From positions 1 to 64,000 of the forward strand of contig JABURQ010000011.1 in NCBI GenBank assembly GCA_014762625.1: DNA of 64,000 bases, written 5' to 3'. Below the pieces are notes generated by a model that was not told the origin of the DNA, did not search any database, and saw nothing but the letters and a program-made list of their open reading frames with translations. Positions 1 to 64,000 of this stretch are shown here, in pieces. How positions within the stretch are numbered: position 1 is the stretch's first letter; each line of letters opens with the position of its first letter. This DNA is from Planctomycetaceae bacterium (GTDB lineage Bacteria; Planctomycetota; Planctomycetia; Planctomycetales; Planctomycetaceae). The position numbers were made by a program, and so were the translations under genes.

Positions 1-1
1 T

Positions 2-361
2 GGACAAGGTGGTGTAGGCGGCCAACAGGGCGGCTTTGGTGGTCAACAAGGCGGTGGCCAACAAGGCGGCGGCTTTGGAGGCGGTGGCGGAGGCTTCGGC
101 GGAGGTGGCGGAGGCTTCGGCGGAGGCGGTGGCGGCTTCGGAAGTGTGCGTCCTTTTAACAGTGCACCCGTCCCTCAAAATAATATTCAAGCTGTTCCCC
201 AGCAGATCAATGATCCCGCTGCACGTGGAATTCTGAATGATTTACTGGGTCCACAGTCGTCAATACCGAAAGAGCCTGTTCGCTTTCAGGCTCGGATCAC
301 CGATGACGGGGCTCCCCGATTGACAAACGAGTCGCTGAAAAACCTTAAAAAAAAACTCTGA
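2..361 (+). CDS. Glycine-rich segment of a planctomycete TPR/DUF2135-type protein (5' end outside window)
   Basis: The reading frame is open from base 2. It encodes a stretch rich in GGQQGG and GGGGGF units, then a hydrophilic tail ending in NLKKKL and TGA at 359-361. Nothing catalytic is visible. Such Gly/Gln/Phe-rich linkers often separate domains in large planctomycete surface proteins. The stop lies 4 bases after a run of nine A (347-355). A frame change in that run leads straight into the next open frame, which has no ATG near its beginning. I therefore infer that this is the middle of one gene continuing to 1799. The N-terminal domains lie outside the window. Confidence 0.6.
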   Translation, partial: GQGGVGGQQGGFGGQQGGGQQGGGFGGGGGGFGGGGGGFGGGGGGFGSVRPFNSAPVPQNNIQAVPQQINDPAARGILNDLLGPQSSIPKEPVRFQARITDDGAPRLTNESLKNLKKKL

Positions 362-446
362 GTCTAAACTGAAGAATGGGCAATCTGCCCAGACTGATGA
401 GAACAAGCAGCGGAGGGGTTCTGAAAAGGATCGCTCCGCTGATGTT

Positions 447-1799
447 TTGCGCGAACTGAAGCCTCTCGATCCCAACGCTAAATCTCCTGAAGATATTTGG
501 TTCGATTATTTCGAAAAACGATCTCCCAACCAGAGAACAGTTCGGGAACTCGTGTTCAATCTTCATGAGGCCAAAAAGCACGATCATGTGATTGCTTTGA
601 TCGAGGCCGCCCTCAGTAACGGACATATCTACCCGTGGATGTATGAGGTCCTGGCGATTTCCTACGAACTCGTTGGACGACCGAAAAAGGATATCGAACG
701 CGTTTTGTTGTCTGCCGTCGATTCGAGTGTCGATTTCCAGAGTACGATGCTCTCTTCCGCTTATTTGTCCCGTTTCGACAACAAGAGTCCCGCGCTCCGG
801 ATGTATCGGCAAGCCTCCCGGCACAATCCGGTCAGGCCAGAACCGTATATTCTCGGTTTGCGTCTTGCTCGCGAGCTCAACGACGTAGATGCAATCGAGT
901 GGGCTGTGGTCGGAATTCTCAATTACGCCTGGAACGATAATTATCGCGAGCTTCATAAACAAGCACTCGCCGCGTATGAAACAGCCTTGAAGATTTTGGA
1001 AGAAGACAACAATCAAGTTCGGATGAAAGAACTAAAATCTGCGGTTCAGGATGCCCTGAAACGGGATTTGGTGATTGACGTCGTCTGGAACGGTAACAGT
1101 GATCTCGACCTCGCGGTGGAGGACCCCCAAGGAGCCGTCTGCGATTGGGAAACGACTCATACCGTCACGGGAGGCGTCCACGTCCACGACGGATTCGGTC
1201 CGCAGCAGGAAAACTGTTACGAAAGATACGTCTGTGTAAGAGCGTTTCCCGGTCAATACCTATTACGAGTTAATCGCGTCTGGGGCAATGTAGTCGCTGG
1301 ACGAGTGACTGTGAAAGTCATCAAGTACCAGGGGACCGATCACGAAAAATCATTTACCAAGAGTTTTACACTCACAGGGGACGACGATTTCATCGCGATC
1401 ACTCTGGAAGAAGGACGTCGTCAAAAAATCAACGAATCTCTCAAAAACAATCAACAGTCGAATATCGGTCTTTGGAGAAATCCGTTCGCTCGAGAGCAAC
1501 GGCTCGGTGTCGGTCCGGAACGTTTGACCGTTCAGCAACGTCAGGTCCTCCAGCAATTCCTGGGCGGTGGACAAGGTGGTTCTGTGACTGGAGGGGGCAG
1601 CATTGTCGGGCCGGCGGCCATCGGTTTTGCACCGACGATCACGCCGATCTTCGAAGGGACGGCGATGGGAGTGGGGGCGGTGATCAGCGGCGACCGTCGA
1701 TACGTTCGGATTGGCGTCAACGCAACTTTTCAAAAGATTGTTGATGTCTTCAACTATTCGTTGAACGATGGCAGCAGTCTACGGGCCAATGGAAATTAG
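447..1799 (+). CDS. C-terminal part of TPR/DUF2135-like planctomycete protein (frame-shifted from the upstream part)
   Basis: This frame is open from 339 and the only candidate start before residue 65 is a TTG at 447, so it is probably not a separate gene. Residues about 20-190 are helical and resemble TPR-like repeats. Residues about 210-320 form a beta-rich domain with a DLDLAVEDPQG stretch and VRAFPGQYLLRVNRVWG, which resembles the DUF2135/pre-peptidase C-terminal type found in VIT/VWA proteins. The tail has a GGGQGGSVTGGG linker and a short final segment. It ends one base before the convergent tsaD stop. Upstream codons without a stop (E-S-K-L-K-N-G-Q...) join the glycine-rich part if one base of the A9 run is skipped. 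Function unknown; a structural or envelope role is only a guess. Confidence 0.65.
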   Translation: MRELKPLDPNAKSPEDIWFDYFEKRSPNQRTVRELVFNLHEAKKHDHVIALIEAALSNGHIYPWMYEVLAISYELVGRPKKDIERVLLSAVDSSVDFQSTMLSSAYLSRFDNKSPALRMYRQASRHNPVRPEPYILGLRLARELNDVDAIEWAVVGILNYAWNDNYRELHKQALAAYETALKILEEDNNQVRMKELKSAVQDALKRDLVIDVVWNGNSDLDLAVEDPQGAVCDWETTHTVTGGVHVHDGFGPQQENCYERYVCVRAFPGQYLLRVNRVWGNVVAGRVTVKVIKYQGTDHEKSFTKSFTLTGDDDFIAITLEEGRRQKINESLKNNQQSNIGLWRNPFAREQRLGVGPERLTVQQRQVLQQFLGGGQGGSVTGGGSIVGPAAIGFAPTITPIFEGTAMGVGAVISGDRRYVRIGVNATFQKIVDVFNYSLNDGSSLRANGN

Positions 1800-1800
1800 C

Positions 1801-2838
1801 TTAATCCCCTGCTCTGACGAGCCCAGGAGTCACATCCAGGTTCCAGTCGGCAAACTTTCCAGACTCGAATAATCGCCAGGCAATCGCTCCCATCGCGGCG
1901 TTGTCGGTGCAGAGATCTCCCGGAGCGAGTTCGAGTCGATATCCTCTCTTTGTACTCGATCGTTGTAATCGTTCTCTGAGTAACTGGTTGCAAGCGACTC
2001 CCCCACCCACGCACAGCGTTTTATGGCCTGTGTGGTGAAGTGCTTGTTCGCACTTGCCAACTAGCACGTCTACGACAGCGGCTTGAAACGATGCGGCGAT
2101 GTCGGCCCGTCGCTGTTCCGTCAATTCGGGTACTGATTTGTGAGAACCGGGAACGCCGAACGCTTCGTACATGACTGCTGTTTTGAGCCCGCTAAAACTG
2201 AACGCCAGGCGCTTGTCGTGTAACAGCGGACGGGGAAATCCGATGGCGGCGGGATCCCCCGTCTCCGCCAGACGCGCGACGGAAGGTCCGCCGGGATACG
2301 GCAGATCGAGAATACGGGCGACTTTGTCAAAGGCCTCGCCTGCTGCGTCATCAATGGTCGAACCCAGCAGCTGGAAGTCCGTGGCCGAGCGACAGTCATA
2401 GAGATTACTATGACCTCCGGAAACGACAAATCCGACGCACGGAAATATCGTCTCCGAGGCCTGCATTTCGCAGGCGTAAATGTGGGCTTCGATATGATTG
2501 AGCGGAATCAGCGGAATTCCCAACGACCACGACAATGACTTCGCCGCGGTTAAACCGACCAGAAGAGAACCGACGAGTCCCGGCTCGGTCATGACGGCAA
2601 TCGCGGATAACTCAGTGAGTTTGTGATTGGCGGCTTTCAGAGTGTCGTCGATGACCGGGAGGATCCGTTCGAGGTGAGCGCGAGACGCGACTTCGGGAAC
2701 GACCCCCCCGAATTTTTCATGCAACGCCGCCTGAGATGCGACAATATTCGACAGTACAGTCCCATCTTCGCGGATGACGGCCGCCGCCGTCTCGTCACAA
2801 GACGATTCGATGGCGAGCAGGAGGCGTGATGTCGTCAT
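1801..2838 (-). CDS. tsaD: tRNA N6-adenosine threonylcarbamoyltransferase TsaD
   Basis: TsaD transfers the threonylcarbamoyl group from TC-AMP to A37 of tRNAs reading ANN codons, acting in the cytoplasm with TsaB and TsaE. The 345-residue length is normal. The N-terminus has the ASKHA phosphate-binding strand [15 protein letters not shown] (residues 6-20). The metal-binding HIEAH (H115 and H119) is intact, and the later GGHSN and VGGGVACN loops are present. The start is ATG at 2838 followed by MTTSRLL. The stop faces the end of the preceding convergent gene with one base between them. The next gene upstream on this strand (ctp) ends in a strong terminator, so tsaD is probably transcribed separately. 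Confidence 0.96.
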
Positions 2839-2883
2839 GATTCTGGGCTTGTTTTGTGATTGACATGTGACTGAGAGGGGCAG

Positions 2884-2920
2884 AGAAAAAAGCCTCCCGC
2901 ATCCTGAGATGCCGGAGGCT
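2884..2920 (-). terminator. Rho-independent terminator of the ctp gene
   Basis: Read on the minus strand, AGCCTCCGGCATC and GATGCGGGAGGCT form a 13-bp stem with one mismatch and a CTCA-type loop. It is followed directly by TTTTTT. It lies 39 bases after the ctp stop and ahead of tsaD, separating the two transcripts. Confidence 0.88.
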
Positions 2921-2958
2921 GTGTAAGAGCCAATTTATCGGAATCACGGAAGCAGGAT

Positions 2959-4365
2959 TTATTTCTCCTGGCCCGCTTCTTCTGTTTTGGGGGAATCGGC
3001 ATCTTTAGCCGTCTTTTTTTCTTCGGGTTTGGTTTCGGATTCCGGCTTTTCTTCGGGAATGCCGTCTCCTCCCGCAAGAATATCGGTCAAATGATCGAGA
3101 GCGAGTTTCAGGTGCGGGTCTTCGTAATTCGGTTCGGGAGGTCCGGCCTCACCATCGAGAACGTCGCGAGCACGACGGTCTTCAAAATAATCGCGAATTT
3201 CCGGAGGTGACATCTGGTGTTTGAAGTGCTCGTCCGGCATCACGCCCCATTCGTCATCCTCCTTGGCTCCCTTGAAACGATGGATGTTTTTGCCGCTGGG
3301 GCGATGATAACTGGCGGTGGTCAGTTTCAGAGCACTTTTCTCACCATCCAGAGGAATCACGTTTTGCACGCTCCCCTTCCCCCAGGAACGCTCACCGATG
3401 ATGGTGGCTCGATCGTGATCCTGCAGACAGGCGCTGAGAATTTCACTGGCGGAAGCGCTGTATCGGTTGATGAGGACTACCATCGGGATATCTTCGAACG
3501 TTCCTTCCTTGTGAGCCGACCAGCTACGGTCTGGGCTGTTTCGCCCTTTGGTGCTGACGATCGTCCCCTCTTCAACGAACATGTCGGAAATTTCAATCGC
3601 TTGCGTCAACAATCCTCCCGGATTGAATCGCAAGTCCAGAATCAGGGCCTTGACCCCTTCGTCTTTGAGGTCATCCAGCGCTTTCCGCAGTTCATCAGCA
3701 GTGTGGCTGCTGAAATGGGTGAGTCGAATGAAGCCGATTTTGTGTTCCTTATCGAGCATAAAGTCCCAGGAGGCATCATCCTTGTATTGGTAGCCGAGGA
3801 CCGTTTGCATCTGGATCAGTTCGCGAACCAGCGGAACGGTGGTCACGTCTTCTTCTCCTTTGTGCAGCACGCCGATGCTCACTGCTTCTCCCGGACGCCC
3901 TTTCAGAATGTCCTGAGCATCGCGAATCGTGAACCCCTCGGTCGATTTCCCTTCGATCTCCATGATCAGATCGCCCGCTTTCACGCCTCCGCGAAACGCC
4001 GGTGTGCCCGGAAGCGGAGAAATCACGATCAGACGACCCGTTTTGTCGTCGATATCGACCTGGATGCCGATGCCTCCAAACTCCTGCTGCATGCTCTCAT
4101 TGAATTGGGTGAGTTGTTCAGGGGGAATATAGTTGGAATAGCGGTCCAGTTCTTGCAGCATGCCTTGAATGGCGGCTTCCATGAGCTGCTTCCGATCGAC
4201 CTCTTTAACGTAATTTCGTTCGATCTGTTCGTAGGTTTCCGCGAAGGTCTTGAGTAATTCGTAATAATCCGCGTCCTCGGTATCGGTGTCGGCGGCAATC
4301 GCGAGATTGCAGGTGAGAGCCGAGACGATCAAACAGAGGGAAGCGATTCGGGAAATCAGCTTCAT
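2959..4365 (-). CDS. Exported S41 family C-terminal processing protease (Ctp/Prc type) with PDZ domain
   Basis: Residues 1-24 form a signal peptide ending in AIAA/D, so the enzyme acts in the periplasm or paryphoplasm. A PDZ domain covers about 95-175 (GGIGIQVDI, GGVKAGDLIMEIEG). The S41 protease core follows at about 205-370. The catalytic serine is in SASASE (S305) and the lysine in GERSWGKGSVQ (K330); the 25-residue spacing is the same as in known Ctp serine/lysine dyads. The C-terminal 60 residues are charged and low in complexity (EEKPESETKPEEKK). These proteases trim or degrade envelope proteins from C-termini. The substrate cannot be read from the context. A terminator follows the stop. 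The 220 bases upstream separate it from a divergent methyltransferase gene. Confidence 0.93.
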   Translation of the reverse strand: MKLISRIASLCLIVSALTCNLAIAADTDTEDADYYELLKTFAETYEQIERNYVKEVDRKQLMEAAIQGMLQELDRYSNYIPPEQLTQFNESMQQEFGGIGIQVDIDDKTGRLIVISPLPGTPAFRGGVKAGDLIMEIEGKSTEGFTIRDAQDILKGRPGEAVSIGVLHKGEEDVTTVPLVRELIQMQTVLGYQYKDDASWDFMLDKEHKIGFIRLTHFSSHTADELRKALDDLKDEGVKALILDLRFNPGGLLTQAIEISDMFVEEGTIVSTKGRNSPDRSWSAHKEGTFEDIPMVVLINRYSASASEILSACLQDHDRATIIGERSWGKGSVQNVIPLDGEKSALKLTTASYHRPSGKNIHRFKGAKEDDEWGVMPDEHFKHQMSPPEIRDYFEDRRARDVLDGEAGPPEPNYEDPHLKLALDHLTDILAGGDGIPEEKPESETKPEEKKTAKDADSPKTEEAGQEK

Positions 4366-4585
4366 GGAGAAGACTCCTTTTCAGAGGGAGGTCGGTTTGT
4401 CCCGGTCCAGACGACACACGCATCGGCCCGGTGGAGGAGACCGTCACTCGTTGACGTATCATCGTTACTTTAGGCTTTTTCAGGGGTTCCGGCAAGATGC
4501 AGGTCGTCAGAACACCCAGATCCGAACGGGTTATGATTGCATTTTTTAGAGGATCTCTTCAGTTTGTGTTTCCGAGTCCTGTTCG

Positions 4586-5779
4586 ATGAAAGCTGATTGC
4601 GTGACCGAATTCCCCAGTCATCTCCCCCGAAACGACGAATGCCGCCGGATTTTGGAATTACTGTCGCATCCGAGACTCTTCGAGAGGATCGCTCAGTTCT
4701 CCGGATCGGAACTCAAATTGCAGACCGAACTCCGCAAAGATTACTCCAGCGAACTTGTCTCAGCGGCCATGACGCAAGTGGAACTGCGGCATAAAGCGTC
4801 CGAAAAATTTTCACGGTCGGAACGCATGTGGTTCGACCGACAGGGGCTGGAACAAGCCACGTCGGAGACAGTCAGTCGGCACAAGGCAATTCGCTTTGAA
4901 GGAGAAGTATTCGATCTGTGTTGCGGTCTCGGGGGAGATACGATCGCGCTGGCCGAGAAATGTGCAGTGACTGCCATCGACCGGAATCCTGCCTCGTGCC
5001 TGCGCACCTGGTTGAATGCTGAGGTTTATGGCTGTCAGCAGAATATCGATCTCCGTTGCGAAGATGTGACAGGCTGCGACCCGAGCGGTCGATTGATCCA
5101 CATCGATCCCGACCGGCGACCGGGTGGAAGTCGAGTCATTCGCATGGAGGATGCCGAGCCCGATTTGCTTTATCTCAAAGAGTTAATGTCCACCGCGCGA
5201 GGAGGAGCGATCAAGTTGAGTCCTGCTGCTAATTTCATTGGGAAATTTCCCGAAGCCGAGATCGAACTGGTCAGCCTCCACGGCGAATGCAAAGAAGCGA
5301 CCGTCTGGTTCGGTGAACTGGCCGAGCCGGGCGTTTACCGAGCGACCTCACTCCCTGCAGGAGAAACGTTGGTCGGCGATCCGCTGATGGTTTATTGCCG
5401 TCAATCGGAACTGGACCGATATATCTTCGATCCCGATCCGGCGATCGTCCGTTCCGGCTTGATCGAATTACTCGCGGAACAAAAAGAACTCCAACGACTC
5501 GATGACGCGGAGGAGTACCTCACCGGCGATTATCTTCCGGAAACAAGCTTCCTCCGCTCGTTCGAAGTGATCGACGTGCTGCCCTATCAGGAAAAAGAAC
5601 TGCGGAAGTATTTTCGGAAGGCAAATTTCGGACAATTGGAGATTAAGTGTCGGCACATCAAAGTGCCGATTGAATCGCTCCGCAGGAAGTTCACCCTCCA
5701 GGGAGAAGAGGCGGGAGTATTGATCGTGCTACGCGAGCAGGGGCAGTCGCGAGCCGTCGTTTGTCGCCGTGTCGATTAG
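4586..5779 (+). CDS. Class I SAM-dependent methyltransferase with THUMP-like C-terminus
   Basis: A 397-residue cytoplasmic protein. The N-terminal 85 residues are helical. The SAM-binding motif I is FDLCCGLGGDTIALA (about 110-124), followed by the acidic TAIDRNP. A motif IV-like HIDPDRR lies near residue 172. The C-terminal third, with CRHIKVPIESLRRKF, matches what is known of the THUMP-like domain (PF18096 type) attached to this family. The family is thought to act on RNA, but no substrate is established. The gene is divergent from ctp and convergent with purD, 13 bases away. ATG at 4586 is the first start in the frame; no strong Shine-Dalgarno site is seen. Confidence 0.82.
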   Translation: MKADCVTEFPSHLPRNDECRRILELLSHPRLFERIAQFSGSELKLQTELRKDYSSELVSAAMTQVELRHKASEKFSRSERMWFDRQGLEQATSETVSRHKAIRFEGEVFDLCCGLGGDTIALAEKCAVTAIDRNPASCLRTWLNAEVYGCQQNIDLRCEDVTGCDPSGRLIHIDPDRRPGGSRVIRMEDAEPDLLYLKELMSTARGGAIKLSPAANFIGKFPEAEIELVSLHGECKEATVWFGELAEPGVYRATSLPAGETLVGDPLMVYCRQSELDRYIFDPDPAIVRSGLIELLAEQKELQRLDDAEEYLTGDYLPETSFLRSFEVIDVLPYQEKELRKYFRKANFGQLEIKCRHIKVPIESLRRKFTLQGEEAGVLIVLREQGQSRAVVCRRVD

Positions 5780-5792
5780 AGGTCGATCGATG

Positions 5793-7067
5793 CTAGTCGC
5801 GGGCTTTGTCCGAGATGTCCTTCCGGCACCAGGCTCCACTCCAACGGATCGCCTTGACGGCTTTGTAAGCCTGCAACTTGGCGGCGGTGAGATTGTCAGC
5901 AAGAGCCGTCACGCCCAGGACACGTCCCCCGTTGGTGAGCACTTTCCCGTCAACCAGTTTCGTTCCCGCGTGAAACACTTTGACGTTTTCCAACTCGTTT
6001 GCGTCATCGATACCTGTGATCGCGTCCCCTTTGGGGTAACTGCCGGGATAGCCGTCCGCCGCCATCACCACACAAATAGCAGCTCGTTCGTCCCATTCGA
6101 GGTCGTCAATCTGATCGAGACGTCCTTCCGCCGCCGCCATCAGAATCTCAAACAGGTCGCTTTTCAAACGCATCAGAACCGGCTGGGCTTCGGGATCGCC
6201 GAAGCGAACATTGAACTCCAGCACCTTCGGGCCTTGAGATGTCAGCATCAGACCGGCATACAACACCCCACTGAAGTCGGTATCGTTGGTTTTCATGGTG
6301 TGGACGGTGGGGATCAGAATCTTCTCGATGATGGTGTCCATCATATCGTCATCGACGTAGGGAGCGGGAGAATAGGCACCCATACCGCCGGTGTTCGGCC
6401 CCGTATCGCCGTCGTGAGCCCGTTTGTGGTCCTGTGATGTTTCGAGCGGAATAATCGTCTTGCCGTCCACGATCGCCAGGATGCTCGTCTCAATCCCTTC
6501 CAGACAATCCTCGATGACGACTTTCGCCCCCGCTTCCTTAAATTTGTGATCGACCATAATCGTTTTGACGGCGTCTTTGGCTTCGTCTTTGGTCGAGCAG
6601 ACGAAGACCCCCTTTCCCGCTGCCAGTCCATCCGCTTTAACGACCACCGCCTCTTGTTCTCGTAAATCGATGTATTCCAACGCTTCGTCGGCGTGTGTGA
6701 AAACTCGGTAGTCGGCTGTCGGAACTTTCGCGGCCCGCATGATCTGTTTGGAGAATTCCTTGCTGCCTTCGAGTTGCGCAGCAGCTTGTGAAGGGCCAAA
6801 CACTTTCAGTCCGGCCTCACGAAACGCATCACTCAAACCGGCAACTAACGGAGCTTCGGGACCGACCACCGTCAGGTCAATCTCGTTGCTGCGAGCAAAC
6901 TCCAACAACCCAGGTATATCGGTATCGGCGATCGCCACATTTTCGGCATCGAGAGCCGTTCCCGCATTTCCGGGAGCGCAGTAGACTTTTTCGACTTTCG
7001 GCGATTGCGCCAGCTTCCAGACTAAAACGTGTTCTCGCCCGCCCTGACCGATGACCAGAACTTTCAT
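5793..7067 (-). CDS. purD: Phosphoribosylamine-glycine ligase (GARS)
   Basis: PurD makes glycinamide ribonucleotide from 5-phosphoribosylamine, glycine and ATP in the second step of de novo purine synthesis. The 424-residue protein starts with MKVLVIGQGGREH, the hallmark of the family. It has the N-domain stretch CAPGNAGTA, the ATP-grasp segments VVVKADGLAAGKGV and TSQDHKRA, and the conserved GPNTGGMGAYSP, then EFNVRFGDPEAQ for metal binding. The gene stands alone, with 384 non-coding bases upstream and a convergent neighbour downstream. Confidence 0.97.
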   Translation of the reverse strand: MKVLVIGQGGREHVLVWKLAQSPKVEKVYCAPGNAGTALDAENVAIADTDIPGLLEFARSNEIDLTVVGPEAPLVAGLSDAFREAGLKVFGPSQAAAQLEGSKEFSKQIMRAAKVPTADYRVFTHADEALEYIDLREQEAVVVKADGLAAGKGVFVCSTKDEAKDAVKTIMVDHKFKEAGAKVVIEDCLEGIETSILAIVDGKTIIPLETSQDHKRAHDGDTGPNTGGMGAYSPAPYVDDDMMDTIIEKILIPTVHTMKTNDTDFSGVLYAGLMLTSQGPKVLEFNVRFGDPEAQPVLMRLKSDLFEILMAAAEGRLDQIDDLEWDERAAICVVMAADGYPGSYPKGDAITGIDDANELENVKVFHAGTKLVDGKVLTNGGRVLGVTALADNLTAAKLQAYKAVKAIRWSGAWCRKDISDKARD

Positions 7068-7451
7068 GATACCTGACTTTCCCGCGCTGTACGTCGTTTG
7101 TATTTCGATCTGTGACTCAATTGATGTGAGAATCGAGCCTGTTCTTCGTAAGCTCGGCGATTATATCGCTTGTATGGAGAGACCAAAAGGGAGCCGGACT
7201 GAAATGCTGCAAAGACATCTTGTGACGTGATACAATGCGAAGAAGTGACTGAGTTACCGATTGTTTTCAGTGTGTTGTTCCAATCTCATCGGTCTCAGGT
7301 ATCGGCCAGTCTCCAGAAGTCAATTCCGGTCTGTTCTCTTTCGATTTCTTAATTAACGCTCATCCTGTTTTGCAAAAAATTGGGTATCATGTCATCATCT
7401 GCAATCTTTCACCCGATGACCTCCCGTTTCCGCAGCTGATGAGAGGCTCTC
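7068..7451. other. Divergent intergenic region, purD / condensation-domain gene
   Basis: 384 bases between divergently transcribed genes, so promoters for both should lie here. I see no convincing sigma-70 pair, hairpin, RNA gene or repeat. GAGAGG at 7441-7446 may serve as ribosome binding site for the TTG start at 7452. Confidence 0.5.
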
Positions 7452-8870
7452 TTGAGTTTTTCGAGTCCCTTCCCGATTGAACTCTCCGATTTCGAGTATC
7501 TGATGTACCGGGATGACTCCCCGCAGTACCCCATGACTTTTTGTCTGCAAACGACCGTCTCTGGGGGGTTGAAACGGGATGAATTTGAGCAGGCACTGAA
7601 ATCGGCCCTCGATCGACATCCGCTGTTTCAGGCCATCGTCAGGCGACACTGGAACCATTATTTCTGGATCGCACATCCCATTGAGAAGCTGCCCCTCGAT
7701 TGGGATCTTTCTGAGGCGGCCTCCTCTCCTCAGCCGTCACCCGTCAATCTCTCACAAACGCCTGGTATCCGCGTCTGGGCGCGACAATGCGAGCGCGGGG
7801 TGCTGGTGGTTTGGCAGTTTCATCACGCCTGCTCGGACGGCATCGGCTCGTTACAGTTTATCGGAGATGTGTTTGCCCATTACGGCATCCTGACCGTCGA
7901 GGAAGGGCAAACAGCCCCTAAGTTACAGACTCTCGATCCCGATCTTCTCAAGCAACGGGGCAAACTCATTTCCGCAGGAAAAGGTCAGGTCCCATCCAAC
8001 CATTCCTTAAAGACGTTGATTCGGAGATTTCGCCGACTAGTAGGGCGACGAACGATGCCCCTGGCGGCATCGCCCCGAAAGGTGGAGACGGAAGATCGAC
8101 CGCTGATGTTCACACATCTCATCGATCCTCCGACACTCAAGCTGCTCAACCGATTTGCGAGTAACAGTGACGTCAACCTGAATAGCCTCCTGTTGCGAGA
8201 AATGTTCTTGACGTTGAGAGAATGGAATGAAAAACACAATGGGTTGCCGCAAAACCAATGGCTCAGACTGGGGATGCCGCTCAATATGCGAACGTCGAAG
8301 CATGTCGGAATACCCGCATGCAACATGGTGAGCATGATGTTTTTTCCACGGACGGCTGAAGATTGTCAGAATGAAGAACAGCTCTTGCAGGGAATTCAGA
8401 AACAGACGATCAAAACCTTGCACAATCGGCTGGGGAACCTGTTGCTTGCGGGCATTCGTCGCATTCGAAAAGTTCCCGGACTGCTGCCTCTGCTGCTGTC
8501 CTCCAAACGACCGTTTACGACGGCGGTCCTCGCCAACATCGGCGAAGTGCGAAAACATTTCGGAGCAGAGTTTCCGCATCGCAAAGGGTGCTGTATTGCC
8601 GGCAATGTGGTGATCGAACAGGTCGATGGAGTGGCCCCGATTCGTCCGGGCACACGAATGGCTGTTTCAGTGGGCATTTACGGACGCCAACTGATTATCA
8701 ATATGAATTGCGATCAGAAATTCCTGTCGAGACAGCAGAGTGAGGAATTGTTGGACTCGTTCGTCAATCGACTGGAAAGCTTATCGAAATTAGTCCCGCG
8801 AAAAAAAGATCTCCCTTCAGAATCTTCGCTATCTGACGTTCCTCCCGAGAAAGGCTCAAATTCCACTTGA
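7452..8870 (+). CDS. Stand-alone condensation-domain / acyltransferase-like protein
   Basis: 472 residues. The N-terminal half has the pattern of the condensation/wax-ester-synthase/PapA acyltransferase superfamily: an opening SDFEYLMYRDD, a helix with ALDRHPLFQAIV, and the active-site motif HHACSDG (HHxxxDG, near residue 124). The C-terminal half has the lobe-like stretch GMPLNMRTSK and a late TRMAVSVGIYG. Members join an acyl group to a hydroxyl or amine acceptor; the substrate here is unknown. There are no carrier or adenylation domains nearby, so an NRPS role is unlikely. The desaturase gene 61 bases downstream on the same strand suggests lipid or carotenoid-ester modification, which is inference. 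The start is TTG at 7452, preceded by GAGAGG; ATG codons nearby are out of frame or internal. Confidence 0.72.
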   Translation: MSFSSPFPIELSDFEYLMYRDDSPQYPMTFCLQTTVSGGLKRDEFEQALKSALDRHPLFQAIVRRHWNHYFWIAHPIEKLPLDWDLSEAASSPQPSPVNLSQTPGIRVWARQCERGVLVVWQFHHACSDGIGSLQFIGDVFAHYGILTVEEGQTAPKLQTLDPDLLKQRGKLISAGKGQVPSNHSLKTLIRRFRRLVGRRTMPLAASPRKVETEDRPLMFTHLIDPPTLKLLNRFASNSDVNLNSLLLREMFLTLREWNEKHNGLPQNQWLRLGMPLNMRTSKHVGIPACNMVSMMFFPRTAEDCQNEEQLLQGIQKQTIKTLHNRLGNLLLAGIRRIRKVPGLLPLLLSSKRPFTTAVLANIGEVRKHFGAEFPHRKGCCIAGNVVIEQVDGVAPIRPGTRMAVSVGIYGRQLIINMNCDQKFLSRQQSEELLDSFVNRLESLSKLVPRKKDLPSESSLSDVPPEKGSNST

Positions 8871-8931
8871 TTTCTCTTTCAAACTGGGTGAAATACGAAT
8901 TCCTGACAGGAACTCAGAAGGAATGTGACCG

Positions 8932-9876
8932 TTGAGCGGTAAACGACAACTCTGGCCCCGATTTCTCCTGTTTCCGATCGTGGCGATTGCCGGGCACCTG
9001 GGGATGATCTATTGGTGGCCCGAGTTGACGCTCTCAGGGAAGGTCGTCTCCATCGTCCTGCTGACACTGGCCTGGTATTGCATTTCGGGATGCCTTCACG
9101 AAATGGGCCATATGACCCTCCTGAAAAATCAGTCGCATAGCCTCTGGATCGGGCGCATGGTCGGCATGATCCTGGTGATCCCGTTTACCTGTTTTCGGGC
9201 CACCCATCTGACGCACCATGCCAGGATGTGTACCGTGGAGGACTATGAACTCTGGCCTTATTGCAAGCCGATATTCTCGCTGACGTTCCGGAGAATATTT
9301 TGCTTGTTCGATCTGCTGCTGGGGACGATCTCCGCCCCGATCATCTACAGCCGGATTTTCTGGAAACGCAAGAGTCCGCTCACCCCCCAGGAATCAGCCG
9401 CCGTCAAATTCGAGTATTGGCTCTCCATTCTGTTCTGGGGAGCAATCGCCGCCCTCATCGTGGTGTTGTTGATGGATGATATCGTTCCGCGGGAACGGTT
9501 GTCCGTCTGGTGGTTTGCTCCATTGGCGTTTGCGGCGATGCTAAACACCTTTCGGAAGCTGATCGAACATGTCGGACTTCCCAGTTGCCAGCCGATGCTC
9601 GGGACGCGGACTGTGCAGCCCTCGAACTGGATCGCCCGTCTCATCTCCTATGGTAACTTCGATCTCAATCTTCATGGTCCCCACCATCGGCACGGCATGG
9701 CAAAGCACGACCAGTTACAGGCTAAGTTGGATGAGTATCTGGAAGACCAGCCCGCAGGACGGGAACTGGTGTTTCACAGCTACACAGCGGCTGCCTGGCA
9801 TACGCTGAAATGCGTCTGCAAAAGTCCGGGAGTGGGCGAGGCGTATGCTCGGGATTTGAACGCGAAATCTCCGTGA
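8932..9876 (+). CDS. Membrane fatty acid desaturase/hydroxylase superfamily protein
   Basis: 314 residues with hydrophobic segments at about 10-30, 38-55, 80-100 and 160-190. Three histidine clusters typical of the di-iron desaturase/hydroxylase fold are present: HEMGH (about 60), HLTHH (about 98) and GPHHRHG (about 245). The family introduces double bonds or hydroxyl groups in acyl chains or carotenoids at the membrane. The start is taken as TTG at 8932, about 10 bases after AAGGA; the ATG at 8923 is followed at once by TGA. The gene follows the condensation-like acyltransferase and probably shares its transcript. It converges on hemA with 15 bases between. Confidence 0.78.
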   Translation: MSGKRQLWPRFLLFPIVAIAGHLGMIYWWPELTLSGKVVSIVLLTLAWYCISGCLHEMGHMTLLKNQSHSLWIGRMVGMILVIPFTCFRATHLTHHARMCTVEDYELWPYCKPIFSLTFRRIFCLFDLLLGTISAPIIYSRIFWKRKSPLTPQESAAVKFEYWLSILFWGAIAALIVVLLMDDIVPRERLSVWWFAPLAFAAMLNTFRKLIEHVGLPSCQPMLGTRTVQPSNWIARLISYGNFDLNLHGPHHRHGMAKHDQLQAKLDEYLEDQPAGRELVFHSYTAAAWHTLKCVCKSPGVGEAYARDLNAKSP

Positions 9877-9891
9877 AGCGGAGAGGTGGCT

Positions 9892-11169
9892 TCAATCGTG
9901 AATGTGGAACAGTTTCTTCAGAGCCGTCACCAGCCCCTCAGGCGTGCCGGAGTGTGACTCTTCGCGAAGTGTTTCCAGCGGCGGATGGAGCAATTTATTG
10001 ATGACCCGTCCGACCGAATTCTCGATCTGTTCCCGATCTTCTTCGGTGAGATGCGAAAGCTTGTTGAACAGGCGTCTTAATTCCTCTTCGCGGATCTCGT
10101 GCCATTGCGACCGTAATCGCTGAACCACCGGCCCCGTGGCCCGATGATGCAATTCCTGCATAAACAGGCTGGTCTCTTCCTCGATGATGGCGTTGGCCTT
10201 CTGGACTTCCCGGCTCCGTTGTTTGCGGTTCAAGTCGCACGTCGCTTCGAGGTCATCGATATTGTAGAGGAAGATATTGTCGTCGATATCGCCGACCGCG
10301 GTCGAGATGTCTCGAGGGGCTCCAAGATCGAGCAGAAAGACCTGTTTGTCTCCGGTGGCCCGGCGAATCGTCCGAAAACGGTCTTCCGTGAGGATCGGTT
10401 GGGTTGCACCGGTCGTACTCACGACGATGTCGGCCCGTTTGAGGCATTCATCAAGCTGATCCCAGGGATAAACTTCCCCGCCCCAGCTCATCGCCAGCAT
10501 CTCCGCTCGCTCCGTGCTGCGATTCACCACGATGATTTTGCGGGCTCCTTCCTCTTTCAGGTAGCGCAAGGTCTCCTCGGCCATCTCTCCGGCCCCGATG
10601 ACGAGTACCGTCTTATCGTCGAAGCGTTCGAAGATTCCTTTCGCGAAGTCGCCGACCGCCACCGAAGCGACCGAGACGCGCCCTTCCGAAAGTTTGGTTT
10701 CCGTGCGTACTCTTCCCGAAACCTTGATGGCTCGCTGGAACAGGGTATTGGTAAGAATTCCGCAGGCATTGTTCTCCTGTGCAATGCGGTACGCATCCTT
10801 CACCTGATTCACAATTTGAGACTCGCCGAGGACCATGCTGTCTACGGACGACGCCACCCGGAACAGGTGACGAACCGCGTCTTCGCCTTCCTCGGCCAGC
10901 AGATCGTCGAAGAAATCCGAGACCGGGATGTTATGGAACTCGGAAAAGAAGTGGGCCAACTGTTCGTGAGACGGATGCCGGTCCCCTTCATGGGCAGCGT
11001 AGACCTCAACACGATTGCACGTGGAGAGGACGACCAGCTCTGATTCCGGAAATGTCTGTTGCAGCTCCTGATAAGCTTCCTGCAGATGATCGGGAGACGA
11101 AAACGCCAGTTTTTCGCGGACCGCCACCGGAGCGGTATGGTAATTACAGAAGACGACCTGCAAGTTCAT
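9892..11169 (-). CDS. hemA: Glutamyl-tRNA reductase
   Basis: HemA reduces glutamyl-tRNA(Glu) with NADPH to glutamate-1-semialdehyde, the first step of C5 tetrapyrrole synthesis. The 425 residues include the active-site STCNRVE (nucleophile C51), GESQIVNQVKDAYR, the Rossmann motif VIGAGEMAEETLRYL (about 180-195) and STGATQPIL. The C-terminal dimerisation helices follow. It starts inside the last bases of the upstream membrane gene (ATGA overlap), so the two are translationally coupled. The upstream partner is a CcsA/HemX-like protein, so the pair combines heme supply and cytochrome assembly. Confidence 0.97.
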   Translation of the reverse strand: MNLQVVFCNYHTAPVAVREKLAFSSPDHLQEAYQELQQTFPESELVVLSTCNRVEVYAAHEGDRHPSHEQLAHFFSEFHNIPVSDFFDDLLAEEGEDAVRHLFRVASSVDSMVLGESQIVNQVKDAYRIAQENNACGILTNTLFQRAIKVSGRVRTETKLSEGRVSVASVAVGDFAKGIFERFDDKTVLVIGAGEMAEETLRYLKEEGARKIIVVNRSTERAEMLAMSWGGEVYPWDQLDECLKRADIVVSTTGATQPILTEDRFRTIRRATGDKQVFLLDLGAPRDISTAVGDIDDNIFLYNIDDLEATCDLNRKQRSREVQKANAIIEEETSLFMQELHHRATGPVVQRLRSQWHEIREEELRRLFNKLSHLTEEDREQIENSVGRVINKLLHPPLETLREESHSGTPEGLVTALKKLFHIHD

Positions 11170-12071
11170 GGTGTCGCCTCCTCGACCGAGGACTCAACAG
11201 GAATCGCGGCTTGCGCGGGACCATGTGCGGAAATCGACAATTTCGAGCTGATGATCTGTAAAACCACCACACTGACGATCAGAAAACTGAACGTCCAGAT
11301 TGAGAGCGAAGCGATCTGGCGATCCTGGGAGCGACGCGTCGTCAGCAGCCAGATGAAGAAGCCGATCATCACCAGCCACGCCACACCGTAGGCGATAATC
11401 ACCGGGTCGGTAAATGAGAGCGACGTCTCTCCGTCAGTCGAAAGTCCTAATCCCACTCCCACCGCCATCCCCAGCGTCAATAACGGAACCGAGATCACCA
11501 CCGACCACCAGTTGAGACGCGCGATACGTCCCAGGCTCGGCAAGGTCATTCCCTCAGCCATGGTTTGTTTTTGACGAAGCCGTCGATGCTGGGCGAGATA
11601 CATCATCCCCAGCACCAGCGCCACCAATCCCCCCGCCATGCCCAAAACCAGCAGCGACGCATGCAGCATGGCCCACCCCTGACGCGCCTCTTTGACCAGA
11701 ATCTCGTCCGAGACGACGAGCTGATTCGGCTGTTGTTGCAGGAGATAGGCGGAACCGATGAGAACGAGCACGATCGGAATCAAAAATAGTCCGATGGCGA
11801 GATCGGAATCGAACAGCGTTAAAAACAGATAGAGGACCATCGCCAACCAGGCCAGCACCAGAAGCCAGTCGTGCGTCGAACTGAGTAATGGAGGAAGGTT
11901 GGTCTGTTGAGACCGATTGAACAGATAGAACGTGTGAGCCACGATGCCGGCAAAGGCAAACCCCTTCAGCACGACGCGGTTGATGGTTGATTTGCCGCGC
12001 AGCCGAAGCACTTCCATCACGCCGGTCACGAGATAGCTGGCGAGAAAACAAAATACGGTAACGTCGGCCAT
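11166..12071 (-). CDS. CcsA/HemX-like cytochrome c assembly membrane protein
   Basis: 301 residues, almost all hydrophobic, with about eight predicted transmembrane helices. The pattern (ASYLVTGVMEVLRL, HTFYLFNR, DWLLVLAWLAMVLYLFL, and a late WSVVISVPLLTLGMAVG) fits the CcsA/CcmC/HemX family involved in heme handling for c-type cytochromes. The characteristic WWD heme motif is not obvious, so HemX-type is favoured over a full CcsA. The stop overlaps the hemA start by four bases. Several proteins in this window carry CxxCH motifs and would need such a pathway. Upstream is a 146-base gap to the sigma-54 activator gene on the same strand. Confidence 0.75.
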   Translation of the reverse strand: MADVTVFCFLASYLVTGVMEVLRLRGKSTINRVVLKGFAFAGIVAHTFYLFNRSQQTNLPPLLSSTHDWLLVLAWLAMVLYLFLTLFDSDLAIGLFLIPIVLVLIGSAYLLQQQPNQLVVSDEILVKEARQGWAMLHASLLVLGMAGGLVALVLGMMYLAQHRRLRQKQTMAEGMTLPSLGRIARLNWWSVVISVPLLTLGMAVGVGLGLSTDGETSLSFTDPVIIAYGVAWLVMIGFFIWLLTTRRSQDRQIASLSIWTFSFLIVSVVVLQIISSKLSISAHGPAQAAIPVESSVEEATP

Positions 12072-12217
12072 GAGCGGATACGGTGGGATCGAGGAAGGTT
12101 TCCCAATTATACCCGCTCGGACGACTCAGGAGAAAGGGAGAGCCGAGAATGTCTCCCCTCCCGACTGTGAGTTTGCCTGTTTTCCGGGTTACACGCGTGA
12201 AATTCGGTGTCGGGCTG

Positions 12218-13255
12218 CTAACGGGCTTCTTCTTCCAGTCCGTATTCTTCGATCTTTTTATGCAGCGTATTGCGGTTGATACCAAGTTTCGAAGCGGTTC
12301 GCGTCTGCACGCCTTGCGAGGCTTTGAGTACCTGTGCGATCAACTCTCGCTCCACCATCGAGACGACCGATTGGTAAATATTTTCCTGAGTATGGCCGAG
12401 AGACGCGTTGACGAACTCCGTACATAGATCGTCGAGCCCACCGCCGCTTTTGCGACCGACGCGAACCGGGGTCAGGCCTTTGACGTGTCCGGGAAGAAGG
12501 TCGAGCGTCATTTTATCATCCGTCGACAGCACGACCGCCCGTTCGACATAGTTCTGGAGTTCCCGGACGTTTCCCGGCCAGGCGTACGTGCGCAGGTGAT
12601 CGGCGACTTCGGGGCTGATTTGGAGAGGCTTTTTCCCGTTCGATGCGGCGTAGACTTTCAGAAAGTGCTCGGTCAGTTTAATGACGTCATCCCCTCGTTC
12701 CGAGAGTGACGGTAAGTAGACCGGGACCACATTGAGTCGGTAATACAAGTCTTCCCGAAAACGTCCTTCTTCCACTTCGGTCAGCAGGTCACGGTTGGTG
12801 GCAGCGACCACTCGGCAATCGACGCGGATCGTTTTCGTGTCTCCGACTCGCTCGAACTCCTGTTGTTGCAGCACACGCAACAGCTTGACCTGCAGTTTGA
12901 AGCTGACAGAGTTAATCTCGTCCAGGAAGATTGTGCCGCCATGTGCGGCTTCGAAGCGCCCCGTGCGATTTTCGTGGGCGCTCGTGAAGGCTCCTTTCAC
13001 GTGACCGAACAACTCGGACTCCAGGAGATTTTCACTCAAAGCACCGCAATTGACCCGGATGTAGGGTCCGGAAGCGCGAGGACTCAGTTCGTGGATCGCT
13101 TCCGCGATCAATTCTTTGCCGGTGCCGGTTTCACCGGTCAACAAAACGGTCGCTGAAGATTCCGCGACCTGCCGGGTCAATTGATAGACCTCTCGCATGG
13201 CGGTGGAATCACCGATCATTTGCTTCAGCACGGGACTGTCATCGACAGTGACCAT
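12218..13255 (-). CDS. Sigma-54-dependent transcriptional activator without receiver domain
   Basis: 345 residues: a short N-terminus, an AAA+ domain and a Fis-type helix-turn-helix. Walker A is GETGTGKE (41-48), Walker B GGTIFLDEI (106-114), and the arginine-finger region includes FREDLYYRLNV. The C-terminal TASKLGINRNTLHKKIEEYG is a typical DNA-binding helix pair. There is no receiver, GAF or PAS domain in front, so control must come from another protein or from expression level, as in PspF-like activators. The sigma-54 contact loop reads GAFTSA (88-93) instead of GAFTGA. Target genes are not evident; no clear -24/-12 promoter was found in the window. Confidence 0.92.
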   Translation of the reverse strand: MVTVDDSPVLKQMIGDSTAMREVYQLTRQVAESSATVLLTGETGTGKELIAEAIHELSPRASGPYIRVNCGALSENLLESELFGHVKGAFTSAHENRTGRFEAAHGGTIFLDEINSVSFKLQVKLLRVLQQQEFERVGDTKTIRVDCRVVAATNRDLLTEVEEGRFREDLYYRLNVVPVYLPSLSERGDDVIKLTEHFLKVYAASNGKKPLQISPEVADHLRTYAWPGNVRELQNYVERAVVLSTDDKMTLDLLPGHVKGLTPVRVGRKSGGGLDDLCTEFVNASLGHTQENIYQSVVSMVERELIAQVLKASQGVQTRTASKLGINRNTLHKKIEEYGLEEEAR

Positions 13256-13748
13256 GATTGATCTCTAACCTCATCTGCGTGGAAATGGGCAACTGGGAAG
13301 TCAGGTATCTGTCCTGAGGGGGGTACAGGGAGGAAGGCATCTCGTTAGTGCTACAGTGCATAAATCAGGCCATCTTGACGCTGTGCTTATATATTAGGCG
13401 TAATACTGTGAAAAGTATCGTTGATTGAGGCGGTAAAAAGAAAAAAAGTTAATCTTAAGTGACGAATCGATGAAATCAGAAATCAGATGCGGAACAAAAT
13501 GCACACAATAAGGGCATGTGTGTTTGATGGGAAGGCACACTTCGTGTGCAAGATTACCCTCAATGTATCGTAGGATATGTATAGAAGTGCATATCGCGAT
13601 CTGGTCTGGAAGAGGTGCGTTCCAATCTCAGAATCGGAGATGTCACAGTGAGTGAGGACATCAATGCTGAGATGGGCCTGAAGCCTGAGGGGCAGGCATA
13701 AGAGAAATCTCAGGGAAACTAAGGGTACAGACGGAAACGAACGACAGC
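13256..13748. other. 493-base intergenic region with a short hairpin
   Basis: The region lies upstream of the sigma-54 activator and downstream of the HEAT/receiver gene. The only clear structure is GCACAC-TTC-GTGTGC near 13534-13549, a 6-bp stem without a following T run. It is AT-rich around 13390-13480. No gene, RNA or repeat could be supported. Confidence 0.4.
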
Positions 13749-15977
13749 CTATTGATTGGAGTTATCGAAGCTGCGAAGTCGTTCACCGACAAGTTGAGAA
13801 TTCGGTTTGAGAGAACCGATGACGGAAGCGAGTGCTGTCGCCAATTCGGGGTCGTCGGAGTTATCGTGAGCCTGATGGAGATCATCGGCATTGGTCTCAT
13901 TCAGAAGCCAGCCAAAACGTTGGATATGGTAAGCAAGCTGATGAGCGGCGATTTGGCGAATCTCCGATGAATTCTGATTCAATAGTGCCGCCGAAAAGAG
14001 TGTGCGTTGCGAGGATTTATTGGGGATCGACGACAGGGCCATCAGGCAATCCTCTGCTAATGCAGGATCGTCGAGTCCACCGGTCAAAGCCTTCTCAGCG
14101 GGAGCGAGGTCGTATATCTCACTACGTCGGGTCACTGAGAGAAATGACAACCAGTACGCGGCAGTTTCGACCTGTGTTCGACGTAATTCCGGAGAAAGAT
14201 CCGGCGTATCGACGGAAGCGAGAAAATCCTGAATCTTTTGGGTGAACAGGACCGGATCGATCTGCTCCGGAATGAATACTGTCAGCGGTGTACGATCCAT
14301 CGTTTCAAGGAGCTTGTATTCCTGATTGGCCGGGCCGTATATCACGATCGGTAACGAGGCGGTTCGAGCATCGGCTCGGAAATTGGAGAGAGTTTGTGAC
14401 AATCCCCAACGGATGGCATTGATATGAATCGCAATTAGCTTGACATCCATTCGATCAGCGGCCAGCGAAAATCCTTCTCGTCCCGTTCGCACATGTTCTG
14501 TCTCGTAACCGCGATCACCGAGACGCTCTAGCATCCGGGCACCACGTTTTTCATCGGGATCGATAACAACAGCCCGTTTGGTCTGGGTATCGTTCATCGC
14601 AGACGACAAAATGGAGATGATCCGATCGTTCCCTTTGAATTTTTTATCGGGATCGATTTGAAGTATGGTGGTCGCCGCCGCAAATTGCACTCGCGAGGAG
14701 GGATAGTTCAAGGCGGCAATTAGAGATGCCTGTTTAGCGTCTGATAAAGCGAGTTGTTGCGAACTGGCCACTTGTCCCAAAGCCTGCAGAGAGGCGAGAA
14801 TCGAATAGAGATTGGCATTCTCCATTGAAATGCTAAGCGCTTCGGTCAGCACATCGGATCCCGACGTCAGAGCCAGGTTATAGACGGTTCCAGGTCCGGT
14901 CGGAAGATCGGCGTTCCATCCGACCTTTTGATATTCCTTCGCCAAAGCCAGGGCCAGATAGGTGGCTTGCGTGCTTCGATTCTGAGGAGCCAACGCCAAT
15001 GCCTGCCCCGAGAAGTGGCTACCCACGATCAGAGATGCCACGACTGGCTCATATTCTTTCTTGACGAGAGTCTCGACGCTTGAGTCCCATTGCCATAGGG
15101 CAACCAGTTTGCTGTCAGGGTCGAGTTCCCAGGCATAGTCATTGTTGAGGTGCAGTTGTGTTAGACGCGTCAATTCACCTGCCAGATTTGACGGGGAAAC
15201 AACCGCTTCCCCTTTGACTTTCAAGATTCGCTTGACAGCTAAACGTGCGGATGCCTGACGTCCGCTGGGAACATCCGGTCCAAAAGCGGGATACCAGAGA
15301 TAGCTCACCACCGATGCGTCGTTCATCCAGCCCAGACATATGATCGAAGCATCTTTGATTTGATCGCTGGGCGACATCACGCCGCCTACGAGAACCGGAA
15401 TTGCCGGCTCCCCAATTTGCACGATGGCGTACAAAATTGAGTTGCGAGTTGAATCATCGACCGTGGCTGCGAACTCACGAAGCAGCGCGGGCACGACGGG
15501 AGCTCCCAGATCGGTAATCGCGGTCAGTGCGATCTGCGATTTCGACCCACTCGATGTCAAATCATTGATCAGTACGGACACTCGACCGGAATCGAGAGCC
15601 TGTTTGCGGAACGAGGCATTGACGCGATCCAGAAGCTGTTTCGATTCAGGGTGTAGTGCTTGATTACGACTCAGCGACAGAAACAATGCCGGGCCGTGTT
15701 CATCCCTTAATTCGAGAATGACATCGTCATCCGGATCCGTGGCGAGTAATTGTTCCAGGTATTTTTTGGCGAGATCGGAACGTCCGAGTTTGTTGAGCAG
15801 AACGACCGCATTCAGGGTCTCGGAAGGAGTTTCCGGCTCGGAGAGTAAAGGGTTATTCTCGAACGTATTCGGCGTCTCGATATCCGTGTCTTGGGCGTAC
15901 GTGGGCGTCACGCCCATTGAGATAATGAACGCCCAGATCAGGCCGGTGATCAAGTAATGGTTGTGTATCTTCAGCAT
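13749..15977 (-). CDS. Exported HEAT-repeat protein with a degenerate receiver (CheY-like) domain
   Basis: 742 residues from ATG 15977 (a GTG at 15992 is an alternative). An N-terminal hydrophobic segment (ITGLIWAFIISMGV) ending near TYAQ looks like a signal peptide. Residues about 55-90 are TPR-like. Residues about 145-450 contain HEAT-like helical repeats such as GAPVVPALLREFA and GEPAIPVLVGGV. Residues about 467-587 follow the receiver-domain pattern: AVVIDPDEKRGARML for strand 1 with its acidic pair, LIAIHINAI for strand 3, and LPIVIYG for strand 4. The phosphoacceptor aspartate is replaced (IAIHIN) and the strand-5 lysine is missing (FIPEQID), so it cannot be a normal phosphorelay domain. 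The C-terminal 150 residues are helical again. Function unknown; a scaffold at the envelope is a reasonable guess. Confidence 0.75.
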   Translation of the reverse strand: MLKIHNHYLITGLIWAFIISMGVTPTYAQDTDIETPNTFENNPLLSEPETPSETLNAVVLLNKLGRSDLAKKYLEQLLATDPDDDVILELRDEHGPALFLSLSRNQALHPESKQLLDRVNASFRKQALDSGRVSVLINDLTSSGSKSQIALTAITDLGAPVVPALLREFAATVDDSTRNSILYAIVQIGEPAIPVLVGGVMSPSDQIKDASIICLGWMNDASVVSYLWYPAFGPDVPSGRQASARLAVKRILKVKGEAVVSPSNLAGELTRLTQLHLNNDYAWELDPDSKLVALWQWDSSVETLVKKEYEPVVASLIVGSHFSGQALALAPQNRSTQATYLALALAKEYQKVGWNADLPTGPGTVYNLALTSGSDVLTEALSISMENANLYSILASLQALGQVASSQQLALSDAKQASLIAALNYPSSRVQFAAATTILQIDPDKKFKGNDRIISILSSAMNDTQTKRAVVIDPDEKRGARMLERLGDRGYETEHVRTGREGFSLAADRMDVKLIAIHINAIRWGLSQTLSNFRADARTASLPIVIYGPANQEYKLLETMDRTPLTVFIPEQIDPVLFTQKIQDFLASVDTPDLSPELRRTQVETAAYWLSFLSVTRRSEIYDLAPAEKALTGGLDDPALAEDCLMALSSIPNKSSQRTLFSAALLNQNSSEIRQIAAHQLAYHIQRFGWLLNETNADDLHQAHDNSDDPELATALASVIGSLKPNSQLVGERLRSFDNSNQ

Positions 15978-16358
15978 CAGCGGGTGTCTCACGATCCGCG
16001 GTTCGAAAATCTTCGACCAGTGATGTGCATCCTTGCCTGATTGAGTTTTCGCTATCCTACGAAGAGAGGAAGATAGAACTCAACCATAAACTCTTAAATA
16101 CCGTAAATTAACAAGTCGTCGGGCACACTGTGACGGTCGCATCACTCATGTGACCATGTTTTCGTGAACAAACTGCTTCGACGATGCTGACTTGCGGTGT
16201 TTTCAATATCGAGTTCCCCGCGGATTCGCTTGAGAGGCAGATGGTCGAAATAACGACTCTGTCGAGAGTTCCGGTCGCACGACCGTCACACCTTCTCGCC
16301 AGGGGTCTGGTTGGTCCGGTTGTGTCGATTATTGGAGCCGGTGAGGTGAGCGAATGTC
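15978..16358. other. 381-base intergenic region without recognised features
   Basis: It lies between lysA (end) and the start of the HEAT/receiver gene. An 84-codon frame on the minus strand (16108-16362) has no family resemblance and no ribosome binding site, so I do not call it. No terminator for the genes on either side is clear. Confidence 0.4.
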
Positions 16359-17657
16359 TCATACCGAGGCGGATTCCGTCGTCAGGCAGGACAACTCATG
16401 CTCGATGATCTCATCCAGCGTCTCGCGGCGACGGATTAGACGATATTCACTGCCATCGACCAGCACTTCCGCTCCCCGCGGACGCGAATTATAGTTACTG
16501 CTCATGGCCGCCCCGTAAGCACCCGCACTGAAGGTCGCCAGATAGTCATCTCGCTCCATGGGCGGCAGGGCTCGGTCTTTCGCCAGATAATCGCACGATT
16601 CACAAATCGGTCCCACGACATCGGCTATCGTGCAGCCCTCAATTTCTCCTTCGACCTCCAGCGGCATCGCCACGTCTGTTTTCACCGGCCACAGTCGATG
16701 GAATGCATCGTACATGGCGGGACGCATCAGGTCGTTCATCGCTCCGTCCTGAATCACAAATCGTTTCCCGCCTTCATGTTTCGTATACAGCACCTGACTC
16801 ACGAGAACAGCCGAATTCCCGGTGATATAGCGTCCCGGTTCGAGAGCCAGACGACATTCAGCCGCCTTCACGCCGGGGACGATCACATCGGCGTACACCG
16901 AGGCATCCGGCCCCTCATCGGTTCGGTAACTGATTCCGAATCCGCCCCCCAGATTGATCCAGTTGATATCGTGTCCCTTGGACCGCAGTTCGGCGACGAT
17001 TTCCTGTCCCCGTTGGACCGCTTTTTCATACGGTTCGGTCGAGAGGATCGGCGACCCTAGGTGCATATGAATGCCCCGCAGTTCCAGATGCGGATCGGCC
17101 AGAACTTTGTCAGCCAACTGCGACGCCTTCTCGTAGTCCATGCCGAACTTGTTCCCCTTTTTGCCGGTCGTTGTTTTCTGGTGCGTTCGCGCGTCGATGT
17201 CCGGATTCAGACGTAACGCTACCGGTCCTATCTTCCCCATCGACGCGGCCACTCCCGAGATCCGATCCAGTTCCGGTTCACTCTCAACATTGAACATCAG
17301 AATGTCGTTCTCGAGCGCGAAGCGTATCTCGTCATCGGTCTTGCCGACTCCCGCGAACGCGACTTTCGAAGTATCCCCCCCTGCTTTCTTGACGCGAAAC
17401 AGTTCTCCCCCCGAGACCACATCGAAACTGCTCCCCGCTTCCGCCATCACCTGTAGGATCGACAGATTGGAATTCGATTTCACCGAATAGCAGATCACCG
17501 GATCCACATCTGCAAACGCCGTTTGAATCTCATTCAGACGTCGTAACAGATGCGATTTCGAATATACCCACAGCGGCGTGCCGAATTCTGCGGCCAGTTT
17601 CGCCACAGGAATCTCTTCACAGAATAACTCTCCCTCTCGGTAGGCAAATTCCGACAT
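16359..17657 (-). CDS. lysA: Diaminopimelate decarboxylase
   Basis: LysA decarboxylates meso-diaminopimelate to L-lysine with PLP. The protein has the fold III decarboxylase features: CYSVKSNSN, with the PLP lysine, near residue 60; [10 protein letters not shown]; the phosphate-binding GGGFGISYR; and [11 protein letters not shown] with the active-site cysteine. The ATG at 17657 is chosen because GGAAAGAG lies 6 bases upstream; a GTG one codon earlier is possible. The asd gene ends 57 bases upstream on the same strand, so the two lysine-pathway genes likely form an operon. Confidence 0.95.
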
Positions 17658-17714
17658 CACAGCTCTTTCCGTCTTCAGTTGATAATGGATGGTTTGGGAA
17701 CTGACGCGGATCGC

Positions 17715-18734
17715 TCAGGTGTTGGCCGTTTCGCGATGCGCGGCCAGTAGTTCGGCGATCTGGACGGCGTTGGTCGCGGCCCCTTTACGCAGATTGTCGC
17801 TCACACACCAGAAGCTGAGGCCGTTGGGATGCGAGAGGTCCTTCCTGATGCGACCGATAAAGACGTCGTCCGAGCCGCTGCATTGCGACGGCAGGGGATA
17901 CTGGCCGTGAGCGGTGTCGTCGATGACCGTAATGCCGGGGAACTGCGAGAATAGTTCGCGGGCCTTCTCGGGAGAAATCGGTTCTTCCGTTTCGACGGTA
18001 ATCGTTTCGCTGTGACAGTTGGCGACCGGAATCCGCACGCAGGTGGCGTTGATCTGCATCTCGGGAGTCCCAAGAATCTTCCGCGTCTCGTACACCATCT
18101 TCAATTCCTCGCTGGTGTAGCCTTCTTCTTTCTCGGAACCGATCTGAGGAATCGCATTGAACGCGATCGGATGCGCGAAGACCTTGTATTCGTAATCCTC
18201 CTCGGCGAGATACGCCTTGCTCCCCGCTATCAGGTCCTCTGTCCCCTGCACTCCTGCTCCGCTGGTCGCCTGATAGGTGGAGACGATCACGCGTTTCACG
18301 GGAGAATGGTCGTGCAACGCTTTGAGGGCGAGCACCATCTGCGTCGTCGAGCAGTTCGGGCTGGCGATGATGCCGGTCGCGTTCAAGGCATCCTCGGGAT
18401 TGATCTCAGGAACAACCAGCGCCACGTCCTCTTTCATCCGCCAGTAGCCAGATTCGTCGATCACCGTCGCCCCCGCCTTGACGGCGGAAGGGAGATACTC
18501 GGCGGCAGTGTCGTCGGGAGTGCTGGCGATCACCAGTTCCAGCCCGTCGAAACAGTCGTGCGTCAGTTCCTCGATGGTCACTTCTTCGCCTCGGAAGTTC
18601 ACCTGGGAGCCGGCACTGCGAGCCGACGCAAAGAGGCGAACGGATTTCGCGGGAAAATTCCGCTCTTCCAGTAATTGCAGGATAATTCGACCGACGGCTC
18701 CCGTCGCACCGATCACACCAACTGACTCAAACAT
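17715..18734 (-). CDS. asd: Aspartate-semialdehyde dehydrogenase
   Basis: Asd reduces aspartyl-4-phosphate to aspartate-semialdehyde, the branch point to lysine/DAP, threonine and methionine. From ATG 18734 the protein has 339 residues, the usual size. It starts with the NADP-binding VGVIGATGAVGR. The catalytic cysteine is in SPNCSTTQM and the substrate-binding region includes YQATSGAG. GGGAGAAATTC precedes the ATG, a strong ribosome binding site. The frame stays open 42 codons further upstream, but that extension is not conserved-looking. It is followed by lysA. Confidence 0.96.
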   Translation of the reverse strand: MFESVGVIGATGAVGRIILQLLEERNFPAKSVRLFASARSAGSQVNFRGEEVTIEELTHDCFDGLELVIASTPDDTAAEYLPSAVKAGATVIDESGYWRMKEDVALVVPEINPEDALNATGIIASPNCSTTQMVLALKALHDHSPVKRVIVSTYQATSGAGVQGTEDLIAGSKAYLAEEDYEYKVFAHPIAFNAIPQIGSEKEEGYTSEELKMVYETRKILGTPEMQINATCVRIPVANCHSETITVETEEPISPEKARELFSQFPGITVIDDTAHGQYPLPSQCSGSDDVFIGRIRKDLSHPNGLSFWCVSDNLRKGAATNAVQIAELLAAHRETANT

Positions 18735-19392
18735 GAATTTCTCCCGGCAGAAAAAGGCTCTGCGCTGACTTCCAGGGCAGTATCTGATCTCAATTCGACA
18801 TGCGGGCTCTCGCAGGCGGACAGAAGGACTCAGCGTCCGGTTCACCCGAAATCGAAGCACGCAGTATATACCGGAGTCGCCGACTGCATCAATCGAGTGG
18901 CGGGAGCCCCGTCATCTGTTGTCAGACCGCGCATAAAAAAACGCCCTGTAAAGCATGACGGTTGGTTGCCCCGTGGGGCAGTCAGTGCCTGCGAATGTAT
19001 TGTCTTGTTGCGAAAAGACTCACGGGGCAATCCGCAACGTCTCACACGCCTCACTGTTTGACAACATACTCCTGTTAAGTGGAGAGAGTTCGGTTTCTCA
19101 CGGGGGACTTTCGCGGACGCGAAGCGCCCCAGCCACCTGTTGCTAGTTGCTAATTTGCAGATTCTAGTTTCTGAAACCACTGACTACCCACAACTGACAA
19201 CGAACCAATTCCAAACCGTACACAAAAGCAAATCCTGCGCAAGATGTGAAAAATCGGGCCAAAAACGATCGTTTCCCACTCGCGTTTTGAACTTTGCAAC
19301 TTGAGGTCTTACAAAAAGCCAAAGTTCTAAAACCTCGGGAGTTTTCAAAGAAACAGCGAAATCTCTTTCAGACAGACAGAACAAAAAATCAC
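18735..19392. other. 658-base intergenic region with small inverted repeats
   Basis: It contains TTGCCCCGTG (18966-18975) and its inverse CACGGGGCAA (19021-19030), 45 bases apart, and TTCGCG-GA-CGCGAA near 19108-19121. Neither is followed by a T run. A 112-codon minus-strand frame (18842-19180) lacks any recognisable domain and is not called. Part of this region must hold the asd promoter. Confidence 0.4.
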
Positions 19393-20481
19393 TCACGGAG
19401 GATCGGAATATTTTCTGTCCAGAACCAGACTTTGACCTTGGTTATTGCCGTCCCACGACATCAACCGAATGTAGGCATGATGGTCGAGAACTTCATTAAC
19501 GAACTGCACGTGTCCGTCGCAGTACAGCATGTTGACGCCGCCCGGATGCAGCGAATTCGGAGCGGGAACCCGAGCTTCGATCCCTCCGCTCGGATGGCGG
19601 GCCGCGACGTTAATCGCGTACTGTTCCAGATGCGAAGAGACGATGTACATCGACTCGGCCTTGTGAATGTAGTCGGCCAGTTCTTTCTCGCCCTGATACT
19701 GGATACCATCGTCACCGATCAGGAACAGGCTCGGAGCGGCATACTCGGTCCAGGGAACTACCGGTTGAGAATAGCAGGATTTGCTGTCGATTTCCGCATC
19801 GCTGAGGTAGACAAAATCGCTCCACGGACCGGCGAAAATGTTCTCAGCCGCCAGAAACGTGTCGGAAAGACCGTCGCGATTGGCGATCTGATTGAGTCGT
19901 ACAATCTGGTCATTTTGAAACACACCGGAACCAAAGGAGTGTTCCCATTGCAAGTGTTGACGATATGTGACACTGACGGGAACTTCTGCGACGAGGGTTT
20001 TTTTTGTGAGAGGCGGATATGTACATATGCTGGCACATCCGGTCATGGTGCCACCGTTACCAACATAGGAGACTCCTCCTGGTTGCCCGACGGCGGTCGA
20101 ATCGGAGGGACAAGCAAAGACAGGAATCGAATGAGCGGCGGCGTTGTAGAGGGGATCCTCCTCCATGGATGTCCAGACGAGGTTCTGCTCGATGTACGGC
20201 AGGATTTGTGCGATCCAGGAACGCCGTTCCGCGGGTTCGCCGTTCGGGATCCCCATCAACGGCAGGTTTCCACCATTCGCGTCTGCGAACAGTTGTACGC
20301 CCAGTCCGATGTTTTTCAGATTGTTCATACAGGAGGTTTTTCGCGAACTCTCACGCATCATTTGAATGGCCGGAAGCATGAGTGCAGCCAGCAGTGCAAT
20401 AATGGCGATTACAACGAGTAGTTCGACCAGCGAGAAACCTGAACGGGCAGACTGAGAGTTTACAACCGATGAATTTCGCAT
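19393..20481 (-). CDS. DUF1559 prepilin-type protein (planctomycete pseudopilin-like)
   Basis: The N-terminus carries the type IV prepilin cleavage/methylation signal: GFSLVELLVVIAIIALLAAL, with cleavage expected after the glycine (about residue 14). The rest is the DUF1559 (SBP_bac_10) domain with RESSRKTSCMNNLKNIGLG and a C-terminal LHPGGVNMLYCDGHVQF. Planctomycetes carry many paralogues of this family; their roles are mostly unknown, and pilus-like or secretion structures are assumed. ATG at 20481 gives the usual short lead before the cleavage site; the frame extends 11 codons further. It is a single gene, followed by a long non-coding stretch. Confidence 0.92.
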   Translation of the reverse strand: MRNSSVVNSQSARSGFSLVELLVVIAIIALLAALMLPAIQMMRESSRKTSCMNNLKNIGLGVQLFADANGGNLPLMGIPNGEPAERRSWIAQILPYIEQNLVWTSMEEDPLYNAAAHSIPVFACPSDSTAVGQPGGVSYVGNGGTMTGCASICTYPPLTKKTLVAEVPVSVTYRQHLQWEHSFGSGVFQNDQIVRLNQIANRDGLSDTFLAAENIFAGPWSDFVYLSDAEIDSKSCYSQPVVPWTEYAAPSLFLIGDDGIQYQGEKELADYIHKAESMYIVSSHLEQYAINVAARHPSGGIEARVPAPNSLHPGGVNMLYCDGHVQFVNEVLDHHAYIRLMSWDGNNQGQSLVLDRKYSDPP

Positions 20482-20607
20482 AGGATGACTTTCGAGATAA
20501 GAGCCATATGTCAATCAGGCGAGGTTTGCACACTAGCATACCATGTTGCCTGAAAGGCTCTGCACGGAAATACTGTAAATTTTCGCAATGAGCGATCGGG
20601 GGAAACG

Positions 20608-21273
20608 CTAGGGGGAGAGCCTGTGTTCGGCCAAAAGATCGTAGATCAACGGATCGGCGAGACTCTCAGCGATATGGGTAGCGGTCGAGAAATCGTGAGA
20701 GGCGGTGTGACGATGGGGGACGGAGATCGTGATGGCGCCTGCCGAGGAGGCGGCTTTGGTGCCGGCTTCGCTGTCTTCAAAGACGATCATTTCAGTTGGT
20801 GGGACGCCGAGTCGTTCCGCCGCCAGGAGGTAGATATCGGGTTCCGGCTTGCCGCGTTCGACATCTTCCTGAGTGCAGGTGGTATCGAATTGGGATCGCA
20901 GATCGTAGCGACCGAGCAAGTCTTCAACGTAGGCCCGGTGCGACGAAGTGGCGACGGCTGTCGGTAGCGGAAGAGACTTGATGTGAGCGAGCAGATCGAA
21001 CAGTCCGGGCATCGGTTGCAGATGGTCGTCGAGCAATCCCATGAAAATTTCCTGCGACTCCTCGATGAGCGCGTCGATTGATTCGTCCAGGCCCGTCATG
21101 TCGAGCAGATTGCGAAACGCTTCCGGAGCGCGACGACCGAGCATCGAATTCCGGATCTCGTCGGTCATTTTCAGAGCGCGGCGTTCGAGCAATTCGTTGC
21201 CGGCAATGTCGAACACATCCTCGGTGTTAAACATCAACCCGTCGAGGTCGAAGACGGCGGCGGAAATCGGCAT
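20608..21273 (-). CDS. HAD phosphatase (beta-PGM/phosphoglycolate phosphatase-like), last gene of the glycolate operon
   Basis: 221 residues of the HAD superfamily with an N-proximal helical cap. Motif I is FDLDGLMFNTED (nucleophile D in DLDG), motif II TSSHR, the lysine motif KPEPDIYLLAAERLG, and motif III VFEDSEAG. It overlaps the glcF stop by one base and is translationally coupled to it. Its sequence type is the beta-phosphoglucomutase/Gph group. Because it sits after glcD, glcE and glcF, 2-phosphoglycolate phosphatase (making glycolate) is the most attractive role, but sequence alone does not fix the substrate. Confidence 0.85.
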   Translation of the reverse strand: MPISAAVFDLDGLMFNTEDVFDIAGNELLERRALKMTDEIRNSMLGRRAPEAFRNLLDMTGLDESIDALIEESQEIFMGLLDDHLQPMPGLFDLLAHIKSLPLPTAVATSSHRAYVEDLLGRYDLRSQFDTTCTQEDVERGKPEPDIYLLAAERLGVPPTEMIVFEDSEAGTKAASSAGAITISVPHRHTASHDFSTATHIAESLADPLIYDLLAEHRLSP

Positions 21274-22646
21274 CAGACGGAGTCCTCAAGTGAGACGCCG
21301 CGATAACTGCGGTCGAGCAAGTCGATCGGATGGTAGACCGGCAACGGTTCGCCCGACTTTTTCAGGACCGCCTGAATCTGGAGCGAGCAGCCGGCATTTC
21401 CCGTGATCACGGCTTGCGGTTCCGCCTTGCGGATATTGTCTACTTTTCGCGCACCGAGCCGATCGGCCATTTCCGGTTCGGTGAGATTGTAACTTCCCGC
21501 CGCCCCGCAACAGATTTCCGACTCAGCGAGCGGCACGAGCTTCAGGCCGGGGATCAGGGAGAGCAATTCGCGGGGTTGCGAACGAATTTGTTGGGCGTGA
21601 CAGAGGTGGCAGGCATCGTGGTAAACTGCCGAAAGCGGTATATCGCCGGTCGGCTCCCGAGGACCGAGTTCCACAAGGAACTCAGAAACGTCCTTCACTT
21701 TTTCGGTGAACCGGGAGAGGAGTGAAGCGGTTTCGACGTCCGTGCCGTCGATTTCTTCGGCGAGATGATGATAATCCTTGAGCATTGCGCCGCAGCCTGC
21801 CACGTTGATGACAATTGCGTCGAGGTCTTCCTCCAGAAAGGCTGTTGCGTTCCGACGGGCAAAGTCGAGTGCGGGTTGGTCGGCACCGGAGTGGTAGTGA
21901 ATCGCACCGCAGCAAGCTTGCGTCTCGGGAATCACCACTTCGCAGCCGTTCTCTTGCAGCACGCGAGCGGTCGCGCGATTGGTTTGCGAAAACATCGCTT
22001 CCGCGACACAGCCGGTGAAGAGACCGACGCGGGCTCGCTGTTCCCCTTTGGCGGGCAGGACGCGGGGGAATTTCGCCCCAGATGGTTGCAGTTGCGGAAG
22101 CTGCTGGTACAGGCGTCGCAGTTTACTGGGTAGCAGTTTGGGGAGGCCCACCGCATCAATCAGGCGATCCAGTTTCAGCGTTTGCATCAACCGGGCCGGT
22201 GCCAACGCCCATTTGAGTTTGTTCGGATAAGGAAACAGACCATGCAGGAAAAGTTTTTCGAACCAGCTTCCGGTTCCCTTCCCTGCCGCGGCGTCGCGTT
22301 TATGCGTATCGACGCGGAACGGTTCAATCAACCGACCATACTGGACCCCCGACGGGCACGCGGTCTCACAACTCCGGCAATCGAGGCAGAGGTCGAGGTG
22401 TCGCTGAACAGTGTCGGTCAACTCGATCCGCCCATCGACGACCGAACGCATCAGGTAGATCCGTCCGCGCGGCGAGTTGTTTTCGTCGCCTGTCTCCAGA
22501 TATGTGGGGCAGGCTGAGGTGCACAACCCGCAATGTACGCAGTCGAGAAACTTAGTGTATTCAATCTGACCACCCACAATCGGAAGCGTAGAATCTCCTT
22601 GCGGTGTGTTTGTTGGTGGTGAAGTTGTGGAGGACGGATTATTCAA
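21273..22646 (-). CDS. glcF: Glycolate oxidase iron-sulfur subunit GlcF
   Basis: 457 residues. Two 4Fe-4S binding motifs are near the N-terminus: CVHCGLCTSACP (about 37-48) and CLDCRSCETACP (about 87-98). Two CCG-type motifs (CCGAIHYHSG and CCGAAGSYN) follow, as in the GlcF/HdrD family. GlcF passes electrons from the GlcD/GlcE flavoproteins to the membrane quinone pool. The assigned start is a TTG at 22646 overlapping the end of glcE; a start nearer the first cysteine cluster cannot be excluded. It lies between glcE and the HAD gene. Confidence 0.92.
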   Translation of the reverse strand: MNNPSSTTSPPTNTPQGDSTLPIVGGQIEYTKFLDCVHCGLCTSACPTYLETGDENNSPRGRIYLMRSVVDGRIELTDTVQRHLDLCLDCRSCETACPSGVQYGRLIEPFRVDTHKRDAAAGKGTGSWFEKLFLHGLFPYPNKLKWALAPARLMQTLKLDRLIDAVGLPKLLPSKLRRLYQQLPQLQPSGAKFPRVLPAKGEQRARVGLFTGCVAEAMFSQTNRATARVLQENGCEVVIPETQACCGAIHYHSGADQPALDFARRNATAFLEEDLDAIVINVAGCGAMLKDYHHLAEEIDGTDVETASLLSRFTEKVKDVSEFLVELGPREPTGDIPLSAVYHDACHLCHAQQIRSQPRELLSLIPGLKLVPLAESEICCGAAGSYNLTEPEMADRLGARKVDNIRKAEPQAVITGNAGCSLQIQAVLKKSGEPLPVYHPIDLLDRSYRGVSLEDSV

Positions 22647-23874
22647 AAGGTGTCGCTCCCGAATTGAGGAGTCCCAGCGGGTCGAGTGATTGTTTGATCG
22701 TTTTCATGAGACGCCAGGAGTCTTCGGGGTGCCCCCACCAATTAACGTCATTGGCGATCGATTCGTCAGCGTTTAGAAGAATTAGGTTCCCCCCCTGCTC
22801 CGACGCTTTTGTCGTCAATTCGGACAGCTGCGTTGTTTGAGAATCGGGGCCGAGGTCGTCGGAGAGATGACCGATCACAATTCCGTTTCCCATCCGGGCG
22901 ATGGCACTGATATCTCGTTGGGTGCAGAATTCCAGAAACGAAGCGACTTGGGAAGGACACATGTTGGATTGAAACGTCGCGGGGACATCCCCACCGTCCG
23001 GGAATTCAGTCAGAGTTCCCAACAGGACCGACGAAGAATCTTCCCCGACTTCTTCGACCGAACGGATTCCCAGTTCCGCGATTTCCGAACGGAGCGTACC
23101 GATCTGCCACAGCAATTCCTGTTGAGTGCCTTCATAGATGATCAGCAAGACCGGATTTTTGGTGGGAAAGCTGATTCGAGCATCGGCCACGATGAATTTG
23201 CAAGCTTCCGGGGTGAAAGCTTCCATCGCGACCGGGCGGGTCGCTGAAGTCAGCAATCGTTCGGCGACTCGATCGACGGTTTGAAATGAATCGCAGTTGA
23301 TCCAGACCGCTTCGAGGGAAGGTTGTTTCGGTTTCACCTTCAGAGTAACTTCGGTCAGGACACCTAAAGTGCCTCGCGATCCGATCATCAACTTGCAGAG
23401 ATCGTAGCCGGCGACGTTTTTGACGACACGTCCCCCCGCATGGAAGTTTCGCCCTTCCGCATCGACGGCTGACATTCCGATTAGATAGTCGCGGAATGTT
23501 CCCTGTGCGAATCGTCTCGGACCGCTGACGTTACAGGCAATTGCGCCGCCGATGGTGGCGCGTTGCGAATGAGAGATGTCGAGAGGGAGTTCCTGATTCT
23601 GTTCCGCGAGAATCTGCTTCAAATCGGTCATTCGCAGACCGGAACCGACAGTGATCGTCATATCGCGGGCCGGGTAGTCAATAACACCTGTGAGATTCTG
23701 AGTGGAGAGCAATATTCCCGCTTGTCGCCTGTGCCCCAGAAACTGTAACGCAGTTCGGCCTCCTACGGGAAAGATGGGAGTTTTATTGTCTGTGGCATTT
23801 TCGCGCAGAAAGCGACTCAATTCCTTGGCGGAAGCGGGCGCGAATTCGGATTTTGTCTCCTGAGTGTCGGACAT
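22639..23874 (-). CDS. glcE: Glycolate oxidase FAD-binding subunit GlcE
   Basis: 411 residues with one PCMH-type FAD domain. Visible are ITVGSGLRMTDLKQIL, then ATIGGAIACNVSGPRRFAQGT (FAD contact) and GRVVKNVAGYDLCKLMIGSRGTLG. GlcE is a shorter paralogue of GlcD and is needed for the glycolate dehydrogenase complex. It follows glcD with 12 bases between and overlaps glcF by 8. ATG at 23874. Confidence 0.92.
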   Translation of the reverse strand: MSDTQETKSEFAPASAKELSRFLRENATDNKTPIFPVGGRTALQFLGHRRQAGILLSTQNLTGVIDYPARDMTITVGSGLRMTDLKQILAEQNQELPLDISHSQRATIGGAIACNVSGPRRFAQGTFRDYLIGMSAVDAEGRNFHAGGRVVKNVAGYDLCKLMIGSRGTLGVLTEVTLKVKPKQPSLEAVWINCDSFQTVDRVAERLLTSATRPVAMEAFTPEACKFIVADARISFPTKNPVLLIIYEGTQQELLWQIGTLRSEIAELGIRSVEEVGEDSSSVLLGTLTEFPDGGDVPATFQSNMCPSQVASFLEFCTQRDISAIARMGNGIVIGHLSDDLGPDSQTTQLSELTTKASEQGGNLILLNADESIANDVNWWGHPEDSWRLMKTIKQSLDPLGLLNSGATPFE

Positions 23875-23886
23875 GTTTTACGAAAT

Positions 23887-25347
23887 TCAGGCGTGGGCCT
23901 GTTTTCCTGGATGGCTTCGTTCGATGTGTTCCATTCCACACGCCCCGGCTGTGGGTAACATTTTGCTGGGACTGCAATTCCCTTTGGGGTTCATAGCGAT
24001 TCGGATCCGTCCCATCACCTCAAGATCTTCTTCTGTGAAGAGACGACTCATGAAACTGATCTTCTCGACACCGATTCCATGTTCTCCCGTGACGCTGCCG
24101 CCGAGGTCGATACAGCGGTTGAGGATTTCGTCACTGGCTTGCATGACTCGTTGAATCTGTTCCGGATCGCGTTCGTCAAAAAGGAGAATCGGATGTATGT
24201 TGCCGTCCCCCGCATGAAAGACATTCACCACACGAATGCCGTGCCGCTCGGAAGACTCGGTAATGAAGTCCAGGATCTCTGGGAGCTTGGTTCGAGGAAC
24301 GACACCATCCTGCGTGCAGTAACTCGGACTGAGGCGACCGATGGCACCGAAGGCTTGTTTGCGACATTTCCAAAGGAGTTGCCGTTCCTGTTCGGTTTGA
24401 GCGCGTCGGACTTCTCTGGCTCCATTTTCGGTGCAGAGTTGTTCGATCTGTCGAACTTCTTCTTCGACAGAGATTTCCAATCCATCGGTTTCGATCAGCA
24501 ACACCGCCCCCGCATCGAGTGGGAATCCGAAATGGAAGGCGTCTTCGAGAGCGGCGATGATTCCCTGGTCCATCATTTCCAGAGCTGCCGGAATGATTCC
24601 TGCTCCAATAATGGCTGAGATGGTTTCTGTCGCGTCTTTGACGGTTTCGAACACTCCTAACAGAGTCCGATGAGCTGCGGGATCACGGGTTAAGCGGACC
24701 CAGATTTTGGTACAGATCCCGAAGGTGCCCTCGCTGCCGACAAAGAGCCCCGTCAGGTCGTAACCGGGCGATTCCTCTTCAGGCCCGCCGATCTGAATAA
24801 TCTCTCCCTGAGGGGAAACAAACTCGATCCCCAGGACGTGATTGACCGTCACGCCGTATTTTAGCGTGTGCGGGCCTCCGGAGTTTGTGGCGACGTTGCC
24901 TCCCAGCGTGCAGGCTCCCTGACTGGAGGGATCGGGGGCGTAATGATAACCACTGCCTTTCAGTGCTTGCGTCAGGTGCACATTAACGAGGCCCGGCTGT
25001 ACGACTGCGTAGCGATCCCGATAGTTGATTTCCAGAATGTCATGCATCCGGGTCAATGTAATCATGACTCCGCCGCCGACTGGTAAAGTACCGCCAGCCA
25101 GAGATGTCCCTGCACCACGGGGGACGAAGGGGACTTCGAGTTCATTACAGATTCGGACTAGCGCAACGATCTGGTCGCGCGATTCTGGAAACACAACGAC
25201 ATCGGGAACCTTCTTTTCGACAACGTAGCCATCGCATTCATAAACAATCAATTCTTCAGGGCGATAGAGCAGAGCTTCCTCTCCCACGACGTCGCGAAAT
25301 CTGCGAATCAGTTGTTGAGCGGTTGTTTCGGTCGCGGAGGAGGACAT
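23887..25347 (-). CDS. glcD: Glycolate oxidase subunit GlcD (FAD-linked oxidase)
   Basis: From ATG 25347 the protein has 486 residues, normal for GlcD. The FAD-binding domain shows VPRGAGTSLAGGTLPVGGGV and PDPSSQGACTLGGNVATNSGG. The C-terminal FAD-oxidase domain has VFHAGDGNIHP and SVTGEHGIGVEK. It oxidises glycolate (or D-lactate) to the 2-oxo acid with GlcE and GlcF. A 16-residue longer form starting at 25395 would overlap the flavin-reductase stop by four bases, so translational coupling is possible. It is the first of the glcD-glcE-glcF-HAD set. Confidence 0.93.
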   Translation of the reverse strand: MSSSATETTAQQLIRRFRDVVGEEALLYRPEELIVYECDGYVVEKKVPDVVVFPESRDQIVALVRICNELEVPFVPRGAGTSLAGGTLPVGGGVMITLTRMHDILEINYRDRYAVVQPGLVNVHLTQALKGSGYHYAPDPSSQGACTLGGNVATNSGGPHTLKYGVTVNHVLGIEFVSPQGEIIQIGGPEEESPGYDLTGLFVGSEGTFGICTKIWVRLTRDPAAHRTLLGVFETVKDATETISAIIGAGIIPAALEMMDQGIIAALEDAFHFGFPLDAGAVLLIETDGLEISVEEEVRQIEQLCTENGAREVRRAQTEQERQLLWKCRKQAFGAIGRLSPSYCTQDGVVPRTKLPEILDFITESSERHGIRVVNVFHAGDGNIHPILLFDERDPEQIQRVMQASDEILNRCIDLGGSVTGEHGIGVEKISFMSRLFTEEDLEVMGRIRIAMNPKGNCSPSKMLPTAGACGMEHIERSHPGKQAHA

Positions 25348-25391
25348 GCGGTTGTCTTTTATGGGGGACAGTCTGACGAGAGAGAGCTCGA

Positions 25392-25904
25392 TCAATAACT
25401 GAATCCGTTTTTACGAATGTGAACGTACGGCTCATCCTCATCGAAGGCGGCTCCTTGCAGAGCATTTTCGATCTGGAGAAAGAATATTGTATGATCGCCA
25501 ACGACGCATTGTTGAGTCACTGTTCCTTCCAGAGAGCCCATCGATTCCGATAACAGGGGGACACCAGTCGTGCCACGCGAGACTTCGAATCCTTCAAACG
25601 CCGGAACTTCCGGATCGAATCCCTTGCCGAACTGCTTAAAGAATTTGCCACTTTGAGCTTTGCCGACCAGAGAAACCGCAGCGGCGGGAGACTTTGTCAG
25701 CCATTCACCGAGATAACGCTTGGAGTTTACGGCGACCGAAATAATAGGTGGTTCGAAGGAGGCTTGCTGGACCCAACTTGCCAGCATACCAGTTTCATTC
25801 CCTTCCCCATCCGAGGCGGTCAGGATAAAGACACCGCTGGGAGTTTTACCCAAAATGGGAGCGATCGTCTGTCGTTGTTCTTCGCTGAGTTCAGTCGTTG
25901 ACAT
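25392..25904 (-). CDS. Flavin reductase family (FMN-binding split-barrel) protein
   Basis: 170 residues matching the flavin reductase-like domain: PSGVFILTASDGEGNETGMLASWVQQ at the N-terminus, PPIISVAVNSKRY, and VGDHTIFFLQIENA near the end. These proteins bind FMN and reduce it with NAD(P)H or serve as small flavoproteins. It is the promoter-proximal gene of the glycolate operon, 44 bases from (or overlapping) glcD. A direct role in glycolate oxidation is not established; it might supply or recycle flavin. ATG at 25904. Confidence 0.85.
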   Translation of the reverse strand: MSTTELSEEQRQTIAPILGKTPSGVFILTASDGEGNETGMLASWVQQASFEPPIISVAVNSKRYLGEWLTKSPAAAVSLVGKAQSGKFFKQFGKGFDPEVPAFEGFEVSRGTTGVPLLSESMGSLEGTVTQQCVVGDHTIFFLQIENALQGAAFDEDEPYVHIRKNGFSY

Positions 25905-26047
25905 CGTGATTCCGGATGACGGTCTAGGTTTAAGAATTATATATATTCTAAGGCCCAGTCACGACGATGCAACGATGGCGCAGAAATTGTTCGGCGATGA
26001 GGTGGAATGAGAAGCACCTATCGCTGAGACAGTTTAGCAGAGAGACG

Positions 26048-26335
26048 TTATTGCAGCGAGCGATCCTGACTCTGGACGAGTTGAGAAGGATTCTGGGGTG
26101 ATGGCAGAGCAATCCGGCCTTCTTCAAGAGCCTGGAGCTTTTGTTCTGTGACCCCGAGAAGCAAAGCTTCTTCTCTTTGAGAGACAATCTGATGAGTCAG
26201 TTTTTCCTGTTCCGCGCGGAGGGACAGCATTTCCTGTTGGAGAGAACGGTTGTCCTGTTCGATCTCGATGCCCACCAGGGAAACAAGAACCACCAAGACA
26301 ACAGAAACCAGGAATCGGAAGTACATGAATCGCAC
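26048..26335 (-). CDS. Small membrane coiled-coil protein in FtsL position (FtsL/DivIC-like)
   Basis: 95 residues. A single N-terminal transmembrane segment (about 5-22, FLVSVVLVVLVSLVGI) is followed by a heptad-like coiled coil (about 25-70) and a polar tail. This is the topology and size of FtsL. It is the fourth gene after mraZ, rsmH and the LysM gene, the place where ftsL stands in classical dcw clusters. FtsL sequences are too divergent for assignment by eye, so this is inference from topology and position. It lies 28 bases after the LysM stop. Confidence 0.6.
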   Translation of the reverse strand: MRFMYFRFLVSVVLVVLVSLVGIEIEQDNRSLQQEMLSLRAEQEKLTHQIVSQREEALLLGVTEQKLQALEEGRIALPSPQNPSQLVQSQDRSLQ

Positions 26336-26363
26336 CGTACGTTGAGCGGAAAATATCAGGGAG

Positions 26364-28139
26364 TCATTCCCCTACAATTTTCACTCGGCTCGCGTCGCGG
26401 GGGAGCTTCAGTAACGTCCCAATTTTCAATTTGTTCGGGTCGGGAAGGGATTGGCGGTTGAGCTCGTAAATCTGGATCCAACGGCTGGCGCGTCCCAGGT
26501 ATTTTTGAGCAATGCCCGTAAGAGTGTCATTTTTTTGAATCCGATACATGGGAGCCCCCGACTCATCATTAAAAAAAGACTGCTTTTCTTCGGCGGAAGT
26601 CTTCAGAATGTTCGATCGAGCCGGAGCCGGTTTCGCGGTCGTCAGATTTGGGTATCGACGTTCTAATTCTGCAGTCGGTGGGATTTGAATGCGAGCCCCC
26701 TCGGTCATATTCTGAGGATTGGGGATCGTCTTTGAATTAAATTCTGCGAGTGCGCGATAATACAGAGGCGTTCCATAGGCATTTCGGGAAATGTTCCAGT
26801 AGCTGTCGCCGGATTGAATTTGATACGTCCCATCCTCCTGTAAGTGGAATGGTTTCGATTTTCGCTTGGTGGTCACCGCTGGTTTCGCAAACGGATCGTC
26901 CGTCATCATCAGCGGGTCGGACGGTTGCTTGGGCTTTGAGGAGGCATCCAATTCAGCCAGAGTCCCTTTTCTTGGTTTGGTTTCTGGAAACTCAGGAGCG
27001 ACGCTGGTGATGCTTGATGCTTGAGCGGAGCCTGCCGGAACCGACTGGAACTCTCCAAAAGGGTCTTTGGTGGAATTATGGGACTTTCTGCTTGGAACCG
27101 GCTCAAGAATCGGCAGAGGGTCCTGATAAGATTCTGCGTCAGCCACAGGACTCTCTCCGGTTCCCTGCGGAGGGATGATGGCGGGAACCGCTTTCGGAGA
27201 AGCGCTCAAGGGATTGGGCTCTTCTTTTTCCAGATCAGATGATCCCAAGGCTGGCGTCTTCATCTCGCCATTCAGAACCGTTTTGGAAGGCTCGTTCATT
27301 TCCTGGGCGGGTTGATCAGCGAACGGATCGACTCCCGCGGCAAACGGATCGTCGGCTTCGGAATGGCTCTGCTCTGCATCAGCGACAGCGTTATCAGGGC
27401 TCGTTTTCTCTGGTGAAGATTCATCGAGACTCGGGAATTCGACGACTTTATCGGGCTTTGCGTTTTCGGCTTCGGTAACCTTCATTTCGGGACCGAAGGG
27501 ATCAAATGGGTCAGCCTCATCGGAGGGGAGCGTTGTCTCAGGTTTCTCAGTTTTGTTCGAAGAATCCTGATCAGCAACGATGTCATTCCCAAACGGATCG
27601 AAAGGATCGGATTTCTGTTCTGACTTCGAAGGCTCATTTTCAGTCGGTAGAACCGCAATCGACGCGGGAGATTCCTCCGGAACTTCGAGCGTAGGAATAT
27701 TGGCTTTTTTCGGTTCATCGATGGCCCCCGAAGCCGCAAAGGGATTGTCATCGAACTTGGACTCCGAGACCGAAAACCCATTGGCCGGTTGCGTTGTGTT
27801 CTTAACGGGAGGTTCGGCCTGACCGGTGAACGGGTCTTTGTCGAGTGACTCGGATTCGGTAATTATTGAACCTGTGGGATTAGAAGGATCTTGGGGAGAA
27901 GAGTTCGGCTTGAGAATTGGGGCTTCTTCTTCCTTTATCTGTTTGCCCTTTTCAGCCAGTTGTTCCGTCTCTTGGTGCTTCCATTGTTGCCAGACCATGA
28001 AGCCGAAACCACAGATCAGGATACCGATCAGCGACAACCCTGCTTTGGCTTCGAGGCTGAAGAATCCGTCCTCTTGATTGCGCTCTGATTGTGAGTCAGT
28101 ATTTGTCGGATCGTCCTGCGCGGTTTTTTCATTCGACAT
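26364..28139 (-). CDS. Membrane-anchored LysM protein with long DPF-repeat linker
   Basis: 591 residues from ATG 28139. A transmembrane segment (LSLIGILICGFGFMVWQQW) lies near residues 35-53. A long acidic, Pro/Ser-rich linker carries repeated DPF motifs (DPFDPFG, NPFAASG, DPFAAGVDPFADQP). Two LysM domains lie at the C-terminus: YQIQSGDSYWNISRNAYG and YRIQKNDTLTGIAQKYLG, each with its PNP/LPDP segment. LysM binds GlcNAc polymers, so the protein likely tethers the inner membrane to peptidoglycan. A frame extension to 28271 would overlap rsmH by 121 bases and is rejected as the start, although an AGGA lies in front of it. The gene sits between rsmH and the FtsL-like gene. Confidence 0.82.
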   Translation of the reverse strand: MSNEKTAQDDPTNTDSQSERNQEDGFFSLEAKAGLSLIGILICGFGFMVWQQWKHQETEQLAEKGKQIKEEEAPILKPNSSPQDPSNPTGSIITESESLDKDPFTGQAEPPVKNTTQPANGFSVSESKFDDNPFAASGAIDEPKKANIPTLEVPEESPASIAVLPTENEPSKSEQKSDPFDPFGNDIVADQDSSNKTEKPETTLPSDEADPFDPFGPEMKVTEAENAKPDKVVEFPSLDESSPEKTSPDNAVADAEQSHSEADDPFAAGVDPFADQPAQEMNEPSKTVLNGEMKTPALGSSDLEKEEPNPLSASPKAVPAIIPPQGTGESPVADAESYQDPLPILEPVPSRKSHNSTKDPFGEFQSVPAGSAQASSITSVAPEFPETKPRKGTLAELDASSKPKQPSDPLMMTDDPFAKPAVTTKRKSKPFHLQEDGTYQIQSGDSYWNISRNAYGTPLYYRALAEFNSKTIPNPQNMTEGARIQIPPTAELERRYPNLTTAKPAPARSNILKTSAEEKQSFFNDESGAPMYRIQKNDTLTGIAQKYLGRASRWIQIYELNRQSLPDPNKLKIGTLLKLPRDASRVKIVGE

Positions 28140-28150
28140 GGTGGCATCAT

Positions 28151-29080
28151 CTAATTCTGAGGGTTCCTGGAAATCCTCCTCGCGACTCGGAGCTTTGCTG
28201 AGCGGCTGCGAGGATTCATTTTCTGTTCGTTCGGACGAGGAACGATCGGTTTGGGGGTCAGGTTTTCCCATAGTTTGTCATCCTGAAATGTCTGTTTGAC
28301 CAGACGGTCTTCCAGCGAATGAAACGTGATCACCGCCAGAATCCCGCCAGGGGGCAAACTGCTCGGAAACGTTTCAGTCAAAGCCTTTTCAACATGTTTC
28401 AACTCGTCATTAACGGCGATTCGCAAAGCCTGGTAGACGCGGGTCGCCGGGTGTTTGTCGGATTGATTTTGAACGGCTGTCGGAATTGCCTGCTCCACAA
28501 TCCGGTTGAGATCCGCGACCGATTCGATCGGTGAATCAGTTCGACGCCTGACGACCGCTTCAGCGATGGACGAGGCAAACTTTTCTTCTCCATAGGTTTC
28601 GAAAATGTGAATTAAATCTTGTGTTGTCGCGTTATTAAGCAGGTCACTCGCGGAACGCCCTTGAGTCGTATCAAAGCGCATGTCGAGTTGCCCAGTGGTC
28701 GAAAAACCAAATCCACGACCTTCATGCTCAAGTTGATCCGAGGAGAGTCCCAGATCGACTAAAATTCGGTCGACGCCCTGAAGGTTCATCTCCGCGAGAA
28801 CTTGATCGAGATCCGCATAACTGGATTGTTTGAGGGTAACGTTGTTTCCTTGAAGTTTTTGCGAGGCGAATTCAAGCATCGTCGTATCTCGATCGAGGCC
28901 GATCAGAGTTCCGGTTGGTCCGATTTGCTTCAAAATAAATTCACTATGGCCTCCGGCTCCGACTGTTCCATCAATCACGGTCAAACCAGGCGACAGTTGC
29001 AGTTGTTGAAGGGTTTCTCTCAGAAGAACCGGTTTGTGTCGGGATAGTCTCTGAGCGGAATCTTCACGAGATGCCGCCAT
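28151..29080 (-). CDS. rsmH: 16S rRNA (cytosine1402-N4)-methyltransferase
   Basis: RsmH methylates N4 of C1402 in the decoding centre. From ATG 29080 there are 309 residues, starting MAASRED and reaching HKPVLLRETL, the usual beginning. The SAM motif VIDGTVGAGGHSEFIL, LVDLGLSSDQLE, GRGFGFSTTGQLDMRFD and the terminal MNPRSRSAKLRVARR are all present. AGGA lies 8 bases before this ATG. The frame stays open to 29179 but that extension is not family-like. Gene order mraZ-rsmH is the conserved start of the dcw cluster. Confidence 0.95.
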   Translation of the reverse strand: MAASREDSAQRLSRHKPVLLRETLQQLQLSPGLTVIDGTVGAGGHSEFILKQIGPTGTLIGLDRDTTMLEFASQKLQGNNVTLKQSSYADLDQVLAEMNLQGVDRILVDLGLSSDQLEHEGRGFGFSTTGQLDMRFDTTQGRSASDLLNNATTQDLIHIFETYGEEKFASSIAEAVVRRRTDSPIESVADLNRIVEQAIPTAVQNQSDKHPATRVYQALRIAVNDELKHVEKALTETFPSSLPPGGILAVITFHSLEDRLVKQTFQDDKLWENLTPKPIVPRPNEQKMNPRSRSAKLRVARRISRNPQN

Positions 29081-29383
29081 GTAAAAATCCTGGACAATAT
29101 GGATGTTTCGGGAGGGAGGAGAGAACTCAAGTGAGATTGGGGGATTTATAGCGAACCGTCGCGATCGCGAGAAGAGCAAGATCCGGGTTTTTCAGCGCAA
29201 CAAGAACGGGAGCCGGACGCCCCGAATTCCGTCCTGGAATCCGTTTGAGGCGTCGGCTTGCATTCAAATCCTGTCACGGAATTGTCCGCATCCCATACTG
29301 GCGAAGCATCCTTGCTCGCCTTCATCCGCAAGCCCGGTTTGCCGGCGGAGAGTTTTAAGTTGTGGGTATATAGAAAATCTGCG
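29081..29383. other. 303-base spacer between mraZ and rsmH
   Basis: The spacer is unusually long for this gene pair. A minus-strand frame at 29146-29475 would overlap mraZ by 92 bases and has no recognisable sequence, so it is not called. CCGCAAGCCCGG/TTTGCCGGCGG near 29330-29352 can fold imperfectly. It may hold a second promoter for rsmH. Confidence 0.4.
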
Positions 29384-29821
29384 TTAACTGAGAGCCTTTT
29401 GGGCGACATCATCGAAGCTCGACTCGTACGCTTGTTGGAACTGCGTCCATTTCGCTTTGTTCCAGATTTCTGCACGATTTCGCACGCCGATCAGAATCAG
29501 TTCTCGTTGCAATGAGACTTCCTGGACCAGACGGCTTGGGATCCTGATACGTCCCTGAGAATCGATGGAAACGTTTTCGGCACTGGAAAAGAAAAGTCGT
29601 TCGAAGCGTCGAAATTCTGCTTCGCTGGAAGACCGTTCCCTCAGTCGTTCGGCAAATTGATGAAATTCCTCCGTTGAATAAAGCTCCAGGCAGTCGTCAT
29701 ATCCTTTTGTGATGTAGAGGTTTGTGGGTTCTGGAGACGAAAACTCCTCTCGCAGAGATTTGGGAATCGCCAACCGGTCCTTTTGATCGAGAGTGCGTTC
29801 AAATTGTCCGGTTAGGGCCAT
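29384..29821 (-). CDS. mraZ: Transcriptional regulator MraZ
   Basis: 145 residues from ATG 29821; a GTG six codons upstream is possible but would lie inside the operator boxes. Two SpoVT/AbrB-type MraZ domains are visible: MALTGQFERTLDQKDRLAIPKSLRE at the start, in two pieces, and VSIDSQGRIRIPSRLVQEV in the second half. MraZ binds TGGGN repeats and controls its own operon. Those repeats are present directly before this start codon. The gene leads the mraZ-rsmH-LysM-FtsL-like cluster. Confidence 0.93.
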   Translation of the reverse strand: MALTGQFERTLDQKDRLAIPKSLREEFSSPEPTNLYITKGYDDCLELYSTEEFHQFAERLRERSSSEAEFRRFERLFFSSAENVSIDSQGRIRIPSRLVQEVSLQRELILIGVRNRAEIWNKAKWTQFQQAYESSFDDVAQKALS

Positions 29822-29823
29822 CT

Positions 29824-29848
29824 CCCCAATACTCCCCACAAACCACCA
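29824..29848 (-). promoter_or_regulatory. MraZ operator: three TGGNN boxes spaced 10 bp
   Basis: On the minus strand, TGGTG (29848-29844), TGGGG (29838-29834) and TGGGG (29828-29824) stand exactly 10 bases apart, ending two bases before the mraZ ATG. This is the known MraZ-binding layout (TGGGN with 5-base spacers). The middle box may also serve as Shine-Dalgarno sequence (GGGGAG, about 10 bases from the ATG), so MraZ binding could block both transcription and initiation. Confidence 0.8.
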
Positions 29849-30011
29849 CTACGCGGATCATAACGGAGAGCTGGATGGCTGCAAGTCGAATTGGCGAATA
29901 TCCCGAGTTGATGTCAGGTTTTGCACATCGCTGAGGGGACGCAGGTCATGTCGCTACTGGGGATTGGGACAATCTGCAAAAAACTTGGGACGGAGAGAAA
30001 GATTGTCGAGT

Positions 30012-31145
30012 TCAGGACTGTTCGAGCAATTGTAGATAGAGCTGTTCGTAGGCAGAGACGGTTGCTTCCCAGGAGCGAGTCATTCTGAAGCGGTCCCGGT
30101 CAATCATGGCTTTTTCAACCACTGTTTTTCGATCATCAAGCACTGCTTCAATCGCGCTACCGATTTCCCCCGCCGTGGTAACCTCGTTGATGGATTCAGG
30201 AAGGAGGAAATATCCCCACTTTAGCCCACTCAGGGCATCCCGATTCCCCGGAGTGTCTGTGCTGATGATCGGCAGCCCACTGGCAATCGCTTCCAGAATG
30301 ACATTCGGGGCACCTTCCCACGCCGAAACGTGGAGGAGAAGTTCTGAGCCTCGCATCAATTCAGGAATGTCGTCGCGCGTTCCCAGGCAGTGAATGCTGT
30401 GAGACAACCCCTCCTCTTCGGCGATTTTGAGAATATCCTTTCGATCCGGTCCGATTCCAGCAAACACAAGATGAAGATTATTCCTGGTTTCAAGCAGCGG
30501 TAAACAGGCCCTCAACGCGAGCAGAGGGCGTTTCTGGGCATCCAGACGTCCGACGATGAGTATCACGTGAGCATCATAGGGAAGCCCAATTGTTGTCCAG
30601 TCCACCGGAGTCGCGTTGGCAAATCGATCGAAATCGACCCCGTTTGGGATCGTACAAAGCTTTTCCGGTGAGAGTCCCCCGATTTCTTCCGAAAACTGCT
30701 GGACACTTTCGGATACACAGACATTCATGGTGACCCAGCGTTGGGTCCAACGATCCAGACGCAATCGCCAGCGGCTTCGTTCCTCGGCGACTCGAATGCC
30801 GCTGACGACGATGGGGACACGCGCTTTCCGAGCCGCGAATCGGCCAGCGAGATTCGCATGGTGCAGGAACGTTTGCAGAATTCGGGGTTGGTCCTGTTTC
30901 AATCGATTGGCAAAACGATTGACAAGTCCCAAGTCCCACTTTCCCCCCGCCTCCAGATAATGGACAGGGATTCCTGCCCCTTCGAGTGTCTCGGCGAGCA
31001 CACCCCTGCCCGACAGGCAATAAACAATCGGGCTCCAGCGGGAGCGATCGAGTCGAGTGACGATTTGAGTGAAGGCCCGTTCCGCTCCTCCCGGATCGAG
31101 TTCCGTGATGGCAAAGCCGATCGGGATGGATGTGGAATCTGCCAT
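30012..31145 (-). CDS. GT-B glycosyltransferase (family 4-like)
   Basis: 377 residues from ATG 31145 (five residues longer from 31160). The N-terminal donor/acceptor domain has ITELDPGGAERAFTQIVTRL, typical of GT4 enzymes. The C-terminal half has the conserved IPNGVDFDRF, VGRLDAQKRPLLAL, and the nucleotide-sugar motif SAWEGAPNVILEAIASGLPII. It probably adds a sugar to a lipid or polysaccharide acceptor in the cytoplasm; acceptor unknown. It stands alone, divergent from queA and downstream of no operon partner. Confidence 0.88.
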   Translation of the reverse strand: MADSTSIPIGFAITELDPGGAERAFTQIVTRLDRSRWSPIVYCLSGRGVLAETLEGAGIPVHYLEAGGKWDLGLVNRFANRLKQDQPRILQTFLHHANLAGRFAARKARVPIVVSGIRVAEERSRWRLRLDRWTQRWVTMNVCVSESVQQFSEEIGGLSPEKLCTIPNGVDFDRFANATPVDWTTIGLPYDAHVILIVGRLDAQKRPLLALRACLPLLETRNNLHLVFAGIGPDRKDILKIAEEEGLSHSIHCLGTRDDIPELMRGSELLLHVSAWEGAPNVILEAIASGLPIISTDTPGNRDALSGLKWGYFLLPESINEVTTAGEIGSAIEAVLDDRKTVVEKAMIDRDRFRMTRSWEATVSAYEQLYLQLLEQS

Positions 31146-31266
31146 ACTTACTGTTCTCAATCGGTCCGACTGCCTCGCGGGATTGTCTGGAGTGGCTTAT
31201 ACTCACACGTTCTCGGCACGTAAAGCGTGCTTTTCTTTTTCACTTACGAATGTCTGCACTCACTTG

Positions 31267-32322
31267 ATGGATCAACTTTCTCTCTACGATTACGAATTAC
31301 CGCCGGAACGGATTGCCTCGAAGCCGGCAAGACATCGAACCGATGCCCGTCTGATGGTGATCGATCGAAGCTCGGGGACCTGGGAACATAAACGGGTCAG
31401 CGACTTACCCGGCTATCTTTCTTCTAAGGACGCGCTGGTGATCAATAATACCCGCGTTCTGAGGGCTCGGTTATTGGGAAAACGCCTGCAAACAGGAGGA
31501 CAGTGGGAGGGCCTCTTCCTGCACCTCAATAACGACGGTAGCTGGCGGATGCTGGCGAAAACCAAAGGCCGGATTCAGGTCGGCGAGAAGGTGGTCGTCT
31601 CCCCTGCACACGACCCAGATTCTGAGGAACGGTTGATTCTCACATTGACTGACAAAGGGGAGTCGGGCGAATGGTCGGCGATGCCCGATCGTGATGAGTC
31701 CCACATCGAATTACTCGAACAATTCGGCACGATGCCTTTGCCACCGTATATGCGAAAAAAACTGGCCACCGATAGAGACTTTCGACGCTATCAGACCACC
31801 TTTGCCGAGCGACCGGGATCGGTGGCGGCACCGACGGCGGGACTGCATTTCACCAGAGAACTGTTCGATGAAATCGAATCGGCGGGAGTGACGGTGTCCC
31901 ACGTGACTCTCCATATCGGGATTGGAACCTTTCGTCCTATCTCCGTGGAGAACCTGGATCAGCATGTGATGCATTCCGAGTGGTGTGAACTGACGAGCGA
32001 CACCGCCAGCCATCTCAATCAGCGACGCGCCGACGGAGGACGTCTGATTGCCGTGGGGACGACCTCGGTTCGCACTTTGGAATCCGCCACGAAGACAGGT
32101 ACAATCGAGCCGTTTGAAGGTGAGACCGATTTGTTTATTCGACCTCCGTATCAATTTCAGGCGGTCGATGTGTTGATGACTAATTTTCACCTCCCCAAGT
32201 CGTCTCTGCTGGTGATGGTTTCGGCCTTCGCCGGTCGGGAATTGATCCTCGATGCTTATCGCGATGCGATCAAGCAGAAGTACCGTTTTTACAGTTACGG
32301 CGATGCCATGTTGATTGTGTAG
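31267..32322 (+). CDS. queA: S-adenosylmethionine:tRNA ribosyltransferase-isomerase
   Basis: QueA transfers the ribosyl part of SAM to 7-aminomethyl-7-deazaguanine at tRNA position 34, giving epoxyqueuosine. From ATG 31267 the protein has 351 residues, starting at the conserved DYELPPERIASKPA. Further signatures are NNTRVLRARLLG, GSVAAPTAGLHFT, HVTLHIGIGTFRPI and the terminal YRFYSYGDAMLI. The frame is open 66 codons upstream but that part is in the divergent promoter region. The next gene begins 15 bases downstream. Confidence 0.96.
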   Translation: MDQLSLYDYELPPERIASKPARHRTDARLMVIDRSSGTWEHKRVSDLPGYLSSKDALVINNTRVLRARLLGKRLQTGGQWEGLFLHLNNDGSWRMLAKTKGRIQVGEKVVVSPAHDPDSEERLILTLTDKGESGEWSAMPDRDESHIELLEQFGTMPLPPYMRKKLATDRDFRRYQTTFAERPGSVAAPTAGLHFTRELFDEIESAGVTVSHVTLHIGIGTFRPISVENLDQHVMHSEWCELTSDTASHLNQRRADGGRLIAVGTTSVRTLESATKTGTIEPFEGETDLFIRPPYQFQAVDVLMTNFHLPKSSLLVMVSAFAGRELILDAYRDAIKQKYRFYSYGDAMLIV

Positions 32323-32337
32323 GAATCGGACCCTTCG

Positions 32338-32817
32338 ATGAAAAATCTGAGTTTAGCTCTGTGTCGATTTTGTCTTTGCAGCTGGGTGGGAGCTGCCGCG
32401 CTGTTTGTGACTGCCGGGGTTGCTGAGATCAAATCCAATCAGTTCGATTCCCTGACTGTGAATCAACTGGTCTCCGCAAGGTTTCCACATTATTACCGTT
32501 TCGGGTTTACCCTCGTCGGCGTGGGGAGCGTTTGCTCCTTTCTTTCCCTCAACCACTCGGCCTGGACACGAACGCGAGGCCTGCTGACCGGAGGTTTGCT
32601 CGTTGTTGCATTCATCATCATGTTGATTGACTACTTCGCGATTTTCCTTCCGCTGCTGGAGATGATGCAGTCAACAACTCTCGATTCCAATTTCGAGAAA
32701 TATCACGAAGCCAGTAAAAACATCAATATGGTCAGTTTGTCACTGGTGATGATCGCGGCCTGGATCGCATGTTGGCCGGGAGGCAAATCGGAAACGCCGT
32801 TGATGCAGGATGATTGA
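32338..32817 (+). CDS. Four-helix membrane protein (DUF4149/TMEM205-like)
   Basis: 159 residues with four hydrophobic segments at about 5-26, 52-70, 80-100 and 132-148. The pattern, with an amphipathic loop containing FPHYYRFGF after the first helix, resembles DUF4149/TMEM205-type proteins. No catalytic residues are seen. It starts 15 bases after queA and is probably cotranscribed. Function unknown. Confidence 0.6.
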   Translation: MKNLSLALCRFCLCSWVGAAALFVTAGVAEIKSNQFDSLTVNQLVSARFPHYYRFGFTLVGVGSVCSFLSLNHSAWTRTRGLLTGGLLVVAFIIMLIDYFAIFLPLLEMMQSTTLDSNFEKYHEASKNINMVSLSLVMIAAWIACWPGGKSETPLMQDD

Positions 32818-32898
32818 AAAACGCTTGCTTTGTGTGTCGAATTCCCGCAATCTGGCGTCATAAACTTTCGCGTTCAATTTCACTCGGATAGGTGGCTC

Positions 32899-34173
32899 AT
32901 GCGATGTCTCGTTTTTGTGATTTGTATCCCCTCGCTGATCATCTCTTGCTCGCTGGCTTCAGCCCAGGAAAACAATCAGCCGGCGACGGAACCGGAATAT
33001 TGGCGCTATCCTCTGATTGATGCTGAGTCAAATTTTAATCTGGCTGAATTTTCACTCTCCAGCAAAGACTTACCCGAAGCGGGAGATCAAAAATGGTCTT
33101 TGACGATGAGCACGCTGGCAGGTGGCAAGCAGGATGGAGTGAGATTGATTTCATACGCTTCTGAGTCGCTCAGCTTTTCACTTCTCCCCACACGCGGCAT
33201 GAGCATTTACGAAGTTCGCTCGGGCGATTTACGGTTGGGTTGGGATTCGCCAGTGAAAGAGCACGTGCACCCGAAATACATCAATCTGGATTCGCGCGGA
33301 GGTCTCGGATGGTTGGAGGGGTTTAATGAATGGATGGTCCGATGCGGTTTGGAGTTTGCCGGCCATCCCGGACTCGATGAATTTGTCACCAACACCGGCG
33401 AGGTCGGGCAGATGGATCTGACACTGCACGGTAAGATCGGGAATATTCCAGCTTCCCAGGTCGAAGTGCTGGTAGAAAAGCAACCTCCCCACCGAGTTCA
33501 TATTCGAGGTGTCGTTCACGAACGATTATTCTTTGGCCCCAAATTGAAATTGACGGCCGATCTGTCGACAGTCCCCGGAGAGTATACCTTGAGAGTTCGC
33601 GATGAAGTTGAGAACCTCGGCGCTTCGCCGCAGGAAATGCAATTGATCTATCACACGAATTACGGGGCTAATCTGCTCGAAAAAGGGGCGAAAGTGATCG
33701 CTCCCGGGAATATGATTTCTCCGATGAACGACCACGCCGCACAAGCAATCGAGACGTGGGACACCTATCAGGAACCGACTCCTGGGTTTATCGAGGAAGT
33801 CTTCCTGATTCATCCTTATGCGAATGCCGAAGGCCAAACGGGCGTCCTGCTACAGAATGCGAATGCCGATCGAGGTGCGTCGATCCACTGGAACATCAAG
33901 GAGCTTCCGTATCTGACGGTGTGGAAAAATACGGTCGCGGAAGCAGACGGATATGTGACGGGGCTTGAGCCAGCCACCGGGTTTCCCTACAACCGCCAGG
34001 TCGAGCGAGAGGCGGGGCGTGTTCCCATATTGGAGCCTGGAGCCAGCCGGACATTTACTCTCAATTATCGACTGCATACGGACGCCGAGAGTGTTCAACA
34101 GGCGACGCAGAAGATTAACGCGTATCAAGGGGCGCGTCCAACCGAGGTATTAGATAACCCTTTGACTCGCTGA
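32899..34173 (+). CDS. Exported DUF4432 (aldose 1-epimerase-like) protein
   Basis: 424 residues from ATG 32899, preceded by GGATAGGTGG. A signal peptide (LVFVICIPSLIISCSLASAQ, residues 4-23) directs export. The rest is a beta-rich domain of the galactose mutarotase-like superfold: LPTRGMSIYEVRSGDLRLGWDSP, LHGKIGNIPA, and VRDEVENLGASPQEMQLIYHTNYG. DUF4432 proteins are often taken to bind sugars, but activity has not been shown for most. It follows queA and the small membrane gene and converges on the SDR gene. Confidence 0.8.
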   Translation: MRCLVFVICIPSLIISCSLASAQENNQPATEPEYWRYPLIDAESNFNLAEFSLSSKDLPEAGDQKWSLTMSTLAGGKQDGVRLISYASESLSFSLLPTRGMSIYEVRSGDLRLGWDSPVKEHVHPKYINLDSRGGLGWLEGFNEWMVRCGLEFAGHPGLDEFVTNTGEVGQMDLTLHGKIGNIPASQVEVLVEKQPPHRVHIRGVVHERLFFGPKLKLTADLSTVPGEYTLRVRDEVENLGASPQEMQLIYHTNYGANLLEKGAKVIAPGNMISPMNDHAAQAIETWDTYQEPTPGFIEEVFLIHPYANAEGQTGVLLQNANADRGASIHWNIKELPYLTVWKNTVAEADGYVTGLEPATGFPYNRQVEREAGRVPILEPGASRTFTLNYRLHTDAESVQQATQKINAYQGARPTEVLDNPLTR

Positions 34174-34189
34174 AACGAAATACCTCTGG

Positions 34190-35362
34190 TTACCCTGTGA
34201 TACCGGCTTCCGTGCGAACCGGCAGATCTCGCCAGCGGAAATCCATATCGACCGCGGCTTTCGCCAGCATCATCATGCGATCTTCGTCCATCATCGGACA
34301 GGGTAAGTGCGGTGCTGCCTGGCGGGTGTTAGAAGTGTCGAAGTTCGGATCGTTTTTCCAATATGAACTGTAGACCTGCATGTTTTCATAAAACATGCGC
34401 TCGATCTCATTCGGATTCTCAATTCGCGTCTCAGCTCCGACAAGTTGCACCAGATCCTGAGAGTTATGAATCGCAGTCAATACGTTCATAATCGTCTCGG
34501 CGGTGACCGGATTTTGCGGAGTGAGGTGGTAGGTCTGGTTATGTAGATGCTGCTTGGGAATGGCATGGCTAATAAAAGCGGAGACCCAGTCGACCGGAAC
34601 AAGGTTTTTGTTTTCGTTTCCATCGAGATTGACGCGGAATTTCGGTTTCTCCTCGCCTTCCGTCATCTGAGCAATGCCTTTACTGATCACATGAGACAAC
34701 TGCAAAGCTGCGTAGAAACCATGAAATGTGGTTGTAAAACCCGTTTCGGAATCGCCGACGATAATTGAAGGACGATAAATGGTTTTGGTGTCGAGGAAAT
34801 CCGCTTCTCGGAGGAGCTTTTCGGCTTCCAACTTGCTCCATTCGTAATCGTTACTGAGAGCTTGTCCTTCATCGAGTTCCTGTTCGTAGATAGTCCCTTG
34901 CCGAGCGCCGCAAACATAAGCGGTGGAGACGTGATGAAACTCTCGAATGCCTGTATCACGACACAAATTCAACAAAAGCTCGGTACCCGTGAGGTTGGTC
35001 TTCCAGGGTTCGGCGTCGCGCGGTCCACTGACGAAGCTCAAACTGGCAGCATTATGCAGCACTCCGTAACAATTGGAGCGGACCCAATCTTCGGAATCCG
35101 AAGAGAGCCCCAGTGATTCCTCGGAAAGATTTCCTTCGAGGACAACGGGACGAGGCAATTGTTGGCCGAGTTGCCTTTCCCAGGTCGCCACGATACTTTC
35201 CACGCGATCTGCCGCTGACTGGCGACGAGTCGGACGCACGAGCACCGCCAAGGGAATGCCGGCTTCCAAAAGATCTTTTAATAAATACCGTCCTAACAAA
35301 CCGGTACAACCAGTCATCAAGAGGTATTCGGAGTCCTGAGAAAATTGGGTCGCTGTGCTCAT
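34190..35362 (-). CDS. SDR-family oxidoreductase of the thioester-reductase/male-sterility type
   Basis: 390 residues. The NAD(P)-binding motif is LLMTGCTGLLGRYLLKDLL (about 14-32). Then come the extended-SDR features LHNAASLSF, NLTGTELLLNL and the catalytic serine/tyrosine/lysine region HVSTAYVCG with YEWSKLEAEKLL. The pattern fits the thioester reductase (TE/Lys2/MupV-like) group that reduces acyl thioesters or acts on acyl substrates. No carrier-protein or AMP-binding gene is adjacent. Start at ATG 35362. Confidence 0.82.
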   Translation of the reverse strand: MSTATQFSQDSEYLLMTGCTGLLGRYLLKDLLEAGIPLAVLVRPTRRQSAADRVESIVATWERQLGQQLPRPVVLEGNLSEESLGLSSDSEDWVRSNCYGVLHNAASLSFVSGPRDAEPWKTNLTGTELLLNLCRDTGIREFHHVSTAYVCGARQGTIYEQELDEGQALSNDYEWSKLEAEKLLREADFLDTKTIYRPSIIVGDSETGFTTTFHGFYAALQLSHVISKGIAQMTEGEEKPKFRVNLDGNENKNLVPVDWVSAFISHAIPKQHLHNQTYHLTPQNPVTAETIMNVLTAIHNSQDLVQLVGAETRIENPNEIERMFYENMQVYSSYWKNDPNFDTSNTRQAAPHLPCPMMDEDRMMMLAKAAVDMDFRWRDLPVRTEAGITG

Positions 35363-35453
35363 AGGTTAATCACTGCTGTAACGGGGATACGGCATTCGTC
35401 TTGGATATCGTACCTAAGCTCTGGTATTCACTATACTAAACGCTACAGAATGC

Positions 35454-36773
35454 TCAAGGAATCACAAATTCGGGAGCTTCGTAATTTTCGGTCGGTTCCT
35501 CGACGTTTGAAGCCGATTTGATCGGTCTTGCTGCTTCGTACTCTTCGAGAAAGTATTCGGGCAGAAGCTGGTTGATCCGCATCTCTATATTGGTGAGTTG
35601 GTCACCTTGTTCTCGGGTGACGAACGTGATGGCTCTCCCCTGAGCATCAGAAGAGAGACGACCGGTTCGACCCACACGATGCAGATAATCGTCGCAAAAC
35701 TCGGGAATATCATAATTGATGATATGTGAGATGCCGCTGATGTCGATCCCGCGACCGACTACGTCAGTTGCAATCAGCATTCTCACATTTCCCTGACGAA
35801 ATTTTTTCATCACCTGATCGCGCTTCCCCTGAGGCAGGTCGCCGTGCATGGAAGCGACCTGTTTACCGAGCTTTTGGCTGAACTTCTTGAACAGTTTGTC
35901 GGCTCCGATCTTGGTGCGACTAAACACTATCACCTGTTGAGGACGCTCTTGTTTCAACAAATGCACGAGTGCTCCGAATTTTCGGTCTGGATCGGCTGTC
36001 AAATAAAATTGTTCGATCTGTTGAGCCGGTGCATCGCCCTGAGTGACATCAATCTTTTCTGGGGACTGCATGTACTTTTGACTGATCTGCTCGATCTCTG
36101 GAGCCATCGTTGCAGAGAGCAGAAGCGTTTGGCGTTTCTTTGGGCAGCGGCGCAGAATTTTCTCGATGTCGGGTCGGAACCCGATGTCGAGCATCCGGTC
36201 TGCTTCGTCGAGAACCACAAACTTGATGGTCTTCAGGTTCAATTCGCGTCGACGGATCAAATCGATAAGCCGACCGGGCGTGCCCACAATTAGATGAGGG
36301 CCTTTTTTAATCTCGTTAATTTGTGAACGGATTGGTCGTCCCCCCACGAGACACACGGTATGGCAGGGGGAATGCGAAGAGAGTTTTTCTGCTTCTTTGG
36401 CGACTTGCTCGCTCAATTCGCGGGTTGGAGCGAGGATGAGGGCCTGCGGAATATTTTTTGACAGGTCGATTTGTTCCAGAATCGGCATGACAAACGCTGT
36501 TGTCTTTCCGGTTCCTGTTCGAGCCAGCCCAATCACATCCTGATTCTTGATTGCTACGGGAATAAACGCCGCTTGAATCGGGCTTGGAGTCTCAAATCCA
36601 GCAGATTCGATGGCTTGTAAAGAGGAACGGTTTAACCCCAGGCTTTCAAACGTGGGATGATCGGTTGTCTCGGCTTCAGATGAACTCACCAGTAAGTCAA
36701 TTCCAGAAATGGATGTTAGCGCCAAACAAAGAGGTTGATTCTTTGACTCGTCCCAAGCTAACTGTTGGAACAT
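35454..36773 (-). CDS. DEAD-box ATP-dependent RNA helicase
   Basis: 439 residues with the full DEAD-box set: Q motif region TFESLGLN, motif I ARTGTGKT, PTREL, GG, TPGR, motif II DEAD, motif III SAT, motif IV VIFSRT, motif V ATDVVGRGID and motif VI HRVGRTGR. It unwinds short RNA duplexes, with likely roles in ribosome assembly or mRNA decay. The first 40 residues before the Q motif are weakly conserved-looking; GTG at 36686 is a credible alternative start. A zinc-ribbon gene ends 23 bases upstream on the same strand. Confidence 0.92.
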   Translation of the reverse strand: MFQQLAWDESKNQPLCLALTSISGIDLLVSSSEAETTDHPTFESLGLNRSSLQAIESAGFETPSPIQAAFIPVAIKNQDVIGLARTGTGKTTAFVMPILEQIDLSKNIPQALILAPTRELSEQVAKEAEKLSSHSPCHTVCLVGGRPIRSQINEIKKGPHLIVGTPGRLIDLIRRRELNLKTIKFVVLDEADRMLDIGFRPDIEKILRRCPKKRQTLLLSATMAPEIEQISQKYMQSPEKIDVTQGDAPAQQIEQFYLTADPDRKFGALVHLLKQERPQQVIVFSRTKIGADKLFKKFSQKLGKQVASMHGDLPQGKRDQVMKKFRQGNVRMLIATDVVGRGIDISGISHIINYDIPEFCDDYLHRVGRTGRLSSDAQGRAITFVTREQGDQLTNIEMRINQLLPEYFLEEYEAARPIKSASNVEEPTENYEAPEFVIP

Positions 36774-36796
36774 TCGACGTCAACGTGTCAGAGGGG

Positions 36797-37012
36797 TCAC
36801 TCCGAAGTCACTCCAAATGCAGAGAGAATTCGTGTCCCGGTGCAGCGGGGGCATCTGGAGGGAGAATGATCGTCGAGGTGATGATACCCGCATCCCAGGC
36901 AAACCCAGATGGAGGAGAGCTCGTTATTGAGACGATGTGATTCAGGTAATTCGTTTTGCATAAGGGGTTTACCATCCTTGGCAGAGTTGCTGTCGGGTTG
37001 GGGGATTGCCAT
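36797..37012 (-). CDS. Small rubredoxin-like zinc-ribbon protein
   Basis: 71 residues from ATG 37012, with AGG about 9 bases upstream. The C-terminal half has WVCLGCGYHH and RCPRC, two CxxC knuckles 13 residues apart, as in rubredoxin/rubrerythrin C-terminal domains. The N-terminal half is polar. The frame is open to 37204 but the first 64 codons of that longer form look random. It may bind zinc or iron. It lies just upstream of the DEAD helicase gene and may share its transcript. Confidence 0.6.
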   Translation of the reverse strand: MAIPQPDSNSAKDGKPLMQNELPESHRLNNELSSIWVCLGCGYHHLDDHSPSRCPRCTGTRILSAFGVTSE

Positions 37013-37252
37013 GATTAGGCCTGAAATCTGTGACATCAACGTCGATCCCTGACGTATGAAGTCCCATGAACGAGAGGCGAGCGATCGCGAAATACTGCAA
37101 TCAAAATGCCAGAGAATATTGCAATATTGTAAGGAGCTGATTTTTGAGCGACTTTTGGGCTGGAAAACTGAATCGCGTCCCTGTTTTGGCGGACAAAACG
37201 TCAATAAGCTCCGATGTCACCAGTTGTTAGGAGTTTTCCGTGCTTTGAGCAA

Positions 37253-37280
37253 TTGTTTCTTGATCAGATTTGTCTATAAT
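37253..37280 (+). promoter_or_regulatory. Sigma-70-type promoter upstream of ssrA
   Basis: TTGTTT (37253-37258), a 16-base spacer and a perfect TATAAT (37275-37280). It lies 108 bases before the mature 5' end of the tmRNA, so a leader would have to be removed by RNase P. Otherwise 37013-37387 holds no gene I can support; TATAAC near 37358 is a second, weaker -10 candidate closer to the RNA start. Confidence 0.5.
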
Positions 37281-37387
37281 ACGTGTTGCAATCAAAAATC
37301 AGGCGTCTGAGTCTGCTTTGTGTGCAAGTTGCTTCAAACTCAAGCATGGAGTTTTGGGGTATAACTCTCGACATAACGTTCAATTCC

Positions 37388-37739
37388 GGGGGCGATCGGC
37401 TTCGACTGGATGACTGTAAGTTGAGGTGGCGTGTCGTGGTTGATCAGCCGGCCACGTAAAAAGCTGATCGAACAATAATTGCAAAACCTTCTTTGCAACT
37501 GGCTGCGTAACAACGCGGTCCCGGCTTAGGAATCCTCGCCTGAGGAGTCCGACTGTCGGTTGAAAAATCAGGCTGGCTTCTGTTCACTGCCCACCACGGC
37601 GGAAGCGAGATTCGTTGTGGGCTGGCTGATGGCGGCTTTGTTTATTGAGCCAAAATCAGTGAGATCAATCAATAAAATACACACGTAGAGGCTTCAGCCG
37701 AGGCATCACAGGACGCGGGTTCGATTCCCGCCGCCTCCA
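37388..37739 (+). ncRNA. ssrA: Transfer-messenger RNA (tmRNA), tag AKPSLQLAA
   Basis: The 5' end GGGGGCGATCGGCTTCGACTGG and the 3' end GCGGGTTCGATTCCCGCCGCCTCCA are the tRNA-like parts. The first seven bases pair with CGCCTCC near the 3' end. The resume codon and tag frame are at 37481-37510: GCA AAA CCT TCT TTG CAA CTG GCT GCG TAA, giving AKPSLQLAA, with the usual LAA end that ClpXP recognises. The CCA tail is not encoded in full after the discriminator A. tmRNA rescues stalled ribosomes with SmpB. The 3' end doubles as the attachment site of the downstream island and stays functional after insertion because the sequence is restored. Confidence 0.95.
37715..37739 (+). repeat. Attachment core, left copy (tmRNA 3' end)
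   Basis: The 25 bases from the T-arm to the discriminator base of ssrA. A copy with 21 of 25 bases identical stands at 45543-45567, and the last 13 bases recur exactly at 45718-45730. Tyrosine recombinases commonly use tRNA and tmRNA 3' ends in this way. Confidence 0.75.
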
Positions 37740-37745
37740 TTTCGA

Positions 37746-37779
37746 GCCACTTGCGATAACAATCGCAAGTGGCTTTTTT
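37746..37779 (+). terminator. Terminator of ssrA
   Basis: GCCACTTGCGAT (37746-37757), loop AACA, perfect complement ATCGCAAGTGGC (37762-37773) and TTTTTT. The hairpin at 45734-45769 has a related stem (GCCACTT...AAGTGGC) and is probably the original ssrA terminator displaced by the insertion, or the element's copy of it. Confidence 0.92.
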
Positions 37780-37846
37780 CATTGGATTTGCGCAATGTTG
37801 AATGTCGCATTTACCTTCTCTGGTGGCCGTTTTCTCGCCAATTCCG

Positions 37847-37877
37847 TCTAGTTTCGGCCTGTTTCCTGTCTAGTTTG
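37847..37877 (+). repeat. Paired TCTAGTTT motif (putative integrase arm site), left end
   Basis: A 31-base unit with TCTAGTTT at both ends, located 107 bases inside the left boundary. 27 of 31 bases match the unit at 45594-45624, and an inverted related pair is at 45505-45531. Two short direct motifs per site near an att core is the usual form of arm-type integrase binding sites; this role is inferred. Confidence 0.65.
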
Positions 37878-37950
37878 CTCTGGGCGGTCGTCGCTTTTCA
37901 CGACTACAATGCCCAAAACAGACAAGCATCTTAGGCGAGGACACGGGGCG

Positions 37951-38961
37951 ATGCCCACCTACAACAAGACTGTCAAACGGGGCAACGGCAAGCCAATCAC
38001 GCACTACGTCGGCAAAAACCGAAAAGGTGTACCGGAGAAATTCCGCCTCGGGTACGACCCTGCCGCAGCCCAGCGCAGGCTCGATCAGATTCAAGCGATT
38101 TGGGACCATTTGGAAATCTGGGTGAGTGAGGCCAAGGCCAACATCGAGATCAAGGGCAAGACGAAGCTCCGAACTTACTGGACCCAGCCGTACCTCAAAG
38201 CAGCCAAGGCAATCGCAAAGGGGGAACCGCCGACGTTGCCCAAGGGAGAGTACGAGCAACCAGAGCTATACCTGAAACGGCTTGGCCTGATCTCCGAAGC
38301 GAGTGGAACAAAGTTTGAGCCTGCGAATCCTGACGAGTACGAAACTGCCGTCTACTTGGTCAAGAAAACCGCTGATGAATCACGCAGCACGATTTCAGCG
38401 GCGGCGAATGTCCCGGCAGCTACCGGCCAGACCCTCAAGAATGCCATCGATGGTTACGAAGAATCGGTGAAAAGGCGTCATACCCAAGCAGACGGAGCAA
38501 TTGACGCTTGGGGCAAAGCACGGCTCGACCAGATGAGTACGATTCGCAACTACCTCAGCGACAAACGGTTCGGTGGTCAAAACTATCTTCGCCTTGATCT
38601 GGCCGAACTCACTTTCCAACGCTGCGATGAAATCTACGGCATTTTTCGGGGGCGGCCACTGACGTTTCTCAGCAAGCTGCGTAAGCGGATGGCAGACAAA
38701 TCCGCCAAGAACTACATCAAGGAACTCGGGAGCTTCTTCGACTGGCTCGATGGTGCAGATGGCTTTGACTGGATTCAGCCCCGTCGCTTTCACAAGATTT
38801 CTAAGACGCCTGACAAGCTCACAGCGCAAGAGCAATATGAACGGAGGCAGAAGAAACAGCAGAGCATCATCCCATCCTCCACAGCCGTGCCGATGACGTG
38901 GTGCCGTTCGAGGATAGTGAGGAACTCGTCACCAACAGCGGTCTGCCCGCCTCAGCTTTGA
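37951..38961 (+). pseudogene. Tyrosine recombinase (integrase), N-terminal part only
   Basis: Residues of about 1-300 from ATG 37951 (GAGGA 9 bases upstream; ATG 37909 is an alternative) resemble phage integrase N-terminal and core-binding domains: THYVGKNRKGVPEKF, then a helical region with KSAKNYIKELGSFFDWL typical of the SAM-like core-binding fold. The catalytic domain with R-HxxR-Y is missing. After about 38860 the frame runs into nonsense and stops at 38961, because a different coding sequence (a hydrolase C-terminus in another frame) begins there. I read this as a deletion that removed the recombinase C-terminal half. Confidence 0.75.
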
Positions 38962-39068
38962 TCGAAGTCGGAGACGACCACCGGCTCGCTGATCCAGAGC
39001 CGCTGGCGAAGATGTTGGAAGCGTGCTTGAAGGCACCCAATCACAGAACACTTGAGGACTACGACTGA
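38865..39068 (+). pseudogene. C-terminal remnant of an alpha/beta hydrolase
   Basis: In the frame starting at 38865 the translation contains ILHSRADDVVPFEDSEELV, then ALIEVGDDHRLADPEPLAKML and ends with TGA at 39066-39068. This is the normal end of alpha/beta hydrolases: the aspartate-bearing DDVVPF loop and the catalytic-histidine DHRL motif. There is no start codon and no N-terminal part; the upstream sequence is integrase in a different frame. It is a 67-codon fossil left by the same deletion that truncated the integrase. Confidence 0.7.
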
Positions 39069-39080
39069 ACGGAGTTTCGG

Positions 39081-39551
39081 ATGGACTTTGGGCAATCACC
39101 AGACCGCACAATTCCTCTCTTGGTCGTGACCCGAGCCGTAGACCCAAGCGAGCGAAACCCATTGCGGTTCCATCTGGATGACTTCCCGTTTGGTGGGGGT
39201 GTCTATGTAGTTCGATTTGCGAACAGAAGTGTTCAGCGGCTCGTCGGAGAGAGCGACGTTTTGCGGATCGGCCACACGGGAAACTTTCGTCAGCGATTCA
39301 ACAGTTATGGACCGACAGACGTGCTTGGCGAATTGAACCTCAACTTAGGCGAAGTTTTAGGAGGGAAGCGAAAGGATGCTGCGAATGTCGTGGTTGTCCA
39401 TGCGCTGATACGGTTCCTCAGCCCGCCGAATGAGGAAGAAGTCCTCGTGGACTTCTACTCCAAAGCCTCTGAGCAAGACTTCTTGTTGAAGTACGTTGAT
39501 CGGCACCTTGAAACGCCACCGTTGAATTTCTCCCTCAAGGGACGTGCGTAA
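39081..39551 (+). CDS. GIY-YIG-like nuclease-fold protein
   Basis: 156 residues; GGAG lies 8-10 bases before ATG 39081. The segment GGVYVVRFANRS followed by VLRIGHTGNFRQRFNSY corresponds to the GIY...YIG core (G-V-Y and R-I-G) with the downstream arginine. The rest shows no second domain. GIY-YIG proteins cut DNA in repair, restriction or homing, but the tyrosines vary here and activity is uncertain. It follows the hydrolase remnant by 12 bases. Confidence 0.55.
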   Translation: MDFGQSPDRTIPLLVVTRAVDPSERNPLRFHLDDFPFGGGVYVVRFANRSVQRLVGESDVLRIGHTGNFRQRFNSYGPTDVLGELNLNLGEVLGGKRKDAANVVVVHALIRFLSPPNEEEVLVDFYSKASEQDFLLKYVDRHLETPPLNFSLKGRA

Positions 39552-39630
39552 ACTGCGTCGAGAGGCCGTTGCCGTGATGGTTGGACCTGCCGGGAGACAC
39601 TCCGCTGTTCCAGCTAAACGGAAACGCAGT

Positions 39631-41142
39631 TCAAATGCCATCGGATCGCAATCCACCTTCAACCCGCACCACTCCATCTGTATGTGCAATCGCAGTCACA
39701 TGTCCATCCTGCGACACTACGAAGACGAATGAATCGAGTTCTCGCATTGCGAATGACAAAGATGACTGATGTCGAGAGCCTTTGTTCTTGAGGATGCTGG
39801 CATATTCAATGGTGTCATCATTGCCATCCACGAATGTAATGCTTGATTCATCAACTGCCGCCTTATCAATGATTGCACCGAACCCGTGAAGTCTGAAATC
39901 AGTTCCCAACACTATTGCGCCATCGGTGCCAGCGAGGTATGCAGTCTCCCGGACGGACTCCCGCAAGGCGGCACCTTGCAGCAGCAACGGTAGGCCGGGC
40001 GAGTGCGACGGAGACACACGAGTTGTTCCATAACCATCCTCATACGCAGTCTCCCAATATCGAGTGACAGCTTTTTGCAGCCGTGTACTCTCGGTCGGAT
40101 ACTTGTAGGACAATGTTGTGACGTCATGCCGGTTGCTAAAGATCAAGATTCCGCCATGCCCAAGTTGAGACATGCGCCACACCAGTTCAGCAACTACCAA
40201 CTCAGGTTTGCAGTCTGCGGCACTTTCTCTTTGGAGACTCGTGCGGAGCATTCCGATTATTTCTTGAGACTTATCCTTCGGCAGGCGACGTTCGATGTCC
40301 TTCTCTACCTTCTTTCGGAACTCATCTCCCAAGAGGTCTGCAATTTGCGCATTTAGTATTCCGGCCAGTATTTCCAATGACTTGCTTTTCAGAAGTGATT
40401 GTGAGGCAATCACTCTACCGGCTTTGTACGACAGCATCCCGGTGTCACAGAGTACATCGATGTTTCCCGGACCACGGACTGCCACTTGGAACCGGAATGT
40501 TCTTTTCTTCTCGTGATGCTGGGCGACGAACGTGTCCAAATGGGCGGAACGTGATCGACCGATCCCTACGATTACAGGCTGATTGTTGTGAGCCTCTATT
40601 GCGAGGCTACAGTTGTCCGACACCGCATGAGCGAGTTTGGCTATTGCAGTGGCTTCGGCAGGAATGGGTGGATGAAAGAAGCGGGGCTGATGTGCGTGGC
40701 CTAGCCCCTCATCAGTGGCAGTGTCCTTCGATGCGGCAATGTGCAGCGTAACTTGTGGCAACCGGCCCTCATCGCCAATCATGCTTGCGTAATAACACTC
40801 TGCGATGAGCTTTGCAGCTACTTCGTTCGACGGCAGCGACATCGAAAAGACCGAACCAAGCAGGCTGCGCTCTGTTGCTGACCTCATCCTGTCGAGAAGT
40901 GGCGTTGTTTGTGCTATGAAGTCACCGATGTGTGTCTTAGTCGAGACGACTTCGACTGTAGTATCGGAGCTATTACTGCCGGACTTGGCGTTGTCCTTTT
41001 GTGTGTCCTCGGTCTTATTGCCAAGAGTTTTTGAACTTCCTTTCTGCTTGCGGTCTTTCTTTTTGTCCTTCTTAGACCTTGCCTTGTCCTTATCGTGTTT
41101 CTTCTGGCCGCCTTTGCCAGCCTTACCTTTTCGCCTTGGCAT
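39631..41142 (-). CDS. DisA_N/DAC-like nucleotide-binding domain protein with lysine-rich N-terminus
   Basis: 503 residues. The first 60 are extremely basic (KKHDKDKARSKKDKKKDRKQK), suggesting nucleic acid or ribosome binding. A mixed middle region follows. The last 110 residues resemble the diadenylate cyclase fold: GTDGAIVLGTDF (DGA at 407-409), HGFGAII, GSRHQSS (RH at 457-458) and FVFVVSQDGHV. DGA and RHxS are the two signature motifs of c-di-AMP synthases of the DisA_N family. It might synthesise or merely sense a nucleotide; divergent DAC-like sensor domains are known. It lies 76 bases downstream of a sigma-like gene on the same strand, and the two may be one operon. Confidence 0.6.
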   Translation of the reverse strand: MPRRKGKAGKGGQKKHDKDKARSKKDKKKDRKQKGSSKTLGNKTEDTQKDNAKSGSNSSDTTVEVVSTKTHIGDFIAQTTPLLDRMRSATERSLLGSVFSMSLPSNEVAAKLIAECYYASMIGDEGRLPQVTLHIAASKDTATDEGLGHAHQPRFFHPPIPAEATAIAKLAHAVSDNCSLAIEAHNNQPVIVGIGRSRSAHLDTFVAQHHEKKRTFRFQVAVRGPGNIDVLCDTGMLSYKAGRVIASQSLLKSKSLEILAGILNAQIADLLGDEFRKKVEKDIERRLPKDKSQEIIGMLRTSLQRESAADCKPELVVAELVWRMSQLGHGGILIFSNRHDVTTLSYKYPTESTRLQKAVTRYWETAYEDGYGTTRVSPSHSPGLPLLLQGAALRESVRETAYLAGTDGAIVLGTDFRLHGFGAIIDKAAVDESSITFVDGNDDTIEYASILKNKGSRHQSSLSFAMRELDSFVFVVSQDGHVTAIAHTDGVVRVEGGLRSDGI

Positions 41143-41218
41143 GTTTGTAAATCCGAATGTGGACTGAGAGCAAGCTACCGAAGGTCTAGCCGACTTTGGC
41201 TCATTTCATGCACGGAAG

Positions 41219-42004
41219 CTAGTTGTCGTTTATTCTAAACTCCTTCTGGCTCATCTTCACCCCAAACCTTTTCCCCACCGTTTCAGCTTCCTCCTCCATT
41301 GCCCGCCGAACCAGCGCAAGGAACTCCGGGTCGCTTGCCCCGAACTCTTCCGCAGTCCGCTTGATGGCCTGCACCACCTTTTTGATTTTGTAGCTCGTCT
41401 CCAAGCCGGGCTGCCCGATCAACGATTTTGTTTCCCCGCCCGCCAGCCGCTCGTCGAATACATCGAGCGCTGCCTGCCCGTGCTTTTCCAGTAGGAACTC
41501 TCTGAACGCTTGGATGAGTGTCTCGGACTGCGACTGCCGAACCGGAACGTCCATCGCAGCTTCTCCTCCCCCGTGCATCGAGACGGCTGGGATTCTCTTT
41601 CTTCTCGTCATCCGTGCCGCACGATGATTGAGCAGAGCGTTGCGCACGCTCAGCTTGAACCTCGCCATGATGGGCTGGCCGCTCCAGCCTGAGAACAGCG
41701 TGCCGGGCGAAACGAGCAAGCGGACGATGATGTCGTGGACGACATTATCGAGATCATGCTCTTTCACGCCCAACCGTCTAGCTGCGGCATCTACGTAGCC
41801 GATCCAGTCCATTTCTTGAGCTTGCTGTAGCTCTTTTTTTGTTTCCGGGGCGTCTGTTCGGGCGATGAGCTTCTCGACCTGCGCATTCATCAGGGCATTC
41901 AACTCGCCACGGGGAAACTCTCCACTGACCTCCCACAATCGGAGCAGAGATTCGAGTTCGTTGTTTTGGGCGACGAGCCAGTCGTGAAAGTGTTTCCAAG
42001 CCAT
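41219..42004 (-). CDS. Sigma-70-family-like regulator
   Basis: 261 residues from ATG 42004 (a TTG at 42031 is an alternative). Residues about 80-150 look like sigma region 2: DLDNVVHDIIVRLL, then RNALLNHRAARMTRRKR, the basic end typical of ECF factors. Residues about 180-220 (VFDERLAGGETKSLIG...YKIKKVVQAIK) may form a region 4 helix-turn-helix. The spacer is longer than in ordinary ECF factors, and there is an extra C-terminal tail. It lies in the island, upstream of the DAC-like gene on the same strand, and is divergent from the gene at 42160. The 155-base gap between them should hold both promoters. Confidence 0.5.
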   Translation of the reverse strand: MAWKHFHDWLVAQNNELESLLRLWEVSGEFPRGELNALMNAQVEKLIARTDAPETKKELQQAQEMDWIGYVDAAARRLGVKEHDLDNVVHDIIVRLLVSPGTLFSGWSGQPIMARFKLSVRNALLNHRAARMTRRKRIPAVSMHGGGEAAMDVPVRQSQSETLIQAFREFLLEKHGQAALDVFDERLAGGETKSLIGQPGLETSYKIKKVVQAIKRTAEEFGASDPEFLALVRRAMEEEAETVGKRFGVKMSQKEFRINDN

Positions 42005-42159
42005 GTGAGTATGTAGTCCGCTCGCCTTCAAATCCCTTCGCTATCCCATCGAAACGGCCTGCTGCGCAGCGACCGATTGAGAGGGAGAAAAGGGGAGAGA
42101 AAAGCAGCCCTCCAACTGCGTCCACACGGTTCTTCTTTTATAGAAAGGAGAACCAATCA

Positions 42160-42606
42160 ATGCTCAACACTCTCAAATCGCTCGTTTCCAAATCTTGGAA
42201 AAACAACAAGCCCGACCTTCAACCGGGCAAGCACCACATCGACGAGGAGTTCCTCGTTCGTGTCCACGGCACGGTCGAGAAGCTCGACGATGAATTCGCT
42301 GCTCCGACCGTGAGCATCCCTCTGATCCCGGCGCTGGCCTTTCTCTTCGACCGGCTCGGTATGGATCGTGACGAGGCACTCATTGTCCTTCGTGACGCTC
42401 TCAAGCAAGCGATGAAGAAGGGCGAGAAGGAAGACGCCGCCATCACTGCTCGCATGTCCGACGTGACGGACGTTGTGAAGGCCGTCCGCAAGGACTTGAT
42501 CGGCCAGCTTCCTCCAATGCGCCGTGCTGGGAAAGTCATCACCAACGATCTTCAAGTCGAGTTGGTGCCGGTGGCTGCTGACGAACGCACTCGCATCGCC
42601 GCATAG
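42160..42606 (+). CDS. Island protein of unknown function, 148 aa
   Basis: Not recognised. A strong ribosome binding site (AAAGGAG, 42144-42150) precedes ATG 42160. The protein begins with a basic N-terminus (LVSKSWKNNKPDL), has a hydrophobic helix (SIPLIPALAFLFDRLG) and an alpha-helical second half rich in charged residues, without cysteines or metal motifs. The good initiation site and its place next to the divergent sigma-like gene suggest that it is expressed. Confidence 0.65.
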   Translation: MLNTLKSLVSKSWKNNKPDLQPGKHHIDEEFLVRVHGTVEKLDDEFAAPTVSIPLIPALAFLFDRLGMDRDEALIVLRDALKQAMKKGEKEDAAITARMSDVTDVVKAVRKDLIGQLPPMRRAGKVITNDLQVELVPVAADERTRIAA

Positions 42607-42732
42607 GTTGAGCAGCCCGGTTCATTCACGGATGGGTGAGCCGGGCATTGTTTCTTCGCCTTCGCCGCTCACGCCACTTGTACTTCTACCTGACGACACA
42701 ACAAAGCAACTTGCAAATGAAAGCAGTAACCG

Positions 42733-43212
42733 ATGCCCAGCAATGATCTACGTCGGAAGATGACCGAAACAATTGTCACCGCCATCGAAAACGGTGTCAG
42801 GCCGTGGAAACGGCCTTGGTCGCTTTCGCCCAACAGCGGAAGACCGGCAAATGTCGTTTCAAAGAATGCTTACAGCGGCGCAAATCCGCTTCTTCTTGAA
42901 GTTCACCGGCAACAGCAACGAGAACTAGGCCACAATCTTGACAGCCGTTGGTATGGCACGTTTCGCCAATGGGCTGACCTTGGCATGTCTGTAAAGAAGC
43001 GACCCGAGAACGTGAAGCCCGGTGAGTGGGGCGCTCGCATCGTGTTCTATCAGCCAAAGAGGATGGCACGATTATCTTCATTGATGAAGCGGCGGAGTTA
43101 CGTGACAAATCTTTGCAGGTTGCTCTCTACTTGGCTCTCGACCAAAGGAAGATTCTGCTCAATGGTCAAAAGAAAGGCACGTCACCAATCAGCATCCCCA
43201 TTGCCGACGTGA
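42733..43212 (+). pseudogene. ArdC-like ssDNA-binding protein, N-terminal fragment
   Basis: Residues 1-109 fit the ArdC N-terminal domain (DUF1738): TETIVTAIENGVRPWKRPW, GRPANVVSKNAYSGANPLLL, WYGTFRQWADLGMSVKK and GARIVFYQPK. Full-length proteins carry on into a longer domain or peptidase; here the frame leaves homology at about 43060 and continues as random sequence to 43212. A RuvB-like sequence starts at the same point in another frame. ArdC proteins protect or prime incoming DNA in plasmids and conjugative elements. Confidence 0.7.
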
Positions 43213-43589
43213 CCTTGCTGCTGGCGACCACCGACGAATACGAGTTGCTCCAGCCGCTTCGGGAAGGTGACGAGTGGATCAGCACGCATCCGATCTGCGT
43301 GCTGTGGACGGACAAGTTCGACGACCTCTCCCGGTCCCGAAGCCTCGAACCCATGCAGGTGAATGAGACGTTACGGACCTTGGCAGCACAGCTTGCTGGG
43401 GTCATGCGTGAAATCTGTGACGAGGCCAACCGGGACGGTCACGGCACAGACTGGCGAAACCAGCACCCTCGGGTGCAAGAGATCGTGCGTAAGCTCGTGG
43501 CTGCTACGGGGTCGAGAGAAGGCATGAACGTGTTTGAAGCATTTGAAAAATGCGAGCAACTGGCTCGCCAACAATCCATTGAGGAGTAA
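43026..43589 (+). CDS. Chimeric frame: RuvB-like AAA core segment joined to an unknown C-terminal domain
   Basis: The frame from GTG 43026 encodes about 12 residues of out-of-frame ArdC sequence, then a segment like the middle of RuvB: GTIIFIDEAAEL (Walker B) and VTLLLATTDEYELLQPLR (sensor 1). There is no Walker A, sensor 2 or DNA-binding wing, so it cannot be an active helicase. After LQPLRE it changes to a helical domain beginning EGDEWISTHPICVLWTDKF that I do not recognise. That part runs in frame to 43589. I take it as two successive deletion joints, the second keeping the frame. Whether it is translated is unclear; the next gene starts 2 bases after it. Confidence 0.55.
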   Translation: MGRSHRVLSAKEDGTIIFIDEAAELRDKSLQVALYLALDQRKILLNGQKKGTSPISIPIADVTLLLATTDEYELLQPLREGDEWISTHPICVLWTDKFDDLSRSRSLEPMQVNETLRTLAAQLAGVMREICDEANRDGHGTDWRNQHPRVQEIVRKLVAATGSREGMNVFEAFEKCEQLARQQSIEE

Positions 43590-43591
43590 GC

Positions 43592-43897
43592 GTGATTGAC
43601 GTGAATAAGCCGAAATTCAGCTTGGGGAAGGTAGTCGCCACGACGCTCGCATTGGAAGCTCTGAACGAGTCCAACCAGTCTCCGTGGGAATTCATCTCCC
43701 GACATGCGAGTGGTGATTGGGGCGAAGAGCTTTGTGACGAAGATCGAGAACTCAACGAACAGGCGTTGAGCGATGGCTCTCGGCTTCTCAGCGCCTACGT
43801 GACCAAATCGAATCAGAAAGTCTGGGTGATAACCGAGGCTGAGGACGACAGTGGCAAGCGGGCAGCGACGACGGTGTTGCTGCCGGAAGAATACTGA
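43592..43897 (+). CDS. Small conserved plasmid/island protein, 101 aa
   Basis: GAGGAG precedes a GTG start at 43592. The sequence KFSLGKVVATTLALEAL, RHASGDWGEELCDEDRELNEQAL, RLLSAYVTKSNQKVWVITEAED and the end TTVLLPEEY follow the pattern of a widespread short protein of plasmids and integrative elements. No function has been established that I know of. It begins a tight row of small genes. Confidence 0.75.
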   Translation: MIDVNKPKFSLGKVVATTLALEALNESNQSPWEFISRHASGDWGEELCDEDRELNEQALSDGSRLLSAYVTKSNQKVWVITEAEDDSGKRAATTVLLPEEY

Positions 43898-43908
43898 TTG
43901 GAGGCCAC

Positions 43909-44220
43909 ATGAAGACTGTCAACGACAATCCGATTGTTGAGATCAGGGGCCAGCGTATCGCCGTCGTTCCGCAGGATCACATGACGACTGATGAGGTCCG
44001 TGCCATTCAGGAAGAAATCGTGGACAAGAAACTGTGGGACACGATGCCTTGGCTCGATCCGAAGGATAGCCGAAGCATCGTAATGATTTCCAAGCTCCCC
44101 ACTGATGAACTGGAAGTCATCCTGCTCACGAAGCACCACCTTTCAGTTCGTCGGAAGGCAATCGTTCTTGAACTGCTCAAGCGTCGGTACAGATCGGAGG
44201 GTGGGCATGAGGCGTCGTGA
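43909..44220 (+). CDS. Island protein of unknown function, 103 aa
   Basis: Not recognised. ATG 43909 follows TTGGAGG. The protein is hydrophilic, with a small beta-like N-terminal part (VEIRGQRIAVVPQD) and a helical remainder ending in basic residues. It overlaps the next gene by 14 bases, consistent with an operon 43592-44969. Confidence 0.6.
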   Translation: MKTVNDNPIVEIRGQRIAVVPQDHMTTDEVRAIQEEIVDKKLWDTMPWLDPKDSRSIVMISKLPTDELEVILLTKHHLSVRRKAIVLELLKRRYRSEGGHEAS

Positions 44221-44626
44221 ATTTCTCGCCGTAGCTGCGGTTGCCCCATTCCTTGGCATCGGTCGAAATCTTCCAGCGGTAGAGTCCACCGAATTGATGC
44301 CTAATCGACTCTTCCTGCCCGGAATCGTCTGGTCGTCAATGGCCTTCATCGGACAGGTGAATCATGGCTTCGTCTACTTCGATGCACGGGTGACTGCTCA
44401 AGCGGCAAGACGGCTCGCTCGGGCCATCAACGACGAATGGAGAGAACTACCTGAGTGGTTTTCGTTTTACCTTGGATTCATGGACGACCCGATCTCACAG
44501 CAGTGGCTCACCGGCGAAGGCTGGGAGCGTCGTGTCCGAATAGCCGAAGCGTTTTTCCGAAATGGTGCTTTCGTTGTCGAACTGCACAGCGATGGAATTT
44601 TGCTGTTGCGGGAGGACCAGCAGTGA
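44207..44626 (+). CDS. Exported protein with twin-arginine-like leader, 139 aa
   Basis: ATG 44207 lies inside the end of the previous gene, after GGAGGGTGGGC. The leader MRRREFLAVAAVAPFLG has consecutive arginines, a phenylalanine-leucine and a hydrophobic stretch, resembling a Tat signal. The mature part has FVYFDARVTAQAARRLARAI and WFSFYLGFMDD; I recognise no family. Its stop overlaps the next start (GTGA). Confidence 0.6.
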   Translation: MRRREFLAVAAVAPFLGIGRNLPAVESTELMPNRLFLPGIVWSSMAFIGQVNHGFVYFDARVTAQAARRLARAINDEWRELPEWFSFYLGFMDDPISQQWLTGEGWERRVRIAEAFFRNGAFVVELHSDGILLLREDQQ

Positions 44627-44799
44627 ATCGTGAACCATTCATCAACTTGTTCGATGTTGCGGGCATCCTGATGCTCTGCGTTGTGATCGCTGCCGTGCTT
44701 GCGGCCCTCGGGTCAAAACTCATCACTTGGGGAGTCGTGGCAGTGATCGTCGTGTTGTTCGGGTCTGCGGTCGTCTCCGCTAAGTGGGGTGCGCCATGA
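44623..44799 (+). CDS. Small membrane protein, 58 aa
   Basis: GTG 44623 overlaps the preceding stop by four bases, and GGAGGACC lies upstream. Two hydrophobic helices (IDMLF-region ILMLCVVIAAVLAAL and WGVVAVIVVLFGSAV) span nearly the whole protein. It overlaps the next gene start (ATGA at 44796-44799). Function unknown; size and arrangement fit an inner-membrane accessory peptide. Confidence 0.6.
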   Translation: MNREPFINLFDVAGILMLCVVIAAVLAALGSKLITWGVVAVIVVLFGSAVVSAKWGAP

Positions 44800-44969
44800 G
44801 TCAACCTCCAGAGTTCTTTCAGCCGTCAAGCTCCGGGGCATGGCTTGGGTTCGGGGCCTTCTTCGTTGTGCTGGCTTTGATTTGGCCGTGGCTTCTCGGA
44901 TTGTTCGTCGGAGTCGCTTCGTTTTACGTTCTGTTTTATGCGTACTATCGGATGCTTGGTGGGAAATGA
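44796..44969 (+). CDS. Small membrane protein, 57 aa
   Basis: ATG 44796 overlaps the previous stop. The N-terminal 16 residues are polar and the rest forms one long or two short transmembrane helices (FGAFFVVLALIWPWLLGLF and SFYVLFYAYY). It is the last gene of the 43592-44969 row, ahead of a hairpin. Function unknown. Confidence 0.6.
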   Translation: MSQPPEFFQPSSSGAWLGFGAFFVVLALIWPWLLGLFVGVASFYVLFYAYYRMLGGK

Positions 44970-44973
44970 GAAA

Positions 44974-45000
44974 CCGCTCGCAATCGTCGATTGCGAGCGG
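44974..45000. terminator. Perfect 27-base palindromic hairpin after the small-gene row
   Basis: CCGCTCGCAATCG and CGATTGCGAGCGG pair perfectly around a central T. It begins five bases after the stop at 44969, where a terminator is expected, but lacks a T run (CTTCGG follows). The next 280 bases, up to 45280, hold no gene that I can support. Confidence 0.6.
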
Positions 45001-45280
45001 CTTCGGGTATCTAGGGTGCCGACACGAGTCGGCTATGTCACTGGTATCTACGACTCGGGGGAACGGTTTTCGGACAAACGCTGTTGCATTCTCGAAAATT
45101 CCGTTTCTCGTTTCAAAATCCGTTGGAGTGACACCCCTAACGGGGCCGGTTCCCGTACAAGCGGTTTTCCGTTTTTGATCTAGGGACTCCAAGAAAATCT
45201 GGTGGGGAAAATCGGCCACCGGCGCAGTCGGATTTTCACCAATCTACACGCAGGCAAATCGGCCAATTCAGGAGGAAACG

Positions 45281-45511
45281 ATGAGCAAACAAGATCGCCA
45301 CGAAATTCAGATGCCGCCCGGATGCCCAGACTGGATCACACCCGACGACATCGAGGAGACGATCCGGGTCTGGCAGCCTCGCTCGGAGACGCCTTTGACC
45401 CCAGACGATGCCGTCGAGATTCTGGTCAATGTGCGGCAGTTGCTCCGATTGATGCACGGCTTCGATGACAATGAGAAGCGGCCTCAACGAAAGCGAAGGC
45501 GGCAGAACTAG
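45281..45511 (+). CDS. Small island protein, 76 aa, unknown function
   Basis: CAGGAGGAAACG before ATG 45281 is an excellent ribosome binding site. The peptide is hydrophilic: PPGCPDWITPDDIEETIRVWQP, a central helix with DDAVEILVNVRQLLRL, and a basic end KRPQRKRRRQN. It could be a DNA-binding or excisionase-like factor, since it lies right at the attachment site, but no helix-turn-helix is obvious. Its stop overlaps the inverted arm-site pair. Confidence 0.65.
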   Translation: MSKQDRHEIQMPPGCPDWITPDDIEETIRVWQPRSETPLTPDDAVEILVNVRQLLRLMHGFDDNEKRPQRKRRRQN

Positions 45512-45531
45512 ACCAAGGCAACGAAACTAGA
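45505..45531 (-). repeat. Inverted paired TCTAGTTT motif (putative arm site), inside right end
   Basis: Read on the minus strand: TCTAGTTTC, 9 bases, TCTAGTTC. It is the inverse orientation of the units at 37847 and 45594, standing 11 bases before the second attachment core. It overlaps the end of the 76-residue gene. Confidence 0.6.
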
Positions 45532-45542
45532 CGTAACGGAAT

Positions 45543-45567
45543 GCGGGTTCGATTCTCCGTGCCTCCA
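45543..45567 (+). repeat. Attachment core, second copy
   Basis: GCGGGTTCGATTC is identical to the tmRNA T-arm, followed by four changes and an identical GCCTCCA (21 of 25). The T-arm stem is broken, so it is not part of a working RNA. It is taken as the right boundary of the main element. Confidence 0.7.
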
Positions 45568-45593
45568 ACCCGTGTTCCGTGGTGGTCTGGTTT

Positions 45594-45624
45594 TCTAGTT
45601 TCAGTCTGTTTTTTGTCTAGTTTG
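45594..45624 (+). repeat. Paired TCTAGTTT motif (putative arm site), beyond second core
   Basis: Same orientation as, and 27 of 31 bases identical to, the unit at 37847-37877. It stands 26 bases after the second core copy, as the left unit stands after the first core. This suggests that a second element of the same type once began here. Confidence 0.6.
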
Positions 45625-45717
45625 GAAAAAAGTTGGACCGAGTGATCGGTCTTGGTGTCGTCGCAACGTGTTGTGGCGGAATGGGTTTCGGTAACGCCTT
45701 ATTTCGAGCGGCGTCGG

Positions 45718-45730
45718 CCCGCCGCCTCCA
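45718..45730 (+). repeat. Attachment core, third (partial) copy
   Basis: CCCGCCGCCTCCA, identical to the last 13 bases of the tmRNA gene. A hairpin related to the ssrA terminator follows four bases later. It marks the outer right boundary of the insertion. Confidence 0.65.
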
Positions 45731-45733
45731 CTT

Positions 45734-45769
45734 AATAGCCACTTGCCTTTTTGAGGTAAGTGGCTATTT
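45734..45769 (+). terminator. Hairpin related to the ssrA terminator, at the right boundary
   Basis: AATAGCCACTTGCC and GGTAAGTGGCTATT form a 14-bp stem with one G-T pair, around TTTTTGA. The stem core GCCACTT is shared with the terminator at 37746. It is likely the chromosomal ssrA terminator that was pushed away by the island. From here to 46046 I see no gene. Confidence 0.6.
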
Positions 45770-46046
45770 GTCTGTTATGTTTATTTCTGTGCCACTGACC
45801 CGCATGTCTCACCGGGGTAAGTTTGGTTGTTTCGGGTGGAGTTGAGGAGGTCAGCAGGCGGCGGATGAACTGCGACGCGGTCGCGAGGCCGTTTGGACGA
45901 CAGGTGGCCAGACAAAAAAACGCTCCCAACCTTCGTCAGCGCAGAACTTCCCCAGACTATGTTCTTGGTGTCGCCGCGAACGAGAAATGATTGCGAAGAA
46001 TCGAGTGAGAGATTACACGAGAAGCGAGTAATTCTCGAAACACCAA

Positions 46047-46639
46047 TCAGGCGGGCAAAAAGTAGAGCATCTCGAATTCCGCTCCGAGAAATAGATCAGG
46101 GTCGGCATTCAACCATCGATCAATCAGTGTCGCATAAGCCTGACGGAAGTCGAGAGAGGTTTCCAGATTGTCCGTGGTCAGTTCGCTGAGACTTGGAGTT
46201 GCTCCGTACAAGCCTCCCCGCACCTGACGTCCGATGATGAACACGGGACCGGCCGTGCCGTGATCAGTGCCCTCGGAGTCGTTCTCAGTGACACGCCGGC
46301 CGAATTCGCTGAAACACAGTGTGACCACTTTTTCGTCGAGCCCGGCAGTGCGGAGATCCTGCTGAACTGACGAGACTGCCGCGGACAAGTCCCGTAACAG
46401 TCCTGAGTGTACATAGAGCTGCGAGGAGTGGGTGTCGTATCCCGGCTGGATCACGTAATACATGCGGCTGGGCCAATCCGCCTGGAGCAGTTGCGAGATC
46501 ATTCTGAGCTGTTTCCCGATCGCGGTATCGGGATATCCGCGGGTTGCATCTTCAGGTGTGACCATTTCGTCGAGCTGGTGGCGTACGCATCAACCGCTGT
46601 TCGAGATGGAGCAGCAAACTGCTCATGTGGAAACGGTGA
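46047..46639 (-). pseudogene. DUF1501 protein, degraded C-terminal fragment with frameshift
   Basis: 172 codons from ATG 46565 match the second half of DUF1501 proteins: GYPDTAIGKQLRMISQLLQADWPSRMYYV, in two pieces, then GYDTHSSQ, LCFSEFGRRV and DHGTAGPVFIIG. Upstream, in another frame, SRTAVDAYATSS continues the expected sequence, so a one-base indel lies near 46565-46575. A TGA closes that frame at 46640-46642. The N-terminal half, with its Tat leader, is gone. A full-length relative is at 48873-50147. The decay borders the island and may be linked to its insertion or to deletions there. Confidence 0.75.
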
Positions 46640-47276
46640 TCATAGAGTCATATTCCGGGATGCAATATCGGGGTCAAAGTGTGGCCCAATGTGAAGAAAA
46701 GATGAGAAATGTAGGCTAAAATTCGTCTCGGAGATCTTCTGTGAAAAAAACGAGTGAATCGGAAAATATGATTCAATCGCTGGGAATGAAGAATTCTGTC
46801 GTTCATTCCTCCAAATAGCTGGAAAATTCACAGAAAAATTAGTGAAGTACGTTTTGTGAGCTATAGTAGAACGTCCTAAGCACATCTCTGTAGTTGTACT
46901 GTGGCCTCTCTGGGACAGTAGCGTCGAATCATGGGATGTGTAAATCTATACCATAACATATATCTGCGTATATATTGTGTTGTGTTCATTGTCGCCATCA
47001 AGCACCAGGGCCAATGCCCCCTCAGGTCCTTTGTCAATTGATTTCAAGGATCTTGATCATGGCAGCCTGTGAAGCCTGTTATCTGGGGCTCACAGAAAGG
47101 TCTCACTTTTTTCCTACGATTTCCTATACTTTAGAAGCTGATTGAGTAAGCAGAGAGAATCAACCAACTCTATGTGGCCAATCGGTCTTGCGAGTACGTG
47201 ACTAGACTGTTTGGCGTTTGAGTGTCTTGGAAGCTGAAATTGATCCACGCCTGTTTTAGATTTCATCTCCCCCCTC
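46640..47276. other. 637-base AT-rich non-coding region upstream of the kinase gene
   Basis: No frame here has family-like sequence; a 27-codon frame at 47059 has no support. The stretch TATACCATAACATATATCTGCGTATATATTG near 46945-46976 is AT-rich and could contain promoter elements for the kinase, but I cannot define a pair. Confidence 0.4.
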
Positions 47277-48719
47277 ATGAACGATAAGAAGCCAGCCACT
47301 AACCAACGATTATCAGTGCCATCTTCCAAACGGGAAGCCGCGTATGGTCATGCGCGGAATTCGCCTTCTCATGAGCCTCAAACGACTCGATATCACGTGC
47401 AAAAATTTGATCGAGCTCAACTGGACCGGTTGTTTCAGGCTTTGCCTGAGAAACATCGGAACAGAGATACTCAGAGAGTTCTGGAGCTCATCCTTAGGCG
47501 ACGGGAAATCACCAACTATCAGATGAAGGTGATTTCCCGCGGTAAAGCCCGCTTTCTTCTGATGAAGAACTATTTGATTCTCGACAAGATCGGAAAAGGT
47601 GCTTCGGGAACAGTTTTCCGGGCCGTCCATCTGAGCATGCAACGCGAAGTGGCGTTGAAAGTTCTCTCAACCAAGCATATTAACAACAGTAAAGCTTCAC
47701 AGCGATTCTTCCGAGAAATTCGTGCAGCAGGACAGCTTCAGCATCCGAATATCGTGACGGCTTACGATTCCAATAAGGCCCACGGTCATTGGTTTCTGGT
47801 TTCCGAGTTTGTCAGTGGGGTGAATCTGGACGAATATGTGACTGAAAATGGCCCAGTGAGCATCGAATTTGCACTCGACACAATCCTGAAAGCAGCTCGC
47901 GGATTAATGTTTGCCCACGAATCTGGGGTCATCCATCGTGATATCAAACCGTCGAATTTGATTCGGACCGAACTGGGAGAGGTCAAGATTCTCGACTTAG
48001 GGCTGGTTCTCTGGAATTCTGCTGATGATCTGGATTATCAGGATCAGGTCAAGCTCACGCGCAGCGGCATCATCACCGGAACGCCAGCGTATATGGCTCC
48101 CGAACAGGCTGACAACGCCAATTGCGCAGATGGACGGAGCGATATCTACAGCTTGGGCTGTACTCTATATTACTTTCTGACCGGTCGTCTGATTCATGAC
48201 GAGGATTCTGTCATGAGAATGCTGCTTGCGCATCAGAGAGAACCGAATCCTGTACTAATGGACGAAGTGGACGGTGTCAGTGCTCATCTGCAGGATGTTT
48301 TTGAGAAGATGGTGGCCAAAGATCCGGACGATCGCTACCAGCGAGTCTCACAACTAATCGCGGATCTGGAATCCCTCAAAAATCACAGCCGACCCTGGAA
48401 TGTTGCTGAATCCAAGCATGAGATATCTGAGGAGGAGTTGCTCGAATTTGTCGGAAATCTTAGCTCGGTATCGAGCTCTCCCCATGATGGCCCTAACAAA
48501 GATTTCTACCTCGACGATTCGGAAGCGAATATTTCAACAGCCAGCATGCTGGCCAAGTCTTTATCCACGATCAGCAGCGTCCCTCCTGAACCCGAACACA
48601 CACGCGAACATTTTTCTGCGGTTCACTCAATCAAGAACACAAATCGACGCAATCTCTTGTTCGGCGCGGCGTGTTTGTTGATTGTGATACTTCTGATTTG
48701 GGTGTCTGTGTCTTTCTAG
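47277..48719 (+). CDS. Membrane-anchored serine/threonine protein kinase (Hanks type)
   Basis: 480 residues. An N-terminal helical region of about 95 residues precedes the kinase domain (about 98-375). The glycine loop IGKGASGTVF, VALKVL lysine, catalytic loop HRDIKPSN, GTPAYMAPEQ and DIYSLGCTLY are all present. The magnesium motif reads DLG (ILDLGLV) instead of DFG, a variant common in planctomycete kinases. A single transmembrane helix (LFGAACLLIVILLIWVSV) ends the protein, so the kinase faces the cytoplasm with almost nothing outside. Substrates unknown. It is a lone gene. Confidence 0.93.
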   Translation: MNDKKPATNQRLSVPSSKREAAYGHARNSPSHEPQTTRYHVQKFDRAQLDRLFQALPEKHRNRDTQRVLELILRRREITNYQMKVISRGKARFLLMKNYLILDKIGKGASGTVFRAVHLSMQREVALKVLSTKHINNSKASQRFFREIRAAGQLQHPNIVTAYDSNKAHGHWFLVSEFVSGVNLDEYVTENGPVSIEFALDTILKAARGLMFAHESGVIHRDIKPSNLIRTELGEVKILDLGLVLWNSADDLDYQDQVKLTRSGIITGTPAYMAPEQADNANCADGRSDIYSLGCTLYYFLTGRLIHDEDSVMRMLLAHQREPNPVLMDEVDGVSAHLQDVFEKMVAKDPDDRYQRVSQLIADLESLKNHSRPWNVAESKHEISEEELLEFVGNLSSVSSSPHDGPNKDFYLDDSEANISTASMLAKSLSTISSVPPEPEHTREHFSAVHSIKNTNRRNLLFGAACLLIVILLIWVSVSF

Positions 48720-48872
48720 AGAACTGCAATCAGACGATCTATCTGATCGAGCGTGTCGCAGAATATTCTCAAAACGTCGCGATAATCATATTGTCGGCGA
48801 ATGGGGCTGCTTACTCAGCCGTTTGTCGACCGATCACTCTTGAGTTGGCAGTTTACGGCGCTTTCAGATTCA

Positions 48873-50147
48873 TCACCTCAAGAGACCGGTAATCGGAGAG
48901 CCGTTACGGATCAAGGTGATGGGGCGTCCGACATTTGCCTCGTATTCCTTTTGGGGGTCGATGCCGATGTTTGCGAAGAATGAGGCGGCCAGATCGTCAG
49001 GCGAGAATCCGTCCCCGATGGGGCCTGCCGCTTTGTTATCGGTGCCACCAATCACCTGACCTGGTTCGACATCACCGCCCGCCATCAGCGAACACATGGC
49101 CCGCGCCCAATGGTCCCGACCGGAGTTTTTGTTGACCTTGGGAGTTCGACCAAATTCCCCTGTCACGAGAACGGAGGTGGACTCAATAAGCCCCTTTTCC
49201 CGAAGACGGTCAAAGAGAGCAGACAGACTTTGATCGAGATTGGGGAGTAGATCGCGACCGAGCGTGTTGAAGTTATCCCGATGAGTGTCCCAGCCTTCAA
49301 GAAGAACGGTGACGAATCGCACGCCGGCTTCAACCAACCGCGTTGTCAGTAACATGCTCTGGCCAAACTCATGTCGCCCGAAACGATCGACTTCCCGATC
49401 CGCTTCCAGGGTCAGGTCGAATGCATTTCGAGCGCGCGGCGAACTGATGATTTGATACGCCTGGTCGGAAAAACGATCGAAACCCCGGACCGAATCATCC
49501 AACTCTTCGTATCCGGCGAATGCAGAGTCGAGATCCTGGAGTAATTGAGTTCGGGACTGATATTTGTCGATGGTCATCGTACCGTCGAGTGTAATCCCCC
49601 GCACACGAAATGGTTGACCGTAGCGGGGTTTTTCTCCCGTCGAGAGGGGGCCGTATTCCGCTCCGAGATATCCGGGGCCTTCAACCGGGCGATCGATCGA
49701 GACGAAGGAGGGAACATCCTCCGCGGACGGAAATTCCCGACTGACAACCGAACCATACATCGGATAGTTGACGACAGGCGTCGGTAAATTTCCCGTCATT
49801 AGATAGCGTGTCCCGAGACCGTGGTCGGCAAGACTGTGAGAGATTCCTCGAATCAGCGCGTATTGATCAGCCCGTTGCGCGAGTTTTGGCAAATGTTCGC
49901 AAATTTGAATTCCAGAGGCGGCCGTTTGAATTGGTCGGAATTGCCCCCGATATTCCGCGGGAGCCTGCGGTTTGAGGTCAAACGTATCCTGATGTGAAGG
50001 TCCGCCCCCCAGAAAGACGAGGATTGCCGAGCGTTCGGAGTCCGGCTGTTTTTGAATCGCGTTGGCGCGGAGGAACTGGCTGAGACACAAGCTGGATCCC
50101 AACGCGCCTATTTTCAGAGCGTGACGACGAGAGTGATTCATGGACAT
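48873..50147 (-). CDS. DUF1501 protein with Tat-type leader
   Basis: 424 residues from ATG 50147, which has AGGAAAG just upstream. The leader NHSRRHALKIGALGSSLCLSQFL carries an RR pair and hydrophobic run, in two parts. The domain has VFLGGGPSHQDTFDLKP, GYDTHR-like GWDTHRDNFN, VLVTGEFGRTPKVN and the terminal ITGLL. DUF1501 is an alkaline-phosphatase/sulfatase-fold family; its activity in planctomycetes is not settled. It lies 29 bases after the DUF1549/DUF1553 gene, the usual pair in this phylum. Confidence 0.92.
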   Translation of the reverse strand: MSMNHSRRHALKIGALGSSLCLSQFLRANAIQKQPDSERSAILVFLGGGPSHQDTFDLKPQAPAEYRGQFRPIQTAASGIQICEHLPKLAQRADQYALIRGISHSLADHGLGTRYLMTGNLPTPVVNYPMYGSVVSREFPSAEDVPSFVSIDRPVEGPGYLGAEYGPLSTGEKPRYGQPFRVRGITLDGTMTIDKYQSRTQLLQDLDSAFAGYEELDDSVRGFDRFSDQAYQIISSPRARNAFDLTLEADREVDRFGRHEFGQSMLLTTRLVEAGVRFVTVLLEGWDTHRDNFNTLGRDLLPNLDQSLSALFDRLREKGLIESTSVLVTGEFGRTPKVNKNSGRDHWARAMCSLMAGGDVEPGQVIGGTDNKAAGPIGDGFSPDDLAASFFANIGIDPQKEYEANVGRPITLIRNGSPITGLLR

Positions 50148-50176
50148 CGACTTTCCTGATGGATGGGTGGTGGGAA

Positions 50177-52600
50177 TTAATGAATGAGAACGAACTCTTT
50201 GGTGTTGATGAGCGCCCAAAGCAGATCACGCAAACCTTCGGTCACAGCCCCTGTTGTCTGGATGTGTTTTAACGCCCGCTTTGTTTCCGCGTTGGTCGGG
50301 GGACGGTTCAAGGCCCGCATCCAGGCCTGTCGTACGAGTTCCTGGGTGGAGACTGGTGTTGAGTTGGATGATTCGCGTTCGGCGATTTCAACCAGCCAGT
50401 CGCTATTGTCCAGTCGTTGTTCGACGAGTGGATCATTTTGGAGAAAGACTGATTGCAACAAGGTCGGCTGATTGTCGCGTTCGCAGTCACAGTTGACCGC
50501 CCGATCGGGCTTGCCGAACACTTGCATTGCGTACGTTCCCGCCAGTCGCATCGACAGGTGACCGATGGCCCGACGAGTGAGGTCATTTCTGACTTCATCG
50601 AGGTTTTCGTCACTCGCGAGCGTTTGTTTGATACTGTCGTAAACGACTTCCGCGGGAAGTCGTCGAGGAATCATGCGACTGAAATTGTGACGGTCGTGGT
50701 GGTTGTTCTCACTGGGATTCCAACTTCGCTGATAGGCTTCGCTGGAAACGATTTCCCGGTGCAGCCAGCGCATGTCGTAGTCGTGGTGGATGAACTCGCT
50801 CGTCAACCAGTCGAGTAATTTCGGATGGCTGGGAGGATTCGCGGGAGTCAGGTCATCGGGAGGGTCGATGATTCCTTTGTGGAAGTACCCCGCCCAGACT
50901 CGATTCACAAAGGCTCGCGCGAACCACGGATTATCGGGGGCCGTCATCCATTCCATAATCGGCTCGCGAGGATCGTTGTTGGGTCCAAGCTGAACTTGAC
51001 CGCTACGGAGAAGGCTGAGCGATTCAGGTTCGGTCCGTTCGGAAATGTAAAGCTCGCGCCATGGGATCGTCCGTCCTTCTTTCGCGTGTCGGAGTACGTC
51101 GTTGCGGATCGGCGATCCGTTGTCGCCGCGGACATTCAAGCCGACTTTCCGGGCCATCTGTTGGTAGGTTTCGCGTTCTTCGGGACGAACTCCGAACTCG
51201 ATGCTTTCAAAAAAGCGGCTGAATTCCTGGAAGTCATGTTGTGTCCAGGGAGCGAAGGGATGTTTGTGACACTGGGCGCATTGCAGACGGATACCCAGAA
51301 AATTATGGGCAAACGCTTGTGCCGCCTGTTCTGGTTCCTCCATGCTTCGTCGCGTCCAGTAGTGGGGCATTGTAGGACGCTGGGAGAAATCGTCGGGATT
51401 CTCATCGCGAAAGTAGGACGACATCTGGCGGGCGTAATCGTTGTAGGTTTGTGACTCACCACGACTGGTGGAGAGGACAATCCGACCGACCAACTCATCG
51501 TAAGGGAGATTGTCCTGAAGTCTCGCGTAGATCCACATGTACCATTGCACGGACGTTTCTTGCCCGAGTTCCGCTTGTTGACTCGGGTTGCAGCCGGTGA
51601 AGTCGCAAAGTTTATTCGCCCACCAGGCGGCATAAGCGGTACGGTCGAGCAGTTCTTCAATTTTTCTCGTGCGTTTCTCGGGAGAATTGTCCGAAAGGAA
51701 ATCGTCCACTTCTTGCGGTGTCGGCAGCGTGCCTGTGATATCGATGCTTGCGCGACGGAGAAATTCCGCATCCGTGCAGAGTTTCGAGGCCGTAATTCCC
51801 AGTTTATCCAGCTTGGCGAGAATAAAACGATCGATGGGCGTTGTGGCGGACTTCTCCTGCTGCTGGGGCGTTCCATCGGAGCTGATCGGTCGCATGACCG
51901 GGACCGCTCTGACTCCGTTGTCGTAAAATGCAATCACGTGGGTATCGCCACGACCGGTCGAGGTCAGTACCCCATTATCGTCGACAGTGACGATGGCATC
52001 GTTGTTTGTTCGGAATCGGCAGAGTGGAGTGACGTCTTCCCGATCGTCATTATTCCAGACGGCGATTACCTTGAGTTGCACGGGGGCGGAGCGACGATCG
52101 AACACGACTTCGCTCGGTTCGATCTCCAGATGCGAGAGTTCTCGGGGTTGATCGACGCCTCGAGCACCCGATTCAATCCACCGCCGAAACAGATGATGTT
52201 CCCAGGAATCGACCCGAAATCGTTCGCCTCCTTCATGATCGATCTGAAAGGATGGTTTCTGGATGATCAGGCTCTGATCAGGTTTGTCTCGGTCGATTCG
52301 GTTTTGGTTTCCGTTCGAGGATTTCGACGTCAATGCCGAGTGATCCATTTTGAAATCGTACCCGAACAGCGAAAGGCGTAACCCACCGCGCCCCTGGAAG
52401 GAACCGTGACAGGAGCGGCTGTTACATCCGAGGCGTCCGAGCAGCGGAACGACGTGTCTCTGGAAGTCGGGAGTCTCCGACGTCTTCTCGGCAGCGAATC
52501 GTTGATTGGCGGGGAGCTGAATTTCAGCAGCATACCCAAGAGGGGCGCCGAGTAAGGCGACTCCCAGATAACCTAACAGCCACATGCAAGTTCTATTCAT
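50177..52600 (-). CDS. DUF1549/DUF1553 (PSCyt2-PSD1) protein with N-terminal cytochrome-like domain
   Basis: 807 residues with signal peptide (LLGYLGVALLGAPLGYAA, about 8-25). The first domain has CNSRSCHGSFQG, a c-type-heme-like CxxxCH variant, and NQNRIDRDKPDQSLI (PSCyt1 style). An Ig-like BID_2 segment follows (VTPLCRFRTNNDAIVTVDDNGVLTSTG, in parts). DUF1549 begins at PIDRFILAKL, with CAQCHKHPF as a further CxxCH site. DUF1553 covers the last 280 residues (FVNRVWAGYFHKGIIDPPDD, RRLPAEVVYDSI). It is cotranscribed with the DUF1501 gene. The system is thought to handle polymeric substrates at the envelope, but this is not shown. Confidence 0.92.
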   Translation of the reverse strand: MNRTCMWLLGYLGVALLGAPLGYAAEIQLPANQRFAAEKTSETPDFQRHVVPLLGRLGCNSRSCHGSFQGRGGLRLSLFGYDFKMDHSALTSKSSNGNQNRIDRDKPDQSLIIQKPSFQIDHEGGERFRVDSWEHHLFRRWIESGARGVDQPRELSHLEIEPSEVVFDRRSAPVQLKVIAVWNNDDREDVTPLCRFRTNNDAIVTVDDNGVLTSTGRGDTHVIAFYDNGVRAVPVMRPISSDGTPQQQEKSATTPIDRFILAKLDKLGITASKLCTDAEFLRRASIDITGTLPTPQEVDDFLSDNSPEKRTRKIEELLDRTAYAAWWANKLCDFTGCNPSQQAELGQETSVQWYMWIYARLQDNLPYDELVGRIVLSTSRGESQTYNDYARQMSSYFRDENPDDFSQRPTMPHYWTRRSMEEPEQAAQAFAHNFLGIRLQCAQCHKHPFAPWTQHDFQEFSRFFESIEFGVRPEERETYQQMARKVGLNVRGDNGSPIRNDVLRHAKEGRTIPWRELYISERTEPESLSLLRSGQVQLGPNNDPREPIMEWMTAPDNPWFARAFVNRVWAGYFHKGIIDPPDDLTPANPPSHPKLLDWLTSEFIHHDYDMRWLHREIVSSEAYQRSWNPSENNHHDRHNFSRMIPRRLPAEVVYDSIKQTLASDENLDEVRNDLTRRAIGHLSMRLAGTYAMQVFGKPDRAVNCDCERDNQPTLLQSVFLQNDPLVEQRLDNSDWLVEIAERESSNSTPVSTQELVRQAWMRALNRPPTNAETKRALKHIQTTGAVTEGLRDLLWALINTKEFVLIH

Positions 52601-52667
52601 GGCTCAAGAACTTCCTGAAACAGCGTCAACAGGTGATGACCGATTATGAAAGATTCCGGTGTAACCT

Positions 52668-55286
52668 CTATTCGTCCACCTTACGAACCGACTCGATCAC
52701 GCTCAGATGATCGCTCAAAAGTTGTGGATGTTCGACACCGCAACGAATCGTGTCTCCCACGCTCAAGCCGTTGAACGCTTCCTGGCGTTTCCAGAAGCCG
52801 GCGAGGGTGGCGCGTTTTCCGACGATCGTTTCCGCGTCTTTGGCCCGGTTTCCCTCGAACGGCTGGTCGATCGATTGAACTTCGATCATGACCGCTTTCA
52901 AATGATCGTCTTTTTGGGTGATCTTACCGGTCAGCATGCCCTTGTATCCACGGAATCCTGAAGGAAGTTCGGGGTAGTCCCCTTCCTTGACCGGGGCGAC
53001 TTTGCGGAGGACTTCACCGACTCGCAAACGTCCTTCCTCGTCTTCGAGAGCTCCGAATTCGAGCGTCTCTCCCACACGAGTTACGATAAGAGCGTCGAGC
53101 AACTGGCTATGCACGCCTTCTGCATGCGCCTGTTTTCCGATATAAGCTTTGGGATTGGAAGCCCGGTTGTTGTTCCAAACACGGGGTACGGCATCGACTT
53201 CGATCGTGAACGTCCCGCGTTCAATGTCTTTCTTGACCAGCTTTCCAACCAGCATTCCTCGAAAGCCGCGTAATTCTCTCGGTAACATTCCCGCTTTCAT
53301 TTCCCCCTCTTCCCGCTCCATTTTGTTACCATCGAGGCGAGAGGAAAGCGGCTTTTCGATCCGTGTAACCGACGTGACATCGAGATGATCGCTTCGGCGA
53401 GAGATGTGCCGAACGCCCACACGTACCCGGCTCTTCTCTTTTAGACTATGATAGAGCTCTTTCTTGTTCCAGAATCCTGCCAGCATCAGATGCTTGCCTT
53501 CAATGCTTTCAGGATTTTTGGAGGCACTCTCATCTCCAGTTTCGAGGACTTTGTTGACTTTGAGGATCAGCTCGAAGGTGTTGGGATCTTTCTTGACGAT
53601 CTCTCCGTCGAGAACTCCCCGGAAACCACGAAAGCCCTCCGGCAGTTCCGGATAGTCTTCCGCTTTGTACGGGGCGACTTTTCGTAATAACTCTCCTGGG
53701 AAGACCAGATTGCCGCCATCGTATTTACATTCAAATTCGATCGTTTCCCCGGTGCGTGTCACGACCAGCACATCCAGAAACTTTCCGAACACTCCCGAGA
53801 TTTCGATCGTTTTTCCGACGATACTCTTGGGGTTCTCCGCACGACTGTTACGCCACACACGCGGTACGGCATCAACATAGGCGACGAAGGTTCCTTTTTC
53901 GACATCTTTTGCGGCGAGACGTCCAACCAACATCCCGTTGAAATTGTGGATCCCCTCCGGCAACGGATCGGGAGACGTTTTCAGTTCGACAGATTTCTCG
54001 ACCTTTGCGACCGGTTCCTCGATCGCTTCGCTATTTTGAGGGGCGGTCAGTCCCACCAGCACTGCGAGAGTCATGATTGGATGTTTCATCAGAGAGTTCC
54101 TTGTCTGAGGTGTTTGCGAAACTGCTTTCGGCAGACATGATGACAGGAGTATCGCCCCCACCGTCATCACGATCAGGAGTTGTGATTGAAGCGATCTTGT
54201 CGCTGGAGCATATTCTCCGGTCTCGTTCAGGAGGATTTCGACACGCGTTGCCAGTGTCGATCGAAACGCGACCATTCCAGCGACTAAACCTGTTTTGACC
54301 GTGCGGTTGCATTCTCCGCACGACATTTGCTGTCCGAGTCGAATCAGACTGTGAATCAATCCGGAGGATTCTTGCAGGGTTCGAATTGCCTGTAAGTCGG
54401 CGACAAAATCCATCTCTTTCAGGAGTTGTCGTGCGACCCAGCGATGTAACGGCTGGAACGGACAGAGACAAATCATGATGCGGGAGATCATAATCCAGAT
54501 CGCGTCGCCCTGCTTAATGTGAGCGAGTTCATGGGCTAGAACCGCATCGAGTTCCGCTTGGGGTGTTCTGGTTTCATCCTCATGGTCGATGTCGTCCTTT
54601 TCCTTCATGTTGAGTGGAAGCATGATAAAAGGACGAAATACTCCCGCCGTAATTGGACCATCGATTTCAGGTGATTCCAGCAGATCAACCGAGCGAGAAA
54701 GCCGCATTTGTGTGGCGATTCGTTCGAGAGAGCCGATTAAAACGGGATCACGAGTCACACTTCCCCGACGACGGAGGTGTCGGAGGCGAATCGTTTGAAC
54801 GATCAGCCGAATGAAGCTGAGCGACGATCCCCCGATCGCAATAATTGTCACCACAACCCAAAGACCTGGGTTGGCTGGTCTGAAAAGAGTTTCTGCGGTG
54901 GAAGGCTCCGTCTCCACAAACGGAACCGGATTGGATTCGATCTCCGTTGGAAACTGGCTGCGATCGAGTTGCGGGGACCAATGAGCTGTTTCAACCGGGA
55001 GATGAGGAGATATTTCGTTATCGTTGGTCGTAACTCTGGGCTGATGGGAGTCCGTCAGGGATAATTGCCAGCCGAAATGTGGAAGCGCCCAGGTGGAAAG
55101 ACCGATGGTCGTCGCGAGCGGGAGGATCAGAACCGCTTTCCAGATCAATAATCGTATTTCGGGACGTTTGGAATTTCTGAGTCTGTAGGTGAGCCAGGCT
55201 GCAATCCCGATCAACACGGTCGAATGCAGCAGATACGTTAACAGAAGGCTGATGAAGGATGCGGCCTCGGGCAAGAAGGAATTCAT
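52668..55286 (-). CDS. M56 (BlaR1-like) membrane metallopeptidase with four-unit ABAB repeat domain
   Basis: 872 residues. Transmembrane segments lie at about 12-34, 46-66, 142-160 and near 262-275. The zinc motif is AHELAH (251-256), as in BlaR1/MecR1 sensors. A further hydrophobic segment is at 369-385. No penicillin-binding sensor follows. Instead there are four units: A1 (446-540), B1 (552-645), A2 (672-765) and B2 (777-870). A units share GTF...VDAVPRVW and LLRKVAP or VLRKVAP; B units share GFRG, LAGFW and a late SDHL. It overlaps the blaI-type regulator by four bases. Signal-dependent cleavage of the repressor is the known scheme; the ligand here is unknown. Confidence 0.88.
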   Translation of the reverse strand: MNSFLPEAASFISLLLTYLLHSTVLIGIAAWLTYRLRNSKRPEIRLLIWKAVLILPLATTIGLSTWALPHFGWQLSLTDSHQPRVTTNDNEISPHLPVETAHWSPQLDRSQFPTEIESNPVPFVETEPSTAETLFRPANPGLWVVVTIIAIGGSSLSFIRLIVQTIRLRHLRRRGSVTRDPVLIGSLERIATQMRLSRSVDLLESPEIDGPITAGVFRPFIMLPLNMKEKDDIDHEDETRTPQAELDAVLAHELAHIKQGDAIWIMISRIMICLCPFQPLHRWVARQLLKEMDFVADLQAIRTLQESSGLIHSLIRLGQQMSCGECNRTVKTGLVAGMVAFRSTLATRVEILLNETGEYAPATRSLQSQLLIVMTVGAILLSSCLPKAVSQTPQTRNSLMKHPIMTLAVLVGLTAPQNSEAIEEPVAKVEKSVELKTSPDPLPEGIHNFNGMLVGRLAAKDVEKGTFVAYVDAVPRVWRNSRAENPKSIVGKTIEISGVFGKFLDVLVVTRTGETIEFECKYDGGNLVFPGELLRKVAPYKAEDYPELPEGFRGFRGVLDGEIVKKDPNTFELILKVNKVLETGDESASKNPESIEGKHLMLAGFWNKKELYHSLKEKSRVRVGVRHISRRSDHLDVTSVTRIEKPLSSRLDGNKMEREEGEMKAGMLPRELRGFRGMLVGKLVKKDIERGTFTIEVDAVPRVWNNNRASNPKAYIGKQAHAEGVHSQLLDALIVTRVGETLEFGALEDEEGRLRVGEVLRKVAPVKEGDYPELPSGFRGYKGMLTGKITQKDDHLKAVMIEVQSIDQPFEGNRAKDAETIVGKRATLAGFWKRQEAFNGLSVGDTIRCGVEHPQLLSDHLSVIESVRKVDE

Positions 55287-55663
55287 GATGCCCCCCCGGA
55301 TCGTTCGTCAAAGTCCCGGACCAATTCTTTGATTCTCTGTAATTCCTCGGCGTCAACCTGGTCGCTGGAAAGTAAGTGGTTCACCAATTCTGAGGGGCTC
55401 CCCCCAAAAATACGTTCCACCAACTCACCCACAATCGAATCTCCGGTTTCGGATTGAGAGATGGCGGCCCGATAATGGTAAACACGATCCTCGGAGCGAT
55501 GTGTGACCAGCCCTTTCTGTTCCATCCGAGAGAGGACTGTTGCCACGGTTGAATATGCCAGAGGACGTTCAACGTCGAGCGTATTCTGGATGTCGGCTAC
55601 CGTCGATTCGCCGTGTTCCCACAACAAACGCATGATGGCCAGTTGTCGCCCGCCAAGTTTCAT
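55283..55663 (-). CDS. BlaI/MecI/CopY-family repressor
   Basis: 126 residues of the winged-helix BlaI family: RQLAIMRLLWEHGESTVADIQ, LAYSTVATVLSRMEQKGLVTH and a C-terminal dimerisation helix region with NHLLSSDQV. GGGGAG lies 7 bases before ATG 55663. It is translationally coupled to the M56 gene. Two TACA-type inverted repeats directly upstream are likely its own operator, so the pair is autoregulated. Confidence 0.93.
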   Translation of the reverse strand: MKLGGRQLAIMRLLWEHGESTVADIQNTLDVERPLAYSTVATVLSRMEQKGLVTHRSEDRVYHYRAAISQSETGDSIVGELVERIFGGSPSELVNHLLSSDQVDAEELQRIKELVRDFDERSGGAS

Positions 55664-55688
55664 TGATTAGCTCCCCAAATAGCATGAT

Positions 55689-55728
55689 CTACAAGTGTAG
55701 AACTACAGTTTGTAGAAGATTGTGTCAA
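55689..55728 (-). promoter_or_regulatory. Promoter and double BlaI-type operator of the blaI-M56 operon
   Basis: On the minus strand a perfect -35 TTGACA (55728-55723) is followed after 17 bases by TAGTTC (55705-55700) as -10. Two inverted repeats overlap it: CTACAGTTTGTAG (+ strand 55703-55715) across spacer and -10, and CTACAAGTGTAG (55689-55700) just downstream. TACA...TGTA dyads are the recognised BlaI/MecI site, so binding would block RNA polymerase. Confidence 0.8.
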
Positions 55729-55897
55729 CAAGATTCCGGAAAGATTTATTGAGCGTCCAGAGGAATCGATGCAGGGTGAGCCACAAGATTTATTGAGCGA
55801 TGTTCAAATGGTTGAGTCTGCCGGCGTAGGCAATTGCCTCGAAGTTTGGTCGTTAATTTTTCATCCAGAAGAACTGCATTTACTGCACGCGTGAAAC

Positions 55898-58800
55898 TCA
55901 AGGGAGAGTGTGAATTGTGTTGTGGATCGTTCCCTCCAGCGGTTTTCCATCTGGAGTCGACAAAAAGTATTTGATCTCCATACCCCATGTAGGAGTCATC
56001 TCGGGGATCGTCAAGGTGACCGTTTTCCCATCCGCGGAAAGCTCGGCTTGGTCGATATTCCAGGTCCGCTCATTGTAATGTTTGGAGCCGTAGTTGGCGG
56101 AACGTTTCAAGTCCCAGGCCAGAATGGAGTAATTTTTGGGGTCGGTCGCGGTCGAGTCGTCCACGGGATCACTGAAGACAATCTTGATGGTTTGTTTTTC
56201 GGCGTGAAGTGCGAGAGGGAGATACGCAGGTTGATCGGTCTTTCGGATGCGATAGAATCCGCCGGGCGTTCTCTGGTTGCTCCCCCAAGCCACCATGCCG
56301 CAGACATAAAGTTGTCTGTCCTCTGGATGGAATCGTCCTCGCATGAGCCCCGTGGGGAATTGAGGCAGAGGTAATTCGATCATGCCGCCCTGCATCTGTC
56401 CGTCGATCTCTTCGTGAGGCACCAGGAAGACCTTGCCGTAACCGTACGAAAGATTCAGTAACGATCCTCCCAGATCTCCCCAGGCATCTTCGGGAACCCA
56501 GAGAAGTTCAGCGGGCGAACGGTCAAAGGCATTCGTGATCCAGCAGAGTGGTTGTTCCATCGCCTCGTCGGACGAATCGGTGACGTCGTGGTAGCCGTAC
56601 ATGTTTCCATAGAACCCCCCTTCTCTGACCCAGTTGATCCGGTTCTTAGGATTCCAGTGTCCTTCCTGGTCGGTCACGATGAAGGTGCCGTCCGGATTCA
56701 GGCAAACTCCGTTAGCCGCCCGGAATCCTGTGGCCAGAATGGTGGTGTATTCACCATCCGGCGACACTCGGAGTAAGGTCCCGTGATGTGGGACCAGAGC
56801 TGTTTTAGCGTGTCGAGCCGACTTGGCGTAATAGAAGTTACCGGCGTCGTCTGTTTGTAGTCCCATCGCGAATTCGTGGAAGTGTTCCGTGACCTGGTGG
56901 TCGTTGTTGAAGTTCTCGTAGTAGTCGGTTTCACCATCGCCGTTCAAGTCGTGCAGGTTGAGCAACTGATCGCGACAGGAAACAAAGACCTTTCCGTCCA
57001 CGATTTTTAATCCCAACGGCTGGAACAGTCCCGACCCGATCCGTTGCCAGGTGAGTCTGCCATCGTCGCTGTGAAGACCGGTGACCTTCCACACATCGCC
57101 ATCCCACATGCAGACAGCAGCAGCATCTTCATCCGGATAGAAATCGAGACCCGTCGCGCGGACCTGAGCGTTCCAGGGATTGTCCGTTGGTAACGAGAAC
57201 TGATCGACGGCAAAGGCCGTGTCGTTCTCGCCCATGATTCGTTCGGTTCTGATTTTCTCGGGCCAGTCGGCAGGACCGCCGGAAAGCAGGTCGGTCAAAT
57301 TCGGAAGATCCTGAATGGCGTTAGCCGCGTTCGAGGTGAGCGAATTGAGGTTCTTTCCGGAGCTTCCCGATGTGACCCAGACCGTCAAATGCTGCTCTTT
57401 CTGTGAGGGGGGAATTTCCAGAACGATCCGGTTTTCTTTCTGATGCAGGCGATACGTACCTGGAGTGACTCCTACCAGGATCGACTTGGGAGAGGCTGTC
57501 TGCTTGCCAGTGCGGTTGACGACACGAGCGTCCGCCTCTCCGGATTGATCTTTGACCCAGTTCTTCTGAGTGGACTTTAAGTTCCAGGAGGCGACTGCTT
57601 TCGTTGTTTTCAGTTCCTGAGGCGTTTTCGATACGTTGAAAAATTGGATGGATTGGAGGTTGCCACGAAAATAACTTTCGGCGGGAAAATTGGGCGAGGC
57701 GAATCCCAGGCGGACGACCGACTTTTTGAGTTGTGCTTTCGGTTTTATGGTGCCGGTTTGGTCGAGCTCTCCGTCGATAAATAGTCGGACGCGACCGTTT
57801 TCGTGGTCCCATGACATCACGACATCATGCCACTGTCCGTCATCAATCTTCTGTTTCGACTGGACGACGCCGACCCAACCGATGTCGTAACACAGTCTCC
57901 CACCGCGAATGAACAACGCCTTGCAGTCGGGAGCCCATTTCGGGCCATTGAGCGTCTGGCTGAAGATGGTTCCCCCCTGCTTGGTTTTGAGGCGGGCGGC
58001 GATCGAAAAGTCCTGGTTCGTGAGATCGAACTGATGTTTGCCGGGGATTTGAGCAAAACTGTCGCCGCGAAACTTCAGATTCTGATTGGAGGCTGGCCTC
58101 TCGGTACGTGCAGCAAAGAGCGTTTGACCTCTGTTGTTGTTGTTATCTGTCTCAATCGCATATCGGGAATCTTCCGGCAGAGTAGCGACCGCCATTGAGT
58201 AGGAACTGTCGTGTGGGCCTATCACGAGCTGTCGTGCGAACAGGTTGTCCTGTCCCGCAGGTATCAGGGCCGGAGATTCCAGTACCGGCGTTGTTCCCAC
58301 GGTATAGGAAATCACGCGACGGTTCCCATGTCGGTAAAGTCCTCGGTAATGAGCCCATTCACGCGGCAGCGGTCCGTATGGCTTGTCATCTCGACCGCGG
58401 AATCGTGGATCTTCCCAACTCCCCGTGTCCGGATGGGCCCAACCGGGACCGACCGGGTTCATGAACTCAATGTTTCCAGATGTCGTGGGATGAACGCCGT
58501 GTTTCCCATTGAAGTGAATTCCGTTCCAGTCGATGAAACCCTGACCGCTCCACGCCCCGGCGAGTCGCAGAGTGTCGTGATCGAACACCATCCAGTTATT
58601 TCCCTGAGAAACTCCTCCCGGACCGGGATCGACCCTCACAGCAATTCCTTTGTAGCTGAAGTTGCCGGAATCCTGACCGATTTCATAGGTGTTGATGAGC
58701 GAATCGCCATAGTTCATGGCGATCCACGGTGCCGTATCGAGTGGTTCGGGACCGCGTTCGCTCCCTTTGGAGAGGCCGCGGAGATATTCGGGAGTGATGG

Positions 58801-59746
58801 GAACGTATTGCGACGGGTTGTGCGGTTTCAGATAGGCTTCGCGGATGTAATGAATGACGTCATATTTTTGCTGGGGGACCAGTTGATATTGTGGCGGCAT
58901 CATCCCGAAACCACGCGTGACCGTTTGATACATCGTGAAGGGATCGGCTCCGTTGCGGAAACGTCCTGAGGCGAACTTCAGCGAGGTGGGTAACGACCCC
59001 GGTTTATCTTTCGTGCCGTGACAGTTCATGCAAACACGATTGTAGATCGCTGCACCGCGTTGGAACGATTCTCGATCGAACTCAGCCAGAAAACCCTCAT
59101 GATCGATGTTGGCTTCGTAGGCCGGGAGCGGCGGTGTTGCGTAGAGATGCCGTGGAGGCTTGAGGAGACGATCGGTTTGTTCACCGCCGTCGCGAATTTC
59201 CATCAGGTACTTGAGCAGGTCCAGAAACTGTCCACGGTTCGCCAGTAAATTGACCAGTCCTTCCGGCATGAGGGATTGTTTCCCGCGGAATATCTCTTCC
59301 ACCGCATCCCGTGAGAGCGTTTGAGACTGATTACCTGTTTCGAGAGAGCGATAAACAATCTCCTTCTCGGTTCCCTTCACCAGCAGACCGTTTCGAATTT
59401 TTCCCGAATCCTCGATGATCGTGATCGGTTCAAATCCTTTCCGGATCGTTTTTGAGGGATATAGAATCGCCTCGATCAGTTCCTCATCGGTCGGCTTTTT
59501 GTCCCATTTCGACAAGTTGGGGCCAAGCGCATCGGCATCAGGCGTCGGCAGATGGCATTTACGACAGGCCGTCGATTGCTGATAGAACAGCACTGCTCCC
59601 TGTCGAGCGTTACCATGCTCGCGGGCTTCCTGCGCGAGAGCCGTCCGATCGTTCTGCTTTAAGACGTCCTCGAGACGTTGCGCCTGGACGATTTGTGGAA
59701 GCAGCAAAAAAAACAAAGCAACATAAAGCTTGATTGAACGCATCAT
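55898..59746 (-). CDS. Large exported cytochrome c / LamG / beta-propeller protein
   Basis: 1282 residues. A signal peptide (LYVALFFLLLPQIVQAQ) comes first. Two heme c sites follow: CRKCH (61-65) and CMNCH near residue 240, each in a small cytochrome domain. A large middle region has WMVFDHDTLRLAGAW, then a LamG-type jelly roll (about 560-720; QFDLTNQDFSIAARLKTK, VRLFIDGELDQ). Next is a propeller like PQQ-dependent sugar dehydrogenases (VCMWDGDVWKVTG, ATGFRAANGVCLNPDG, NRINWVREGGFYGN). It ends with a beta domain (IVFSDPVDDSTATDPKNYSI). Such fusions are common in planctomycetes and probably oxidise sugars or polymers outside the inner membrane. It is a lone gene. Confidence 0.88.
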   Translation of the reverse strand: MMRSIKLYVALFFLLLPQIVQAQRLEDVLKQNDRTALAQEAREHGNARQGAVLFYQQSTACRKCHLPTPDADALGPNLSKWDKKPTDEELIEAILYPSKTIRKGFEPITIIEDSGKIRNGLLVKGTEKEIVYRSLETGNQSQTLSRDAVEEIFRGKQSLMPEGLVNLLANRGQFLDLLKYLMEIRDGGEQTDRLLKPPRHLYATPPLPAYEANIDHEGFLAEFDRESFQRGAAIYNRVCMNCHGTKDKPGSLPTSLKFASGRFRNGADPFTMYQTVTRGFGMMPPQYQLVPQQKYDVIHYIREAYLKPHNPSQYVPITPEYLRGLSKGSERGPEPLDTAPWIAMNYGDSLINTYEIGQDSGNFSYKGIAVRVDPGPGGVSQGNNWMVFDHDTLRLAGAWSGQGFIDWNGIHFNGKHGVHPTTSGNIEFMNPVGPGWAHPDTGSWEDPRFRGRDDKPYGPLPREWAHYRGLYRHGNRRVISYTVGTTPVLESPALIPAGQDNLFARQLVIGPHDSSYSMAVATLPEDSRYAIETDNNNNRGQTLFAARTERPASNQNLKFRGDSFAQIPGKHQFDLTNQDFSIAARLKTKQGGTIFSQTLNGPKWAPDCKALFIRGGRLCYDIGWVGVVQSKQKIDDGQWHDVVMSWDHENGRVRLFIDGELDQTGTIKPKAQLKKSVVRLGFASPNFPAESYFRGNLQSIQFFNVSKTPQELKTTKAVASWNLKSTQKNWVKDQSGEADARVVNRTGKQTASPKSILVGVTPGTYRLHQKENRIVLEIPPSQKEQHLTVWVTSGSSGKNLNSLTSNAANAIQDLPNLTDLLSGGPADWPEKIRTERIMGENDTAFAVDQFSLPTDNPWNAQVRATGLDFYPDEDAAAVCMWDGDVWKVTGLHSDDGRLTWQRIGSGLFQPLGLKIVDGKVFVSCRDQLLNLHDLNGDGETDYYENFNNDHQVTEHFHEFAMGLQTDDAGNFYYAKSARHAKTALVPHHGTLLRVSPDGEYTTILATGFRAANGVCLNPDGTFIVTDQEGHWNPKNRINWVREGGFYGNMYGYHDVTDSSDEAMEQPLCWITNAFDRSPAELLWVPEDAWGDLGGSLLNLSYGYGKVFLVPHEEIDGQMQGGMIELPLPQFPTGLMRGRFHPEDRQLYVCGMVAWGSNQRTPGGFYRIRKTDQPAYLPLALHAEKQTIKIVFSDPVDDSTATDPKNYSILAWDLKRSANYGSKHYNERTWNIDQAELSADGKTVTLTIPEMTPTWGMEIKYFLSTPDGKPLEGTIHNTIHTLP

Positions 59747-60048
59747 GTCTCTCGATCTGTGAAACTTGATAGGAAGACAGTTTGATAAATCCCCGTCTCC
59801 CTATTGTGGTCGAACTGAGAGAGTCGTTCGAGTCTTCTTCCCCAAAAATGACATTGTCGACAGAAGATCTCTCAATTTGTCATCACTGACAGGAGACCTC
59901 TTGGGAGTGAAGTCCTCCGGGGTGAAGAGAGAAGACCCCAGTTCATTCGCCTTGGAGATCTTTTATGAGTTCTTGACGTAAAGGGGCGGAGTCATTCTGG
60001 TATGATGACCGTTTCAGCTTCGTTTATTCCACAGGACATGAATCTGCT
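59747..60048. other. 302-base divergent intergenic region
   Basis: It lies between the large cytochrome/LamG gene and phoX and should hold both promoters. TTGACG near 59973 and TATGAT near 60001 are 22 bases apart, too far for a standard promoter. No other structure seen. Confidence 0.4.
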
Positions 60049-61422
60049 ATGAATCAATCTCCCTCGGTGAATCGTCGTGCTTTTTTGAAATTATCCGCCT
60101 TCAGTCTCGGCTGTGGTTCGTTACCAAATGCATTTGGTCGATTATCGGCCCAGCAGAAATCCGCCGACACCGCGCTCGATTACGGTCCATTACGTCCGGT
60201 CAAAGATGACGTGACCGGTCTTCCTCTGCTCGAATTACCGGAAGCATTTCGCTACGTCTCTTATGGTTGGACGGGAGACGAAATGGAAGATGGGGCGAAG
60301 ACTCCCGGCGCCCATGACGGCATGGCGGTGATTCAAAACGAACAAGGAATTCTCACGCTGTGTCGAAATCACGAACTTTCGTCGGCCTTTCGAACATTTG
60401 GATCGAGGGACATTCGATATGATTCTCAGGCAGGAGGTGGATGTACGAACCTGCAATTTGATTCTCAAAGCGGCGAATGGCTGAAATCGTGGTCGAGTTT
60501 AGCCGGCACCATCCGCAATTGTGCGGGAGGCCCCACGCCCTGGGGAAGCTGGCTGTCGTGCGAGGAGACGACCGTCGATCCGAGTGACGAATCGGACTTG
60601 ACCGAAACTCACGGTTGGATTTTTGAAGTTCCCGCCAGCGAAAAAAGTACCGCGACGCCGCTCAAACATATGGGACGCTTCGTTCACGAAGCGATTGCCG
60701 TCGATCCCGACACCGGGAACGTCTACGAAACCGAGGATCGCGGAACGGCGGGTTTCTATCGGTTTACCCCCACTTCTGCCGGCCAACTTTCCAAGGGCGG
60801 GACACTTGAAATGCTCAAAGTTCTGGGGCAGCCGGATCTGCGAAAAGCTGGCGCCGTGGGACAGAAATACGACTGTACGTGGGTGCCGATTGAAGAACCC
60901 GAACGCGCTCATCGCGATGCTGCGCAGAAAGATCAACATGGCTGTTACGCCCAGGGAAAAGACCAGGAAGCGACGACATTTGCCCGTTTGGAGGGTTGCT
61001 GGTATGGGAACGGTCTGATTTATTTCGATGCCACCAGCGGTGGCCCGAAAAGCGCGGGGCAAATCTGGCAATTCGATCCCAAAAATCAGCAGTTGATGCT
61101 GCTCTACGCCTCCCCCGGAAATGACGTCCTTGATCAGCCGGATAATCTGGCGGTCAGTCCGCGCGGCGGGATTGTGCTTTGTGAAGACGGCCGGGAAGTC
61201 CCTCAGCGTTTACATGGCCTGACTCCGGACGGTCGTCTTTTCACCTTCGCCAAAAACCATGTTCAGTTGAACGGCGATCGGAACGGTTTCAAAGGCGATT
61301 TTCGCAACTCGGAGTGGACGGGCGCGAATTTCAGTCCCGATGGAAAATGGCTGTTTGTCAATCTCCAGACGCCCGGCATCACCTTCGCGATTACCGGTCC
61401 CTGGGGCGAAGGATTATTGTGA
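60049..61422 (+). CDS. PhoX-family (DUF839) exported phosphatase
   Basis: 457 residues. The leader NRRAFLKLSAFSLGCG is a Tat signal, expected for the folded, metal-loaded PhoX family. The domain shows AHDGMAVIQNE, CRNHELS, GGCTNL, NCAGGPTPWGSWLSCEE (metal/active site region), GRFVHEAIAVDP, YETEDRG, and a late GANFSPDGKWLFVN. Family members hydrolyse phosphomonoesters with calcium and iron. Start at ATG 60049. The ceramidase-like gene follows 88 bases later on the same strand. Confidence 0.9.
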   Translation: MNQSPSVNRRAFLKLSAFSLGCGSLPNAFGRLSAQQKSADTALDYGPLRPVKDDVTGLPLLELPEAFRYVSYGWTGDEMEDGAKTPGAHDGMAVIQNEQGILTLCRNHELSSAFRTFGSRDIRYDSQAGGGCTNLQFDSQSGEWLKSWSSLAGTIRNCAGGPTPWGSWLSCEETTVDPSDESDLTETHGWIFEVPASEKSTATPLKHMGRFVHEAIAVDPDTGNVYETEDRGTAGFYRFTPTSAGQLSKGGTLEMLKVLGQPDLRKAGAVGQKYDCTWVPIEEPERAHRDAAQKDQHGCYAQGKDQEATTFARLEGCWYGNGLIYFDATSGGPKSAGQIWQFDPKNQQLMLLYASPGNDVLDQPDNLAVSPRGGIVLCEDGREVPQRLHGLTPDGRLFTFAKNHVQLNGDRNGFKGDFRNSEWTGANFSPDGKWLFVNLQTPGITFAITGPWGEGLL

Positions 61423-61510
61423 TCACTCTCGTCGTGCATTGCTCGTGACGAGCGATTACAGTGAGGCTGTAGAGCACTGCGCTGATTGAACTAACTCGGG
61501 AGAAGAAAGA

Positions 61511-62881
61511 ATGAAGAATCTGATTCGTATAGGGTTGTCTGCCTTAATAGTCGTGGCGACGTTTTCGTTCGTGGACGGCGTGGAAGCAGTAGAGCCTCTC
61601 AAAATTGCCACGTTCGAGGTGGATGCCTCTCCTCCCGTCGGTGCACCTTTGGCCTACGATCCCACGAAAGGCGTCCAGTCTCCCCTCTCCTGTCGAGGTC
61701 TGGTGATTCTCAGTGATCAAAAACCGATTGTAATGGTGGCTGTCGACTGGATTGGCATCGCCAGCGGCGGACAGACAATCTTCAAAGAAGAGCTTGCTCG
61801 GGCTGCAGCGACTGTTCCTGAGCGTGTTGTCGTACATACGTTGCACCAACACGACGCCCCCCGCTGCGATTTTGACGCCGACGCCTTGCTCGTTGCGGAA
61901 GGATTGGAAAACGCTGGCTTTGATGCACGTCACGCCCGCAGTGTCGTGGAGAATGCTTCGCTAGCATTGAAGGAATCACTGGTGCGGGCACAACCGATCA
62001 CGCATCTTGGTCTCGGTGAGGGAACCGTCGAAAAAGTGGCCAGCAATCGAAGGATTCTCGGACCGGATGGGAAAGTCCTCTACACACGCTATACCGCTAC
62101 CAGAGATCCTAAAATCCGGGCGTTTCCTGCCGGGACGATCGATCCAAAATTGAAATCGATCAGCTTCTGGAGCGACGCAACGCCCGTTGCCGTCTTGACG
62201 TACTACGCCACACATCCTCAAAGTTACTATCGCACAGGGCTTGCCAATCCCGACTTTCCCGGCATGGCCCGCAATCAGCAGGAGGCGGATCTCGGCGTGA
62301 CTCACATTCACTTCAACGGAGCGGGTGGCAACATCGGCGCCGGGAAGTGGAACGATGGTTCTCACGAGAACAGGCAGGTTTTGGCCGATCGTGTGCAGAA
62401 AGGCATGCAGGAGGCCTGGGATTCGACCAAAAAGTATCCGATCAGCAGCGATGACCTTTCCTGGCAGACCAAAAATGTACTTTTGCCATGTGCCGATCAT
62501 CTGGATGAAGAACAACTGGTCGAAACTGTCAAGAACAAAGACGCCACACCTGACGATCGCTGGTACGCCGCCAAGCATCTCGTCTGGTTGCGTCGTTGCG
62601 AAGAAAAAGACCCGATCTCGATCAGTTGTCTCGGTCTCAAACAGGCCCGCGTGCTGTATATGCCGGGAGAATTGTTTGTCGAGTACCAACTGGCCGCTCA
62701 GGAAATGGCTCCCGATCATTTCGTGGCGATGGCTGCCTACGGCGATTACGCGCCCGGCTATGTCTGCACGGACATTGCCTATTCACAGGGAGGTTACGAA
62801 TCCAGTGATCGCGCGAGTCGCGTTAAACCAGGCGTCGAGAAAGTTCTGATGGATGCGATGCGCGAACTGCTGTCAAAGTGA
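61511..62881 (+). CDS. Exported neutral/alkaline ceramidase-like protein
   Basis: 456 residues with a signal peptide (LSALIVVATFSFVDGVEA). The pattern corresponds to the neutral/alkaline non-lysosomal ceramidase N-terminal domain: ATFEVDASPPVGAPLAY, then CRGLVILSDQKPIVMVAVDWIGI and the zinc-site-like HTLHQHDAP. Later come YYATHPQSYY and FNGAGGNIGAGKWNDGS. Planctomycetes have many such proteins with unknown amide substrates, so ceramide is not assured. GGGAGAAGAAAG precedes ATG 61511. It ends 38 bases before a convergent small gene. Confidence 0.85.
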   Translation: MKNLIRIGLSALIVVATFSFVDGVEAVEPLKIATFEVDASPPVGAPLAYDPTKGVQSPLSCRGLVILSDQKPIVMVAVDWIGIASGGQTIFKEELARAAATVPERVVVHTLHQHDAPRCDFDADALLVAEGLENAGFDARHARSVVENASLALKESLVRAQPITHLGLGEGTVEKVASNRRILGPDGKVLYTRYTATRDPKIRAFPAGTIDPKLKSISFWSDATPVAVLTYYATHPQSYYRTGLANPDFPGMARNQQEADLGVTHIHFNGAGGNIGAGKWNDGSHENRQVLADRVQKGMQEAWDSTKKYPISSDDLSWQTKNVLLPCADHLDEEQLVETVKNKDATPDDRWYAAKHLVWLRRCEEKDPISISCLGLKQARVLYMPGELFVEYQLAAQEMAPDHFVAMAAYGDYAPGYVCTDIAYSQGGYESSDRASRVKPGVEKVLMDAMRELLSK

Positions 62882-62919
62882 TCGATTGGTATGTGGGTAA
62901 TGGCAAAATTGAGGCCCCG

Positions 62920-63240
62920 TCACTCGGCGGCCCGGTTTTGACTGCATGCCTTCTCGACATCACGGAATCGCCCCGCAAGCAACCACCGTTCGATCAGTCC
63001 CGGTTTTCGAAGACGCGGATCGTCCTGAGAAATGAGATGTCGCTTGCCTCGACGGGTGATGAGTATCAATTTCCCCTCCGGATTGATGTCTTCCACAATC
63101 CAGTATTTCTCGACGATATAGGTGTATTCCTCACCATGCTGATCGGGATGCATGGCTTCCGCACGAGGGCCCGGCGAAGTGCTTCGTTTCTGTTTACGGT
63201 AAATGACCCAATCGCCAACTGAACATGCGGGGGCTGTCAT
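62920..63240 (-). CDS. Small planctomycete-type protein, 106 aa
   Basis: From ATG 63240 with AGGA 8 bases upstream. The sequence SVGDWVIYRKQKRSTSPGPRA, in parts, then YTYIVEKYWIVEDI, LILITRRGKRHLISQDDPRLRKP resembles a short protein seen repeatedly in planctomycetes; no function is known to me. The opening VGDWVIYR suggests an SH3-like or CarD-type beta barrel, which is only a visual impression. The frame is open to 63498, but those extra codons lie over the divergent transporter start. Confidence 0.65.
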   Translation of the reverse strand: MTAPACSVGDWVIYRKQKRSTSPGPRAEAMHPDQHGEEYTYIVEKYWIVEDINPEGKLILITRRGKRHLISQDDPRLRKPGLIERWLLAGRFRDVEKACSQNRAAE

Positions 63241-63355
63241 ATCGTCGTCCTGACTTTCTCTTCTTAATGCGAGCAAGTTGATGCCAGATAAGGGATTGCC
63301 TAACATAGTCGATCTTTGAAATTCACAAAAGATTATTATTGTGAAGGGCGCTTGC

Positions 63356-64000
63356 GTGCAACTCTCTCTCTTTATGAACCTTGTTTTCGAATTGCTGGGT
63401 GGTCTGGGAATTTTTCTCCTCGGTATGAAAAATATGTCCGAGGGGATGCAAGCCGTGGCAGGCAACAGCCTGCGGCGAATGATTAGTCTGGTGACCACTC
63501 ACCGCTTGCTGGCGACGACCGTCGGTGTGATCGTAACCTGCGTGGTTCAATCCAGCTCAATTACAACAGTGATGGTCGTTGGCTTTGTGAATAGTGGAGT
63601 CATGCAGCTTTCTCAGGCCATCGGCGTGATCATGGGAGCCAATATAGGAACCACGATTACGGGATGGATTCTTGTGCTGAAGGTGGGGAAATACGGATTG
63701 CCGATTCTCGGACTTTCGGCATTTCTTTATCTCTTCTCCAAAGGGGACCGTCGACGTTATTGGGCTATGTTTTTTATGGGCGTCGGTATGGTGTTTTTCG
63801 GCTTGGAACTGATGAAAGACGCTTGCGCCTTTATCAAGGAGCTCCCTGAGTTTGAAAAATGGTTCCAGAGATTTGATGCGGAGACATATATGGGGGTTCT
63901 CAAGTGTGCTCTGGTCGGTTGTGTGATGACATTTCTCGTACAATCCTCTTCAGCCACATTAGGGATTACGATCTCTCTGGCTTACCAGGGAGTGATCTCC
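63356..64000 (+). CDS. Na/Pi cotransporter family protein (3' end outside window)
   Basis: The frame is open to the window end, about 215 residues. It begins GTG 63356 (AAGGG upstream) or ATG 63374. The first repeat has LLGGLGIFLLGMKNMSEGMQ, VVQSSSITTVMVVGFVNSG and GANIGTTITGW; the start of the second repeat has TFLVQSSSATLGITIS. QSSS and GANIGTT in duplicate are the signature of the PF02690 family (NptA, YjbB). It moves phosphate with sodium. The C-terminal PhoU-like part, if present, lies outside the window. Confidence 0.9.
   Translation, partial: MQLSLFMNLVFELLGGLGIFLLGMKNMSEGMQAVAGNSLRRMISLVTTHRLLATTVGVIVTCVVQSSSITTVMVVGFVNSGVMQLSQAIGVIMGANIGTTITGWILVLKVGKYGLPILGLSAFLYLFSKGDRRRYWAMFFMGVGMVFFGLELMKDACAFIKELPEFEKWFQRFDAETYMGVLKCALVGCVMTFLVQSSSATLGITISLAYQGVIS

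Follow-up and report, generated by a model that had tools for sequence, protein, structure and literature searches.

Two intact genes in an otherwise eroded stretch of a planctomycete genome raise the question of whether a sigma factor and a cyclase-like nucleotide protein have been brought together as a functional pair. The window analyzed, 64,000 nucleotides of contig JABURQ010000011.1 from a Planctomycetaceae bacterium (assembly GCA_014762625.1), had received a first-pass annotation that proposed such a two-gene system. The arrangement itself is as described there: P0001 occupies 503 codons (positions 39631 to 41142) and P0002 261 codons (41219 to 42004), both on the minus strand, with 76 bases between them. 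The longest stop-free stretch at this locus measures 524 codons, a length that 500 mononucleotide shuffles did not approach (241 at the highest). The 261 codons of P0002 run from an ATG, and an in-frame TTG start would extend the gene to 41219 to 42031 (270 codons). Our analysis recasts the proposed system as a cargo gene and a probably unrelated neighbor. From sequence comparison we consider it moderately likely that P0001 encodes an accessory, sensor-gated DACNV-DAC diadenylate cyclase carried as cargo of a decaying island next to ssrA.

The domain make-up of P0001 was derived from its reading frame, Pfam matches and alignments. The protein begins with a lysine-rich segment (18 lysines in residues 1 to 62), which places the "lysine-rich tail" of the first-pass annotation at the opposite end, the N-terminus. 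A DACNV domain follows at residues 102 to 194 (PF21751, 45 bits against a curated cut-off of 27); Pfam enters this family as "Probable sensor domain DACNV". The DAC-like C-terminal domain is marked by the motifs HGG (329 to 331), DGA (407 to 409), GSRHQSS (455 to 461) and VSQDG (476 to 480), and its Pfam DAC match (PF02457, residues 434 to 486) scores 18.2 bits, below the cut-off of 27. Searches of NCBIfam with P0001, and of the PDB with P0001 as a single sequence, gave no match. An AlphaFold2 model built from two sequences reached a pLDDT of 37.2, too poor for fold searching. Two further proteins, a paralogue encoded in the same genome and the closest relative of P0001, likewise score above the DACNV cut-off in Pfam. 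The domain name reportedly goes back to Galperin's census of DACs (J Bacteriol, 2023). The DACNV domain is already catalogued in Pfam, and P0001 belongs to a known, little-studied kind of protein.

Matches to P0001 occurred in 15 of 294 genomes of the phylum and 26 of 170 of the family, own genome included; both counts still hold one match (L043, genome G194) judged unrelated, which had neither the DG nor the RH motif in the first alignment and was left out of our alignment of 17 DACNV-DACs (A2). The DACNV domain was detected in 20 of the 294 genomes and in none of 14 controls. The host genome encodes a second DACNV-DAC (G000:C207) as well as a canonical DAC (G000:C151), the latter being the only protein listed by a PF02457 search of that genome; PF02457 scored above cut-off in 95 of the 101 family genomes searched. 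Neither of two same-genus genomes had a P0001 match. P0001 is closest to a 400 aa protein encoded on a 5.4 kb contig (JALRDR010000291.1) of Planctomycetaceae MAG JM.4, recorded twice in our searches as L080 and L117. It is about 26 to 35% identical to P0001 depending on the alignment (33% in a global alignment), and its neighbors are a serine recombinase gene (Pfam Resolvase and Recombinase) and a DUF2924 gene. Identity of P0001 to the other 16 members of A2 is 19 to 22%. In a tree of 36 rows, P0001 and L080 formed one clade (100/97), joined by long branches (1.67 and 1.68) that the tree tool warns may be meeting as such. Like other DACNV-DAC proteins, P0001 joins a DACNV domain that scores above its cut-off to a DAC-like domain behind it, with HGG, DG, G-RH and SQD conserved; it differs from them in being island-borne and in its lysine-rich N-terminus of about 62 residues, which L080 lacks. 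Plasmid and phage searches with P0001 gave no match, and no relative was confirmed in IMG/VR for the P0001-L080 alignment, P0002, the own-genome paralogue or a 148 aa protein of the island backbone. A scan of genome contigs with P0001 alone found no relative, and the same scan with the two-sequence alignment returned a single match, L117, on a contig stretch identical to L080. These scans seed from short patterns, which distant relatives may escape.

The claim that the C-terminal domain is DAC-like is upheld by the weak Pfam match together with family-profile matches to PDB entries and to canonical DACs, and the predicted kinship is firmer for the family profile than for P0001 alone. When compared once with seven aligned canonical DACs from planctomycetes, the DACNV-DAC profile scored 95.3% (E 2.3e-8), in an alignment that begins at residue 405 and pairs DGA with DGA and G-RH with G-RH. 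The seven proteins (alignment A6) came from 20 loci and were chosen by a motif expression, a first version of which caught only two, so that the choice favors motif agreement. Against the PDB, at E up to 10, the profile retrieved 21 sequences, 19 of them diadenylate cyclases (best E 0.0024, none at or below 0.001); the other two were a chaperonin and M64R. The 19 include 2fb5, entered as a hypothetical protein and identified in a passage of PMC8573169 as a CdaS homologue.

Ten positions are invariant in all 17 aligned DACNV-DACs: S120, E125, G330, D407, G408, G455, R457, H458, S477 and D479 in P0001 numbering. The DGA and RHxS motifs noted earlier are indeed present (D407 to A409 and R457 to S460), and both are kept in the closest relative. 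Passages of PMC7288161 place Asp71, Arg103, His104 and Ser122 in the site of Listeria CdaA; the putative catalytic residues D407, R457, H458 and S477 correspond to these as mapped here by motif order. The same source gives the DAC signature as DGAhh, GxRHRxA and (V/I)SEE, and active-site motifs are described in passages elsewhere as DGA with GXRHRXA (PMC12974146) or DGA with RHR (PMC8573169). Measured against the signature so given, P0001 has the first motif as DGAIV (407 to 411), keeps G, R and H of the second in GSRHQSS with the second R and the A substituted, and retains the Ser plus an acid of the third in VSQD. Relative to the CdaA, DisA and CdaS proteins of PF02457, then, P0001 aligns at DGA, at RH and at the Ser of SEE, whereas it scores under the family cut-off and reads RHQ for RHR and VSQD for VSEE. 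An HGGILIF segment (329 to 335) resembles the GALI motif by eye and falls outside the profile alignment; about 75 residues separate HGG from DGA in P0001, against about 40 from GALI to DGA in the canonical set.

These departures, with the Pfam DAC score under cut-off and the long branch of P0001, could point to a pseudo-cyclase, a nucleotide sensor whose DAC-like domain would bind ATP, c-di-AMP or another nucleotide without making any and whose lysine-rich end would contact DNA or RNA. We consider this rather unlikely, as all 17 members retain these Asp, Arg, His and Ser residues and the change from Glu to Asp leaves an acidic residue at what a passage of PMC7288161 numbers Glu124. Moreover, canonical planctomycete DACs that exceed the PF02457 cut-off include proteins with GARHQ or GARHW and with VSQS or VSES; because they vary at the same second R and SEE positions, the departures of P0001 alone do not imply lost activity.

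The genomic setting supports an earlier description of the locus as part of a mobile island with decayed neighbors. DNA synteny with two same-genus genomes stops at the tmRNA gene ssrA (37388 to 37739, plus strand) or no more than about 55 bases beyond it. Beyond ssrA, and likewise on the plus strand, lie an ORF that is recombinase-like by eye only and has no Pfam integrase match (37909 to 38961) and a short frame without a Pfam match (38841 to 39065), which has matching stretches in two related islands (75% identity over 51 aa in one, 73% over 56 aa in the other). Past P0001 and P0002, the plus strand continues with three backbone features: a 148 aa gene of unassigned function (42160 to 42606); a shortened ArdC-like gene (42733 to 43212), identified by Pfam and island comparison, with 159 codons versus 340 and 298 in the matching ORFs of two related islands; and a decayed RuvB/AAA-like fragment in another frame (43026 to 43589; RuvB_N 23.8 bits, cut-off 27). 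Of 169 other family genomes, two (G439 and G334) hold a relative of the 148 aa gene, which is 51% identical to these copies. The 19.9 kb stretches retrieved around them both include a relative of ArdC together with a counterpart of the frame 38841 to 39065, and that of G439 additionally contains a RuvB-like match and a match to 43583 to 43894, with a carbonic anhydrase gene near the backbone. Neither stretch has a P0001 or sigma-like match; G439 carries a DACNV-DAC (L095) elsewhere in its genome. Since the backbone is shared and the accompanying genes are not, and since ArdC is shortened and RuvB reduced to a fragment, P0001 and P0002 look like cargo in a decayed element. Set against the cargo reading of P0001 is its third-position GC (0.54), which is nearer to that of two flanking host genes (0.53 each) than to that of the backbone gene at 42160 to 42606 (0.71).

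The visible decay of the island and the lack of a P0001 match in the two same-genus genomes searched would also suit a passenger, that is, an acquired gene without present function whose own decay is yet to come. Retention of the family-invariant residues and of a 503-codon frame makes this improbable, and we prefer the reading of P0001 as a cargo-borne cyclase.

Several further observations concern the island and its site. Together, L122, L123 and window positions 38841 to 43897 make up a planctomycete island family with a common 148 to 150 aa protein, ArdC and the short frame, beside which the genes differ; a RuvB-like gene occurs in the window and L122. A 156 aa ORF on the plus strand (39081 to 39551) converges on P0001 and is GIY-YIG nuclease-like by eye, with no Pfam match at E up to 1. 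A second copy of the tmRNA 3' end (att) was found neither in the window nor elsewhere in the genome, which leaves the island without fixed borders. At G335:C178:8410-8433, a same-genus genome carries 24 bases identical to that end (window 37716 to 37739), possibly an attachment-site remnant. In a stretch from a same-genus genome (L105), the minus strand after position 10532, following the tmRNA gene, resembles the end of a tyrosine recombinase by eye, which suggests that ssrA is a repeated insertion site.

P0002 (261 aa, with a region 2-like part at about residues 40 to 137) bears out its "sigma-70-like" label in part: it is ECF-sigma-like by sequence, and Pfam finds no sigma domain in it, with no sigma family, region 2 or region 4, at E up to 1. 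Matches to P0002 were found in two genomes besides its own among the 294, and both proteins carry Pfam Sigma70_r2. Searching with phmmer from one Pfam-confirmed ECF protein recovers P0002 (E 3.5e-7), and a single BLASTP comparison with an ECF protein gave E 4e-6. A Foldseek search with the predicted structure (pLDDT 67.3) found nothing at E up to 0.001. Among the 50 rows listed by VIA-align for this model, 15 were sigma factors or their region 2 (Z 5.0 to 6.1), aligned to the part of P0002 ending near residue 136 at Z values that helical matches commonly reach; the best listed row was an unrelated protein (Z 8.0), and none of the 50 placed a sigma region 4 on the C-terminal half. A plasmid search with P0002 gave no match. 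P0002 resembles ECF sigma factors in its phmmer kinship, and may do so in region 2 by the sigma rows of the structure list; it differs from them in having no Pfam sigma domain; we call it ECF-like, and not an ECF member, on these comparisons.

Whether P0001 and P0002 belong together was addressed through the neighborhoods of other DACNV-DAC genes. Forty stretches around DACNV-DAC matches were fetched and 36 kept for neighbor counts, leaving out L043, L053 (1073 aa frame), L084 and L091 (109 and 96 aa frames); L056, with a TAG inside its frame, was counted among the 36 and kept out of the tree. The neighbor sample excludes DACNV matches in G134 and G245, the match in G405 and a second match in G361. 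It comprises 68 immediate neighbors, one each being missing at L049, L046, L058 and L086 where the stretch ends near the gene; all are mechanically called frames rather than the output of gene prediction, and those in high-GC contigs include doubtful ones. No relative of P0002 was found in the 40 stretches by phmmer at E up to 1. A local sigma profile located a sigma-like frame in 5 of the 36 loci, at a distance of some 1.7 to 6 kb and in no case adjacent to the DAC gene. Pfam assigned 89 families to the 68 neighbors, and none of the 25 commonest is a sigma family; a sigma domain in one neighbor could escape that tally, a gap that the local profile covers. One candidate, L042 6833-7693, directly upstream of the L042 DAC gene, was a weak second-round hit (E 0.00086) that we judged to be profile drift; if real, it would raise the adjacent cases to 1 of 36. 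The 5.4 kb contig of L080 has no sigma-like gene. Neighbors varied across the loci examined, and none was a partner common to the whole DACNV-DAC family.

Base composition also separates the two genes. The third-position GC of P0002 is 0.70, and that of the ORFs at 37909 to 38860 and 39081 to 39551 is 0.64 and 0.59; the difference between P0001 and P0002 points, weakly, to separate histories. The first-pass annotation had suggested a defense or stress-sensing unit, which finds no direct support here; no PADLOC model matches either protein (0 families at E up to 1). A sigma-factor-controlled nucleotide signaling unit serving defense or stress sensing on mobile islands would account for the shared strand, the 76-base gap and two frames left open amid broken neighbors, and a second recombinase-linked relative of P0001 does exist. 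Set against the 36 other loci, none with a clear adjacent sigma-like gene, the sigma-free L080 contig and backbone-sharing stretches, the difference in GC and the PADLOC result, we find such a unit very unlikely. The pair did not co-occur elsewhere in the sample examined, and P0002 looks like a chance neighbor of P0001, not half of a new two-gene system.

As an accessory cyclase, P0001 would work through its DACNV domain, which may sense a ligand and gate the DAC domain. The latter would pair head-to-head and condense two ATP to c-di-AMP or a related nucleotide, a product predicted to add to, or divert, the pool from the canonical DAC of the host. Binding of nucleic acid or of a partner is the probable role of the lysine-rich N-terminus. 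P0002 would be an ECF-like regulator that came to lie beside P0001 through cargo assembly, and its role toward P0001 may go no further than aiding transcription. A bolder proposal, which we regard as a long shot, is that a DACNV-DAC lineage moved onto mobile elements (P0001 and L117) and protects the element or its host, with DACNV sensing an infection or stress cue and DAC making a c-di-AMP-type signal. If true, a defense or element-regulation pathway would rest on a DAC where CBASS uses CD-NTases. By title and abstract start, we found no report of DAC-based defense among papers that mention c-di-AMP, anti-phage and diadenylate cyclase together, and by title nothing on the DACNV-DAC family among papers on diadenylate cyclase in planctomycetes, most subscription papers falling outside both searches; DACNV by name appeared in no paper in the full text of the open-licence PMC literature. 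A planctomycete that combines a single canonical DAC with two DACNV-DACs, one of them island-borne, offers a testable case that bears on the movement of accessory c-di-AMP-type signaling between genomes.

Other branches of the DACNV-DAC family have recurrent neighbors of their own. Three loci that belong to one family (f29) and are related to each other carry, just upstream on the strand of the DACNV-DAC, related genes of about 1,100 aa (L046:1446-4733, L048:3955-7437 and L049:1455-4766), and the L048 copy matches PPC and He_PIG under the Pfam cut-offs. At 5 of the 36 loci, the directly downstream same-strand gene belongs to one family, with gaps of -19 to 39 bases (L040:9121-10758, L041:9125-10774, L042:9157-10812, L095:8014-9651 and L082:6047-7735), and these five DACNV-DAC loci are all the members of one clade (100/99). 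The L041 gene encodes a cyclic-nucleotide-binding domain fused to a pyridine nucleotide-disulfide oxidoreductase, domains that occur together in 5 of the 68 neighbors, and this downstream family is a candidate conserved partner for a DACNV-DAC.
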